This document shows positions 1 to 41,554 of a stretch of DNA of 41,554 bases, in pieces. Every line of letters starts with the position of its first letter. The first letter of the stretch is position 1. The stretch is from a virus. The position numbers were made by a program, and so were the translations under genes. The notes beneath the pieces are model-generated. The model searched no databases and had not been told where the DNA came from. It worked only from the letters and a program-made list of their open reading frames with translations. The DNA lies in IMG/VR virus record IMGVR_UViG_3300044799_000061, positions 1 to 41,554 of that record. The stretch is one strand, 5' to 3'.

Positions 1-127
1 TATCTCTTTTTATAACCTAACTTACTTAATTCTCTAATGAGTTCGTCTTTGAAATCAAAGAAAAGCATAATCCCAAATTCGTTCTTGCAAAGTCTTCCAT
101 AAGTATCGAAGTTAAATTTGTCATCTC
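1..127. repeat. Terminal direct repeat, left copy (circular overlap)
   Basis: These 127 bases are identical to the last 127 bases of the window. An exact overlap of 127 is typical of a circular contig closed by a k=127 assembler, so it most likely marks circularity (41,427 bp unique) rather than a biological terminal repeat. It lies inside the 3' end of the 247-codon gene that crosses the join. Confidence 0.95.
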
Positions 128-743
128 CAATCGTTACATCAATATCCGCATTAATATAGGTCTCCGTGGGTTCGTCTATATAAGTCGTTAAATAAACAGG
201 AATGAACTTATCTTGATTTGCAGCAACTATAAAATACAATGCCCTTGAGAGTCCATTACTTATAGAAGTAGTCATAAGTGTTTGAATTTGCTTATTAGAA
301 ATATCTGCTATCAGGTCTTGCTCTTCATCAGTCAATAGGTCTAATACATCTTCAGGAACAAATTCTAAACCCTCAATAAAGACTTCTACAATGCCCCAAT
401 CCTTAATGGGTCTTTTATTTATCTTTTGTTCTCCAAAGTCGTTAAATTCAACAGTCAAGGGAACGACAATAGGAATACCTACATATCCACCACCGACTGA
501 ACTGTATCCAGCACCCCTTTTCTCAAAGAATACTTGTTTAAATGCTTTTCTGACTTCTAAATCTAATTCCCAAAAATTGTCTTTTCCCTGTAAGTATTCT
601 CCAGTGTTAGCGATTCTCACTCCGTCATCATTAAAACCGATTTGAATTGTCTCCACGAATCTATCATCAATGGGTTTGATTGTTTCATAACCATTTAAGG
701 TATCCTTTTTAAATTCAAAACTTTCGACTGTTACTTTTTTCAT
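1..743 (-). CDS. Hypothetical protein, 247 aa, crosses the circle join
   Basis: An open frame starts with ATG at 743 (MKKVTVESFEF) and runs to position 1. Its TAG stop is completed only through the circle: the last two bases are positions 2-1 and the final base is 41427 in the right-hand copy. Read circularly the product is a complete 247-aa protein ending GYKKR, followed by a strong RBS for the holin. It is acidic, with a glycine-rich stretch near residues 91-101 and no membrane segment or recognisable catalytic motif. It lies between the endolysin and holin genes, so it belongs to the lysis or end-of-late block. I do not recognise the family; function unknown. Confidence 0.85.
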   Translation of the reverse strand, partial: MKKVTVESFEFKKDTLNGYETIKPIDDRFVETIQIGFNDDGVRIANTGEYLQGKDNFWELDLEVRKAFKQVFFEKRGAGYSSVGGGYVGIPIVVPLTVEFNDFGEQKINKRPIKDWGIVEVFIEGLEFVPEDVLDLLTDEEQDLIADISNKQIQTLMTTSISNGLSRALYFIVAANQDKFIPVYLTTYIDEPTETYINADIDVTIGDDKFNFDTYGRLCKNEFGIMLFFDFKDELIRELSKLGYKKR

Positions 744-1397
744 TTAAGCCTCCAAATGTTGTACTAATCTCGCCAATAAGACCGCTAATTCTCTACGGTT
801 TATTAGTTTGTCCTTGTAAGTATCTAAATCTCCATAGGGCTTAAAAACTTCAAGTCTTACCATCAAATCAAAAGCCTTACTAAATTCATCTGGTTCTTCC
901 ACTTCCACCTCCGTTACTTTAAATTTAATTTTTAAAGTTCCCATTATGTTAAGAATCTTATAAGTGTAAGACCAATCAAGGTCATAAGCATAGGATAAAG
1001 CAACATTATGAATATAATTTTTCAAATTATGGTCTTGTTTATAAATGTTTAATGATTCTATGTAAGAATATTTTGCATTTTTACCCTTAATGTTAGAGAG
1101 TAAAATTCTGGTATGGTCAGCAAAACATTTTTCATCAGTTTTATATACCTGGTATTTTGCAGCATCGCTTCCTGTGGTTTGCACAGATTCTTTAACACCA
1201 TCATATTCATCATATTTTATCCCATAGAAATTATGGGAATTAACCCCATTAATAATTAATGGTTCAACATCCCAAGTTCCTTCAAGAATTGCTTGTGCTA
1301 CTGGAAACAAGGCGGGAATCCCTGTTTTCTTTTCGAGTTCTAAACCAAATCGATACAAAGATTCAATCAGTGTTGTGTTCGTCTCGCACCTCCCCAA
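744..1397 (-). CDS. Endolysin, GH73-type glucosaminidase with SLH-like tail
   Basis: Peptidoglycan hydrolase expected to cut glycan strands at lysis. Residues about 10-145 match the GH73 pattern: an amphipathic start, TGIPALFPVAQAILEGTW with the likely catalytic Glu39, then NFYGIKYDEYDG, then YQVYKT and the FADHTRIL stretch. Residues about 170-217 look like an SLH-type wall-binding helix pair ending INRRELAVLLARLVQ. The start is uncertain. The upstream-most codon is TTG at 1397, but a good GGGGAGGTG RBS lies just downstream of it and no ATG/GTG follows in frame; a CTG at 1370 overlaps the TGA of a small upstream ORF. The frame also stays open upstream to 1527. The next gene begins immediately after its stop. 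Confidence 0.85.
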   Translation of the reverse strand: MGRCETNTTLIESLYRFGLELEKKTGIPALFPVAQAILEGTWDVEPLIINGVNSHNFYGIKYDEYDGVKESVQTTGSDAAKYQVYKTDEKCFADHTRILLSNIKGKNAKYSYIESLNIYKQDHNLKNYIHNVALSYAYDLDWSYTYKILNIMGTLKIKFKVTEVEVEEPDEFSKAFDLMVRLEVFKPYGDLDTYKDKLINRRELAVLLARLVQHLEA

Positions 1398-1534
1398 TAA
1401 AATGTTATGTTCCCCTTGCGGGGTAATGTAAAATTTGGCGTTATTACCATAGTATCGTTTATTGAATAGATAGGTCGGAAGCCAGAAAAAGAGAATATCC
1501 CAAGAACAACGATTAAGATTAAAAATTTATTCAA
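1367..1534 (-). CDS. Small signal-anchored peptide, 55 aa, overlapping the endolysin start
   Basis: A TTG-initiated frame overlaps the stop of the 66-aa gene (TTGAATAA) and ends in a TGA that overlaps the start region of the endolysin. The peptide begins with Lys then a hydrophobic run (about residues 4-19), like a signal anchor, followed by a polar 36-residue tail. Position in a holin/endolysin cassette fits a spanin-, antiholin- or pinholin-like role, but no family motif is visible and there is no strong RBS, so expression would rely on coupling. It could instead be the displaced N-terminus of the endolysin if a frameshift is present. Confidence 0.45.
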   Translation of the reverse strand: MNKFLILIVVLGIFSFSGFRPIYSINDTMVITPNFTLPRKGNITFYWGGARRTQH

Positions 1535-1727
1535 TCGTATAAGTTCTATAATCTATTGGAGTACCATTGTCATAAGTTATAGTTTCAGAATCAGACGAAT
1601 GAGTTTCATTAAACGGTGCAATAAACGCCTTTCCTTCTTCCCAACGGTAAACACAGTCTTTCGCCCTAACAATAATTTCCTGAACATCTTCGTTTCTGAT
1701 AAGTCCGAAAAATTCTCGTAACTCCAT
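1527..1727 (-). CDS. Hypothetical protein, 66 aa, lysis block
   Basis: Starts MELREFFGLI at 1727. An upstream in-frame ATG at 1739 is rejected because the RBS GGAGGT lies between the two and fits the 1727 start. The RBS is embedded in the last codons of the XhlA-like gene, so the two are translationally coupled. The product is acidic, with a Trp-centred YRWEEGKAF segment and a threonine/tyrosine-rich tail. No family recognised. Confidence 0.75.
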   Translation of the reverse strand: MELREFFGLIRNEDVQEIIVRAKDCVYRWEEGKAFIAPFNETHSSDSETITYDNGTPIDYRTYTIE

Positions 1728-1729
1728 AT

Positions 1730-1993
1730 TTACCTCCATATAAATTTAATTCCAATATTCACTGCACTTATGATAAGTCCCCAAATTACAAGTTTTATGT
1801 CCAAACTTCTTGTTCTGTTTTTTTCCTCATCATTAACTTTTGTTTTGATTATTAATACCTCATCTCCTATGATGTCGAGTTTCTCAAAGATTTTTTCCTT
1901 AAAATCAGAATAACTCTTGCCGAAATTATCCAAAGTCTTAACGATGTTGCTGATGTTTGTTTCATTAACCGCTACTTTTTCTTCAAGCGTCAT
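1730..1993 (-). CDS. XhlA-like holin-associated membrane protein, 87 aa
   Basis: Residues 1-60 form a charged, heptad-like helix and residues about 66-84 a single hydrophobic segment (IKLVIWGLIISAVNIGIKF) ending in Arg. This is the layout of the XhlA family (about 85 aa, cytoplasmic coiled coil plus C-terminal anchor), which helps holin and endolysin lyse Gram-positive cells. RBS GGAGGTAAATA precedes the ATG. It is the first gene after the giant polyvalent protein and starts the lysis cassette. The assignment rests on architecture and context. Confidence 0.65.
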   Translation of the reverse strand: MTLEEKVAVNETNISNIVKTLDNFGKSYSDFKEKIFEKLDIIGDEVLIIKTKVNDEEKNRTRSLDIKLVIWGLIISAVNIGIKFIWR

Positions 1994-2017
1994 TATTTAC
2001 CTCCTAATTTATTACTC

Positions 2018-2045
2018 TTGACAAAAATTTAAAACTTGATAAGAT
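2018..2045 (+). promoter_or_regulatory. Sigma70-type promoter, TTGACA-N16-TAAGAT, opposite to the late genes
   Basis: The -35 box TTGACA (2018-2023), a 16-base spacer and TAAGAT (2040-2045) match in sequence and spacing the early promoter at 28788-28815. Transcription would run rightwards, starting near 2052, directly into the RBS of the 38-aa peptide gene. Confidence 0.65.
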
Positions 2046-2060
2046 AAACTGAGGTGAGAG

Positions 2061-2177
2061 ATGATTACATTAAAGTCAATTTTGAGGTGCATTGGAGAAT
2101 TGTTCCTAATATTTTATGCTGGGTTTATTATTTTTTTTATTGTATCTATTCTCATAGAGCCACTTCGAAGAAAGTAG
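2061..2177 (+). CDS. Membrane micropeptide, 38 aa, with own promoter inside the late block
   Basis: ATG at 2061 follows a strong RBS (GAGGTG, 2051-2056) and the promoter at 2018. The peptide has a basic start, one hydrophobic helix (about residues 13-31, Ile/Phe-rich) and the tail EPLRRK. It is the only convincing rightward gene in the left 27 kb, and its stop abuts the stop of the 1699-aa protein. A membrane peptide made from a host-type promoter could act early, for example in superinfection exclusion or as a lysis inhibitor. The function is not shown by the sequence. Confidence 0.65.
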   Translation: MITLKSILRCIGELFLIFYAGFIIFFIVSILIEPLRRK

Positions 2178-5100
2178 TTATTTACCTCCCAATGATTTTA
2201 TTAGTGTATTGTATAAGTCGGTCAATTTATTGATTTTGTCAATTTTCTCTTTGTCGGTAAGGTCTGGGTCGCTTTTTACAAATCCCATCTGAGTCTTTAT
2301 CTGTTTCGTAATCCTCGCCTCTATGACTAATCGTTTTATTTCTTCTTTAGGCACTCCCTGTTTTGTTAATTGGTCAACGGATATTTGTTCACTCTTCGTA
2401 TAGGTAATATCATAAGTTTGCAACCCTACACCGAAAATTCCAAATATTCCAAGAGGCAATAAGTCAGGATTATCTTTTGCAAGGTCAATAAAATCTTGAA
2501 AAACCATAGGAGTAAGTCTGTCTAATATTTCCTTTTTCCAAGTCAATGGTTCACCGATAGCGGTTTGTCCTTTTAGCAAGTCCGTGATAAGACTTGCAAT
2601 TGGGGCTTCTTTATATTCAAGAAATCTCGTTAAAATATCAAGACGAGTTAGAGGTTTATATCCTTCTCCGAGTGTCATAGGAACTCCCGTAGTAGTAGAA
2701 ACATATTGTCCTGAAACAAGTTGTCCTACTAATCTTGCGTATTGCTGGAAGCCACCCCAAATATCAATTCTTGTATTGCCTATCTTGATTTTTCCAACAT
2801 CGGCACTTCTCCAGTCTCCTCCTATTTTAACTTTTTTGAATGCCAACTTTGCCATACTTAAAACAGTTATACCAAATGCTATAAAGGCAAGTAAAGATTT
2901 AAGAGCTTCTTTTCTTACTGGTGGAGATAACTTTGCATAATAAAAAGGATTAAGCAAATTAATTCGTGCTGCCATTAATCGAGGAGAAAACAATAACCCA
3001 TTAAGTAATGGTTGAGCCGATTTTAAGAAGTCGGGAAGGTTGCCTCTTCCAGTGCCGTTGTTAATAAAACCTGTCAAATCTTTTAAAGTTTTAGGGTTAT
3101 CTTTGGGATTAAGTCCTGCTTTTTCAAAATTATTAAGTATAGATTTCCAAGTATAAAATCGTTGATAGTTTAAAAATCCCGTATAAGCCCTATCTGAGGC
3201 TCTCACACCTTTTCCTATGAGAGGTATTTTTTCTGCCCAACTTGACATATAGGCTTCTTCTCTGTCGGTTAATGTTCCGTTTATATCAGTCAGAGCTAAT
3301 TCATATTCCATAGCCAAAGGAAAGTCTGGGTCTTTTGCTATAGTATCCATCAATGTATTAATATTTTTTTCGCTGAAAGCATATCTGAACATATTACCGA
3401 AGGCAAGTGTAAATTCTTTAGGATGTGAAGGCATTAAGAATACCCCCTGTCTAAGTGCTCCTGAGAAGTCATAAGAAGCCATTAAGGCACGAGGGATATT
3501 CATAAGTTCGTATCCAGCATTTCTGATTTTGTCAAACAATGGTTTTGCATCTAAGACAGTTTTAATAAACTCGGTAGGAAATACTTTCTTTAATAGTTTT
3601 AATTCTCCTTCTGTCGGGACATTTCCTCCAAATTCTCCAAACAATTTTGCTAATCCATATCTGGCAGTAACTTTTTCCCAATCCCTAAGTAAAGGACTAT
3701 CTTTAACCAAGATAAATAAAGCCTCGATGTCTTCCTGAGTTACCTTAGAGCGGATACTTTCAAACTGAACCTTTAGTATTTCTCCTTTTAATTGTGCCAA
3801 TTCGGCGTAAAATCCTGCCTCTCCCGTAATCTTTTCACCAACCGCCTTTGCCCGTTCCATTCTTTTGGCTCTTTCCTGAGAATATATTCTTTCTTGTTCT
3901 GCTCTGATAGGTTTTGCTTCTTTGAGAGCATTGACGACTTTTTCAATAGGATTTACTCCTCCCATTCCCACGCCTGTAGGTTTTTCTGTAATAGTTATTG
4001 GTTCTGGTGTAGTAGGGACTTTTCTGTTAAGAAGAACATCTAATTCTTTCTGTAATCTGTTTGCTTCTTCTAAATCACCGTGATTTTTGGCTACTTTGAT
4101 TTTACTTTGATAGTCATAAAAAAGACTTTTTATATTTTCAACAGAAACATTACTTTGTTTTGCAACTTCTTCTAAGGTTGGTCTTTTAGTAGGGACTTCT
4201 ACTTTTGCAACTTGGGGGGTAATTGGGGGGGTTGGTTCTGGTTTGATTTGCCATTCAGATTTTGAAATTAATTGATATTTTTTCTCAATAGGAAGCCAAA
4301 CTTTAAAATTTTTCGGAGTTTCACTAATGAGTTGAATATCTTTTATTTCATTAAATCCACGAGTTTCAGGTATAATTCTTTGTAAAGTAATTTTGGTTGG
4401 TTCTTTTGCAACGGGTTGCGAAACTGGTTTAATAAAATCATTTATCGTTCCAGAATATTTAAGTTCAGGAATGTTAAGTATCGTATCCTTTGGAATTATT
4501 TTTGATAATGCCCCAACAGCATCAAAAATTTCATTAAATCTATTTTCCTCACTTAATCTTCCTCTATCAATTAAAGCATTGTCAATATCATAACGAACAT
4601 ATACTTGGAGTTTTCCATCTACTAACGATACACTGATTCTTGGCATATCAGAATAAACAGTCTTAATTTTCCCGTTTTCAATAAGTTGAGCTTCTTTCAA
4701 TAAATCGTGTCCCGTTCCTTCTGTCGTAAGTGATGTTTTTATCGTATTAATTCTATTTTGTAAATCTGATGGAAGTATTAATTTTTCTCCATTCCATACA
4801 GCAAGACCAATTAAGTTAGGGTTATCGGATTGAAGTTCTTTAGGAATTTGTGCAACAGGTTGCCCCAATATTTTATTTTTAATTGCTTCTTCTTTTGCAA
4901 GAATATCGGGTGGTGTTCTGCCACTGATAGATTCATTCCAAAGCATACCTAAATCTTGAAAAGTAAATGTAGTTATTGGTTTTACTGGAGTATAATCTTG
5001 AATAAGACCAACGTCGCCTCCTTTGAAATTTTTATATTGTTGAAAATCTTTTCTTAAAAATACGGCAACCCCTTCTCCGAGCGGTTCTTCTCCCATCATT

Positions 5101-7277
5101 GTTTCTATGTTTGCAGAAAGTCCACCACTCCAAAGTCCATTTTTTGCAATACTTGTAAGGCGATCAATTGAAGTAGTATGGAATAAATAATCTCCAATAT
5201 TATCAGATACAATATCTCTTTGTATTTGTGCAACAGATGGTTGCATTTTTTCAAATGGTTGATATTGTGTTATTGATATCCAATTATTGCCTACTTTTAT
5301 TTCTATATCTTGTGGCATAATGCTTTTAGAAGTTTTAAAATCACCCTTTGACCCAGTTTTTACATCTACAATAATATCTGGTGTTTTTTTAACACGAAGT
5401 ATTACGGCATCAACACCACCCTTTCTATCTGCATAAGATTGTGCATATTGTTCTGTGTTACTAAAAAATATATCTTCACCTTGCGTATTTCCCGCTAATT
5501 TTCCTGACATTAATCCACTTTGTGCTATTTTAATAGCTCTTGCCTTATTAGTTCCATGATAAAGATATTGCACTTTTTCAGGTTTGACTTCGGGTTTAAG
5601 TTCGGGAGTAGGTTCGGGAGTAGGTTCGGGTTTAATTGGCATTGATTTAGTGAGAATATTAGGATTAAATATAATTAATTCATCATTATTTCTATCGTAA
5701 AAAGCATCATATCCTACTTTTAACATTATATCATTAAGTTCGTCTAAATATTTTTGATAATCTGTAGGAAATTTCTTTCTTGCCTCTTCTGCTAATTTAT
5801 TATATATTTCTGTCCCATTTTTTGTTCGTAAATTAAGAACTTTTGTTCCTACCTTTAATTCATTTTCTGTAATTGTTGGAATCGGTCTTCCTGATAATTT
5901 ATCAAGTTCTTGATAGTGTTCTGCTGTTTTTCTATCTAATCCAAAATAAATTCCCTTCATTAATGCTGGTTTAACTTCCCCAGCGATTTTTCTCTCTCCT
6001 ATTGTTTCTGCTCTATAAATTTTAATAGGAGACTTAATTCCAGTTAATTTTATTTCTGGTTTAACAACTTCAGAAGGTTTTACTTCTGGAACAGCAGTTT
6101 TAAAAATTCCTATTCCCAACTCTTGTATTTTATCAAGTAAGACTTTTATATTAGTAAGTGGATGAAGTGTTGCAATTGCTTCTGGTGAAAGATTTTTGGC
6201 TTGATTAACAATCTCTATCAATGATGGTAAATTATTATCTTTCAATATCTTTATTAAAACATCCTCAGAGGTTGCTACTTTTATTTCTTGAATAATTGCT
6301 GGAGGTGTAGTTGGAATATGCAATCCCCAAACATATATTTTTCCCCAAAGATTAGCTTCTTCTTCGGTAGCATTTGGATGACCTACTAAATATTTCATCT
6401 TCCCTTCTGCAATTGCCATATTTTCTAATTCTTGTGCTCTTAATTGTTGTGATTTTTGAGGAGCATTTATTCCTGCCAAGATAGCACCAACTGCAATGGA
6501 AGTAAGAATATCTGGTATGTCTTTCTTTTCTATTTTATGATTTTCTAATATTTTCGTAAAAGCAGTATACCCACCAAATCCTGCACTTGTTTCAATAATT
6601 CTTCTAACTGTAGATGTAGAAACTTCACTTATTGCACTTACAAAGCCAAAAGGCATTTCTTCAAGTCCTTTTCCAACAATTTTTAGAGGTGATAATTCTC
6701 TATCAACTATTTCCTTTCCAGTTTCCTCCAACATTCCACGAATACCCCAAGTTGTTGCTCGTGAAGTCCCTATTATTAAAAATCTACCTAATGCTGGATT
6801 TAATAAACTAAGACCCCCTATTGCTTTTGAAAGTTTTGTTGCTATTTTCCCAGCAATAGGTGCTAATGCCATCATTTGAGCAACTTCTCCGAAAATTCTT
6901 CCAGCGGTATAGAATATTTTTCCCATAGGTTGTTCGGTTATTTCTGTTGTTGGTTGTAATTTTCCTAATCCGAAAGATGATGCAAGACCCCTTTTGGCTT
7001 CTATTTCAAGAGGGGTTGGTTTCAGTTTTTCTTCCAGAGGCATTGCTAACCTTTCTTTTGATACGGCATTAATTCTTCCCCAAAATGTATTCAAATCCGA
7101 CTTATCTTGGATAGTAAGTTTATTTATAGTATTTGTTATTGTAGGCAGAGTTCCCAACCCAACCGTTCCCGTTACCTTTACTTTAGGTAAAGTAGGTAAA
7201 GTAATGGTAGGCATTGTTATTTTACTAAAATCAAACTTTGTTTTAACTTTAGGTACGAGAATCTTCGAAAAGTCCAT
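2178..7277 (-). CDS. Giant polyvalent protein with three ART-like domains and LPD38-like C-terminus, 1699 aa
   Basis: Probable virion-packaged protein delivered into the host with the DNA. About 418-548 is an ADP-ribosyltransferase-like unit (IYRAE, GIYFGLDRKTAEHY, then DELIIFNP). About 570-670 is a second unit of the H-Y-E type (YLYHGTNKARA with His574, IFFSNTEQYAQSYA, later Glu659). About 696-775 is a third, more degenerate unit (YLFHTTSIDRL with His700, VAVFLRKDF). Pro-Glu linkers such as PEPTPEPTPELKPE separate units. About 1104-1620 resembles the helical LPD38 domain of phage polyvalent proteins (GTGRGNLPDFL, LLFSPRLMAARINLLNP) and includes a hydrophobic segment near 1456-1478. The N-terminus has another hydrophobic stretch (about 122-150). 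The family (polyvalent proteins described by Iyer and colleagues) is known for injected effectors. Enzymatic activity of each unit is inference. Confidence 0.8.
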   Translation of the reverse strand: MDFSKILVPKVKTKFDFSKITMPTITLPTLPKVKVTGTVGLGTLPTITNTINKLTIQDKSDLNTFWGRINAVSKERLAMPLEEKLKPTPLEIEAKRGLASSFGLGKLQPTTEITEQPMGKIFYTAGRIFGEVAQMMALAPIAGKIATKLSKAIGGLSLLNPALGRFLIIGTSRATTWGIRGMLEETGKEIVDRELSPLKIVGKGLEEMPFGFVSAISEVSTSTVRRIIETSAGFGGYTAFTKILENHKIEKKDIPDILTSIAVGAILAGINAPQKSQQLRAQELENMAIAEGKMKYLVGHPNATEEEANLWGKIYVWGLHIPTTPPAIIQEIKVATSEDVLIKILKDNNLPSLIEIVNQAKNLSPEAIATLHPLTNIKVLLDKIQELGIGIFKTAVPEVKPSEVVKPEIKLTGIKSPIKIYRAETIGERKIAGEVKPALMKGIYFGLDRKTAEHYQELDKLSGRPIPTITENELKVGTKVLNLRTKNGTEIYNKLAEEARKKFPTDYQKYLDELNDIMLKVGYDAFYDRNNDELIIFNPNILTKSMPIKPEPTPEPTPELKPEVKPEKVQYLYHGTNKARAIKIAQSGLMSGKLAGNTQGEDIFFSNTEQYAQSYADRKGGVDAVILRVKKTPDIIVDVKTGSKGDFKTSKSIMPQDIEIKVGNNWISITQYQPFEKMQPSVAQIQRDIVSDNIGDYLFHTTSIDRLTSIAKNGLWSGGLSANIETMMGEEPLGEGVAVFLRKDFQQYKNFKGGDVGLIQDYTPVKPITTFTFQDLGMLWNESISGRTPPDILAKEEAIKNKILGQPVAQIPKELQSDNPNLIGLAVWNGEKLILPSDLQNRINTIKTSLTTEGTGHDLLKEAQLIENGKIKTVYSDMPRISVSLVDGKLQVYVRYDIDNALIDRGRLSEENRFNEIFDAVGALSKIIPKDTILNIPELKYSGTINDFIKPVSQPVAKEPTKITLQRIIPETRGFNEIKDIQLISETPKNFKVWLPIEKKYQLISKSEWQIKPEPTPPITPQVAKVEVPTKRPTLEEVAKQSNVSVENIKSLFYDYQSKIKVAKNHGDLEEANRLQKELDVLLNRKVPTTPEPITITEKPTGVGMGGVNPIEKVVNALKEAKPIRAEQERIYSQERAKRMERAKAVGEKITGEAGFYAELAQLKGEILKVQFESIRSKVTQEDIEALFILVKDSPLLRDWEKVTARYGLAKLFGEFGGNVPTEGELKLLKKVFPTEFIKTVLDAKPLFDKIRNAGYELMNIPRALMASYDFSGALRQGVFLMPSHPKEFTLAFGNMFRYAFSEKNINTLMDTIAKDPDFPLAMEYELALTDINGTLTDREEAYMSSWAEKIPLIGKGVRASDRAYTGFLNYQRFYTWKSILNNFEKAGLNPKDNPKTLKDLTGFINNGTGRGNLPDFLKSAQPLLNGLLFSPRLMAARINLLNPFYYAKLSPPVRKEALKSLLAFIAFGITVLSMAKLAFKKVKIGGDWRSADVGKIKIGNTRIDIWGGFQQYARLVGQLVSGQYVSTTTGVPMTLGEGYKPLTRLDILTRFLEYKEAPIASLITDLLKGQTAIGEPLTWKKEILDRLTPMVFQDFIDLAKDNPDLLPLGIFGIFGVGLQTYDITYTKSEQISVDQLTKQGVPKEEIKRLVIEARITKQIKTQMGFVKSDPDLTDKEKIDKINKLTDLYNTLIKSLGGK

Positions 7278-7278
7278 T

Positions 7279-9183
7279 TTAGTGTCCTTGACCTCTCATA
7301 GATACTGGCAATAAATTTGCCCAGTCAGTTAGTATCGTCCAAGCATTTGAATAACCCATCTTTTTCAAATAATCTTGAAGAGACATATTTTCATATTGTC
7401 CAGTTTCCAATACCTGTTTTACTAAATATCCGTAAAGTTCATAATCGTTTGTTGTCTTAAAATATTGATATATCCATTGCTGTATTCCAATCAAGACATC
7501 TGCCTCATCTGGACTCCACTGTGCCATAATTGTTGCTTTGGCTTGCACAAAACCCCCTGCCAAAAGAGAAAGTTGCTGTTTATCGTTATCTATAACTGCT
7601 TGAGCGGTGGCTTTGCTTTCTTTAGTAATTGTAGTTCCGTATAATGCACTTAGTGTTCCCTCTGTGGCATTTGCTTCTTTTGTCTGTTGTGCTATATCTG
7701 CGAGTAAACTATTCTGTTTGTCTAATAGTTTTTGTGCATCGGTAAGTTTCATAGTCGTTGGAGTTCCTTCTGCGGCAAATTTTTTATTTGCCAATTCAAC
7801 ATCTCGATAAATTTTCCAAATATCCGCATCTCTTTTCTCAATTTGAGACTCAATGTTTTTAATTGTTGCAGCATTCATTTTTTCAGCTAAACTCAAATTT
7901 CCCTGACTAATAAGAAGATTACCTGTTTTTATAGAATTTTCAAACTCCTGTTGTGCCGCTTTATTTTGTGCTTCAATTTGTGCCGCCATTGCTTCTCTTG
8001 TCGCGATTTCGCCTCTTGCACCAGCCGTTTTTTCAAGACTCTTGATGTTTAATTCAACTTGTGCCAATGCCTGACTGACTGTATCTTTCTGAGTATCGTT
8101 CGCCGAAAGGAGATTAAATAATTGACTTGCTTTCTGGAAAAGAAGTTGTTGAGATAAGGCGTCTTTTTCGATAGGCAAATTAGCCGTCAGGACTGCAAGT
8201 TGGGAAGCAATAGTATTTAAGTCTGCCGCCTCTTTTGCGTAGATTTCTGCCTTCTTTTCGACGCCTATCGCTTCTACCTGACTTAACGCCCTTGTTAAAA
8301 GTCCGCTGAAGAGTAATCCTCTGGCGTTCATATCTTCTTTAGTCCTCGCTCTTGAGGACATAATGGCTTTTTCTATCCCCTGAATTGCCCCTGCGTAATT
8401 CGCCGAGACCTGTCCCCTTTGACTTTCAAGAGCAGACATCTTAACATTATATGCCGCATCTAAACTCTTGGTAGCACTTTCTATGTATGGATTCCAAAGG
8501 TCGTTAACTCTTTGAGAAATAATGCTTTCTTTATCATTAAGTACTTTTAACATGTCGTTATAAAAATCTTTTTGTCCCTCGTAACCCGTAATCGTTATGT
8601 AATCGCTCAGTTCCGTAGGAGTCATCATTGTAAATTCATTTTCTACCGCTGGCATCTCTGTTTTCACGGTAGTATTTGTCTTTAAGTAATCATTAAGTGC
8701 CGTATTTAAAGTCTCTAAACTTGATAACGCCTTTTGGTCTTTAATCATAAACTTGTCCTGTGTTAGAAAAGTCTTCCCGCCTAAAGTCACGGTCCTTGTT
8801 TTATTGTCATAACCTATTTCTAACGGATTCCCTTCGGCATCTTTAAGATTCTGTTTAGTTAAAAAGTCTCTGACAGAATCGTTATAAGCAGGTAAAACGA
8901 GATTTAATTTTGCTAACTGGTCAAATAAACCATTATATGGAGTATTAGAAACTGCTTGTTTAAGACTTCCAAAGTCGATGGTACTTAAATCTAACTTACC
9001 TAACTTATCAAGTTTTATGTCTGGTAATTCTCCCAAAGTCTTGGTACTGTCAAAACCGACTACTTCTTTTCCGTAGTTTTGTCTTATAAAATTTGCGAAT
9101 GTTCCTATGGTTGATTGCAACATCGGTGGGGCAGAACCATACGCATTTTTCAGTACTGCCAACCAACTTTGCCAAGTATTCAT
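7279..9183 (-). CDS. Helical internal virion / ejection-type protein, 634 aa
   Basis: ATG at 9183 with RBS GGAGGTAAAAT. The protein is almost entirely predicted helix, Ala/Gln/Lys-rich with long heptad-like stretches between about residues 190 and 530, and Trp-rich ends (MNTWQSWLAVL; AWTILTDWANLL). There is no signal or membrane segment. It sits between the adaptor and the giant polyvalent protein, one base before the latter's start, so the two are coupled. In podoviruses this slot usually holds internal core or ejection proteins. No sequence motif proves that role. Confidence 0.6.
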   Translation of the reverse strand: MNTWQSWLAVLKNAYGSAPPMLQSTIGTFANFIRQNYGKEVVGFDSTKTLGELPDIKLDKLGKLDLSTIDFGSLKQAVSNTPYNGLFDQLAKLNLVLPAYNDSVRDFLTKQNLKDAEGNPLEIGYDNKTRTVTLGGKTFLTQDKFMIKDQKALSSLETLNTALNDYLKTNTTVKTEMPAVENEFTMMTPTELSDYITITGYEGQKDFYNDMLKVLNDKESIISQRVNDLWNPYIESATKSLDAAYNVKMSALESQRGQVSANYAGAIQGIEKAIMSSRARTKEDMNARGLLFSGLLTRALSQVEAIGVEKKAEIYAKEAADLNTIASQLAVLTANLPIEKDALSQQLLFQKASQLFNLLSANDTQKDTVSQALAQVELNIKSLEKTAGARGEIATREAMAAQIEAQNKAAQQEFENSIKTGNLLISQGNLSLAEKMNAATIKNIESQIEKRDADIWKIYRDVELANKKFAAEGTPTTMKLTDAQKLLDKQNSLLADIAQQTKEANATEGTLSALYGTTITKESKATAQAVIDNDKQQLSLLAGGFVQAKATIMAQWSPDEADVLIGIQQWIYQYFKTTNDYELYGYLVKQVLETGQYENMSLQDYLKKMGYSNAWTILTDWANLLPVSMRGQGH

Positions 9184-9208
9184 ATTTTACCTCCTAAATA
9201 ATTCTTCA

Positions 9209-9799
9209 TTAAAATTTTCGTTCCACTTTTATAAGTCTTCGTGGATTTATTTTAATAGGCTTTCTTTCAAACTCATTTCTCATTACGGAAAATAGTTGGA
9301 AGTCCTGAATTGCGGTAGGGTCTTCGTCTTTCATTTTTGCCTTATAAACTGCGTAAGAAACGATTGCCTCTTCGTATTCACGGGGAATTTCAAATGATTC
9401 ATCGGCGTCTTCAACTTCTGTCGGTAGTCTTTCTCCGTAACAAATTAAAGCCCCCCCAGACTCAATAGGGTCTGTAAGAAAGAGCGTATTATCGTAAAAC
9501 TCGTAATCTTCTTCGTCTATTTCCTCTTCCTCAGCCCCTGTCGTCGCCGTAAAGGTACTTCCAACCCAAGTTCCTTCTATAAATGTTATCTCTTGAACTC
9601 TTAAAATGTCCGTACTGAAACCAATTTCCTCGTCATCCGTTACGACTTCTATTTGCCACCTATCAGTAATTCCAGAGTTTGAATGAAAGACGTCGTTTCC
9701 TTTATTGAGCCATTCCGTTATTTCCGTAGGACTCCATAAATCGCCAGTTGCCGATTTAAGAAGACTTCGAACACTTGCAATACCTTCGGTTAAAGTCAT
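9209..9799 (-). CDS. Head-tail adaptor-like protein, 196 aa
   Basis: The start is placed at MTLTEGIASVRSLLKS (9799), which has the RBS AGGAGGGAAT. The frame is open further upstream but that part overlaps the preceding gene. The N-terminal pattern (short helix, D-L-W-S-P-T-E-I-T-E-W-L-N-K-G) is that of phage adaptor/connector proteins that bind under the portal, where a Trp is followed by a helix ending in WLN. The middle is acidic (EEEEIDEEDYEFYD) and the C-terminal third is helical. Its position among nozzle and internal proteins fits an adaptor. Assignment is by pattern only. Confidence 0.6.
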   Translation of the reverse strand: MTLTEGIASVRSLLKSATGDLWSPTEITEWLNKGNDVFHSNSGITDRWQIEVVTDDEEIGFSTDILRVQEITFIEGTWVGSTFTATTGAEEEEIDEEDYEFYDNTLFLTDPIESGGALICYGERLPTEVEDADESFEIPREYEEAIVSYAVYKAKMKDEDPTAIQDFQLFSVMRNEFERKPIKINPRRLIKVERKF

Positions 9800-9807
9800 A
9801 TTCCCTC

Positions 9808-10338
9808 CTAAAAAAACCCCATAACATATATACTGGGACTTGCTACAATTCTTGAACAATTTAAGACTACATATACCTGTGTTGTTCTTGCAGAAAGTAA
9901 TGGAAATCCTGCATCGGTAAATAAACCTGTTCCTATTTTTAAAGTATTTATTTCTTCCCAAGTAAAAGGTCCCGTTAGTTGATAAGAAAAATCCTCATAA
10001 GAGGTCGTTTGTTCCGTAAAAGTAATAGCCGTTTGTGCTTCTCCCTCAAATTGATACATAAATTCAATACTCGTTGGTTTAATTACGGAAGTATATTTAG
10101 AACGCATGTGAAAACTAATAGAGTCTATCGCATCTCCTACTTCTGGGGGCGTAGTATCTTGTAAATTGTACCAATCCAATTTCGTTGAATTTGTAACATC
10201 ACAATAAACATAAGTACTATCATCGTCTGCCACTTCCTCGTCTACCTTATCGAAATTATTGCCAGAGTTCGGATATTTGCTCCACTGAATAGAATCGTCT
10301 GATTCTGGATATAAATATATAGTGAAATGTCCTTCCAT
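9808..10338 (-). CDS. Beta-rich tail appendage protein, 176 aa
   Basis: ATG at 10338 shares one base with the stop of the upstream gene (TAATG) after a GAGGA RBS. The motif FDKVDEEVADDDSTYVY followed by alternating hydrophobic strands is common in jelly-roll-like phage appendage proteins. It ends in an aromatic YVMGFF. No catalytic residues are evident. Likely a virion surface or baseplate component. Confidence 0.6.
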   Translation of the reverse strand: MEGHFTIYLYPESDDSIQWSKYPNSGNNFDKVDEEVADDDSTYVYCDVTNSTKLDWYNLQDTTPPEVGDAIDSISFHMRSKYTSVIKPTSIEFMYQFEGEAQTAITFTEQTTSYEDFSYQLTGPFTWEEINTLKIGTGLFTDAGFPLLSARTTQVYVVLNCSRIVASPSIYVMGFF

Positions 10339-10859
10339 TATTCCTCAAATGTTAGGGTCGTAAATAACCCCAAAGCATCGCCAGAAGTATCGTCAACATC
10401 AACAAAAATGATGTCGCCTTTCTTGACGATTTTTCTAAGTTTCTTAGTTCCATAAAGTTCGTCTACTAAGATTTCTAAATAATCTGGATTTACTCCATCC
10501 ATAAGTAAGTCCGTATCGTCTCTTGCAGTTTCTGCCTCATTTATTCTTGATAATCTTAATTGAATGTCCGTATCTGCGGTTGCCGTAACATAAACGGTAG
10601 ATAAAACATCAGTTAATACATATCCATCCATTTCTTCTGGGACTACAAAACTTGCAGTTCCATCCATAATCATAACCGTTTCGGCAGTACTGAACGAAGG
10701 AACGCAAATATGCCTTATATTTTTAGTAGTAGCAGATGTATCTTTATTAAGATAGTCAAAGATAATACCAAACATTTCGTCTGTTTGTCGCAATACAGTA
10801 TTCATTTGTTTAGGGTCGAAATTTGGATTTATAAAGTAAGGTTTTATAAGTTTTGGCAT
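10338..10859 (-). CDS. Tail appendage protein with shared C-terminal beta domain, 173 aa
   Basis: Starts in a TAATG overlap with the nozzle gene. Residues about 1-50 are helical with an FINPNFDPKQMNTVLRQTDEMF stretch. Residues about 66-173 form a beta domain (FVVPEEMDGYVLTD ... GDIIFVDVDDTSGDALGLFTTLTF) that is clearly related to the C-terminal 120 residues of the fibre at 13313-14215. Probably a receptor-facing or fibre-tip module reused in two proteins. Confidence 0.6.
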   Translation of the reverse strand: MPKLIKPYFINPNFDPKQMNTVLRQTDEMFGIIFDYLNKDTSATTKNIRHICVPSFSTAETVMIMDGTASFVVPEEMDGYVLTDVLSTVYVTATADTDIQLRLSRINEAETARDDTDLLMDGVNPDYLEILVDELYGTKKLRKIVKKGDIIFVDVDDTSGDALGLFTTLTFEE

Positions 10860-12622
10860 TAAATCCTCTTTCGGTGATAGACCTTAAAATTCACGTCATA
10901 ACCCAAAAGTTTTACTTCTCCACTTCCAGAAAGTCTAAAGTTCACCGCCTTTACGACATCCTTATAAATCGGATAGTGAAGTTCGTTTAAAAGTCCCGTT
11001 CTTCCAGTAATGAAAGTCTCTGCACTCGTAGCGACATTTGTATCAACATCTTCTTCGTCTGTCATAAGAATGGTCATCGTGCTTGAGGCTGTCGGGATTT
11101 TAAAATGAACCACTATGTCTTCAGGTCTTTTCTCCATATAGAGATTTCCTAAGTCAATTTTAGGCGTATCCATATACCAAGTCAAATAACCCGTATCTTC
11201 GGTATCAAGTTCGTAAACATCGCCTGTCGTAGTCGTCGCATAGACGTGGTCAGATGCATAAATCGTTTCAATCTGAAAAGTATAGACATATTTTTCCCAA
11301 GTTCCCTTCACTACGTCGAAGACCCAGACCTCATCTGATAAAGCGAAGTAAACCCTATCGTTAAAATACGCAACTCCTTTCGGGTCGTCAATTACTAAGT
11401 CTATCAAATTCTGTACTGGTTGTGAAATCTTCACGGGTGTAGGCGTTGCAAAGGCGTAAAGTCCTTTTGAACCTATGTAGTAAATTCCTTTTCCTGCCGT
11501 AATGAAGTTTCTTATCCAAGTTTCCGTTCCGCTATCATAGACTTTTGGAATGCCGTCAATGTTTGAAGCTATCTGTTGAACAGTAACATCGTAAGTCGTG
11601 TAAAAAGTCAAATTGTAGACATTTTCAGGAGTAAAGACATATAGTGCCTGCTCATAAGGAACTATTCCAGTAATTACATCGTCTCCAGTTGAGGATACAT
11701 CTATGAAATAAAACGGGTCAAAGTAATCAGTTCCTATATTACCGTTAGTTGTGAAATCTACCGTATTAGCCCATTCCTTTCTTTTAGTTGTATCATCTAT
11801 CGTATATTCAAACTCTTCTGGACTTTCGGTATAAACAAGTTCCGTTCCAATGACATGGTTTTCTGGAAGACTTGATATTTCAGACCAGTGTATTCTTGAA
11901 ACTGCACCAGTTAAATCAAGTCCTTCTTTAAGCCATCCATAAGCCCAAAGTCTGTTCTTATAGGCAAAAATCTTCTCACTTAGAGGTGGCGTTCCGCCTG
12001 AATAATCCACTTCATCAACCGTTATCGGGTCATCTGTGGGAGTTGAAACATCAGTCCACAACGGATGAGTATATTTCCAAAGTCCGTCAGTATAATGCAT
12101 TATGTATAAATAGTTATCGTTTGAAGCACCAGAGGCAAAAGACACGAAATTAGAGTTAGAAAATTGATGTCCACTTGCCTGATTTACTCCTTCAAACAAG
12201 ACTACACAAGTTCCTATTTGAATTGCATAAATTTCCGTCCATTCGTCAAAATGATAAAAAGATGTAATCGGGTCTGTCGTCTTTTCTCCAAGACCCCAAG
12301 ACGCACCCCCATCGGTAAATGTATCATCCCAATCGGGTTCAGTCCCCCCAGAAGTTCCAGCAGTTTCGCAGATAAGAAAATAACTGAGACTATTAAAGGT
12401 TACTTTTATTACATCGTTCAAGATATATGCGTGATTTTTTTCCCAATTTTCCCAGTAAAGACTCAATTCGTCTGGCGTCTTGATATTTTGTGCAAGACCT
12501 TCCATTGAAACTGTCATATTTTTCATATCTGGGACATAACCTTGAGGAATTATGTTGTCAACTGCGTTTGACATTATGCCTTTGAAACCAAAGTTTCTTA
12601 CGATTTTATAACTCTTATCCAT
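10859..12622 (-). CDS. Tail nozzle / DNA-stabilisation protein (P22 gp10 or T7 gp12-like), 587 aa
   Basis: Large beta-rich protein expected to form the tail nozzle that holds packaged DNA. It starts with the typical FGFKGIMSNAVDNIIPQGYVPDMKNM segment and then has repeated Trp/Tyr beta-propeller-like blades (FVSFASGASNDNYLYIMH, KIFAYKNRLWAYGW, GIYYIGSKGLYAF, VAYFNDRVYFAL). An insertion at about 53-110 (HAYILNDVIKVTF, FLICETAGTSGGTEPDW) looks like a small carbohydrate-binding module. RBS TAGGAGAAAAA. One-base overlap with the downstream gene. The fold assignment is by pattern. Confidence 0.7.
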   Translation of the reverse strand: MDKSYKIVRNFGFKGIMSNAVDNIIPQGYVPDMKNMTVSMEGLAQNIKTPDELSLYWENWEKNHAYILNDVIKVTFNSLSYFLICETAGTSGGTEPDWDDTFTDGGASWGLGEKTTDPITSFYHFDEWTEIYAIQIGTCVVLFEGVNQASGHQFSNSNFVSFASGASNDNYLYIMHYTDGLWKYTHPLWTDVSTPTDDPITVDEVDYSGGTPPLSEKIFAYKNRLWAYGWLKEGLDLTGAVSRIHWSEISSLPENHVIGTELVYTESPEEFEYTIDDTTKRKEWANTVDFTTNGNIGTDYFDPFYFIDVSSTGDDVITGIVPYEQALYVFTPENVYNLTFYTTYDVTVQQIASNIDGIPKVYDSGTETWIRNFITAGKGIYYIGSKGLYAFATPTPVKISQPVQNLIDLVIDDPKGVAYFNDRVYFALSDEVWVFDVVKGTWEKYVYTFQIETIYASDHVYATTTTGDVYELDTEDTGYLTWYMDTPKIDLGNLYMEKRPEDIVVHFKIPTASSTMTILMTDEEDVDTNVATSAETFITGRTGLLNELHYPIYKDVVKAVNFRLSGSGEVKLLGYDVNFKVYHRKRI

Positions 12623-12630
12623 TTTTTCTC

Positions 12631-13305
12631 CTATATAAAAATTATTTGTGGAATAATTGTTGATGGCGATGCTAAAGTATAAGTTATTGTAAATTGCACA
12701 TAATCTATGGAGGCTAAGACAGAGTTTAATACATCGGTGTTAGTGACTACTAATTCTATTCCAAGCGTAGAATCATTTATATCTGTCGTAGTCCAAGTCG
12801 TTCCCCATAAATCAGAAGAAGAACCAAAGGTTGTGGTAGCATAAGTTACGTTCCATTTTGTGTTATCTGTTTTAGCTGTTCCCTTTTGTGTGAGATTTGC
12901 ACCATCCCAAAATCCAAGAACTGCATAACCATCTACCTCATAACCAACACCAAAAGATAGTCTATCGGCAGTATCTGCCTTTCTTTCTACTACAACGGTA
13001 ATTCCATCTATAGTTGACCCACTTGTAATACTAAATCCACAATTATAACCTATTAACTGAGGACTAAAATTTAAGTGAGTGATACTGTTAGTTGCAGGAC
13101 TATCATCATCAGCAGTTATATAAGATGGGTTTGTCCAATGTGGGTCTCTATCTGTTCCACTTCCAACAAATTTAGTACTTGTATCAAAAAGAAGATTGAT
13201 TTCTTTAATCTGTCCATTTTTGTGAAGTTTTAGAATATTACCTTCAAGAGTTAAGACTTTCCAACCTTCCCTTTTTAATTTATCTGCATATTCAATACAT
13301 CTCAT
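12631..13305 (-). CDS. Beta-rich appendage protein, 224 aa
   Basis: The N-terminal 40 residues are a basic, Lys-rich segment (DKLKREGWKVLTLEGNILKL). The rest is Thr/Ser/Asp-rich beta structure beginning WTNPSYITADDDSPAT, a pattern common in phage tail jelly-roll proteins. It ends in a hydrophobic IIPQIIFI. It lies between the fibre and the nozzle. Virion appendage is inferred. Confidence 0.6.
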   Translation of the reverse strand: MRCIEYADKLKREGWKVLTLEGNILKLHKNGQIKEINLLFDTSTKFVGSGTDRDPHWTNPSYITADDDSPATNSITHLNFSPQLIGYNCGFSITSGSTIDGITVVVERKADTADRLSFGVGYEVDGYAVLGFWDGANLTQKGTAKTDNTKWNVTYATTTFGSSSDLWGTTWTTTDINDSTLGIELVVTNTDVLNSVLASIDYVQFTITYTLASPSTIIPQIIFI

Positions 13306-13312
13306 ATCACAC

Positions 13313-14215
13313 CTATGGAAGTTGGAAGGTCAATACAACGCCAAGACCCTTTGCCCCAGTTCCCGACACATCAACGTCAACGGCAAGTCTATCGCCAGTT
13401 ACTACATCGTCTTCTCCAGTATCTATCACTGGTGCGGTTGTGGCAGACCAACTCGTATATTCGTTTGCGTCTATTGAAATTTTTGTAGAAAGCATATCGT
13501 GACCATCCGTTACATTTCTTATCTGAACCGTCGGAAGACCTGAAGAAGAAACCGTTGATACAAAAGCATCAGCGTCAACTAAATCATATCCATTAAGTTC
13601 TAAGGGTATAACGAAGACTATTTTTCCATCCCCCGTTGTAACTACCGTTGCATCGTCTATTACTTTTAGTTGAACAACTCTTTTTCCTGTAAGTATGGCT
13701 GGTTTTCCAGCAGCATTCATAGCATAAAGTTCTCCACCTGAAGAATAAATTGAACAACCATTAGCCAAAGTTCCAGCAGGTGCAGTCCCATCAAAGATAT
13801 TTAAAACTCCTTCTCCAATTGTTGTTGCTCTATTTACACTTCCTTTAATATTGAGATTACCTTCGTATGTGAGTCTCATTCGTTCTGCTTGTCCTGTTTT
13901 AAATATCCATCCCATATATGAGTTTGCAATAATTGGTTGTCCACCACCCCACGCAGTCGCACTTCTTCCTATGTAATAGTCTTGGTCGGCAATACTGTTA
14001 AAATAAAGACCTGAATTTACTGCGGTAACATCACCTATGCAAAATTTACCTCCAGAAGATAATGTTATTGAAGTCGCAGTAGCAGCACCAAGTTCTGGAG
14101 TTGTTAAAGTAATTCCTGCCAAAGTTAATGGACTACTTGCTCTATTTAATGCTACGGAAGTCGTGCCGATGTATACAGTATCGTCATTGAGCGTAAGTTT
14201 TTTCCAACTGCCCAC
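13313..14215 (-). CDS. Tail fibre paralogue with GSWKK N-terminus, 300 aa
   Basis: GTG start at 14215 (GTGGGCAGTTGG), with AAGG upstream. It begins GSWKKLTLNDDTVYIGT, matching the start of the 352-aa fibre at 14486 (AGSWKKFILDGDSGINIGT), so both probably share a virion-attachment segment. The middle is low-complexity Ser/Thr/Gly beta repeats (PELGAATATSITLSSGG also echoes the 730-aa protein). Residues about 180-300 are the beta domain shared with the 173-aa protein. Likely a receptor-binding fibre. Confidence 0.65.
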   Translation of the reverse strand: MGSWKKLTLNDDTVYIGTTSVALNRASSPLTLAGITLTTPELGAATATSITLSSGGKFCIGDVTAVNSGLYFNSIADQDYYIGRSATAWGGGQPIIANSYMGWIFKTGQAERMRLTYEGNLNIKGSVNRATTIGEGVLNIFDGTAPAGTLANGCSIYSSGGELYAMNAAGKPAILTGKRVVQLKVIDDATVVTTGDGKIVFVIPLELNGYDLVDADAFVSTVSSSGLPTVQIRNVTDGHDMLSTKISIDANEYTSWSATTAPVIDTGEDDVVTGDRLAVDVDVSGTGAKGLGVVLTFQLP

Positions 14216-14217
14216 GA

Positions 14218-14475
14218 TTACTTACCTTCTTTTACTTCTTCTTCGGGTTGTTTTAAATGCTTGTCTAAAAAGTCTTTTGTTAAATAACTTTTAAGAAGGT
14301 CTATTGCAACTAAGGCGTTGAATATTGAACTGTCATTTTCCTTGATAAGATTTAACATATCGTTGAATAATTCCTGTGCTTCGGTCATTTTTTGAGTATC
14401 ATAATTAGTTTTAATCTGTTCAAGCAAACTTCCCATTTGCTTTAAAACTTTTGCTTCTATCGTCTCTTTAGCCAT
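14218..14475 (-). CDS. Small helical protein between two fibres, 85 aa
   Basis: RBS GGAGGACTC and ATG at 14475. The protein is helical and charged throughout, with an amphipathic run (about residues 8-70) and a Glu/Lys tail, suggesting a coiled coil. It is placed exactly between the two paralogous fibres, so a fibre-assembly chaperone or linker is possible. No family recognised. Confidence 0.6.
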   Translation of the reverse strand: MAKETIEAKVLKQMGSLLEQIKTNYDTQKMTEAQELFNDMLNLIKENDSSIFNALVAIDLLKSYLTKDFLDKHLKQPEEEVKEGK

Positions 14476-14485
14476 GAGTCCTCCT

Positions 14486-15544
14486 TTATACTACCCAGAT
14501 ATAAGGGTGATTGTCTCCTAATTCGTAATAAACTTGTCCTTCTACTTCCGTTCCTGAATCTGGAGCACCCGTAGCAGTTTCAAGAACCATACTTAATGCT
14601 TTATTTTGAGCAAAATCAAAATCTCCTCCACCTATGGCAAGAACACTTGCCGTTTGTGTAAGAGTTAAATCTCCGTTATCCCAGTTAATTACTCCGCCTT
14701 CGGCAAGGAATAAATCACTCCATTGAAGGGTTGTATTTCCAAGTGCAGCGCCATCTACGGCATCAGGAACTGCGGCAGTATTAGCAGTAATTGTATCTGC
14801 GGCGAATAATGTTGATGCCAAAGCCCCAGTATTTGCATTATAAGTTAAACTGGAATCAGTAGCGGGTGCTAATGAACCTGTCAAATCAGTTCCTAATAGT
14901 GGCCAGGTCGTTGTGTCATTTGCGGCATCTGCAACAGTTACGGTTGCGGCATTACCCGTGCAACTTCCTGACGAACCAGAAGCATTACCCGTTACATTGC
15001 CCGTAATTGCTCCCGTTACGCCTAAAGTTCCTGCTATGAGAGTATTTCCATTTACGCCTATTGAGAATTTACTATCTCCAGAAGCGTTATCAAGACATTC
15101 AAAATAGTTTCCGTTAGCTTGTCCGTCATCAGTAAAGGTAAGTTTTAACAGAGTAACTGCAGCGGTGATGTCTGCAGTGGTATCGGTGAGAGTTAATACA
15201 GTATGACTTGCCTCATTAAGAGTAGATGTTATTAGAGTTTCATATCCTCCAACAGATATACTTGTATCAGCGTCTGGGTCTCCTATGTCGTCTAAAGCAG
15301 TAACCCCTGCACCGCTTGCAGCCCAAGTCAGGACTCCACTTCCATTAGTAGTTAATTGCTGACCATTATCTCCATCGTCTGGGGGTAAGGTTAAACTATA
15401 AGTCCCCGCTTCATCTAAAACCTTAATTGTTACTGCACCAGAAGTAGTGCCTTTAAAAACAAGTGAACCTGTGGCGACCCCAGCAGTTCCAATGTTTATT
15501 CCTGAGTCGCCGTCTAAAATAAATTTCTTCCAACTTCCTGCCAT
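14486..15544 (-). CDS. Tail fibre, 352 aa
   Basis: ATG at 15544 with RBS GGAGGAATTAAA. The N-terminus AGSWKKFILDGDSGINIG matches that of the 300-aa fibre. The body is Gly/Thr/Ala-rich beta repeat (GVTGAITGNVTGNASGSSG near residues 177-195, then GNAATVTVADAA), typical of phage tail fibres. The C-terminus (EVEGQVYYELGDNHPYIWVV) resembles fibre-tip ends. It probably contacts the cell surface. Confidence 0.65.
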   Translation of the reverse strand: MAGSWKKFILDGDSGINIGTAGVATGSLVFKGTTSGAVTIKVLDEAGTYSLTLPPDDGDNGQQLTTNGSGVLTWAASGAGVTALDDIGDPDADTSISVGGYETLITSTLNEASHTVLTLTDTTADITAAVTLLKLTFTDDGQANGNYFECLDNASGDSKFSIGVNGNTLIAGTLGVTGAITGNVTGNASGSSGSCTGNAATVTVADAANDTTTWPLLGTDLTGSLAPATDSSLTYNANTGALASTLFAADTITANTAAVPDAVDGAALGNTTLQWSDLFLAEGGVINWDNGDLTLTQTASVLAIGGGDFDFAQNKALSMVLETATGAPDSGTEVEGQVYYELGDNHPYIWVV

Positions 15545-15558
15545 TTTAATTCCTCCTT

Positions 15559-15966
15559 TTAAATTTTTATGTAAACTTTTTCACCCACAATTCTGACGTC
15601 TCCGTCCTCGCCTGTGGGTAAACTGCTTTCCGTAAAAACATTTGAAAGACTACTCTTTATCGCATCCATAATTCCTGCCGTTATGGTAAAGGCTACATAG
15701 TCTCCTGCATTATGACTTCTTTGTGTCGTGCTTTCATAAGCCCTGACGATTGAAGATAAAGCATTTCCTACTCTTACGCCAACGTAGATAATTTCTTTAT
15801 ATGGATCGCTTAAAATGTCGGGATAAACGGGATTAAAAATTACAGCAACAAATGGTGCTTCTGGTAAAATTGAACCGTCATCTACATCAAAAGACTCTTG
15901 AATAGAAGTTATATTAGAAGTCAAAGTCGTGATAGAAAAGTTTGCGAAGTTTATATCAAAACTCAC
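15559..15966 (-). CDS. Appendage protein, 135 aa
   Basis: GTG start overlapping the upstream TGA (GTGA), with a GAGG RBS. It contains the segment IVRAYESTTQRSHNAGDYVAFTITAGIMD, a pattern often seen in phage tail or baseplate proteins at strand-helix boundaries, and ends with a short DVRIVGEKVYIKI strand pair. Function unknown. Virion-associated by context. Confidence 0.6.
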   Translation of the reverse strand: MSFDINFANFSITTLTSNITSIQESFDVDDGSILPEAPFVAVIFNPVYPDILSDPYKEIIYVGVRVGNALSSIVRAYESTTQRSHNAGDYVAFTITAGIMDAIKSSLSNVFTESSLPTGEDGDVRIVGEKVYIKI

Positions 15967-17120
15967 TTATGCCTCACTTTTTTCCAAGTCCAATCTCTAC
16001 CTGAACCACCATCGTAAAGCCAATCAGCCGTATAGGTATATTCTCCAACACCTGCATATTTAAGACAGTAACTATCACCAATGTAATAGAATGTTCTCGT
16101 ATAATCCGTGAGGGCTTCTCCTAAATAAGTCAAAGTTCCATTGCCTTCATAGAAAAGTCCTAATTCATAAAATCCAATACCATCAAAAGTAAGTACTCCA
16201 TCCCCTTCATAAGAAAAAATCTTTGTATGAACTTGTGGTGCAGTTCCACCGTAGACGAACTGTCCTTGTCCAGTGTAGAGATAATTCTTATCGTAAATTA
16301 CACCAGCATTTCCAGAATAGACGAATTGACCATTACCTACATAGGGATAATTCTTTGAATACAATTGCGATGCAGTTCCTGAATAAATAAGTTGACCGTT
16401 TCCAATATAAGAAAGTCCTAAGACATAGTTAGCATTGCCTGAATAAGTAAATTGTCCTTCTCCTACATATATAAAATCGTTTCCACCGACAGAATATTCA
16501 TAAACTGCCGTTCCTGAATAAGTGAATTGTCCACTACCTACACATAGATAAATCGGGATATAGAGATAAGTTCCAGAACCACTAAAGACGAATTGTCCAC
16601 TACCTCCATAAGAGAACCCGACTTGATATAGTCCTGTTCCACTATAAGTAAATTGCCCATTTCCTTCGTAAACATAGTTTGGATTATAAATATAAGTCCC
16701 TGTGCCTGAATAATTAAAGACTCCTTCGCCAGTGCATAAATAGTTTCTCGTATAAGTTTGAGGAGCAGTTCCAGAGTAAGTTAATTGACCAGTACCGTTA
16801 TAAGAAAGTCCTAAACTATAAAGTCCCGAACCAGTATAAGTTAATGTCCCATTTCCTGTATATGGATAATCCTTTGTATAAACTTGTGTTGCTGACCCTG
16901 AATAAATAAACTGACCATCACCAGTGAAAAGGAAGTCTTTAGTGTAATTCTGCGGTGCAGTTCCTGAGTAGACGAACTGTCCAGCACCGACATAAGAATA
17001 TTCACCTGCGTTTACTTCAAAAAATTCATTAGTAACAAGGTGAGAAGCCCCTAATGATTTTTGAATTAAATCTCCAGAAGATAATCGTTTACTGGGACAT
17101 TCTCTCCAAATATTCTTCAT
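15963..17120 (-). CDS. Tyr/Gly tandem-repeat virion protein, 385 aa, about 15 repeats
   Basis: From about residue 40 to 375 the protein is built of roughly 15 tandem units of 20-25 residues with consensus Y-x-G-x-G-Q-F-x-Y-S-G-T-A-x-x-Y-x-x-x-Y. Every third unit (units 3, 6, 9) and unit 13 is a short 20-residue form ending LYxxGL or similar, giving a higher-order period. The N-terminus (MKNIWRECPSKRL) and C-terminus (WLYDGGSGRDWTW) are unique. A beta-solenoid or repetitive surface fibre is the likely fold. No enzymatic motif. It sits among the appendage genes. Confidence 0.7.
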   Translation of the reverse strand: MKNIWRECPSKRLSSGDLIQKSLGASHLVTNEFFEVNAGEYSYVGAGQFVYSGTAPQNYTKDFLFTGDGQFIYSGSATQVYTKDYPYTGNGTLTYTGSGLYSLGLSYNGTGQLTYSGTAPQTYTRNYLCTGEGVFNYSGTGTYIYNPNYVYEGNGQFTYSGTGLYQVGFSYGGSGQFVFSGSGTYLYIPIYLCVGSGQFTYSGTAVYEYSVGGNDFIYVGEGQFTYSGNANYVLGLSYIGNGQLIYSGTASQLYSKNYPYVGNGQFVYSGNAGVIYDKNYLYTGQGQFVYGGTAPQVHTKIFSYEGDGVLTFDGIGFYELGLFYEGNGTLTYLGEALTDYTRTFYYIGDSYCLKYAGVGEYTYTADWLYDGGSGRDWTWKKVRHK

Positions 17121-17906
17121 TTATCCTATTGCCACCTGCATTGTTATTAAAGGCAAACCAACTGCCGTAGAGTTAGCATAAATAAAAACATATAAAGCAC
17201 TGGTATCGTAAATTAGTGGAAGTCCAGTTCTCAGTAAGTCGTGAACCTCTGCCCAGTTAGTTACAGGACACATTCCAGTCCACAATGAACGAAGAACCAT
17301 TACATTAAAAGTTCCTCCCGTAGCGGTATAACCTCTTACTCTTACGATTTGAGAAACTCCACTATCTCCAGCCGCTAATGGAATTGGTTGGCAACGCCCA
17401 ACAGGCGTAGTAGTAATTAGTGTAACATCTCCAGTATCTCCTGCCTGCCCGTCTTGGTCAAGATAGTTGATTTGCACATGTTGAATTCCTATTCCTACTG
17501 TTACCTGTTCTACCCATAACTGGAGACCATTATAATCACTGGGAACACGACCTGCATAACTTGGTTGTGATGCCAAAGTTACATCAGCATTATAAGCATA
17601 AGCACCTGCAACGAATAGTCTATCCCAAAGGTCAAAACATTCAGCCACTGAACTTCCAAATTCCACTTTTGATAAATATCCACTACTTCCACCAAAACTT
17701 GCAATAATTGGATAACCTGCAGTCGCACTTGTATGAACCAGTCCATTTGCAGTATTGCCGACATTTAAAGTTCCTGCTCCTGGATTTCCTGCAATGTCAA
17801 AAGTAGTATAAGGCATTGCGGAAACAAGTGTTCTTGTGCCTGTCTTCATCCAAGTTAATCTTTGCTTTACGCTTGCAATATAGCCATCTAAAGTTGTGAT
17901 AGCCAT
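17121..17906 (-). CDS. Conserved phage structural protein, 261 aa
   Basis: RBS TAGGAGAATAAT. The sequence TTLDGYIASVKQRLTWMKTGTRT, followed by FDIAGNPGAGTLNVGNTANGL and later INYLDQDGQAGDTGDV, follows a pattern I have seen in uncharacterised structural proteins of many phages. It is beta-rich with aromatic strand ends and no signal peptide. It probably forms part of the virion surface. No biochemical role is known to me. Confidence 0.6.
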   Translation of the reverse strand: MAITTLDGYIASVKQRLTWMKTGTRTLVSAMPYTTFDIAGNPGAGTLNVGNTANGLVHTSATAGYPIIASFGGSSGYLSKVEFGSSVAECFDLWDRLFVAGAYAYNADVTLASQPSYAGRVPSDYNGLQLWVEQVTVGIGIQHVQINYLDQDGQAGDTGDVTLITTTPVGRCQPIPLAAGDSGVSQIVRVRGYTATGGTFNVMVLRSLWTGMCPVTNWAEVHDLLRTGLPLIYDTSALYVFIYANSTAVGLPLITMQVAIG

Positions 17907-17907
17907 A

Positions 17908-18306
17908 TTATTCTCCTACAATGTTTATTGTAACCTTTTCAGTCCCACCACCAGAGGGTATCGTATGTGGTGCATCAGAAAATCTTTCAGCCCACAAGAC
18001 TTGTGTATTTCCATTGTCCGTAATATAATAACCGTAATCAGTAGAGGCGGCAGTAAAAGTAAAGGTCTGTTGTGCATACGAAGCCGTAGTCGTCCCCGTA
18101 ACAGTTGAAATTGTCCAGTTCGTACCCGTTAAGGTAATTGCTCCATAACCCGTTGCATTTGCTTCTGTGAAACTTGCCTTAACAGAACCCTCAACAGGTG
18201 TATAATCATTTGTGTAGAGATGCAATTTAACATCTCCAGCCGTAACTTTATTTAACGCATAACTGAGTAAAAGAACCTCAGCCACATCTGGAACTAATAG
18301 TGCCAT
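17908..18306 (-). CDS. Conserved phage appendage protein, 132 aa
   Basis: RBS GGAGGATTAG. MALLVPDVAEVLLLSYALNK followed by VKLHLYTNDYTPVEGSVKASFTEANATGY and QVLWAERFSDAPHTI matches a widespread small phage protein of unknown role usually found near capsid or tail-decoration genes. Beta-sandwich-like. The neighbour on each side is also a small virion-type protein. Confidence 0.6.
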   Translation of the reverse strand: MALLVPDVAEVLLLSYALNKVTAGDVKLHLYTNDYTPVEGSVKASFTEANATGYGAITLTGTNWTISTVTGTTTASYAQQTFTFTAASTDYGYYITDNGNTQVLWAERFSDAPHTIPSGGGTEKVTINIVGE

Positions 18307-18315
18307 CTAATCCTC

Positions 18316-18684
18316 CTATATTTTTTTCCAAGTATTTACTTTATCTGAATGCTTATCCCATTCATTCGTCTTTGGTGTTTTTTCTGCCCAAGTATCAGAA
18401 ACTTGAGACTTCTTATTCCAAGTATCTTCAGTATTTAGTTTTTTAGTCCAGTTTGAAGTAACCTGAATATCTTTAAGCCAATTCTGTTTTGCTCCGTTAT
18501 AGACGAGTGTTCCAAGAATATATGTTCCACAACAGAAACGATGTTTAAATAGTGCAGAATTTATAATATGAGCCTGATGAGAAATCCAAGTTCCCAGTTT
18601 ATTTGTCTTTACTGCCCAATCATTAGATAGGTTTGAGGACTTACTCCAAGTTCCTGTCTTATCTGAATGTTTTGTCCAAGCCAT
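18316..18684 (-). CDS. Tryptophan-repeat protein, 122 aa
   Basis: Before and after a central insert the protein repeats a Trp about every 10-12 residues in the pattern W-x-K-x-S-[DN]-x-x-x-x-T (AWTKHSDKTGTW, SKSSNLSNDW, NTEDTWNKKSQVSDTW). The insert (about residues 44-65) holds adjacent cysteines (FCCGTY) and breaks the repeat. The periodicity suggests stacked beta turns or a wall-binding repeat. RBS GAGG lies in the preceding gene's end. Function unknown. Confidence 0.6.
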   Translation of the reverse strand: MAWTKHSDKTGTWSKSSNLSNDWAVKTNKLGTWISHQAHIINSALFKHRFCCGTYILGTLVYNGAKQNWLKDIQVTSNWTKKLNTEDTWNKKSQVSDTWAEKTPKTNEWDKHSDKVNTWKKI

Positions 18685-18846
18685 TTACTTTTTCCTCTTT
18701 TTCCCTGTAGGTTTCCACCCGTGTTCTACACCTTGTAAAAGTTTCATTGCTGATTTAGCATTTGCAATACTTGTGGCTCTTTGTTTAATAGACCAATGAC
18801 CGCCTTTTAAATGATAAATAACTTTACCCTTCCGTTTGTAAGGCAT
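18685..18846 (-). CDS. Small basic phage protein, 53 aa
   Basis: ATG at 18846 after GGAGGTAACT. It is strongly basic with the signature MPYKRKGK at the start and GVEHGWKPTGKK near the end, a combination seen in small uncharacterised proteins of many phages near capsid genes. A nucleic-acid or capsid-interior role is possible because of the charge. Its stop is adjacent to the ATG of the Trp-repeat protein, so the two are coupled. Confidence 0.75.
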   Translation of the reverse strand: MPYKRKGKVIYHLKGGHWSIKQRATSIANAKSAMKLLQGVEHGWKPTGKKRKK

Positions 18847-18855
18847 AGTTACCTC

Positions 18856-19197
18856 CTACGGTTTAAACTCCTCATCATCTTTGGGAATTTCAATCCCTAC
18901 TTTGAATTTCTCAAAAATTGATAAATGTTGAACACTTACCTGACCTTTTTCAGAGAGGTCTTTTAAACCTTTGACGATTATTTCACCTGCTCTTTTGGTT
19001 ATCTTTACTTCCTTCTCGAAATCCTTCTCCCATGCAATACTTCCGTCTTCGTGAACCTTAATATTAGACTTATCTATTTCATTCTGACTAAAACTAACTG
19101 CACTTTGTAAATCCATAATTATCTTCATCGAAACAAAATCACTTTGCTTCGGAAGCACTCCGAGTACCATAATTCTCTCAAGTATATTTAACTTCAT
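18856..19197 (-). CDS. Conserved phage hypothetical protein, 113 aa
   Basis: The start is MKLNILERIM at 19197. An in-frame ATG four codons earlier is rejected because the GGAGGTG RBS lies between. The protein is mostly helical and charged, with the pattern ILERIMVLGVLPKQSDF, DLQSAVSFSQNEID and EKDFEKEVKITKRAGEIIVKGLKDL typical of a common phage family of unknown role. An accessory to the head or tail module by position. Confidence 0.65.
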   Translation of the reverse strand: MKLNILERIMVLGVLPKQSDFVSMKIIMDLQSAVSFSQNEIDKSNIKVHEDGSIAWEKDFEKEVKITKRAGEIIVKGLKDLSEKGQVSVQHLSIFEKFKVGIEIPKDDEEFKP

Positions 19198-19216
19198 AGA
19201 CACCTCCATTTAGAAG

Positions 19217-19236
19217 GGGCGGGGAGTTTCCCGCCC
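19217..19236 (-). terminator. Intercistronic GC hairpin after the 730-aa gene
   Basis: A perfect 7-bp stem (GGGCGGG with CCCGCCC) and 6-base loop lies between the stop of the 730-aa protein and the next RBS. It is far more GC-rich than the surroundings and has no T-tract, so it is probably a partial terminator or mRNA-end protector that lowers or separates downstream expression. Confidence 0.55.
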
Positions 19237-19254
19237 GTAAATTAATTTTTGGTT

Positions 19255-21447
19255 TTAAGCTATATACAGAGGTATGTAATAAGGTGTTCCGTTTATATTA
19301 ACCTTTACTTTCTTATCCTGAGTTGAACTTACTGCTGCACCGATAATGAAATCAGGTGTTCCTGTTTCTTTATACTCAAATAAGTAAGTTGCACAGTGTA
19401 CTCCCTCAAATCTGAAAACAGACGAAGGAATTGCTGTGCTGTGGTCTCTAAACCTCATATAACAATACCTATCTGCTGGTGCGTCGCTTAACGCTATGCC
19501 TACATCTATCGCACAATAAGCTGATACACCAGTTCCTAAATTGTCTTGATATATACTTATGTTTGATATGAAACCTAATGTTGGATTTCCGCTTCCTGCA
19601 CCATATAATGAAAGGTTGTATCCATATGTAGTATTTCCAGTATAAGTCATATCAATACCTATTCCATCAACTTCTCCAGAACCCGTTTTAGTTCCCGCCG
19701 CTGTTACTCCAACTGCAAACCCTCTACAAAATGCTCCTGCTGTCGTATTATCTGTTACAGTTATTGTGTTTGCATCGAGATTTCCTGTTCCAGTTAAAGT
19801 TGACACTACTGACATACCCTTCGTACTTCCAACAATACTTATACCTGTTGTTACTGTACTTGCTGGAATATACAATCCATAAGTCCAGTCACCCTGATTA
19901 GCATCATTGTGTGCTCCAATTTCAAACGCCGAACTATGTCCACTGCCTGTCATTGATGTATGAAGAATAGCGTCAACTTTGCATCCAGCAATTACACCAT
20001 TATTGACAAAACCAGCAGGAATTGTCAATGAACCAGTCAATGCAGCGACATTACCAGTAGAACTTGTAACAATTCCAGTTGCTTCAACAACTCCCCATAT
20101 TGCAGAATAGTTACCCGAGCCAGTTAAAACTATACCTGCTCCGCCTATCATATATAACTCATTCCAAGAACCAAAAGCACTTACATCGTGGTCTTGAGAT
20201 GAAGTTAATCCTAATTGGCTATATGCTGAAGCGTATGCTCCCGCTGCCGAACTTGCAGTAGGCATCTGACCAGTTACTCGTAGTGCTGGGTCATTTGCGG
20301 CAAGAGCCACTCCAGTTAAACCAGTCCAACCAGTTTCTCCAATTCTACATTTAGTCCTTGAGTCAATACCTATAGTTGCACTGGCAATATATAGACCAGT
20401 TGTTGCCGTTCCCGCTATATTTATTCCAGTCGTAGTATTTCCAACATAAATACCTACAGCTGTCGCATCATTTTTAATATAGATACCATGTGGGAAAACT
20501 GCCTTGCCAGTATTGATTTTTACTATAAGTCCAGCAAGTATGTCATTATTTGTATATCCAGCAGTTATCTCACCATTAGCAACAAAACAAGCCAAATTAG
20601 TATTATTTGTTAATGTGGAAGGTGTAATAAGATTTCCAACAACTGCTCCCATCCAACCAACTCCGCCAGTATCGGTAGGAGTTGTAAAAGTTCCACTTAA
20701 CTCTAAGTCGCCGTATGCGGCTGCGTAGTTACCACTACCGAGTAAAGTTACGGTAGTAGCACCTATATCTAATTCTGACATAGTACCAAAGACGGAAGTG
20801 TCGTTTGATTGAGTTACCGTAACATTCATTGAGTTAAACGCACCAGCATAATATCCAGCAATATTAGTCGCAATCTTTCCGTGAGCTTCCCACATAAAGT
20901 CTGGGTCAGTTCCAGTTATGGTTATTGGAGCTGCATAAGTTCCAACGCCACCTCTGGTTAGTCCCGTGATAGTTTTGTTTGTTAAGGTTTCTGCACCATC
21001 CAAAGTCGCCAAAGTTCCAGTCGTGGGAAGAGTTACATTAGTGCCAGCAGTTGCAGTAAGAGTAATACTAAAATTTCCTGAAGTGATAAGTTTTGCACTT
21101 GAATTATTAGGAATAGTAAGAGTGCCTATGGTCGTTGTGATTATAAGTCCGTTAATTGAAGTCGCTGTAGCCGCACCAAGAACTGGAGTTACTAAAGTAG
21201 GTGTCGTAGCAAATACTGCTACACCCGTTCCAGTTTCATCTGAAAGTGCTCCCCTTAAACCTGCAGAGTTAGTCAATAAATCTTGTTTTGCAGCTGATAC
21301 CGCATCAACATAAGTCTTTACTGCTTTTTGTGAGGGAACATATAAATCAGAGTTTTCAGCAAGAGTAGAACTGGTTTTAAGTTCAGCGTAATCAACTCCG
21401 CTAACTGTTAATTCTATTGAACCAAAGGGAAATCTATAAATAGCCAT
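19255..21447 (-). CDS. Large beta-rich fibre or decoration protein next to the capsid gene, 730 aa
   Basis: RBS GGGGGTGG. The N-terminus (MAIYRFPFGSIELTVSGVDY, then NSDLYVPSQKAVKTYVDAV) is like a phage fibre attachment region. Residues 60-170 carry fibre spacer motifs (GLRGALSDETGTGVAVF, VLGAATATSING, LDGAETLTNKTITG). Residues about 197-345 and 402-560 are an internal duplication (AGYYAGAF...GSGNYAAAYGDLE versus AGAYASAY...GSGNYSAIWGVVE). The C-terminus is a compact strand end. Located directly after the major capsid gene, it could be a head fibre, capsid decoration or tailspike shaft. Confidence 0.65.
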   Translation of the reverse strand: MAIYRFPFGSIELTVSGVDYAELKTSSTLAENSDLYVPSQKAVKTYVDAVSAAKQDLLTNSAGLRGALSDETGTGVAVFATTPTLVTPVLGAATATSINGLIITTTIGTLTIPNNSSAKLITSGNFSITLTATAGTNVTLPTTGTLATLDGAETLTNKTITGLTRGGVGTYAAPITITGTDPDFMWEAHGKIATNIAGYYAGAFNSMNVTVTQSNDTSVFGTMSELDIGATTVTLLGSGNYAAAYGDLELSGTFTTPTDTGGVGWMGAVVGNLITPSTLTNNTNLACFVANGEITAGYTNNDILAGLIVKINTGKAVFPHGIYIKNDATAVGIYVGNTTTGINIAGTATTGLYIASATIGIDSRTKCRIGETGWTGLTGVALAANDPALRVTGQMPTASSAAGAYASAYSQLGLTSSQDHDVSAFGSWNELYMIGGAGIVLTGSGNYSAIWGVVEATGIVTSSTGNVAALTGSLTIPAGFVNNGVIAGCKVDAILHTSMTGSGHSSAFEIGAHNDANQGDWTYGLYIPASTVTTGISIVGSTKGMSVVSTLTGTGNLDANTITVTDNTTAGAFCRGFAVGVTAAGTKTGSGEVDGIGIDMTYTGNTTYGYNLSLYGAGSGNPTLGFISNISIYQDNLGTGVSAYCAIDVGIALSDAPADRYCYMRFRDHSTAIPSSVFRFEGVHCATYLFEYKETGTPDFIIGAAVSSTQDKKVKVNINGTPYYIPLYIA

Positions 21448-21460
21448 CTAATCCACCCCC

Positions 21461-22435
21461 TTAGTCGTTAATCGTAATTAATAGACCTTGTGCAGCCCTA
21501 TTTGAGCAAACTAAGTTATACGATAATGTAGTTAGAGCAAGATAGTTAAGATTGGTTGTTGAAACTTGCTGCCAACCAGTTGACTTAAAGTTAGCATCTG
21601 GATGAATGACTAACTTAAGATAATCTGTATTTAAGAAATACATTGTCTCTGCTGTGCATTGGTCAGACCAAACAACTGGAATGCCGTTAAAAGAAGCACC
21701 TGCTTTAAAACCAAGTTTAAGTGGAATTTCATCGTGGACTAAATATCCAGATTTGTCAAATGCTTCATCTGCAAAGTGTTCAAAAACTGCCTGAGTTGTT
21801 ACGATAAGTGTTGGAGTAGAACTATAAACGCTGAGATGGTTAAGCATGTGATACATTTGTTTTACTAAAGTAGAAGCAGAAGCATAAGTTTCTGAATGTG
21901 CAGCCCACCAAGAACCGTTAGCAACGGTAATGTCCCCAAGTCCCGTTGCATAATTTGCAGGATCAGTCGTCTTTGCAATATCTGGGATTCCGAATGAGGT
22001 ACTTGAACCATCATAAGCGGTGAAAAGTTGAGTTTCCATTTCTCTTGATATATTCATAGCCATATTATCAAGTCTGTTCTTTGCAAAGTCTGCAATAGAA
22101 TCTTCAGTCTTTTCCTGTTCCATCCATTGTTTGTATGTGATGAGGTCTTTTGCTACCCAATAACCCCACTTGTATTTTCCTTCTGTTGCAAACGAATAAT
22201 CAGTTGGAAGTGTTATTTCAGTAGAGCCATCCCAAGACTGAAACGATGTAGCGTCTTTTGAAAGAGCATAATTAAGACTTACCTTAATATAGTCTCCTCC
22301 AGCCTTCGTTACGAATGCCTTTCCTTTTTTCATTAAATTAAGGAAAGGACTTTGTGTTATTACCTGATTTACAAAACCATCGGTAATTGGTTTAATTTTA
22401 AGATACGCATTTAAGGTATCAATTCCTAAAGCCAT
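21461..22435 (-). CDS. Major capsid protein, HK97-fold (P22 gp5-like group), 324 aa
   Basis: Main shell subunit. It follows the scaffold gene by 10 bases and has RBS AGGAGGACTTAA. Features: an N-terminal helix region (MALGIDTLNAYLKIKPITD), a long helix with LDNMAMNISREMETQLFTAYDGS (spine-like), an A-domain region with TLIVTTQAVFEHF and VVWSDQCTAETMYFLNTDYLKLVIHPD, and a C-terminal strand NLVCSNRAAQGLLI. The repeated 'find partner then report DYLKL' layout is standard for HK97-type capsid proteins. Length and gene order agree with the family. Confidence 0.85.
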   Translation of the reverse strand: MALGIDTLNAYLKIKPITDGFVNQVITQSPFLNLMKKGKAFVTKAGGDYIKVSLNYALSKDATSFQSWDGSTEITLPTDYSFATEGKYKWGYWVAKDLITYKQWMEQEKTEDSIADFAKNRLDNMAMNISREMETQLFTAYDGSSTSFGIPDIAKTTDPANYATGLGDITVANGSWWAAHSETYASASTLVKQMYHMLNHLSVYSSTPTLIVTTQAVFEHFADEAFDKSGYLVHDEIPLKLGFKAGASFNGIPVVWSDQCTAETMYFLNTDYLKLVIHPDANFKSTGWQQVSTTNLNYLALTTLSYNLVCSNRAAQGLLITIND

Positions 22436-22445
22436 TTAAGTCCTC

Positions 22446-23087
22446 CTATTTCTTTTGCCTCTTGTAAATGTCGAATCCTTCTTCAACATTCTGAGGTGTT
22501 TTTTCGGAGGGGGTTGAAACATTTGATGGACTTTCTGTTGATGCTTTTTTACGAGCCTCTTCTAATTTCTGAGCCTCACGAGATTCCTTAGTCTTCAGTA
22601 AAAGATATTCGTCTTCTATCTGAGACAAACTATTTAAAATTCCTCCTGTTCTTTCATATAAAGATAACAGGACTTTAGTTTCGTCAAAATCCGCATACTC
22701 AGGATTAGTTTTCAAGTTATTGCAATAGTTAGAAATTTCTTCACGCTTTTTATTTCGGTCTTGTTCCTTTGAGGTCTCTTCGAGACTGTTCTTAAAGGTT
22801 TCAAGTTCCTTAATTTTGGCATTAAGATTGGAAATTTCAGTATCACTTTCGCTTGTAGGCTCGTTGAAAGTTCGCAGAAGGTCATTTTCTGATTTCTGCC
22901 TCTCCAATTCTTGTTCCAATTCAACCACTCTTGCTTTTGTTTCTTGAATCTTTTGATTTTTTTCTTTTAAAGCGGCTGAAAAGTTTACTTCGTTTTTGAC
23001 AAATTCTTCTTTAACGTCGGTTTTTGTCTGTTCCGATGGTTTTTCACCCTCAACAACTGGAGGTGTGATTACTTTCTCTTCTGGCAT
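22446..23087 (-). CDS. Scaffold / capsid assembly protein, 213 aa
   Basis: The start is MPEEKVITPPV at 23087 (RBS AGGGAGGCACAAT). An upstream in-frame ATG lacks an RBS. The protein is highly charged with a long coiled coil (about residues 45-120; KNQKIQETKARVVELEQELERQKSE) and a basic end (RQKK). Placement directly before the capsid gene and this composition are characteristic of scaffolding proteins. Confidence 0.75.
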   Translation of the reverse strand: MPEEKVITPPVVEGEKPSEQTKTDVKEEFVKNEVNFSAALKEKNQKIQETKARVVELEQELERQKSENDLLRTFNEPTSESDTEISNLNAKIKELETFKNSLEETSKEQDRNKKREEISNYCNNLKTNPEYADFDETKVLLSLYERTGGILNSLSQIEDEYLLLKTKESREAQKLEEARKKASTESPSNVSTPSEKTPQNVEEGFDIYKRQKK

Positions 23088-23120
23088 ATTGTGCCTCCCT
23101 TTTAACGTTAGTTCAACGAA

Positions 23121-23138
23121 CACTCTTTACGGCGAGTG
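23121..23138 (-). promoter_or_regulatory. Small hairpin upstream of the scaffold gene
   Basis: CACTC (23121-23125) pairs with GAGTG (23134-23138) across an 8-base loop in the 89-base gap between scaffold and the 93-aa gene. There is no T-tract. It may shape the mRNA around the scaffold RBS region or mark a processing site. Weak evidence. Confidence 0.3.
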
Positions 23139-23176
23139 AACCGAAACTACTATATGGTTAAATTACTCCCCATAAT

Positions 23177-23458
23177 CTATGTTAAGACTGGTTCAGGTGG
23201 CGGTAAGGTTGTCTCTGTCGGCGTTTTAGGAACGAGATTAACCTCTTTCATTTCTTCATTAATACTTACAACTTTTAGACTTACAATATCATCTACCACT
23301 ACATTAGGTAGTAAAGTCCTTGATATTGTAATTCCACCTTCAGGTTTTGATGGGGTTGGTGTATTCGCCGTCATATCACCAGTATTCATTTTACCCCTCA
23401 TTTCGTTAACGGAATCTGCTAATGCGGCTCCGTATTTACTTGTTGCATTTTTTGGCAT
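23177..23458 (-). CDS. Head-module hypothetical protein, 93 aa
   Basis: RBS AAGGAGGAATAA. It begins MPKNATSKYGAALADSV, similar to the SRYGNAL start of the 178-aa upstream neighbour, so the two may share a short peptide that binds a common partner. The centre is a short beta segment and the C-terminus is proline-rich (LPPPEPVLT). Function unknown. Head-module position. Confidence 0.6.
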   Translation of the reverse strand: MPKNATSKYGAALADSVNEMRGKMNTGDMTANTPTPSKPEGGITISRTLLPNVVVDDIVSLKVVSINEEMKEVNLVPKTPTETTLPPPEPVLT

Positions 23459-23468
23459 TTATTCCTCC

Positions 23469-24005
23469 TTAAAACGTATTAACTGCTTTCCCGCCACCTG
23501 TTGGCTGGGAAACTACTCTCCACCTGTAAGTTCCGTCAGGATTTATTCCGTCAAGAACTACGGTGGCTCCTATTTGTAAACCTTGTCCAAAAATATCTGG
23601 AGCAACATTAAACATATTTGTAGGTAATGGTGTTGTTGGTGCTGTTCCTCTTTCGTGATGAACTTCTGTAGTGGTTCCTGGAGTTATTGTTTCCTCTCCA
23701 GTTGCTGTATTATATGTTCCTATTGGAGTTTCTGTTGGTAAAGCCCACCCCTTAGTCGTTGCATCATATACATATCCGTGAGCAATTAATTCTTCTGGCT
23801 TTTTATAAACACCCCTTCTAAGTTTTCCCATCTCGTCAACTTGAGTGAGAATGTAGGGATTAAATCCTGAAACATCTGCAAAGGGGTCTTTAGGAAAAGT
23901 CTTTGCTCCCAAATTTCCAGAAATTCCCTGCCCTTTCTTTCTTTTAACTAAAAAATCAAGAGCATTTCCGTATCTACTCATTTCTGTTAAATCTCGTCTT
24001 GGCAT
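23469..24005 (-). CDS. Head-module hypothetical protein, 178 aa
   Basis: Starts in a TAATG overlap with the portal stop. The N-terminus has SRYGNALDFLVKRKKGQG; the middle holds Pro/Thr-rich linkers (TPGTTTEVHHERGTAPTTPLP); the C-terminus is a small beta unit (ATVVLDGINPDGTYRWRVVSQPTGGG). It does not resemble a protease or decoration protein that I can name. Tight coupling to portal and position before scaffold suggest a head-assembly or portal-associated role. Confidence 0.6.
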   Translation of the reverse strand: MPRRDLTEMSRYGNALDFLVKRKKGQGISGNLGAKTFPKDPFADVSGFNPYILTQVDEMGKLRRGVYKKPEELIAHGYVYDATTKGWALPTETPIGTYNTATGEETITPGTTTEVHHERGTAPTTPLPTNMFNVAPDIFGQGLQIGATVVLDGINPDGTYRWRVVSQPTGGGKAVNTF

Positions 24006-25711
24006 TACACTCCACCCCCCTGACGAAGTTTTTCTAAAATTGTGTCAACTCTTGCTTCGGCTGTCTCTTTTTGTGGGTTTACTGGTGCTGGACTTGCTAT
24101 CTGTTGTGCAGGAGTTTCTCCTGTAGTTTGAGGTTGTTGAGGAGTTTGCCCCTGAGGTTGTGCCTGTTGCATTTGTTGCATCATTTTTTGAGCCTGTTCT
24201 GAGTCTGACTTTGTCTTTTCGTCTATTGAGAGTATTAGTTCTGGTATTCCTGAAAGTAGTGCATACATTTCCTTCGTAATTGCCCCTGCCTGAAGCATTG
24301 CGAGTAAGATATTGTTCCTTGAAAGCCTGTCTTCTGGAAGACTTTCTCCAAAATCAATGTATAAATCAATTTCTTGGTCAAACTTCTTCATTAAATCATC
24401 AACTTGAAGGTCGGTTATTTCCTTCATTTTGCCTAAAATCTTCTTTATTCTGTCGGACCCGTAAAGATTTCTCACCATATCCACGACAAATTTACCAAGT
24501 CTTGACATACTTAAAGCTATTTCTTTAAAATCTGCTTCCGAACCAGTATTCCCTGCCTGTTGTAAAGAAATAATACCTGATGCCGTAGTAGTTGGAGCAG
24601 AACCGCCGACACTTACGGCATAAGTTCCAGTCAAAGCCTGTGCCAATGAATAGGAAGTATACTGGACTATTGAGAACCAAGCAGGATTTACTGGATTATC
24701 TTGTAAAGTCCACAATTCGTCTTTGCTTTCCACCGTTATTAATTCAAGAGGATTATTGGATAAGGTTAATTTAGGGTTTGTCGTAACTTTTCTTCCATTA
24801 TTTGACAGTAAAAGGCTGTCTATAATAAGACCAAGAGCCTTATTGTGTATCCTTTGTATCTGTGCGAGGTCTCTTATCTGAGACGTTCCCCAGAAAGATG
24901 AGGACGAAGGATTAGGTTTAAATGCTACAATGGGTATTTCGTTTCTTTCGGCAACATCAGACAATTTTCTTACATCAAGAATGTTTTTGTCAGTCCAGAG
25001 AATGTAGTATCCGTCATCTGAAAAGATGTTTGGATTATAAAAAGTTTCATAAAGTAAAACTCTGTCTTCACTTTCATCTATGTCATAGACATATTTGATA
25101 TATTCTTTAGGTTTTGGATAAACAACATGTATGTATCTCATATCTGGAATATCGAGTCCATATTTGTCTGGATAAACGTCTAAAGGATTCAAAATAAGAA
25201 AATCAATGTCTTTATCTTTATCGTTCCATCTTATCTTTCCAAAACCAGTTCCGTATATTTTTGAGTCCGTATATCCCAAACAGAGCGTCTTATGAAAATA
25301 TCTTTTTTTCCAAACGTATTTTAAAAGATTTTGCCAAAGGACTGAAACTTGAGTGTCATTAGATTCTACTGGTCTTGGGTCAAAATTTACCTGCCGTCTT
25401 TTAAGCATAGCGACCTGTTGGTCAACAATCGTTTTAATATAATTAACCGTAGGCGTTGCTATAATTCCAGTCTTGTCTATTGTCGTTCCGTCAACATCTC
25501 TGTCCCATTGATTGCCATCATACCAATCCCTGTAAACGGTTAAGATAGACTGAGTGTAGTCGCTTGTTGATTCGGTTTTTTCCTGATTTGCGATGACTTT
25601 ATATGTATTATTTTTTTCTGTATTCGCTTCGTCAAAGTCTAAGTGAAGTTTAGTTAGTAATTTTTCCTCGTCTAAACCCAACGCTTTGAATAATGATTTA
25701 TCTATTTCCAA
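24005..25711 (-). CDS. Portal protein, 568 aa
   Basis: Forms the ring through which DNA enters and leaves the capsid. TTG start at 25711 with RBS TTAGGAGGCATAA. Sequence pattern of P22-like portals: an acidic N-terminus, the segment YRDWYDGNQWDRDVDG, TVNYIKTIVDQQVAMLKRRQVNFDPRP, FGKIRWNDKDKDIDFLILNPLDVYPDKYG, and a long C-terminal region ending in a Gln-rich tail (QQMQQAQPQGQTPQQPQ). Placed directly after the large terminase, as expected. Confidence 0.85.
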   Translation of the reverse strand: MEIDKSLFKALGLDEEKLLTKLHLDFDEANTEKNNTYKVIANQEKTESTSDYTQSILTVYRDWYDGNQWDRDVDGTTIDKTGIIATPTVNYIKTIVDQQVAMLKRRQVNFDPRPVESNDTQVSVLWQNLLKYVWKKRYFHKTLCLGYTDSKIYGTGFGKIRWNDKDKDIDFLILNPLDVYPDKYGLDIPDMRYIHVVYPKPKEYIKYVYDIDESEDRVLLYETFYNPNIFSDDGYYILWTDKNILDVRKLSDVAERNEIPIVAFKPNPSSSSFWGTSQIRDLAQIQRIHNKALGLIIDSLLLSNNGRKVTTNPKLTLSNNPLELITVESKDELWTLQDNPVNPAWFSIVQYTSYSLAQALTGTYAVSVGGSAPTTTASGIISLQQAGNTGSEADFKEIALSMSRLGKFVVDMVRNLYGSDRIKKILGKMKEITDLQVDDLMKKFDQEIDLYIDFGESLPEDRLSRNNILLAMLQAGAITKEMYALLSGIPELILSIDEKTKSDSEQAQKMMQQMQQAQPQGQTPQQPQTTGETPAQQIASPAPVNPQKETAEARVDTILEKLRQGGGV

Positions 25712-25720
25712 TTATGCCTC

Positions 25721-26977
25721 CTAAAATTCCTCTAACCAATTTTTTTTCTCCTTTTTGGGATTTTCTATTTTTCCTTTAAGATTCATCATGTACTGGTCCC
25801 ACCAACTTATCGCCTTTTGATAAACCTTCGCTTTTTCTTCTTCTCTGTCTTTGTAATACTTGTCAAAACCAGTAATCAGATACCGTCTTGCGTCTTCACA
25901 GTGGTCGTTTTCTTCTTGAGGAAGTCCGTTCTTCCAGAGATATCCAGCGTCTTCGTCGAGAAGTCGAATGTTCTTTGGTGAGATTGTGATTCGTTTTGTC
26001 CTGAAGTATTCATTTACAAGTCTTGCTCCGTCTAATCTTTCAGTGTAGGCAGGTTTCCATTCGATGCTTATGCCTTTAGTCTTTAGTCCTTTTTCTATTT
26101 CCATTTTTGCTGCCCTTGCCGTCGGGTCGTAGAAAATGGTTCGTATTTTATATTTTAAAATCAGTTCGGCGACTGCATCAACATGGTCGGAATAAGCCAA
26201 AGACGCCTTATAATATTCGTCTACTAAATGAAGTCCCGTAGTATTTGAGAAAGCAACTTCAAGAACCGTCGGGTCTCCGACGCCGAAATCCATTCCACCG
26301 AAAGACCTTTGCCCTTTATATTCAAGGTCTTTAATGACTTCTTCTTCGTCATATTCGTAAACACGACCTATAGGTTTCGTATATTGTCCGCCGTATTGAA
26401 AGGCGAACTCCTGTTCAGTCAGTAGGACTTTGTCTTTTTCGTATCTATCAAGGTCAAAGGATGGATTTTCCATACTTGAATATTCAAGATATAAAACATC
26501 TCTATCTCCAGTTAGCCATCTCTTTCGGACATAGGTATAAATGTAAGGATCACGACTTCTGTAAGGATTTGTTAGCATGAGAAGTTGTCCATTTTCAAGG
26601 TTCGTTCTGCTTCTTAACGTCTGGTAAGAAAGACGGGAACACTGACCCGCTTCATCCATTACAATTCCCGTTGCGTGAACGCCTTGTAAGTGTTCTGGAA
26701 TTTCCGTAGATAGAAAGTGAATTTCTCCAAATTTATTTCCATAGATATTGTGTTTCTTGTCTATCCACTCGCCTTCTAATTCTGTATCTTTAAAAAATTC
26801 CAGAGTATTTGGAATTGCAATTCTCGCTATCATGTCGTAGGTTGGCTCGGTGAAGATGTATTTTCCGCCCAACTTAATCATTCGATAACCTATCCAGAAA
26901 GGTGCAAAAGTAGATTTACCGCTTCCCTGTCCAGTAGAGGCGACGATTTCTCTTGCATCGGAAAGGAGCATAATCAT
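25721..26977 (-). CDS. terL: Terminase large subunit, 418 aa (N-terminus likely longer)
   Basis: Packaging ATPase-nuclease. Walker A is STGQGSGKST (residues 14-23 from the 26977 ATG), Walker B is GIVMDEAG with Asp108-Glu109, and the motor coupling motif follows at LLMLTNP. The RNase H-like nuclease has Asp230 (GGMDFGVGDP), Asp284 (IFYDPTA) and Asp358 (NDHCEDARRY). Only 13 residues precede Walker A from the ATG, and neither nearby ATG has an RBS. The frame is open for another 24 codons to an ATT at 27049 that has AGAGGG eight bases upstream, giving a more usual N-terminus. Overlap with the small subunit fits coupling. Confidence 0.9.
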   Translation of the reverse strand: MIMLLSDAREIVASTGQGSGKSTFAPFWIGYRMIKLGGKYIFTEPTYDMIARIAIPNTLEFFKDTELEGEWIDKKHNIYGNKFGEIHFLSTEIPEHLQGVHATGIVMDEAGQCSRLSYQTLRSRTNLENGQLLMLTNPYRSRDPYIYTYVRKRWLTGDRDVLYLEYSSMENPSFDLDRYEKDKVLLTEQEFAFQYGGQYTKPIGRVYEYDEEEVIKDLEYKGQRSFGGMDFGVGDPTVLEVAFSNTTGLHLVDEYYKASLAYSDHVDAVAELILKYKIRTIFYDPTARAAKMEIEKGLKTKGISIEWKPAYTERLDGARLVNEYFRTKRITISPKNIRLLDEDAGYLWKNGLPQEENDHCEDARRYLITGFDKYYKDREEEKAKVYQKAISWWDQYMMNLKGKIENPKKEKKNWLEEF

Positions 26978-27017
26978 CTGGTAAATATGAGGTTTTACTG
27001 TTCTTGTAGTCTTGGTG

Positions 27018-27512
27018 TCATTGAATAATCTGGGTCTTATTTCCGAAATTTCTCTTTCCCTCTATTAAAGATTTTAATTCGTCTTCATTCTTAAAGTCGA
27101 TGATTATTCTTTTCTTTAATTTTATTTCTGCCGACCTTTTAGCAAGTTCATTTAAGGCTTCCATTGCTTTTAATTTTTCGTTTGGCTTGACCGATGAATC
27201 GTTAAGAATGTCCGTAATTATTCCAAACTGGACATAGTCAAAATATTCAAGTAGTTTATTTTCTGTCGGGACCTCTTCGGAATTTAAAAGTTTTTCCGCT
27301 TCGTTGCATTTTCCAATCCAGTCGTTCTTTCGAGACAATTCTTTGATTACCCACTCTTTCGTTCCGAAATGAAGGGCGACCTTGTGGAGACTTCTTTTTT
27401 CTCCGAGACCGAAGTAAAACCAGTACATTGCTTTCTGGTCAAGTTCGGAATATTTTTTTAACTCTTCTTCTTTAACTTCGGTAATTTCTTTAACTTCTTT
27501 TTCGTCTGCCAT
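27018..27512 (-). CDS. terS: Terminase small subunit, 164 aa
   Basis: Recognises the packaging site and recruits the large subunit. The N-terminus is charged (residues 1-25); residues about 25-70 look like a helix-turn-helix (AMYWFYFGLGEKRSLHKVALHFGTKEWVIKELSRKNDW); the rest is helical and suitable for oligomerisation (SSVKPNEKLKAMEALNELAKRSAEIKLKK). RBS AAAGGAGTAAA. It is the first gene of the leftward late block and lies beside the long intergenic region, which could carry the pac site. Confidence 0.75.
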   Translation of the reverse strand: MADEKEVKEITEVKEEELKKYSELDQKAMYWFYFGLGEKRSLHKVALHFGTKEWVIKELSRKNDWIGKCNEAEKLLNSEEVPTENKLLEYFDYVQFGIITDILNDSSVKPNEKLKAMEALNELAKRSAEIKLKKRIIIDFKNEDELKSLIEGKRNFGNKTQIIQ

Positions 27513-28169
27513 TTTACTCCTTTGGTTGAAAACTCGGTTATAATTCTAAAACCCTGCTTTCGCCTAATTTTTACGATTTTTTTTCCACAATCTCCCACCA
27601 CTCCAAAACACGCGTCGGTTGAAAGTCTGGTCGTAAGGATAAGATTTGGTGAGGGATTAGATTTTTACAAGGCTCGGGGGGAAGGACTATATAATATAAG
27701 CCAAGACTTCCGCCACCTCGTTTTACACTCCTCCCACTACCCCATAAGACTTAAATATGAATAGTATTGAAAGTGATAAGTGCCTCGGCAAAGGTGCCTA
27801 TTGAGGTACTAAGTCTTTTAAGGCTCTTTATACAACTATGCAATATGTCTATATTGCATACCAAAGAGAGTATTTAAGGTCAAAGAGGGCTTATAGGGCT
27901 TGGGTTGGAAGGGATTTGGGATAGAGGCTAACAACCCCCTCAAACTTCACACACAGCACAAAAGACTCATCTAAGTCATAACATATCTTTACTCATTACA
28001 TATCTATTGAATTACAACTGATATTGAAAATGAGTGAGCTTCGTTTTTTCGTAAAATCCTAACTAATTAAGGTAAACAATATGTTCAAAGAACTTTAAAA
28101 GACTTTTAAGGTAAATCTACCAGTTGAACTCTTTAAGTAATATATTTAATCTTTTAAGTAACATAGAAA
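27513..28169. other. Gene-poor stretch upstream of the late block
   Basis: About 650 bases without a credible gene. It contains a poly-A/T tract (27575-27592), one copy of a 24-bp dyad (27837-27860) and otherwise AT-rich DNA. On the minus strand it would be the leader between the structured RNA segment and the small terminase. No clear promoter for the late block could be placed by eye. Confidence 0.5.
27837..27860. promoter_or_regulatory. 24-bp dyad, copy 1: TATGCAATA-N6-TATTGCATA
   Basis: Perfect inverted repeat with 9-bp arms and a 6-base centre (arms extend to 10 bp including the flanking T/A). The same arms and spacing recur at 28905-28928, so the element is probably an operator for one dimeric regulator acting on both sides of the divergent region. 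There is no T-tract, so it is unlikely to be a terminator. Confidence 0.7.
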
Positions 28170-28500
28170 AGGTTGCTCGGTTTTAGGGGTCGTGTCAACG
28201 GACTTTCACCTCCAAATAATTGGCGTGGTGCCGTGGACTATACCACTTAACAGTTGCCTATTGGCTCTTCACCACACCCTTGCAAGTCGGTTTCTTTACC
28301 CTCCCTATCCGTTGGGAGTCAGCTTTTAACGAGTTTACGCCTCGACGGTTTTAACCAGAATACCGAAAAAGGTTTGTGGGAAGATCGTCGTCTCCCCGAT
28401 GGTTACCCCCGTCAGCCAAACGACTGACCTACCTCGCCAAACGGTAACCTACCCCGACTTTCGCAACGTTGCAACTGTCCAGTTTATAGTAAGGGAAAAA
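28170..28500 (-). ncRNA. Candidate large structured RNA with pseudoknot, minus strand
   Basis: This segment is much more GC-rich than its flanks (35 of 60 bases are G/C in 28381-28440 versus 18 of 60 in 28561-28620) and holds no credible gene. On the minus strand it forms these helices: 28471-28479 with 28249-28257; 28443-28449 with 28401-28407, enclosing 28424-28428 with 28411-28415; 28391-28397 with 28378-28384; 28341-28344 with 28330-28333; 28314-28318 with 28301-28305; 28270-28278 with 28222-28230; 28243-28246 with 28233-28236. The first and the 28270/28222 helices cross, a pseudoknot. Three helices contain G-U pairs that become A-C mismatches on the plus strand, so the minus strand is the likely RNA. 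Boundaries are approximate. Known phage giant RNAs (ROOL, GOLLD) are candidates, not an identification. Confidence 0.65.
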
Positions 28501-28787
28501 ATTGTCCCTTCATATACTAATACCCCGTTGCTCCTCAAAAATCTGCAAAAAATCTTAAAACACACGGAATAGTTGATATTAGATAACTTTGACTTTGCAT
28601 TAAATCTATTCTCTTACCTTATTTTAAAATATCTTCGACTTGACAAACGAGGACAAGGAAATAAGGAAAGACCTACAAACAACTTTTCTGTGTCAAAATA
28701 TGTCAAAGCACAACTAAAGCAATTCTCATAAGTCCGTGCGTCTTATTTTAAAATATAATTGTCAAGTGCTGAAAATTTTCTACCCCC
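28501..28787. other. AT-rich intergenic stretch with duplicated palindrome
   Basis: No gene seen. It holds two copies of a 15-bp element containing the palindrome ATTTTAAAAT (28618-28632 and 28742-28756), each next to a TTGAC/GTCAA motif. A weak rightward promoter-like pair (TTGACA at 28640-28645, 16 bases, TAAGGA at 28662-28667) shares the spacing of the main early promoter. Confidence 0.4.
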
Positions 28788-28815
28788 TTGACAAGAATGA
28801 AAAGTCTGTTAAGAT
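28788..28815 (+). promoter_or_regulatory. Main early promoter, TTGACA-N16-TAAGAT
   Basis: Consensus -35 (28788-28793), 16-base spacer and TAAGAT -10 (28810-28815). Transcription should start near 28821-28823, that is at the ATG of the first gene, giving a leaderless mRNA. It heads the rightward block of about 11 kb. An identical-architecture promoter lies at 2018. Confidence 0.8.
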
Positions 28816-28820
28816 AGAGT

Positions 28821-29084
28821 ATGGAAATTAAAGAAATTATAAGCGATTGTAAAGCAAAAGAGGCTCTCAAAAAAGGGCAACAAACCCCGATAAATAAAGG
28901 GTTGTATGCAATAGTGCCCTATTGCATAGTAGAGGGAACGGATTTAGGTTTATCCTTATGTTTTGCCTCCCCTCAAAAATCAGACTATTTTGCAATTTCC
29001 TTAAAGAAACTACATGTATTCAGTTATAATCAGATTTTAAAAAATTACAAGGAGGCAAAAAGTGAATTGGCAAGAAGCAATTAA
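28821..29084 (+). CDS. First early protein, 87 aa, probably leaderless
   Basis: ATG at 28821 is only five bases after the -10 hexamer and has no RBS, so it is likely translated from a leaderless transcript. The protein has a charged helical N-terminus (MEIKEIISDCKAKEALKKG), a hydrophobic strand-rich centre (GLYAIVPYCIVEGTDLGLSLCF) and a basic helix at the end. The second copy of the 24-bp dyad lies inside it (28905-28928), suggesting an operator within the coding region. No family recognised. It could be an early takeover or regulatory protein. Confidence 0.65.
   Translation: MEIKEIISDCKAKEALKKGQQTPINKGLYAIVPYCIVEGTDLGLSLCFASPQKSDYFAISLKKLHVFSYNQILKNYKEAKSELARSN
28905..28928. promoter_or_regulatory. 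24-bp dyad, copy 2: TATGCAATA-N6-TATTGCATA
   Basis: Arms identical to those at 27837-27860, with the same 6-base centre length but a different centre sequence, as expected for a protein-binding dyad. It lies about 95 bp downstream of the early promoter, where a bound repressor could block elongation or form a loop with copy 1 (about 1.07 kb apart). Confidence 0.7.
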
Positions 29085-29163
29085 GTTAGTCTTAGGAATT
29101 GTCGGCAGTGGGGTTGTAGCGTGTATTGTGGCTTACGAAATTAGCAAACCAAGAGGAGGGTAG
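29062..29163 (+). CDS. Membrane micropeptide, 33 aa
   Basis: GTG start at 29062 with RBS AAGGAGGCAAAAA, overlapping the end of the first early gene. One hydrophobic helix with a GxxxG-like pattern (residues 8-24) and the basic tail KPRGG. Its own RBS and the conserved operon packing make it credible. It resembles small holin-like or membrane-modulating phage peptides. Confidence 0.65.
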   Translation: MNWQEAIKLVLGIVGSGVVACIVAYEISKPRGG

Positions 29164-29164
29164 A

Positions 29165-29335
29165 ATGTTCTCAACAAAACTTACGGGAAAGGACCTAAAA
29201 GACTTTGCAAAATTCTTGGAGACAGTTGACATTGAATACTTAAAAGACAAGGACGCTTTAGAACAGTTAGAAACGCTTTATAAGGCATTCATTTATCAAA
29301 GATTCTGCAGTCAGAAAATCAAAGAGGCATTATGA
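29165..29335 (+). CDS. Small early protein, 56 aa
   Basis: ATG at 29165 follows AGGAGGG, whose bases also encode the end of the previous gene. The protein is helical and charged (LKDFAKFLETVDIEYLKDKDALEQLETLYKAFIYQRF). No known motif. It ends in ATGA, overlapping the next gene. Confidence 0.65.
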   Translation: MFSTKLTGKDLKDFAKFLETVDIEYLKDKDALEQLETLYKAFIYQRFCSQKIKEAL

Positions 29336-29406
29336 CAACCCTGTTTATTATTTTTTGTGGAATTATACTGATTGCTTGCCTAACGGCAGCAAAGGAGAAG
29401 AAATGA
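29332..29406 (+). CDS. Membrane micropeptide, 24 aa
   Basis: ATG overlaps the previous stop and its own TGA overlaps the next ATG, both as ATGA. One hydrophobic helix (residues 3-18) with two Cys, then AAKEKK. So short that only the tight coupling on both sides argues for it. Confidence 0.45.
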   Translation: MTTLFIIFCGIILIACLTAAKEKK

Positions 29407-29759
29407 CAAAAGAAAGGTTCTTTCAAATAATTGAACTTCCAGCAGGAGTTACAGAAGCGTACCTAATCATAAATCATAACATCTGGTTCATCACATCAAC
29501 AAGAGCAACGAATATTAAAAATGAGGAGTTTTCTGTAGGCGGTGGGGATTTAATCTTTGAGAAGTATTTTTTTTCAACGAATGAGATTGACCTTGTAAGA
29601 GAGATGTTAAACTCTATGAGGCTATTTATCAATTCTGCAATTCAGAGAACGACAGAACTTATAGATTTATTAGAGGAATATTATCAGGAAAACATTTGTG
29701 CCTTAGAAGATGAATCATCCGAACATTCTCCAATAGAAGTAGATGAAAGTAGGGGGTGA
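29403..29759 (+). CDS. Early hypothetical protein, 118 aa
   Basis: ATG at 29403 with RBS AAGGAGAAGAA. The N-terminal 60 residues are strand-rich and aromatic (AYLIINHNIWFITSTRATNIKNEEFSVGGGDLIF), followed by a long helix (REMLNSMRLFINSAIQRTTELIDLLEEYYQ) and an acidic tail. No recognised family. Confidence 0.65.
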   Translation: MTKERFFQIIELPAGVTEAYLIINHNIWFITSTRATNIKNEEFSVGGGDLIFEKYFFSTNEIDLVREMLNSMRLFINSAIQRTTELIDLLEEYYQENICALEDESSEHSPIEVDESRG

Positions 29760-29762
29760 GAA

Positions 29763-29939
29763 ATGAATGGTAAAACTTGGGAAGAAAACCTTATAGACCT
29801 TATTAAGAAACTGATGAAAGAAGAATATACAAGGGGATATGCTGATGGGCACAATAAAGGATACGATGAAGGGTGGAATAATGGTTATAAAACTCCAAGA
29901 AATATTATAAACGATGGATTACTAACAGACAACCGATAA
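29763..29939 (+). CDS. Glycine-tyrosine quartet-repeat protein, 58 aa
   Basis: RBS GGGGGTGAGAA before the ATG. The N-terminal half is a charged helix. Residues about 26-44 repeat Gly every four residues (RGYADGHNKGYDEGWNNGY), a pattern also seen in Yae1-like and other helix-packing small proteins. No catalytic residue. One base separates it from the next gene. Confidence 0.6.
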   Translation: MNGKTWEENLIDLIKKLMKEEYTRGYADGHNKGYDEGWNNGYKTPRNIINDGLLTDNR

Positions 29940-29940
29940 G

Positions 29941-30369
29941 ATGAAAGCAAAAAACTTCATTAAGTTTGAATGTCAAAAGTTCAAGATACCTATTCCTTCT
30001 ATCAAATCCTTACAAAAAATAAAGGGGGAATTAGGAAATGTTTGGATTTCAAAATATGGAAGAAGTTATTCTGTTACTACCCAAACAATTTATGCAACTG
30101 GGAAAAGTAAAAAGCAATATATAGACCAACTCATTCATGAATTTTCACACTATATTGACCATAGGAAACATACTGCTCGGTTTAAAAAGTTTAAAGATAT
30201 GTTTATTATGAAACCCGATCCTTATGACCCAGTTTATCACGATAAAACATTCTTTAATATCTTAATAGAAGTCATAAAAGATTATTATGGAGATACAGAC
30301 AAATATAATTGGGAAGAAGATTATTATCATTTTCTTGACTACTATAAAGAATATAAGGAAGGGAAATGA
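29941..30369 (+). CDS. Metallopeptidase-like protein (SprT/WLM-like), 142 aa
   Basis: Carries HEFSH (His66, Glu67, His70) in a helix preceded by YIDQLI, and a later His100 (YHDKTFFNIL) that may be the third zinc ligand. This is the arrangement of small SprT- or ImmA-like metalloproteases. The region before it (VWISKYGRSYSVTTQTIYAT) forms strands. It could cleave a host or phage protein, for example a repressor or DNA-bound protein. The start lacks a clear RBS and probably depends on coupling. Confidence 0.7.
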   Translation: MKAKNFIKFECQKFKIPIPSIKSLQKIKGELGNVWISKYGRSYSVTTQTIYATGKSKKQYIDQLIHEFSHYIDHRKHTARFKKFKDMFIMKPDPYDPVYHDKTFFNILIEVIKDYYGDTDKYNWEEDYYHFLDYYKEYKEGK

Positions 30370-31016
30370 TTTACAGTTATAGTAAAATTGATACTTATAT
30401 TAAATGTCCTCTTCGTTTTAAATTTGAGTATATCGATAATCTTCCAAAAGTTAAAAGCGATTTTCTAATAGTGGGGAACATTCTCCATGCTTTGAGTGGA
30501 GAATATCTAAAGACAAGGAATTTAGAAAACACACTTTTGAAAATGAAACTCTTTGCAACACAACTTGACGACTTGCCTAAACTATCCTTACCTAAAGAGA
30601 CTTGGGAAGACCTTATGACAATGAACCTTAAACAGTTGCTCCCCTACCTTCCAGATGATTTTACGGACCTTGAAAAAAAAGTCGAGGGAAAAATCGAGAG
30701 TTATAATTTCGTTGGTTTTGTGGACATCTTGCGGGATAGTGAAATTATTGACCTCAAGTTTCGTAAGAAATACCGAGAACCTGACACAACTCAACTTAAC
30801 TTATATGCAAAACTTCTGCAACGCTGCGAAAGTGGCAGATTTATCACGTCCTCCTTTCTTGATGGGGTTTTGGTTGAAAAGATTGAATACCAGGACCCCA
30901 CCGAGTTCCTTTTAAAGATTATTGAAAGGATAGAAAGGAAGGAGTTTTACAAGAAGCCTTCGGGGCTTTGTAATTACTGCTCATTTAAAGAGCAATGCAA
31001 GGAGGTTAAAGAGTGA
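30366..31016 (+). CDS. Cas4/RecB-like PD-(D/E)XK exonuclease with Fe-S cysteines, 216 aa
   Basis: Signature elements in order: SYSKIDTYIKCPLRFKFEY (Cys14), VGNILHAL (His41), GFVDIL (Asp120), IIDLKF (Asp129, Lys131), QLNLYAKLL (Gln143 motif) and LCNYCSFKEQC (Cys202, 205, 211). Four Cys placed as one plus three is the Fe-S arrangement of Cas4 and AddB nucleases. Phage versions act in recombination or end processing. It overlaps both neighbours by 4 bases. Confidence 0.85.
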   Translation: MIYSYSKIDTYIKCPLRFKFEYIDNLPKVKSDFLIVGNILHALSGEYLKTRNLENTLLKMKLFATQLDDLPKLSLPKETWEDLMTMNLKQLLPYLPDDFTDLEKKVEGKIESYNFVGFVDILRDSEIIDLKFRKKYREPDTTQLNLYAKLLQRCESGRFITSSFLDGVLVEKIEYQDPTEFLLKIIERIERKEFYKKPSGLCNYCSFKEQCKEVKE

Positions 31017-31195
31017 AAATAGTATTAGCGATATTGGGAGTAATTTGTTTAGGTTTTATCGTATTTTTCTTAATGGCAAAAGGCACTATTTGGATAGTTA
31101 GAAGTTTATTCAATAAAGAATTACCTTTTTGGCAAGTATTCTGGGGTTTAGTGATTATTAGGGGGATATTTACTAACTATGACCATAGATTTTAA
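31013..31195 (+). CDS. Membrane micropeptide, 60 aa
   Basis: GTG start in a GTGA overlap. Residues 3-30 form one long hydrophobic helix and a second hydrophobic patch lies at about 38-54 (FWQVFWGLVIIRGIF). A polar gap between them may make it a hairpin membrane protein. No homologue recognised. Confidence 0.65.
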   Translation: MKIVLAILGVICLGFIVFFLMAKGTIWIVRSLFNKELPFWQVFWGLVIIRGIFTNYDHRF

Positions 31196-31212
31196 AATTT
31201 AAGGAGGTTTAA

Positions 31213-31647
31213 ATGGCAAAATATAAAGTAGTAGAAGCAGTTCAGAAAAGTCAGTACAAAGATGGTTTTTATTGGAAAGTAAAGGCATTGGGAGAAGACG
31301 GAAAAGACTACGAGGGCGACCTCTGGAAAGCAATACAACCTGAAGTTGGTAAGAAATTTGAATCTAATTTAGAAATGACTGACTGGGGATACTCATTTAA
31401 GAAGGTCGTTTGGGAAGGAGAAGTCGCAAAGAAGTCCTACACGGACAACCGAATTAAATACGACCTCACGAAGGAAGAGAAAATTGCACAAGACAAAGAA
31501 AGAACCCTGCACATTAGTCGGCAAGGTTTTATTAACCAAGCAATGGCTTTATTTCCTCTATATAAAGGTGATATTGAAAAATGGATAAAAGATATGGAAA
31601 AGTTAGAGGCAATATATACCACATACATAAGCAAGGGAGAACTATGA
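31213..31647 (+). CDS. Conserved early protein, possible recombination accessory, 144 aa
   Basis: RBS AAGGAGGTTTAA. The N-terminal 70 residues are strand-rich and could be an OB-like fold (YKVVEAVQKSQYKDGFYWKVKALGEDGKDYEGDLW). The C-terminal half is helical (HISRQGFINQAMALF). Position next to the Cas4-like nuclease would fit a DNA-binding partner such as an SSB-type protein. This is inference. Confidence 0.5.
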   Translation: MAKYKVVEAVQKSQYKDGFYWKVKALGEDGKDYEGDLWKAIQPEVGKKFESNLEMTDWGYSFKKVVWEGEVAKKSYTDNRIKYDLTKEEKIAQDKERTLHISRQGFINQAMALFPLYKGDIEKWIKDMEKLEAIYTTYISKGEL

Positions 31648-31648
31648 A

Positions 31649-31798
31649 ATGGGGATAATTAGTGGCGGCGACAATAAAATCCGTATTAAAAAGAAAGAAT
31701 GGCTGATAGAGACAAAACACCGCCATTCAAGACGGAAACTTAAAAGACTTACTCATAAAGAAGAGAGAAGGAAACTTAAAGAATATGCCTATATCTGA
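31649..31798 (+). CDS. Very basic small protein, 49 aa
   Basis: GGGAGA precedes the ATG by about nine bases. About half the residues are Lys or Arg (KIRIKKKEWL, RHSRRKLKRLTHKEERRKLK), suggesting nucleic-acid binding. Its end overlaps the methyltransferase start by 14 bases. Confidence 0.5.
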   Translation: MGIISGGDNKIRIKKKEWLIETKHRHSRRKLKRLTHKEERRKLKEYAYI

Positions 31799-32443
31799 AC
31801 TTATTGATACCATAATTCAAGGAGATTGTCTTGAAGTATTAAAGACTTTTCCTGATAAGAGCATGGATTTAATATTGACTGACCCCCCATACGGAATAGG
31901 TCGAGATAAAGGAACATCGGGATTTGGTTTGAGAGAAAGAAGACAATATTCAGATAATTGGGATAACGCCAAACTTTCAGGTGAATATTTTAAAGAAATT
32001 TTAAGAGTTGGAAAGAAAATAATTATTTTTGGAGGGAATTATTTTATAGATTTTTTACCTGTTAGCGGTCATTGGATTGTTTGGGATAAAGTGGGTATGA
32101 TTAAATTTCAAAATCCTTTTTCTGATTGTGAATTAGCATGGACAAACCTATCTCTTAAAATTGTTAAAAAATATACAATAGTTCAACAAGGTTTTATTTC
32201 TCAAGAAAAAAAAGATTTCATCCTACACAAAAACCCATTGAGTTATTTATGGACATTATACGGGATTATTCAAATAAAAATGATATTATTTTAGACCCTT
32301 TTCTTGGCTCAGGCACAACTGTTATTGCTTGCAAGAAACTCAATAGGCATTACATAGGAATTGAAATTAATCCTAAATATGTTGAAATAGCAAATAAAAG
32401 ATTGAACTTTGAAATGTTAGATTTTGGAGAAAGAGATGAATAA
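31785..32443 (+). CDS. DNA methyltransferase (N6-adenine or N4-cytosine, beta-type), split by a -1 frame change
   Basis: Frame 0 (31785-32294) has an N-terminal IIQGDCLEVLKTF, then TDPPYGIG (catalytic motif IV) and target-recognition-like segments. The adenosylmethionine-binding motif DPFLGSGTT is in the -1 frame (ending at 32443). The frames meet at an 8-A run (32206-32213) that reads as A-AAA-AAA, a shift-prone heptamer. In the -1 frame the sequence continues as KRFHPTQKPIELFMDII, exactly the expected motif X region. So either a programmed or slippage frameshift gives a full-length enzyme of about 219 aa, or the gene is a pseudogene or has an indel error. Motif order IV before I marks a beta-type enzyme. 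Confidence 0.8.
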
Positions 32444-33275
32444 AACTGATGGTTGGATTTCCTTGCACAGAAAAATTATAGATAATCCTATTTTTATAAA
32501 GCCTTCTGAATGGTTAAAGGTTTGGATTTACCTTTTATTGGAAGTGGATCATCAGACAGGAGAGGGATTTTTTCAATGGGAAATTATTCAAAACGGTTGT
32601 CATATTACACATCAACAATTAAGAGAATGTTTAAATTTCTTAGAAACAGAAAATATGATTATAAGAAAAAAATTACCGAGAGGAGTTGAAATAACAGTTC
32701 AGAATTGGCTTGATTACCAGAATAAAAGAAAGACCCCATCAAAGACCCCATCAAACCGCCCATCAGAAATAGATAATGAAGTAAGTATTGAAGCAGAACA
32801 AAAGAGTATTGAAAATTTTAAAGACCCTATCAATTTAGACAAAGAAGACCCCATTCATAATACAATAAGTAGCAATAATATATCTAAAGATATATCAGAT
32901 AGTTCTCTAAATGAAAATTCTTTAAAAGAAAAAACAAACGAAGGGGCGGATTCGCAACCCGTTGCGAAAGTTAAAGGCACAGAGATGCAGGAATTAATTA
33001 AGTCTTTTTGTCAAGAGATGGGTTTTCAATACGGCAGTGCCTCTATCAAAATTAATGTCAAATCCGCAAAGTGGTTGTTAGAAAACTACGAAATGAGTCA
33101 AATTCTTGACGCCGTCAAATGGCAGAAGTCTAAAATAATCAAGGAGAAAAAGAACCCAGCGATTTTCATTCCTAATTTAGTGACAGTCCAGAAGTGGATA
33201 GATAATTGGATTGGAAATTTAGGTCAGGAGAAGGAAAAAGAAACAAAAGATAAAAAGGGAGGGTACATAATATGA
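32436..33275 (+). CDS. DnaD-like replication organiser / helicase loader, 279 aa
   Basis: Start at MNKTDGWISLHRKIIDNPIF (32436) with RBS TTGGAGAAAGAG. The upstream in-frame ATG is less well placed. The first 100 residues look like the winged-helix N-terminus of phage replisome organisers, including QQLRECLNFLETENMI. A Ser/Asn/Lys linker follows (about 105-180), then a helical C-terminal region with a YGSASIKINVKSAKWLLENY segment. Directly upstream in the operon of the replicative helicase, which it likely loads at the origin. Confidence 0.7.
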   Translation: MNKTDGWISLHRKIIDNPIFIKPSEWLKVWIYLLLEVDHQTGEGFFQWEIIQNGCHITHQQLRECLNFLETENMIIRKKLPRGVEITVQNWLDYQNKRKTPSKTPSNRPSEIDNEVSIEAEQKSIENFKDPINLDKEDPIHNTISSNNISKDISDSSLNENSLKEKTNEGADSQPVAKVKGTEMQELIKSFCQEMGFQYGSASIKINVKSAKWLLENYEMSQILDAVKWQKSKIIKEKKNPAIFIPNLVTVQKWIDNWIGNLGQEKEKETKDKKGGYII

Positions 33276-33751
33276 GAGAAATAAAATTTAGGGCGTGGGA
33301 TAAAGTTGATGAAGTAATGCGTGAAGTCCTAAAGATAGATTTTGATTTAAAAGTTGTTTGGTTATTGAAATATGTAAATGGAGAAAAAAGAGCTTATGAA
33401 TTGGAGTTTGATGATATTGAACTTATGCAATTCACAGGTCTTCACGATAAAAACGGAAAAGAGATTTATGAAGGGGATATTGTAAAACATTCTTATCCAG
33501 CTGGTTTTACTACATATAAAGTATGTTTTGGTGAATATGATAATGGAATGGATTACGAAGATAATGATTCTGGTGTTGGTTGGTATTTGATGGTAGTTTT
33601 TGAGCATTATTATGTCGAGAAATGGAAAGAACGAGCATATGATAAATATTTTAAAAATGGAGAAGTAATGGGAATTTTAACTTATATCCCTGAACAATTA
33701 GAAGTCATCGGCAACATCTATGAAAACAAAGAGTTATTGAAGGAGGCTTAA
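33272..33751 (+). CDS. YopX family protein, 159 aa
   Basis: Carries the family signature REIKFRAWDK at the start, LMQFTGLHDKNGKEIYEGDIV in the middle and LEVIGNIYEN near the end. YopX-family proteins are common in Gram-positive phages, of unknown biochemical role, and form oligomers in the known case. ATGA overlap with the loader gene. A truncated second copy occurs at 38761. Confidence 0.85.
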   Translation: MREIKFRAWDKVDEVMREVLKIDFDLKVVWLLKYVNGEKRAYELEFDDIELMQFTGLHDKNGKEIYEGDIVKHSYPAGFTTYKVCFGEYDNGMDYEDNDSGVGWYLMVVFEHYYVEKWKERAYDKYFKNGEVMGILTYIPEQLEVIGNIYENKELLKEA

Positions 33752-33877
33752 ATGAAAGATTTTTTATTTTGTATTTGGTGGTTACTTTTAACATGGTTTG
33801 CAATGGTTCTTTTTCTTGCACTAATTATTTCGGCTATTCGTCTTGCTGTCAAAATAGCAAAGGGGATAATCGAATGA
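33752..33877 (+). CDS. Membrane micropeptide, 41 aa
   Basis: ATG at 33752 with RBS AAGGAGGCTTAA. One long hydrophobic stretch (residues 4-32, Trp/Leu/Phe-rich) and a basic end (AVKIAKGIIE). The stop overlaps the helicase start as ATGA. Confidence 0.65.
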   Translation: MKDFLFCIWWLLLTWFAMVLFLALIISAIRLAVKIAKGIIE

Positions 33878-35145
33878 ACACTAATTTTACCGAATCCGAA
33901 GCAGAGCAACAAGTCATTGGTGCGTTATTAATTGACTCAAAGGAACTTAAAAGCCTTAACCTGACTCCTGATGATTTTTATCACGACCAACATAGGCGAA
34001 TTTATACAACAATGCTTAACTTATTAGTAAAGGAAAGTCCTATTGATATAGTTTCCGTAATAGATGAACTGAAAACAAGTAAAGTCTTTTATGATGGGGA
34101 CTTAATGTATCTAATGAAATTAGCCGATTCAGTTCCTAACTCCGCAAATGTTTCTTACTATGCGAAATTGGTTAAAAGGGATTCAATTAAGAGGCAGATG
34201 ATAGTTAAGGGCGAGAAGATTTCAGACTTTGCGGGAAGACTTGAATTTGAAGAAGCAAGGAAGACGGCAAACGAAATCGTCTTATTAAATGAAAATGTTG
34301 ACGACAAACCCTTTTCTGATACTTTTAATTCAGAGGACTTTGAAAGACTCTCAAAGTCTAAAAGGTTCTTTTCAAACGACCTACACACTTTGACCTTTTA
34401 TTTACCTTTTATGAGAGGAGAGAATATTTACATAGCGGGGAAACCTTCAAGGGGAAAAACGCAGTTAGCACTAAATCTTGCCCTATCTTTTCTGGATCGG
34501 GGTGCGTCAGTAGGGTACATTAGTATGGAACTTGGAAGAGAGCAATTACTTATCAGACTTCTTAATTGGAAATTGGAAGAAAAAGATTTTAAACAATTTG
34601 TTCTTATGTCTTTGGGTTGGGAAACAGATAGGGAAATTAGACTTTCAGATATAAATATTAGGGAAAAAGTATGGTGGGATTTGGGTATGGCGTTGATTAA
34701 AGAAGACAGGTTCAAGAATTTCTACTTTACTGAAAACTTTAATAGACTTGACGATATCGTGGCTTGGATAGAAATACACAAGTTTGATGTGGTCTTCGTG
34801 GACTATATTCAATTAATGAAATCAGGAACGGGAAGGACCAGAGTTGAGGAACTTGGAGACATTGCGAAGGAATTTCGCAGGCTTTCTAAAAAAAGATGTA
34901 TGGTTATTTTAAGTCAGTTTAACCGTCAAAAAGATGAAGACGAAGAAGAAATAGATATGTCGAGAATACGAGATAGCGGAGAATTGGAACAAGTTGCAAC
35001 AGGAGTAATCATCATCAGGCGAGATAAAAAAGATGTTAATCAATTTTACTACGCAATAGCGAAGAATCAAACATATGGTAGCCTTTCGCTCTGGAAGAGA
35101 ATTGATTTAAGTTTTAATGGAAGATTTATTGAGGTAAAGGAATGA
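33874..35145 (+). CDS. Replicative DNA helicase, DnaB-like, 423 aa
   Basis: Unwinds DNA at the fork. Start at MNTNFTESEAEQQVIG (33874), RBS AAAGGGGAT. The N-terminal part has the DnaB-type AEQQVIGALL and DFYHDQHRRIY. The RecA-like ATPase has Walker A GKPSRGKTQ (residues 189-197), Walker B VVFVDYIQLM (Asp310) and SQFNRQ, then the arginine-containing region near residues 380-400. No separate primase or polymerase gene is present, so host enzymes are presumably used. Confidence 0.9.
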   Translation: MNTNFTESEAEQQVIGALLIDSKELKSLNLTPDDFYHDQHRRIYTTMLNLLVKESPIDIVSVIDELKTSKVFYDGDLMYLMKLADSVPNSANVSYYAKLVKRDSIKRQMIVKGEKISDFAGRLEFEEARKTANEIVLLNENVDDKPFSDTFNSEDFERLSKSKRFFSNDLHTLTFYLPFMRGENIYIAGKPSRGKTQLALNLALSFLDRGASVGYISMELGREQLLIRLLNWKLEEKDFKQFVLMSLGWETDREIRLSDINIREKVWWDLGMALIKEDRFKNFYFTENFNRLDDIVAWIEIHKFDVVFVDYIQLMKSGTGRTRVEELGDIAKEFRRLSKKRCMVILSQFNRQKDEDEEEIDMSRIRDSGELEQVATGVIIIRRDKKDVNQFYYAIAKNQTYGSLSLWKRIDLSFNGRFIEVKE

Positions 35146-35696
35146 GTTATAAATATAAAGTTAAAAAATGTATAAGGTGTAGGAAGGAATTTATACCTAC
35201 AGGTGGTGGACAAAAATATTGTAAAGATTGTAAGTCTATTGTAAAGAAAGAGAGAAATAAACAATGGGAAGAAATACATCCAGATAAAATTAAAGAATCA
35301 AAAAGACAATGGATAAAGGCACATCCTGAATATATGAAACAATATTATTTAGATTATTCTGAACAAATAAGACAACATACTAAACAGTATCGTAAAGAAC
35401 ATCCCAATAATGATAAAGAGTGGAAAGCCAGAAATCCCGAGAGAATTAAAGAACTAAAAAAGAAATATGAGGCAAAACGAAGGAGTTTAGGTTTTAATCC
35501 TGTGAATAAATCTTTTGAAGGAAGCAATGGACATCATTTAAACGACAAGAGAACAGTAATATATATTCCAAAATCCTTGCATAAAAGTATTTATCATAAC
35601 CACAATACGGGACAAGGAATGATTGAAATGGATACACTTGCGGTTCAGTATTGGATAACGCAAGTGATGAAACATGGACATAAAGAAGTCAGTTAA
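35142..35696 (+). CDS. Zinc-finger/HNH-like protein, 184 aa
   Basis: N-terminal CxxC...CxxC (Cys10, 13, 27, 30) forms a zinc ribbon. The middle has a repeated helix pattern with HP and R/K residues (EIHPDKIKESKRQW, AHPEYMKQYYLDY, EHPNNDKEW). The C-terminal part GHHLNDKRTVIYIPKSLHKSIYHNHNTGQGM resembles the ending of HNH-type homing endonucleases, with His pairs. Possible DNA nuclease or mobile-gene remnant. ATGA overlap with the helicase. Confidence 0.6.
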   Translation: MSYKYKVKKCIRCRKEFIPTGGGQKYCKDCKSIVKKERNKQWEEIHPDKIKESKRQWIKAHPEYMKQYYLDYSEQIRQHTKQYRKEHPNNDKEWKARNPERIKELKKKYEAKRRSLGFNPVNKSFEGSNGHHLNDKRTVIYIPKSLHKSIYHNHNTGQGMIEMDTLAVQYWITQVMKHGHKEVS

Positions 35697-35708
35697 GGAG
35701 GTGAAAGA

Positions 35709-35987
35709 ATGATTATAGACAAAAGAGTAACACGCTTTTTAGAGCAACATTTTTCATTAATTTCTTATTTATTTGAGTCTTTCCATGAAATTGATAAATA
35801 CTTTCCAAATGCCCCAATTGAACTCTCTGTTTTAGAAAGGTTTGATGGAATGGAAGAAAGGCTTTCTGTTGGAATTATAGTAATTATACCCCCTGAAGAA
35901 GCACTTAAAATACTTGATAAATTTCGTTATGGATGGTATTTAAAACATCACGATAGCCTCGTAAATATAAATGTAAATTGGAGGTGA
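35709..35987 (+). CDS. Conserved phage hypothetical protein, 92 aa
   Basis: RBS AAGGAGGTGAAAGA. Pattern: an N-terminal helix (RFLEQHFSLISYLFESF), then YFPNAPIELSVLERFDG and a strand with EERLSVGIIVIIPPEEALKILDKF, then a Trp ending. A common small phage protein of unknown role. Confidence 0.65.
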   Translation: MIIDKRVTRFLEQHFSLISYLFESFHEIDKYFPNAPIELSVLERFDGMEERLSVGIIVIIPPEEALKILDKFRYGWYLKHHDSLVNINVNWR

Positions 35988-35991
35988 AAGA

Positions 35992-36717
35992 GTGAGTAGA
36001 ATTATTTGGGCTATTGACAGAGAGGGTTATCCACCTTTTCCAAAAAATGAAATCTGGTTTTTAAATGAGAAAGATTTATATTTTGATAAGAAGGTGCATA
36101 AAAATAAAGAATATTCAGAAGGACACTGTGAAGATGCATGGCGTTATTTGACATTTAAATTAGAAGATATTCATAAGGAGGTGCGTATGAAAAAATTTAA
36201 AGTAGGAGATTTCATAAAAGGTGTAAGTTCCCATTATGTCTTTACCAATCAGGATATGTTAAGGGGAAAGATTATTGACATACAAGGAAAAGATACCCAA
36301 ATCCTAATATTAGAACACAAAGACCCAACCCTTAATGGAGGTGTTTATTGGGCTTGTTTTGCTCAAGATGAAGATTTTGAACTCTATAAAGAAAATAAAA
36401 CTAAGAAAGCAACATTTATTTTATTACCCACGACAAAAGATAACATAGAAGGTTTCGTCGTTAAGGGGTGGGAAAATGTGTTGAAAAGAAATGAATTACC
36501 AGAAAGATATTTTTTTCATTATCCTTTATTTCATGAAGTTGATGGCGATATAACAATAGATAAAAGTTTTGGAGAGGCTTTTTTTCTTAAAAAGGGGGAT
36601 TTTGTATCTAAAGAAAAATGGGATTATATATATCAATCTATGCTCCAAGCAGGTCATCGCCTATCAAAGATTTTAGAAGAGCAACGAAAGCCAAAAGAAA
36701 TTAGGGTGGAGATATGA
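35992..36717 (+). CDS. Hypothetical protein, 241 aa, with strong internal start at 36187
   Basis: GTG start at 35992, RBS GGAGGTGAAAGA. At residue 66 there is a second ATG (36187, MKKFKVGDFIKG) directly preceded by AAGGAGGTGCGT, an RBS as good as any in the genome. So a 175-aa product (36187-36717) is probably made as well, and the first 65 residues may be a separate unit fused by loss of a stop. The second part starts like a compact beta-barrel (KVGDFIKGVSSHYVFTNQDMLRGKIIDI). No family recognised. Confidence 0.6.
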   Translation: MSRIIWAIDREGYPPFPKNEIWFLNEKDLYFDKKVHKNKEYSEGHCEDAWRYLTFKLEDIHKEVRMKKFKVGDFIKGVSSHYVFTNQDMLRGKIIDIQGKDTQILILEHKDPTLNGGVYWACFAQDEDFELYKENKTKKATFILLPTTKDNIEGFVVKGWENVLKRNELPERYFFHYPLFHEVDGDITIDKSFGEAFFLKKGDFVSKEKWDYIYQSMLQAGHRLSKILEEQRKPKEIRVEI

Positions 36718-37061
36718 AATTAGAAAATCAAGTATGTAATCTTGAATTATCGAAAAAACTTAAAGAGTTGGGAGTAAAACAGGAGAGTTTATTTTATTGG
36801 GTTTCTATACAAGGAAAATATTTTATTCAACATGCAATTTTTGTTGATCCTGAATATCAATCACAACCTACTTATTCCGCCTTTACCGTTGCAGAACTCG
36901 GAGAGGGATTGCCAGACAATGTGATAACTTGGCGAGATACTGAAAAATGGTGCTGCGTGATAGAAAAACCTAAAGACCATGATGAGTTTGAAGACACCGA
37001 AGCCAACGCCAGAGCAAAGATATTAATCTATCTTTTAAAAAATAAACTGGTGAAGATATGA
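36714..37061 (+). CDS. Conserved phage hypothetical protein, 115 aa
   Basis: ATGA overlap. Begins MKLENQVCNLELSKKLKELGVKQESLFYWV and contains YSAFTVAELGEGLPD and TEANARAKILIYLLKNKL, a widely distributed small phage protein pattern. Unknown function. Often near replication genes. Confidence 0.7.
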   Translation: MKLENQVCNLELSKKLKELGVKQESLFYWVSIQGKYFIQHAIFVDPEYQSQPTYSAFTVAELGEGLPDNVITWRDTEKWCCVIEKPKDHDEFEDTEANARAKILIYLLKNKLVKI

Positions 37062-37432
37062 AGAAAAAGAAAAGTAAGGCAGACCTTCTTAAAGACGAAT
37101 GCGAAGAACTCTGGAAGTCTATCTGTATTAAAAGAGACAAGGGCATCTGTCAGTGGTGTGGAGAAAAGGCGGGAGTCGTGCATCATATCCGTTCTCGTGG
37201 ACACGCTGCAACCTTCGTCTACGTTCCTAATGGTATGAGCCTTTGCCTAAGTTGCCACGCTAAAATTAGTCTTCACAACAGGGATATAGAACAGGACTTT
37301 GATATGTTTTTAGTCAAAAGGTTTGGTATGAAATTTATGGAGAATTTAAAGACCCTATCTCGTAAGGTAATTCGCAGCAATATAACTTATTGGGAAGAAA
37401 GAAAGGAAGAATTATTGGAGGTGAAAGAATGA
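37058..37432 (+). CDS. HNH / NinG-like DNA-processing protein, 124 aa
   Basis: CQWCGEKAG (Cys31, 34), GVVHHIRSRG (His42, 43), VPNGMSLCLSCHAKI (Asn58, Cys63, Cys66, His67): an HNH fold with a zinc ribbon, close to NinG-like and other phage HNH proteins. Likely acts in recombination, repair or packaging. ATGA overlap upstream. Confidence 0.75.
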   Translation: MKKKKSKADLLKDECEELWKSICIKRDKGICQWCGEKAGVVHHIRSRGHAATFVYVPNGMSLCLSCHAKISLHNRDIEQDFDMFLVKRFGMKFMENLKTLSRKVIRSNITYWEERKEELLEVKE

Positions 37433-37746
37433 AGATAATCCGCATAGAACATTGTTTAGGATGTCCGAATCGTTTGTTTAATTTTGCAGAAACCACTTCA
37501 AAAATAAGAGATTGGTGGTGTAGAATTGATAATGAACGACATGAAATTCATTTAGAAGATAAAGAAATTCCTTCTTGGTGTCCATTGGAAGATTATAGAA
37601 AAGTGAAAAATGATTTAATTGAAAAGATAAACGAAGCCTTAGAATGGTTGAATGAAGCACAACTTGGAGACCCAAATGGAGCAAAGGCGTATCAAGCAGC
37701 CACAATATTAGGAAATGTAAAGAAATTATTGGAGGTGAAAATATGA
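37429..37746 (+). CDS. Cysteine-cluster protein, 105 aa
   Basis: Start MKIIRIEHCLGCPNR at 37429 with RBS TTGGAGGTGAAAGA. Cys9, Cys12, Cys31 and Cys52 with IPSWCPLEDY suggest a small zinc site. The C-terminal half is one helix. A recurrent phage pattern of unknown role. Confidence 0.65.
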   Translation: MKIIRIEHCLGCPNRLFNFAETTSKIRDWWCRIDNERHEIHLEDKEIPSWCPLEDYRKVKNDLIEKINEALEWLNEAQLGDPNGAKAYQAATILGNVKKLLEVKI

Positions 37747-37940
37747 AAGTTGGAAGATTTGAAATATCTAAATGTAGGCGACCGTTTTGTTATGGTTTTT
37801 TGGTTCACATCGGTTTATTTTATTTCCATTTGGGAATTAGTAATTATCTGTTTAAAGATAATAAATGGCATATTTGGTTTAATCATGGACATAACAGAGA
37901 TGAGTTTCAGAAAGTAAGCAATAACTTTGAAGTTCATTAG
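37743..37940 (+). CDS. Aromatic small protein, 65 aa
   Basis: RBS TTGGAGGTGAAAAT. Very rich in Phe, His and Trp, with a short hydrophobic stretch (GFLVHIGLFYFHLGI) and two Cys. Too few features for a family. Confidence 0.6.
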   Translation: MKVGRFEISKCRRPFCYGFLVHIGLFYFHLGISNYLFKDNKWHIWFNHGHNRDEFQKVSNNFEVH

Positions 37941-37952
37941 AGGAGGTGAAAG

Positions 37953-38453
37953 ATGAGTGATATACAATTATCAATCAATGATTTAGTTCAACATCTATTA
38001 GATAGCAAGTCCGTTCACAGGCAAATACTTCAAGAGGAGTATGTCCGTTGTCTCTGGGAAGACGGAGAAATAATCGTCCGCCACCCCGCTTTTGAATACG
38101 GACAAAAGATGGAACTCTACAAGACTTTAGCAGAAAAGACGGGTTTGTCATTAAGGTATTTAGAATACGGCGTTAAATTCTACCAGACCTTACCGTTAAA
38201 TTCTTTTGATGAAGTCCAGAATGAACTACATAAAAGACTACCTGATAACTTTGTCATAAGTGAAAGGGCAGTTATAAATATCTTGACCGAACCGAAAGAA
38301 AAGAAAGAACGACCTTCGCAACCACTTCAGATCCAATTCAAAGACGCCGTTCCCGTTTCGTTAAAAGAAGTCATTGAATATCTTAAAGATGCCGTCTATG
38401 TAAGGATTTATTTCAAGGATGATACTTTTGAGACTTATAAAATTGAAGGATAG
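37953..38453 (+). CDS. Early protein upstream of the sigma-like gene, 166 aa
   Basis: RBS AGAGGAGGTGAAAG. The pattern SKSVHRQILQEEYVRCLWEDGEIIVRHPAFEYGQKM, followed by TGLSLRYLEYGVKFYQTLP, looks like a helical DNA- or protein-binding domain. A Pro/Lys hinge and a strand-rich end (VYVRIYFKDDTFETYKI) follow. The next gene, five bases away, is the sigma-like protein, so a regulatory pair is possible. Confidence 0.55.
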   Translation: MSDIQLSINDLVQHLLDSKSVHRQILQEEYVRCLWEDGEIIVRHPAFEYGQKMELYKTLAEKTGLSLRYLEYGVKFYQTLPLNSFDEVQNELHKRLPDNFVISERAVINILTEPKEKKERPSQPLQIQFKDAVPVSLKEVIEYLKDAVYVRIYFKDDTFETYKIEG

Positions 38454-38455
38454 TT

Positions 38456-38737
38456 TTGGACAAGCAACTTTTTGAAACCTTCTACTCTGAAAACTATAAA
38501 GAACTCGTCAAGTATCTAAAACGCAGTCATCTCTTGAAAGAAGATGTCGAAGACCTGGCACAGGATATATTTTTAGAGCTTTATCAAAAGAACGACTTAA
38601 ATGAAAGTCATCTTTGGAAACTTGCAAAGAGCAGACTCTATAATTTTATTAGGGATAGGGCACGAAGAAAACACCAAGAAAAGGAATTTATAGAATTTCT
38701 GAAGGAGTTTTTTAAGAGGATAAATAAAGATGAGTAA
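38456..38737 (+). CDS. Sigma70 region 2-only protein, 93 aa
   Basis: TTG start at 38456 with AAGGA five bases upstream. The sequence ENYKELVKYLKRSHLLKEDVEDLAQDIFLELYQ, followed by SHLWKLAKSRLYNFIRDRARRK, is the ECF sigma region 2 pattern (core RNA polymerase contact and -10 recognition). There is no region 4. It lies near the end of the early block, so it could redirect host polymerase to late or other promoters. Inference from family and position. Confidence 0.7.
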   Translation: MDKQLFETFYSENYKELVKYLKRSHLLKEDVEDLAQDIFLELYQKNDLNESHLWKLAKSRLYNFIRDRARRKHQEKEFIEFLKEFFKRINKDE

Positions 38738-38760
38738 GATTTTAAAAGAGAGGTGAAATA

Positions 38761-38961
38761 ATGAAGATAATAAAGTTTAGAGCAAGAAGTTTAGAACCAA
38801 ACAACAAGGGTGAATGGATTTATTCAGATGATAATGGATTATATCAATTCTTTTATGGATGTGATGATGGTCAAATAGATAGTGGAACACTTGAACAATA
38901 CATGGGTAAAGACAAAAATGGTAAAGAGATTTACGAGAGAGTGAGAGTGAAAAATTGTTAG
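38761..38961 (+). pseudogene. Truncated YopX-family protein, 66 aa
   Basis: Start MKIIKFRARSLEPNNKGEWIYSDDNGLY and the segment LEQYMGKDKNGKEIYE match the YopX signature seen in full at 33272. It then diverges (RVRVKNC) where GDIV is expected, and the second half is missing. So it looks like a decayed or shortened paralogue. RBS GAGAGGTGAAATA is intact. Confidence 0.6.
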
Positions 38962-39629
38962 CCCCAATCCATCGTTTAACCAAAAAGGAATTGATTTGGT
39001 TGGGTTCTCATAAGTGCAAACACTTCCACACTTATTTAGAACATTACAATTGTTATCTTGAAGAAAATCCTTCTATGGAAGAGAGAATTGGATTTTTGGA
39101 CATTGAGACCTCAAACCTTGACGCTAACTTCGGAGTCATCTTGAGTTGGTGTATTAAGATTAAAGACGGAGATATTATTTATGGACTTCTAAATGATAAG
39201 GACTTTAAAGAAAAGGAGGCGTTTAAGGTTGACAAAAGAATAATCAGGAATTTAATAGATGAGATTTTAAAGCTTGACAGAATAGTTACACACTATGGAA
39301 GGAAGTTTGACATCCCTTTTATCAGGACACGAGCCTTGATTAATGGACTTGAGTTTCCTTCTTTCGGGACTATAGTCAATGACGATACTTATTATATGGC
39401 AAAATACAAATTGAAATTAAACTCAAATCGTCTTGAGACAATTGCTCAAACTCTTTTCGGCAAATCGAAGAAAACACATTTAGACGGTGCTATATGGCTT
39501 TCGGCAGTAAGAGGAGACAAGAAGGCGTTGAATTATGTCCTTGACCATAACAAGACTGATGTCATCGAAGGGGAAAGAGTTTGGTTAGAAATTAGAAAGT
39601 TTGTAGGCGTGAGAAATACATCAATATGA
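38955..39629 (+). CDS. DEDD 3'-5' exonuclease, RNase H-like, 224 aa
   Basis: TTG start overlapping the previous stop. RIGFLDIETSNLD (Asp49, Glu51), THYGRKFDIPFIRTRAL (Asp119), YKLKLNSNRLETIAQTLFG and DHNKTDVIEGERVW (Asp202) are the four acidic motifs of DnaQ/YprB-like exonucleases. No polymerase domain. It could trim phage DNA ends, degrade host DNA or proofread. Confidence 0.8.
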   Translation: MLAPIHRLTKKELIWLGSHKCKHFHTYLEHYNCYLEENPSMEERIGFLDIETSNLDANFGVILSWCIKIKDGDIIYGLLNDKDFKEKEAFKVDKRIIRNLIDEILKLDRIVTHYGRKFDIPFIRTRALINGLEFPSFGTIVNDDTYYMAKYKLKLNSNRLETIAQTLFGKSKKTHLDGAIWLSAVRGDKKALNYVLDHNKTDVIEGERVWLEIRKFVGVRNTSI

Positions 39630-39651
39630 AAAATAAAAAGGAGGTAAAAGC

Positions 39652-39843
39652 ATGAGTGATATTAATGAGAAAGAAGTAATAGTAATGGTAGAAAATACTC
39701 ATTATACTTGGAAATGTTATTTATTTGGCGAAGAGAGTGCTATAGTTTTATCTGTCGTAAAACCTCCAAATTTTTTCTGGAGATGGATGCAGTATCTTTG
39801 TTTTGGAAATAGATGGGAAAAGATTAAGGAGGTGAAAGAATGA
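39652..39843 (+). CDS. Small early protein, 63 aa
   Basis: RBS AAAAGGAGGTAAAAGC. Strand-rich with clustered aromatics (FFWRWMQYLCFGNRW). Ends in ATGA, overlapping a 15-codon leader-like ORF. Function unknown. Confidence 0.6.
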   Translation: MSDINEKEVIVMVENTHYTWKCYLFGEESAIVLSVVKPPNFFWRWMQYLCFGNRWEKIKEVKE

Positions 39844-39887
39844 AAAAGGGGGTTTTTGCCCCCCTAAGTCGATTTATTCCGACTTAA
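39840..39887 (+). CDS. 15-codon ORF over the terminator (leader-peptide-like)
   Basis: A full RBS (GGAGGTGAAAGA) and ATG start a 15-codon frame that runs through both terminator hairpins and stops at 39885-39887. It is either a vestige of a gene replaced by the terminator or a real leader peptide whose translation affects termination. Confidence 0.35.
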   Translation: MKKGVFAPLSRFIPT

Positions 39888-39897
39888 ATCTATTTTT
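39848..39897 (+). terminator. Double hairpin terminator of the early block
   Basis: Hairpin 1: GGGGG (39848-39852) and CCCCCC (39859-39864). Hairpin 2: TAAGTCG (39865-39871) and CGACTTA (39880-39886), with a six-T tract at 39892-39897. Further copies of TAAGTC and ACTTAAATCTATT follow to about 39950, before the convergent gene. Confidence 0.75.
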
Positions 39898-39952
39898 TAA
39901 TTCTAAGTCGGTCTTCCCTTACTTAAATCTATTCTTCTGGTTTTAAGTCAAC

Positions 39953-40282
39953 CTATTCTATTTTTATATGATTATCTTTTAGTACTTGATATAGTCCTTG
40001 TGAAAGTCTCTCTATTTCATCTTCGGGAAGAGAATCAGAATTATAAACATAATTAATTGCGTGCAAAATTTCGTGTATAAAAATTTCTCCGATATAGTCT
40101 TCCGTATAAATATCGTTTTCTTTTGTACTTTTATTTGCTATATGTATTTCTCCCGTTGATATTAAAAGTTTACCGTCAGCCAATGCATCTTCACCTTTTT
40201 CATTTTTAAAAGATATTTGTTCTGTTGGATAAAAAATCTTTATTAAAAAACCACCAATTTTTAAACTTTCAGGTATTTTCAT
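39953..40282 (-). CDS. HExxH protein, metallopeptidase-like, 109 aa
   Basis: IFIHEILHAINYVYN (His70, Glu71, His74) is a zinc-binding helix, followed by EDEIERLSQGLYQVLKDN. This pattern is common in a small phage protein family thought to be metallopeptidase-like. It is the only minus gene between the early terminator and the regulatory region, so it is probably transcribed alone. Confidence 0.7.
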   Translation of the reverse strand: MKIPESLKIGGFLIKIFYPTEQISFKNEKGEDALADGKLLISTGEIHIANKSTKENDIYTEDYIGEIFIHEILHAINYVYNSDSLPEDEIERLSQGLYQVLKDNHIKIE

Positions 40283-40374
40283 TCATCACCCCCAAGCAAC
40301 TTGATTGTTACCATACAGCCATAGAATTTCTTAAACTTGTATGATAACTCTCGATTACAACCGCCAAAAAATAT

Positions 40375-40407
40375 AATTTATTCACTATTTGAATACAATT
40401 TATTCAC
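40375..40407. repeat. Two direct repeats, AATTTATTCAC, 22-bp period
   Basis: Copies at 40375-40385 and 40397-40407, near-identical on both sides (16 of 17 with flanks on the minus strand). The spacing is about two helical turns, which suits an iteron or a regulator binding on one face of the helix. Confidence 0.55.
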
Positions 40408-40483
40408 AATGTACTTAATTCTGCTGACAGTGTTCGCAGTATTATTCATCATAGTTACTCAGTAAGTAACCTGCACAAATTTT

Positions 40484-40499
40484 TATACAACTCTGTATA
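40484..40499. promoter_or_regulatory. Dyad TATAC-N6-GTATA, copy 1
   Basis: Inverted repeat (TATACA-actc-TGTATA). The same ten fixed bases recur at 40918-40933, so both may bind one regulator. Being AT-rich, chance cannot be excluded. Confidence 0.45.
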
Positions 40500-40555
40500 C
40501 TCTATCAATCATAAATTATATGTCATCACTTATTGATAATTTTTTATCCATAACC

Positions 40556-40591
40556 GTTCACCTAAATGAACGCCCGTTCACTGTATTGAAC
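40556..40591. promoter_or_regulatory. GTTCA/TGAAC dyad cluster with LexA-like core
   Basis: Four alternating half-sites: GTTCA (40556-40560), TGAAC (40567-40571), GTTCA (40576-40580), TGAAC (40587-40591). The central pair reads TGAAC-GCCC-GTTCA, which fits the Gram-positive LexA/DinR box GAAC-N4-GTTC. The outer pairs form two GTTCA-N6-TGAAC dyads 20 bp apart. Confidence 0.65.
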
Positions 40592-40743
40592 TTGAAATCT
40601 CAAATTGTGACCTCAAGTTTCTCATTCTCATTCGTCATCCTCATTGTTTTAACTGTGTTTCCTGTTTGTAATTGAGAATGTCCTCTTAAAAAGAGACAAT
40701 CCCAAGTATAAAAGAGATAGGCAGGGAGTTCTTTGGCATTCCA

Positions 40744-40778
40744 GAATTAAGGTAACGGTTTAGGGTCACCGCTTAATT
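40744..40778. promoter_or_regulatory. Bulged hairpin, 8 + 4 bp
   Basis: GAATTAAG and CTTAATTC form the outer stem, and CGGT/ACCG the inner stem, with a 4-base bulge and an 8-base loop. It lies about 65 bases upstream of the 32-aa peptide gene, so it may be a structured leader element for it. Confidence 0.5.
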
Positions 40779-40841
40779 CCTGCTTTATTGTCACCTTGCG
40801 ACCGCTTTGCCCTATTAATTTTGCGGAACGGAGTTATTTCT

Positions 40842-40940
40842 ATGAAACGCCTGCTGTATCTGCTGAAGCCACTATCTCTTTTATTCTCATTCTTATGCAC
40901 CATAGTTAACAAATTTGTATACTTTGATGTATATAATTGA
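40842..40940 (+). CDS. Hydrophobic micropeptide, 32 aa, in structured region
   Basis: ATG at 40842 with GGAG eight bases upstream. Lys-Arg start, then a strongly hydrophobic stretch (residues 4-22) and an aromatic tail. The leader before it holds stable hairpins and the second TATAC-N6-GTATA dyad overlaps its 3' end. Small toxin-like or holin-like peptides have this form, but no antitoxin RNA has been identified. Confidence 0.5.
   Translation: MKRLLYLLKPLSLLFSFLCTIVNKFVYFDVYN
40918..40933. promoter_or_regulatory. Dyad TATAC-N6-GTATA, copy 2
   Basis: TATAC-tttgat-GTATA matches copy 1 at 40484 in arms and spacing. It overlaps the last codons of the 32-aa peptide gene. Confidence 0.45.
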
Positions 40941-41156
40941 GAAGTGGATTTTTCCATAGGCATATTACAATAAGTGCCGAGGTTTTTATCCATTTTACAT
41001 ATAATCCTTAAAATAGTGCAATTATGGGGAGTTCAGTTCCCCATACTCGAAAATCATCGAATCCTATGGGGGTAGGTTGAAAAAGTCGGGGGGTTTTGCT
41101 ATAAATATACCCCCCTTTTTTTTCATTCAAATTAACCCTATTCTGTGAGAATAATT
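40941..41156. other. Non-coding stretch with hairpin and terminator
   Basis: No credible gene. It holds a perfect 8-bp hairpin TATGGGGA/TCCCCATA (41023-41030 with 41038-41045, loop GTTCAGT) and the terminator at 41088-41123. The hairpin lacks a T-tract. Confidence 0.5.
41088..41123. terminator. G6/C6 terminator closing the late block (bidirectional)
   Basis: GGGGGG (41088-41093) pairs with CCCCCC (41110-41115) across a 16-base loop. Eight T follow on the plus strand. On the minus strand the stem is followed by GACTTTTT. So it can end the leftward late transcript and rightward transcripts from the regulatory region. Confidence 0.75.
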
Positions 41157-41417
41157 CTACGAGAATAAACCCTTAAAGATTTGGTCATAAGCCAACTGTG
41201 ATATGGTAAATATCGTTCCTATCGTAACTACGATATTTGCAGGGTCAAACTTTCCAGTCAAATATGCAGCAACTCCACCGATAATTACCGAAATTCCAAA
41301 GGCGACTATAGATTTTAAATTTCTACTCCAAGTTCTCCCTACTAAGAATTTGATAATTATTGGCATAACTAAACCAATAAGAAAAATATACCATTGTGGT
41401 AATCCTAATGTTTCCAT
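41157..41417 (-). CDS. Holin-like membrane protein, 86 aa
   Basis: ATG at 41417 with RBS GGAGGTATAA, directly after the 247-aa gene across the join. Three hydrophobic segments: about 8-24 (YIFLIGLVMPIIIKFLV), 35-55 (SIVAFGISVIIGGVAAYLTG) and 63-82. Short length, small polar ends and position next to the endolysin and XhlA-like protein fit a holin. Confidence 0.75.
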   Translation of the reverse strand: METLGLPQWYIFLIGLVMPIIIKFLVGRTWSRNLKSIVAFGISVIIGGVAAYLTGKFDPANIVVTIGTIFTISQLAYDQIFKGLFS

Positions 41418-41427
41418 TTATACCTCC

Positions 41428-41554
41428 TATCTCTTTTTATAACCTAACTTACTTAATTCTCTAATGAGTTCGTCTTTGAAATCAAAGAAAAGCATAATCC
41501 CAAATTCGTTCTTGCAAAGTCTTCCATAAGTATCGAAGTTAAATTTGTCATCTC
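41428..41554. repeat. Terminal direct repeat, right copy (circular overlap)
   Basis: Identical to positions 1-127. The preceding base (41427) completes the stop codon of the 247-aa gene, so the junction is inside the gene end and consistent with a circular molecule. Confidence 0.95.

Follow-up and report, generated by a model that had tools for sequence, protein, structure and literature searches.

ROOL occurs in phages and prophages, often near tRNA islands, a neighbourhood that is typical for this RNA and not defining, and the solved ROOL RNA is 659 nt long and comprises P1–P19 (PMC12286853). GOLLD is also a large non-coding RNA associated with phage, and a homo-oligomeric RNA cage and high abundance are marks of both classes. 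Put-type antitermination elements are much shorter than the segment considered here. The stretch of DNA that we analysed (the window) is a virus record of 41,554 bases, and since bases 1–127 are identical to bases 41428–41554 (a direct terminal repeat) it probably represents the whole genome, about 41.4 kb in size. Late genes on the minus strand and early genes on the plus strand diverge from a gap that contains a GC-rich segment (Table 1), and this segment lies directly upstream of TerS, TerL and the portal gene, all on the minus strand, so the initial annotation was right to place it beside the terminase genes. TerS, assigned only weakly by its PHROG match, is 34–36% identical to the gene preceding TerL in each of four related phages (L006, L007, L008 and L048, described below).

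Table 1. Positions of the genes, predicted structural elements and conserved motif discussed in the text (coordinates of the window).
Feature	Position	Strand	Remarks
Major head protein	21461–22435	-	
P22-like portal	24005–25711	-	
Terminase large subunit (TerL)	25721–26977	-	PHROG 2
Terminase small subunit (TerS)	27018–27512	-	PHROG 6299, weak
Divergent intergenic region between late (-) and early (+) operons	27513–28820		1,308 bp
Near-palindrome CAACTATGCAATATGTCTATATTGCATAC	27833–27861	.	29 nt; conserved in L008
GC-rich non-coding segment, candidate structured RNA	28170–28500	-	GC, codon usage, folding
Domain closed by helix A	28249–28479	-	231 nt; best-supported structural unit
Helix A, GACAGUUGC / GCAACUGUU	28479–28471 / 28257–28249	-	pair probability 0.996
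Helix B, AAGUCGG / CCGACUU	28460–28454 / 28290–28284	-	enclosed by A; pair probability 0.996
Helix B extension, UUGC / GCAA	28466–28463 / 28283–28280	-	
Helix J	28318–28314 / 28305–28301	-	enclosed by A; pair probability 0.998
Helix C, GGUGUGGUG / CACCACGCC	28278–28270 / 28230–28222	-	would cross A as a pseudoknot; within chance
Sigma-70-like promoter, TTGACA-16-TAAGAT	28788–28815	+	immediately precedes the ATG (28821) of the early operon
Replication genes (exonuclease, DnaD-like loader, DnaB-like helicase)	from 28821 on	+	

The segment is similar to ROOL in that it is phage-encoded, lies in a non-coding gap and can be drawn with many helices, but it has no Rfam match, measures about 230–330 nt against 659 nt and sits in a genome without tRNA genes (ARAGORN found none in the whole 41.6-kb window). 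With GOLLD it would share the character of a large non-coding RNA associated with phage, but it is much shorter and again has no Rfam match. A cmscan search of the whole window with 4227 Rfam families matched none at E ≤ 5, and the segment and gap searched alone at E ≤ 10 returned only chance matches of 11–17 bits to unrelated families; this negative result covers the ROOL, GOLLD, OLE, raiA and intron models, which the initial annotation had suggested searching, insofar as they are included in Rfam 15. Membership of any of these classes is unsupported, and so is the likeness to ROOL and GOLLD drawn originally. Neither is the label 'giant' justified by the sequence, as the element that can be drawn spans about 230–310 nt. 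Like the leaders of late operons and put RNAs, the segment would follow the late promoter, precede the first gene of the late operon and fold in cis, but it has no sequence match to them and its transcription is presumed.

The compositional anomaly is clear. The GC maximum of the genome is the 330-nt interval starting at 28171 (0.500 compared with a mean of 0.360, SD 0.038, thus 3.7 SD above the mean), the segment is also top-ranked among 300-nt intervals, and both the contrast with the flanks and the boundaries given in the initial annotation are borne out. There is no long ORF in the gap. The ORFs inside the segment have codon-usage scores of -0.35 to -0.62, compared with a mean of +0.14 for chunks of true genes and values of -0.2 to -0.5 for wrong frames, and they have no match in Pfam and one negligible match in PHROG (E 0.05), while tblastn with the longest of them in phages was empty. 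A protein-coding gene is not supported by this codon usage and the missing protein homologs, and the description of the segment as gene-free stands. The anomalous non-coding segment is real and its GC anomaly is unexplained.

The predicted folding is more ambiguous. The helices discussed here were reconstructed in this analysis, the initial annotation having given no helix list. In the thermodynamic ensemble helices A, B and J dominate (Table 1), while C, D, F, G, I and K each have a probability below 0.02 and helix E reaches 0.13, although helix C cannot appear beside A in a pseudoknot-free model, whatever its reality. The best fold including C has an energy of about -106.7, compared with -106.6 for the best pseudoknot-free fold, before any pseudoknot penalty. 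Among crossing pairs the strongest was A x C, with -35.5 kcal of stacking, which 137 of 500 dinucleotide shuffles (27%) also reached, and the best single stem in the segment was equalled in 198 of 500. Helices with a crossing pair, as originally proposed, can thus be drawn, and in this reconstruction A, B and J are paired with a probability above 0.99, but neither the single stems nor A x C go beyond chance.

Comparison of folding energies with shuffled sequences leads to a similarly mixed picture. The minimum free energy (MFE) of 28170–28500 corresponds to z of -1.36 on the minus and -1.26 on the plus strand; for 28245–28485, an interval delimited with helix A already in view, the values are -3.44 (0 of 200 shuffles as good) and -2.76, and for 28240–28460 they are -1.21 and -3.87. 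The z-scores hence hinge on the ends chosen, and the plus strand is about equally good. A greedy helix sum permitting crossings gave z of -2.7 for the minus strand (0 of 300 shuffles) and did not favour the plus strand. The assignment to the minus strand is thus favoured by this sum and not by MFE. The original argument for this strand, from G-U pairs, is weak, because most of the helices are not beyond chance or have low probability and C is not formable beside A. In a 240-nt scan of the genome, the lowest absolute minus-strand energy (-81.6) was found at 28205–28444, and several to many coding intervals had a stronger z than the segment, in a scan that is rough at 15 shuffles per interval and 600 of 690 intervals. 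Taken from this single sequence, a structured RNA is possible.

We tentatively favour, as the likeliest single explanation and one that we hold weakly, that the segment belongs to the leader of the late operon as a structured, non-coding portion; its transcription, strand, promoter and function we infer. A leader of about 970 nt for the late (packaging and structural) operon would run leftwards from a promoter near 28500 and would fold into the compact domain 28479–28249, closed by helices A and B. This domain may act in cis, for example if it places an antitermination or regulatory factor on RNA polymerase ahead of the late genes, or it may alternatively be a stable processed RNA. Support for a leader comes from a GC content that, in a gene-free gap, exceeds the 36% of the genome by 3.7 SD, with non-coding codon usage; from the lowest minus-strand energy, the z of -3.4 for 28245–28485, the helix sum not reached in 300 shuffles and the probabilities of A, B and J; and from the position upstream of the minus-strand TerS-TerL-portal genes. 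It is weakened by the z of only -1.4 for the segment, by the equal or better folding of the plus strand in several intervals, by the coding intervals with stronger z, by the frequency of the crossing pair in shuffles, by the lack of a match in L006 in spite of the shared layout, and by the lack of a recognisable minus-strand sigma-70 promoter near 28500. If the RNA is real, a phage late operon would be headed by an orphan structured RNA, which would offer a handle on the switch to late expression or packaging in such distant phages.

Relatives were found through the terminase. Single-protein scans with TerL, TerS, helicase and portal detected no related loci, while a TerL motif pattern led to one locus (L005), an alignment built from it to 42 TerL relatives, and a further alignment to one more, in a Desantisbacteria metagenome-assembled genome (MAG). 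Four phages share the TerS-TerL-portal-head block, with TerL identities to the window of 48% (L006), 41–42% (L007 and L008) and 49% (L048). The last of these is a 6-kb contig (MNUO01000013.1) that was assigned to the bin of a Candidatus Desantisbacteria MAG, which weakly hints at the host group unless the binning is wrong. The complete gap upstream of TerS is present in L006 only, as the contigs of the other three stop about 40–520 nt upstream of TerS. L006 has the divergent layout of the window and a GC-rich stretch at the matching place, and nothing in its gap resembles the segment by sequence or by covariance model. Within this GC-rich stretch, at 4794–4879 of L006, an 18-mer (GTTTGCGGGGCTGCTATT) is repeated in tandem in 4.8 copies, possibly as iterons or a packaging site. 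An identical 14-mer, GAGTTTTCAACCAA, is found upstream of TerS in the same orientation to the terminase at 27522–27535 of the window and 5173–5186 of L006, which is within chance.

Blastn with the segment itself in phages and plasmids returned only chance matches of 20–45 nt, exact patterns in IMG/VR and nhmmer revealed no homolog, and a single-sequence covariance model (R1) run over the relatives and the MAG found only the segment itself and chance matches, including L065. These searches covered phages, plasmids, IMG/VR patterns and 15 related records; records very near the window may fall outside this set, so the missing close relatives are no proof of absence. The motif GAAGAGCCNNNNGGCAACTG had 12 matches in IMG/VR, and the best of them, L065, lies inside a small zinc-ribbon-like ORF and is therefore attributed to chance, while the RNA motif GGAGGTGAAAGTCCGTYG had zero matches there. 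A 23-nt match in the Desantisbacteria MAG falls in an NADH-dehydrogenase-like gene and is also a chance match.

Two serious rivals to the leader have to be weighed, both less probable. One is that the segment acts as double-stranded DNA, as a pac or cos site or a replication origin, in which case the pairing of a transcript would be irrelevant and the GC content would reflect a protein-binding sequence. Terminase cut sites are commonly in or near the small-subunit gene, the cumulative GC skew of the profiled stretch has its minimum in the gap (divergent transcription alone gives such a minimum), and the about equal folding of both strands is what would be expected of a DNA element. The gap also carries the 29-nt near-palindrome CAACTATGCAATATGTCTATATTGCATAC, which aligns with positions 142–170 of L008 at 26 of 29 positions (0 of 200 shuffles score equally) at a similar distance from the TerS start, about 340 nt in the window and about 365 nt in L008, in the opposite orientation relative to the terminase genes and next to a TerL that is only 41% identical; it is absent from L006, in whose gap the GC-rich tandem 18-mer also speaks for a DNA element. 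Since CAACTATGCAATATGTCTATATTGCATAC consists of two inverted arms, TATGCAATAT and ATATTGCATA, around a variable centre, it suggests a protein-binding or recombination site. However, both the conserved palindrome and the repeats of L006 lie elsewhere in the gap, 28170–28500 itself contains no repeat or iteron array, and the excess of helices is on one strand. We consider a DNA element rather unlikely, if worth serious attention.

The other rival, to which we assign the same low likelihood, is that no structure has been selected at all and the segment is an acquired GC-rich stretch or a decayed gene, with helices such as any 330-nt sequence of 50% GC would have. This would be consistent with single stems and a pseudoknot that match shuffles, with the z of -1.4, and with the absence of a homolog anywhere searched, including the gap of L006. 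On the other hand, the minus-strand helix content and the bounded domain 28245–28485 exceed shuffles, and a decayed gene is difficult to reconcile with ORFs that have neither coding signal nor protein match and so leave no trace of a gene.

Beyond the leader and these two rivals, it is improbable that the segment represents a new class of phage RNA with a pseudoknot, ~300 nt long and transcribed from the minus strand where the late operon of a so far isolated lineage begins, with a role in late expression or packaging. Nothing in the evidence calls for a new class, and under the leading reading the segment would be another structured leader RNA. Hand-drawn pseudoknots in a GC-rich 330-nt stretch come near chance level, and evidence from relatives is needed before an RNA class is named. 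It is very unlikely that the segment is a stable RNA in its own right, belonging to a new class and having a real A-C pseudoknot: the strand order A5', B, C5', A3', hairpin K, C3' would give a compact P3-P7-like arrangement, and the fold with C equals the pseudoknot-free one before penalty, but equally strong crossing helices arise in 27% of shuffles, there are no homologs and no terminator-like site was found near 28170. The same strand order, with the B domain in second place, recalls P3, P4-P6, P7 and P8 of group I introns; this likeness is unsupported by Rfam (no match at E ≤ 10), the pseudoknot is not beyond chance and no recognised gene is interrupted. Similarly, GGAGGUGAAAGUCC resembles the RNase P CR-I motif, and this is also unsupported by Rfam. 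The least probable reading of all is that the segment belongs, as a divergent member, to one of the large phage RNA classes already known (ROOL or GOLLD) or to a different Rfam class. The gene-free, GC-rich and helix-rich phage location would speak for it, as ROOL is found in phages and prophages (PMC12286853), and against it stand the lack of Rfam matches at permissive thresholds, the lack of a tRNA island and the short length compared to the 659-nt ROOL.

At the other end of the gap, the sigma-70-like promoter precedes the early operon in a region where promoter-like sites are no more numerous than in shuffles. If it is real, early transcription need not pass through the GC-rich segment. Identical 15-mers (CTTATTTTAAAATAT) are found at 28618–28632 and 28742–28756, each containing the palindrome TATTTTAAAATA and closely preceding TTGACAA or TTGTCAAG, and they are candidate operators near the early promoter. 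Further into the early genes, the minus strand of 30845–31084 folds with a z of -4.8 (0 of 200 shuffles), in an area that includes the end of the exonuclease gene, which lies on the plus strand.
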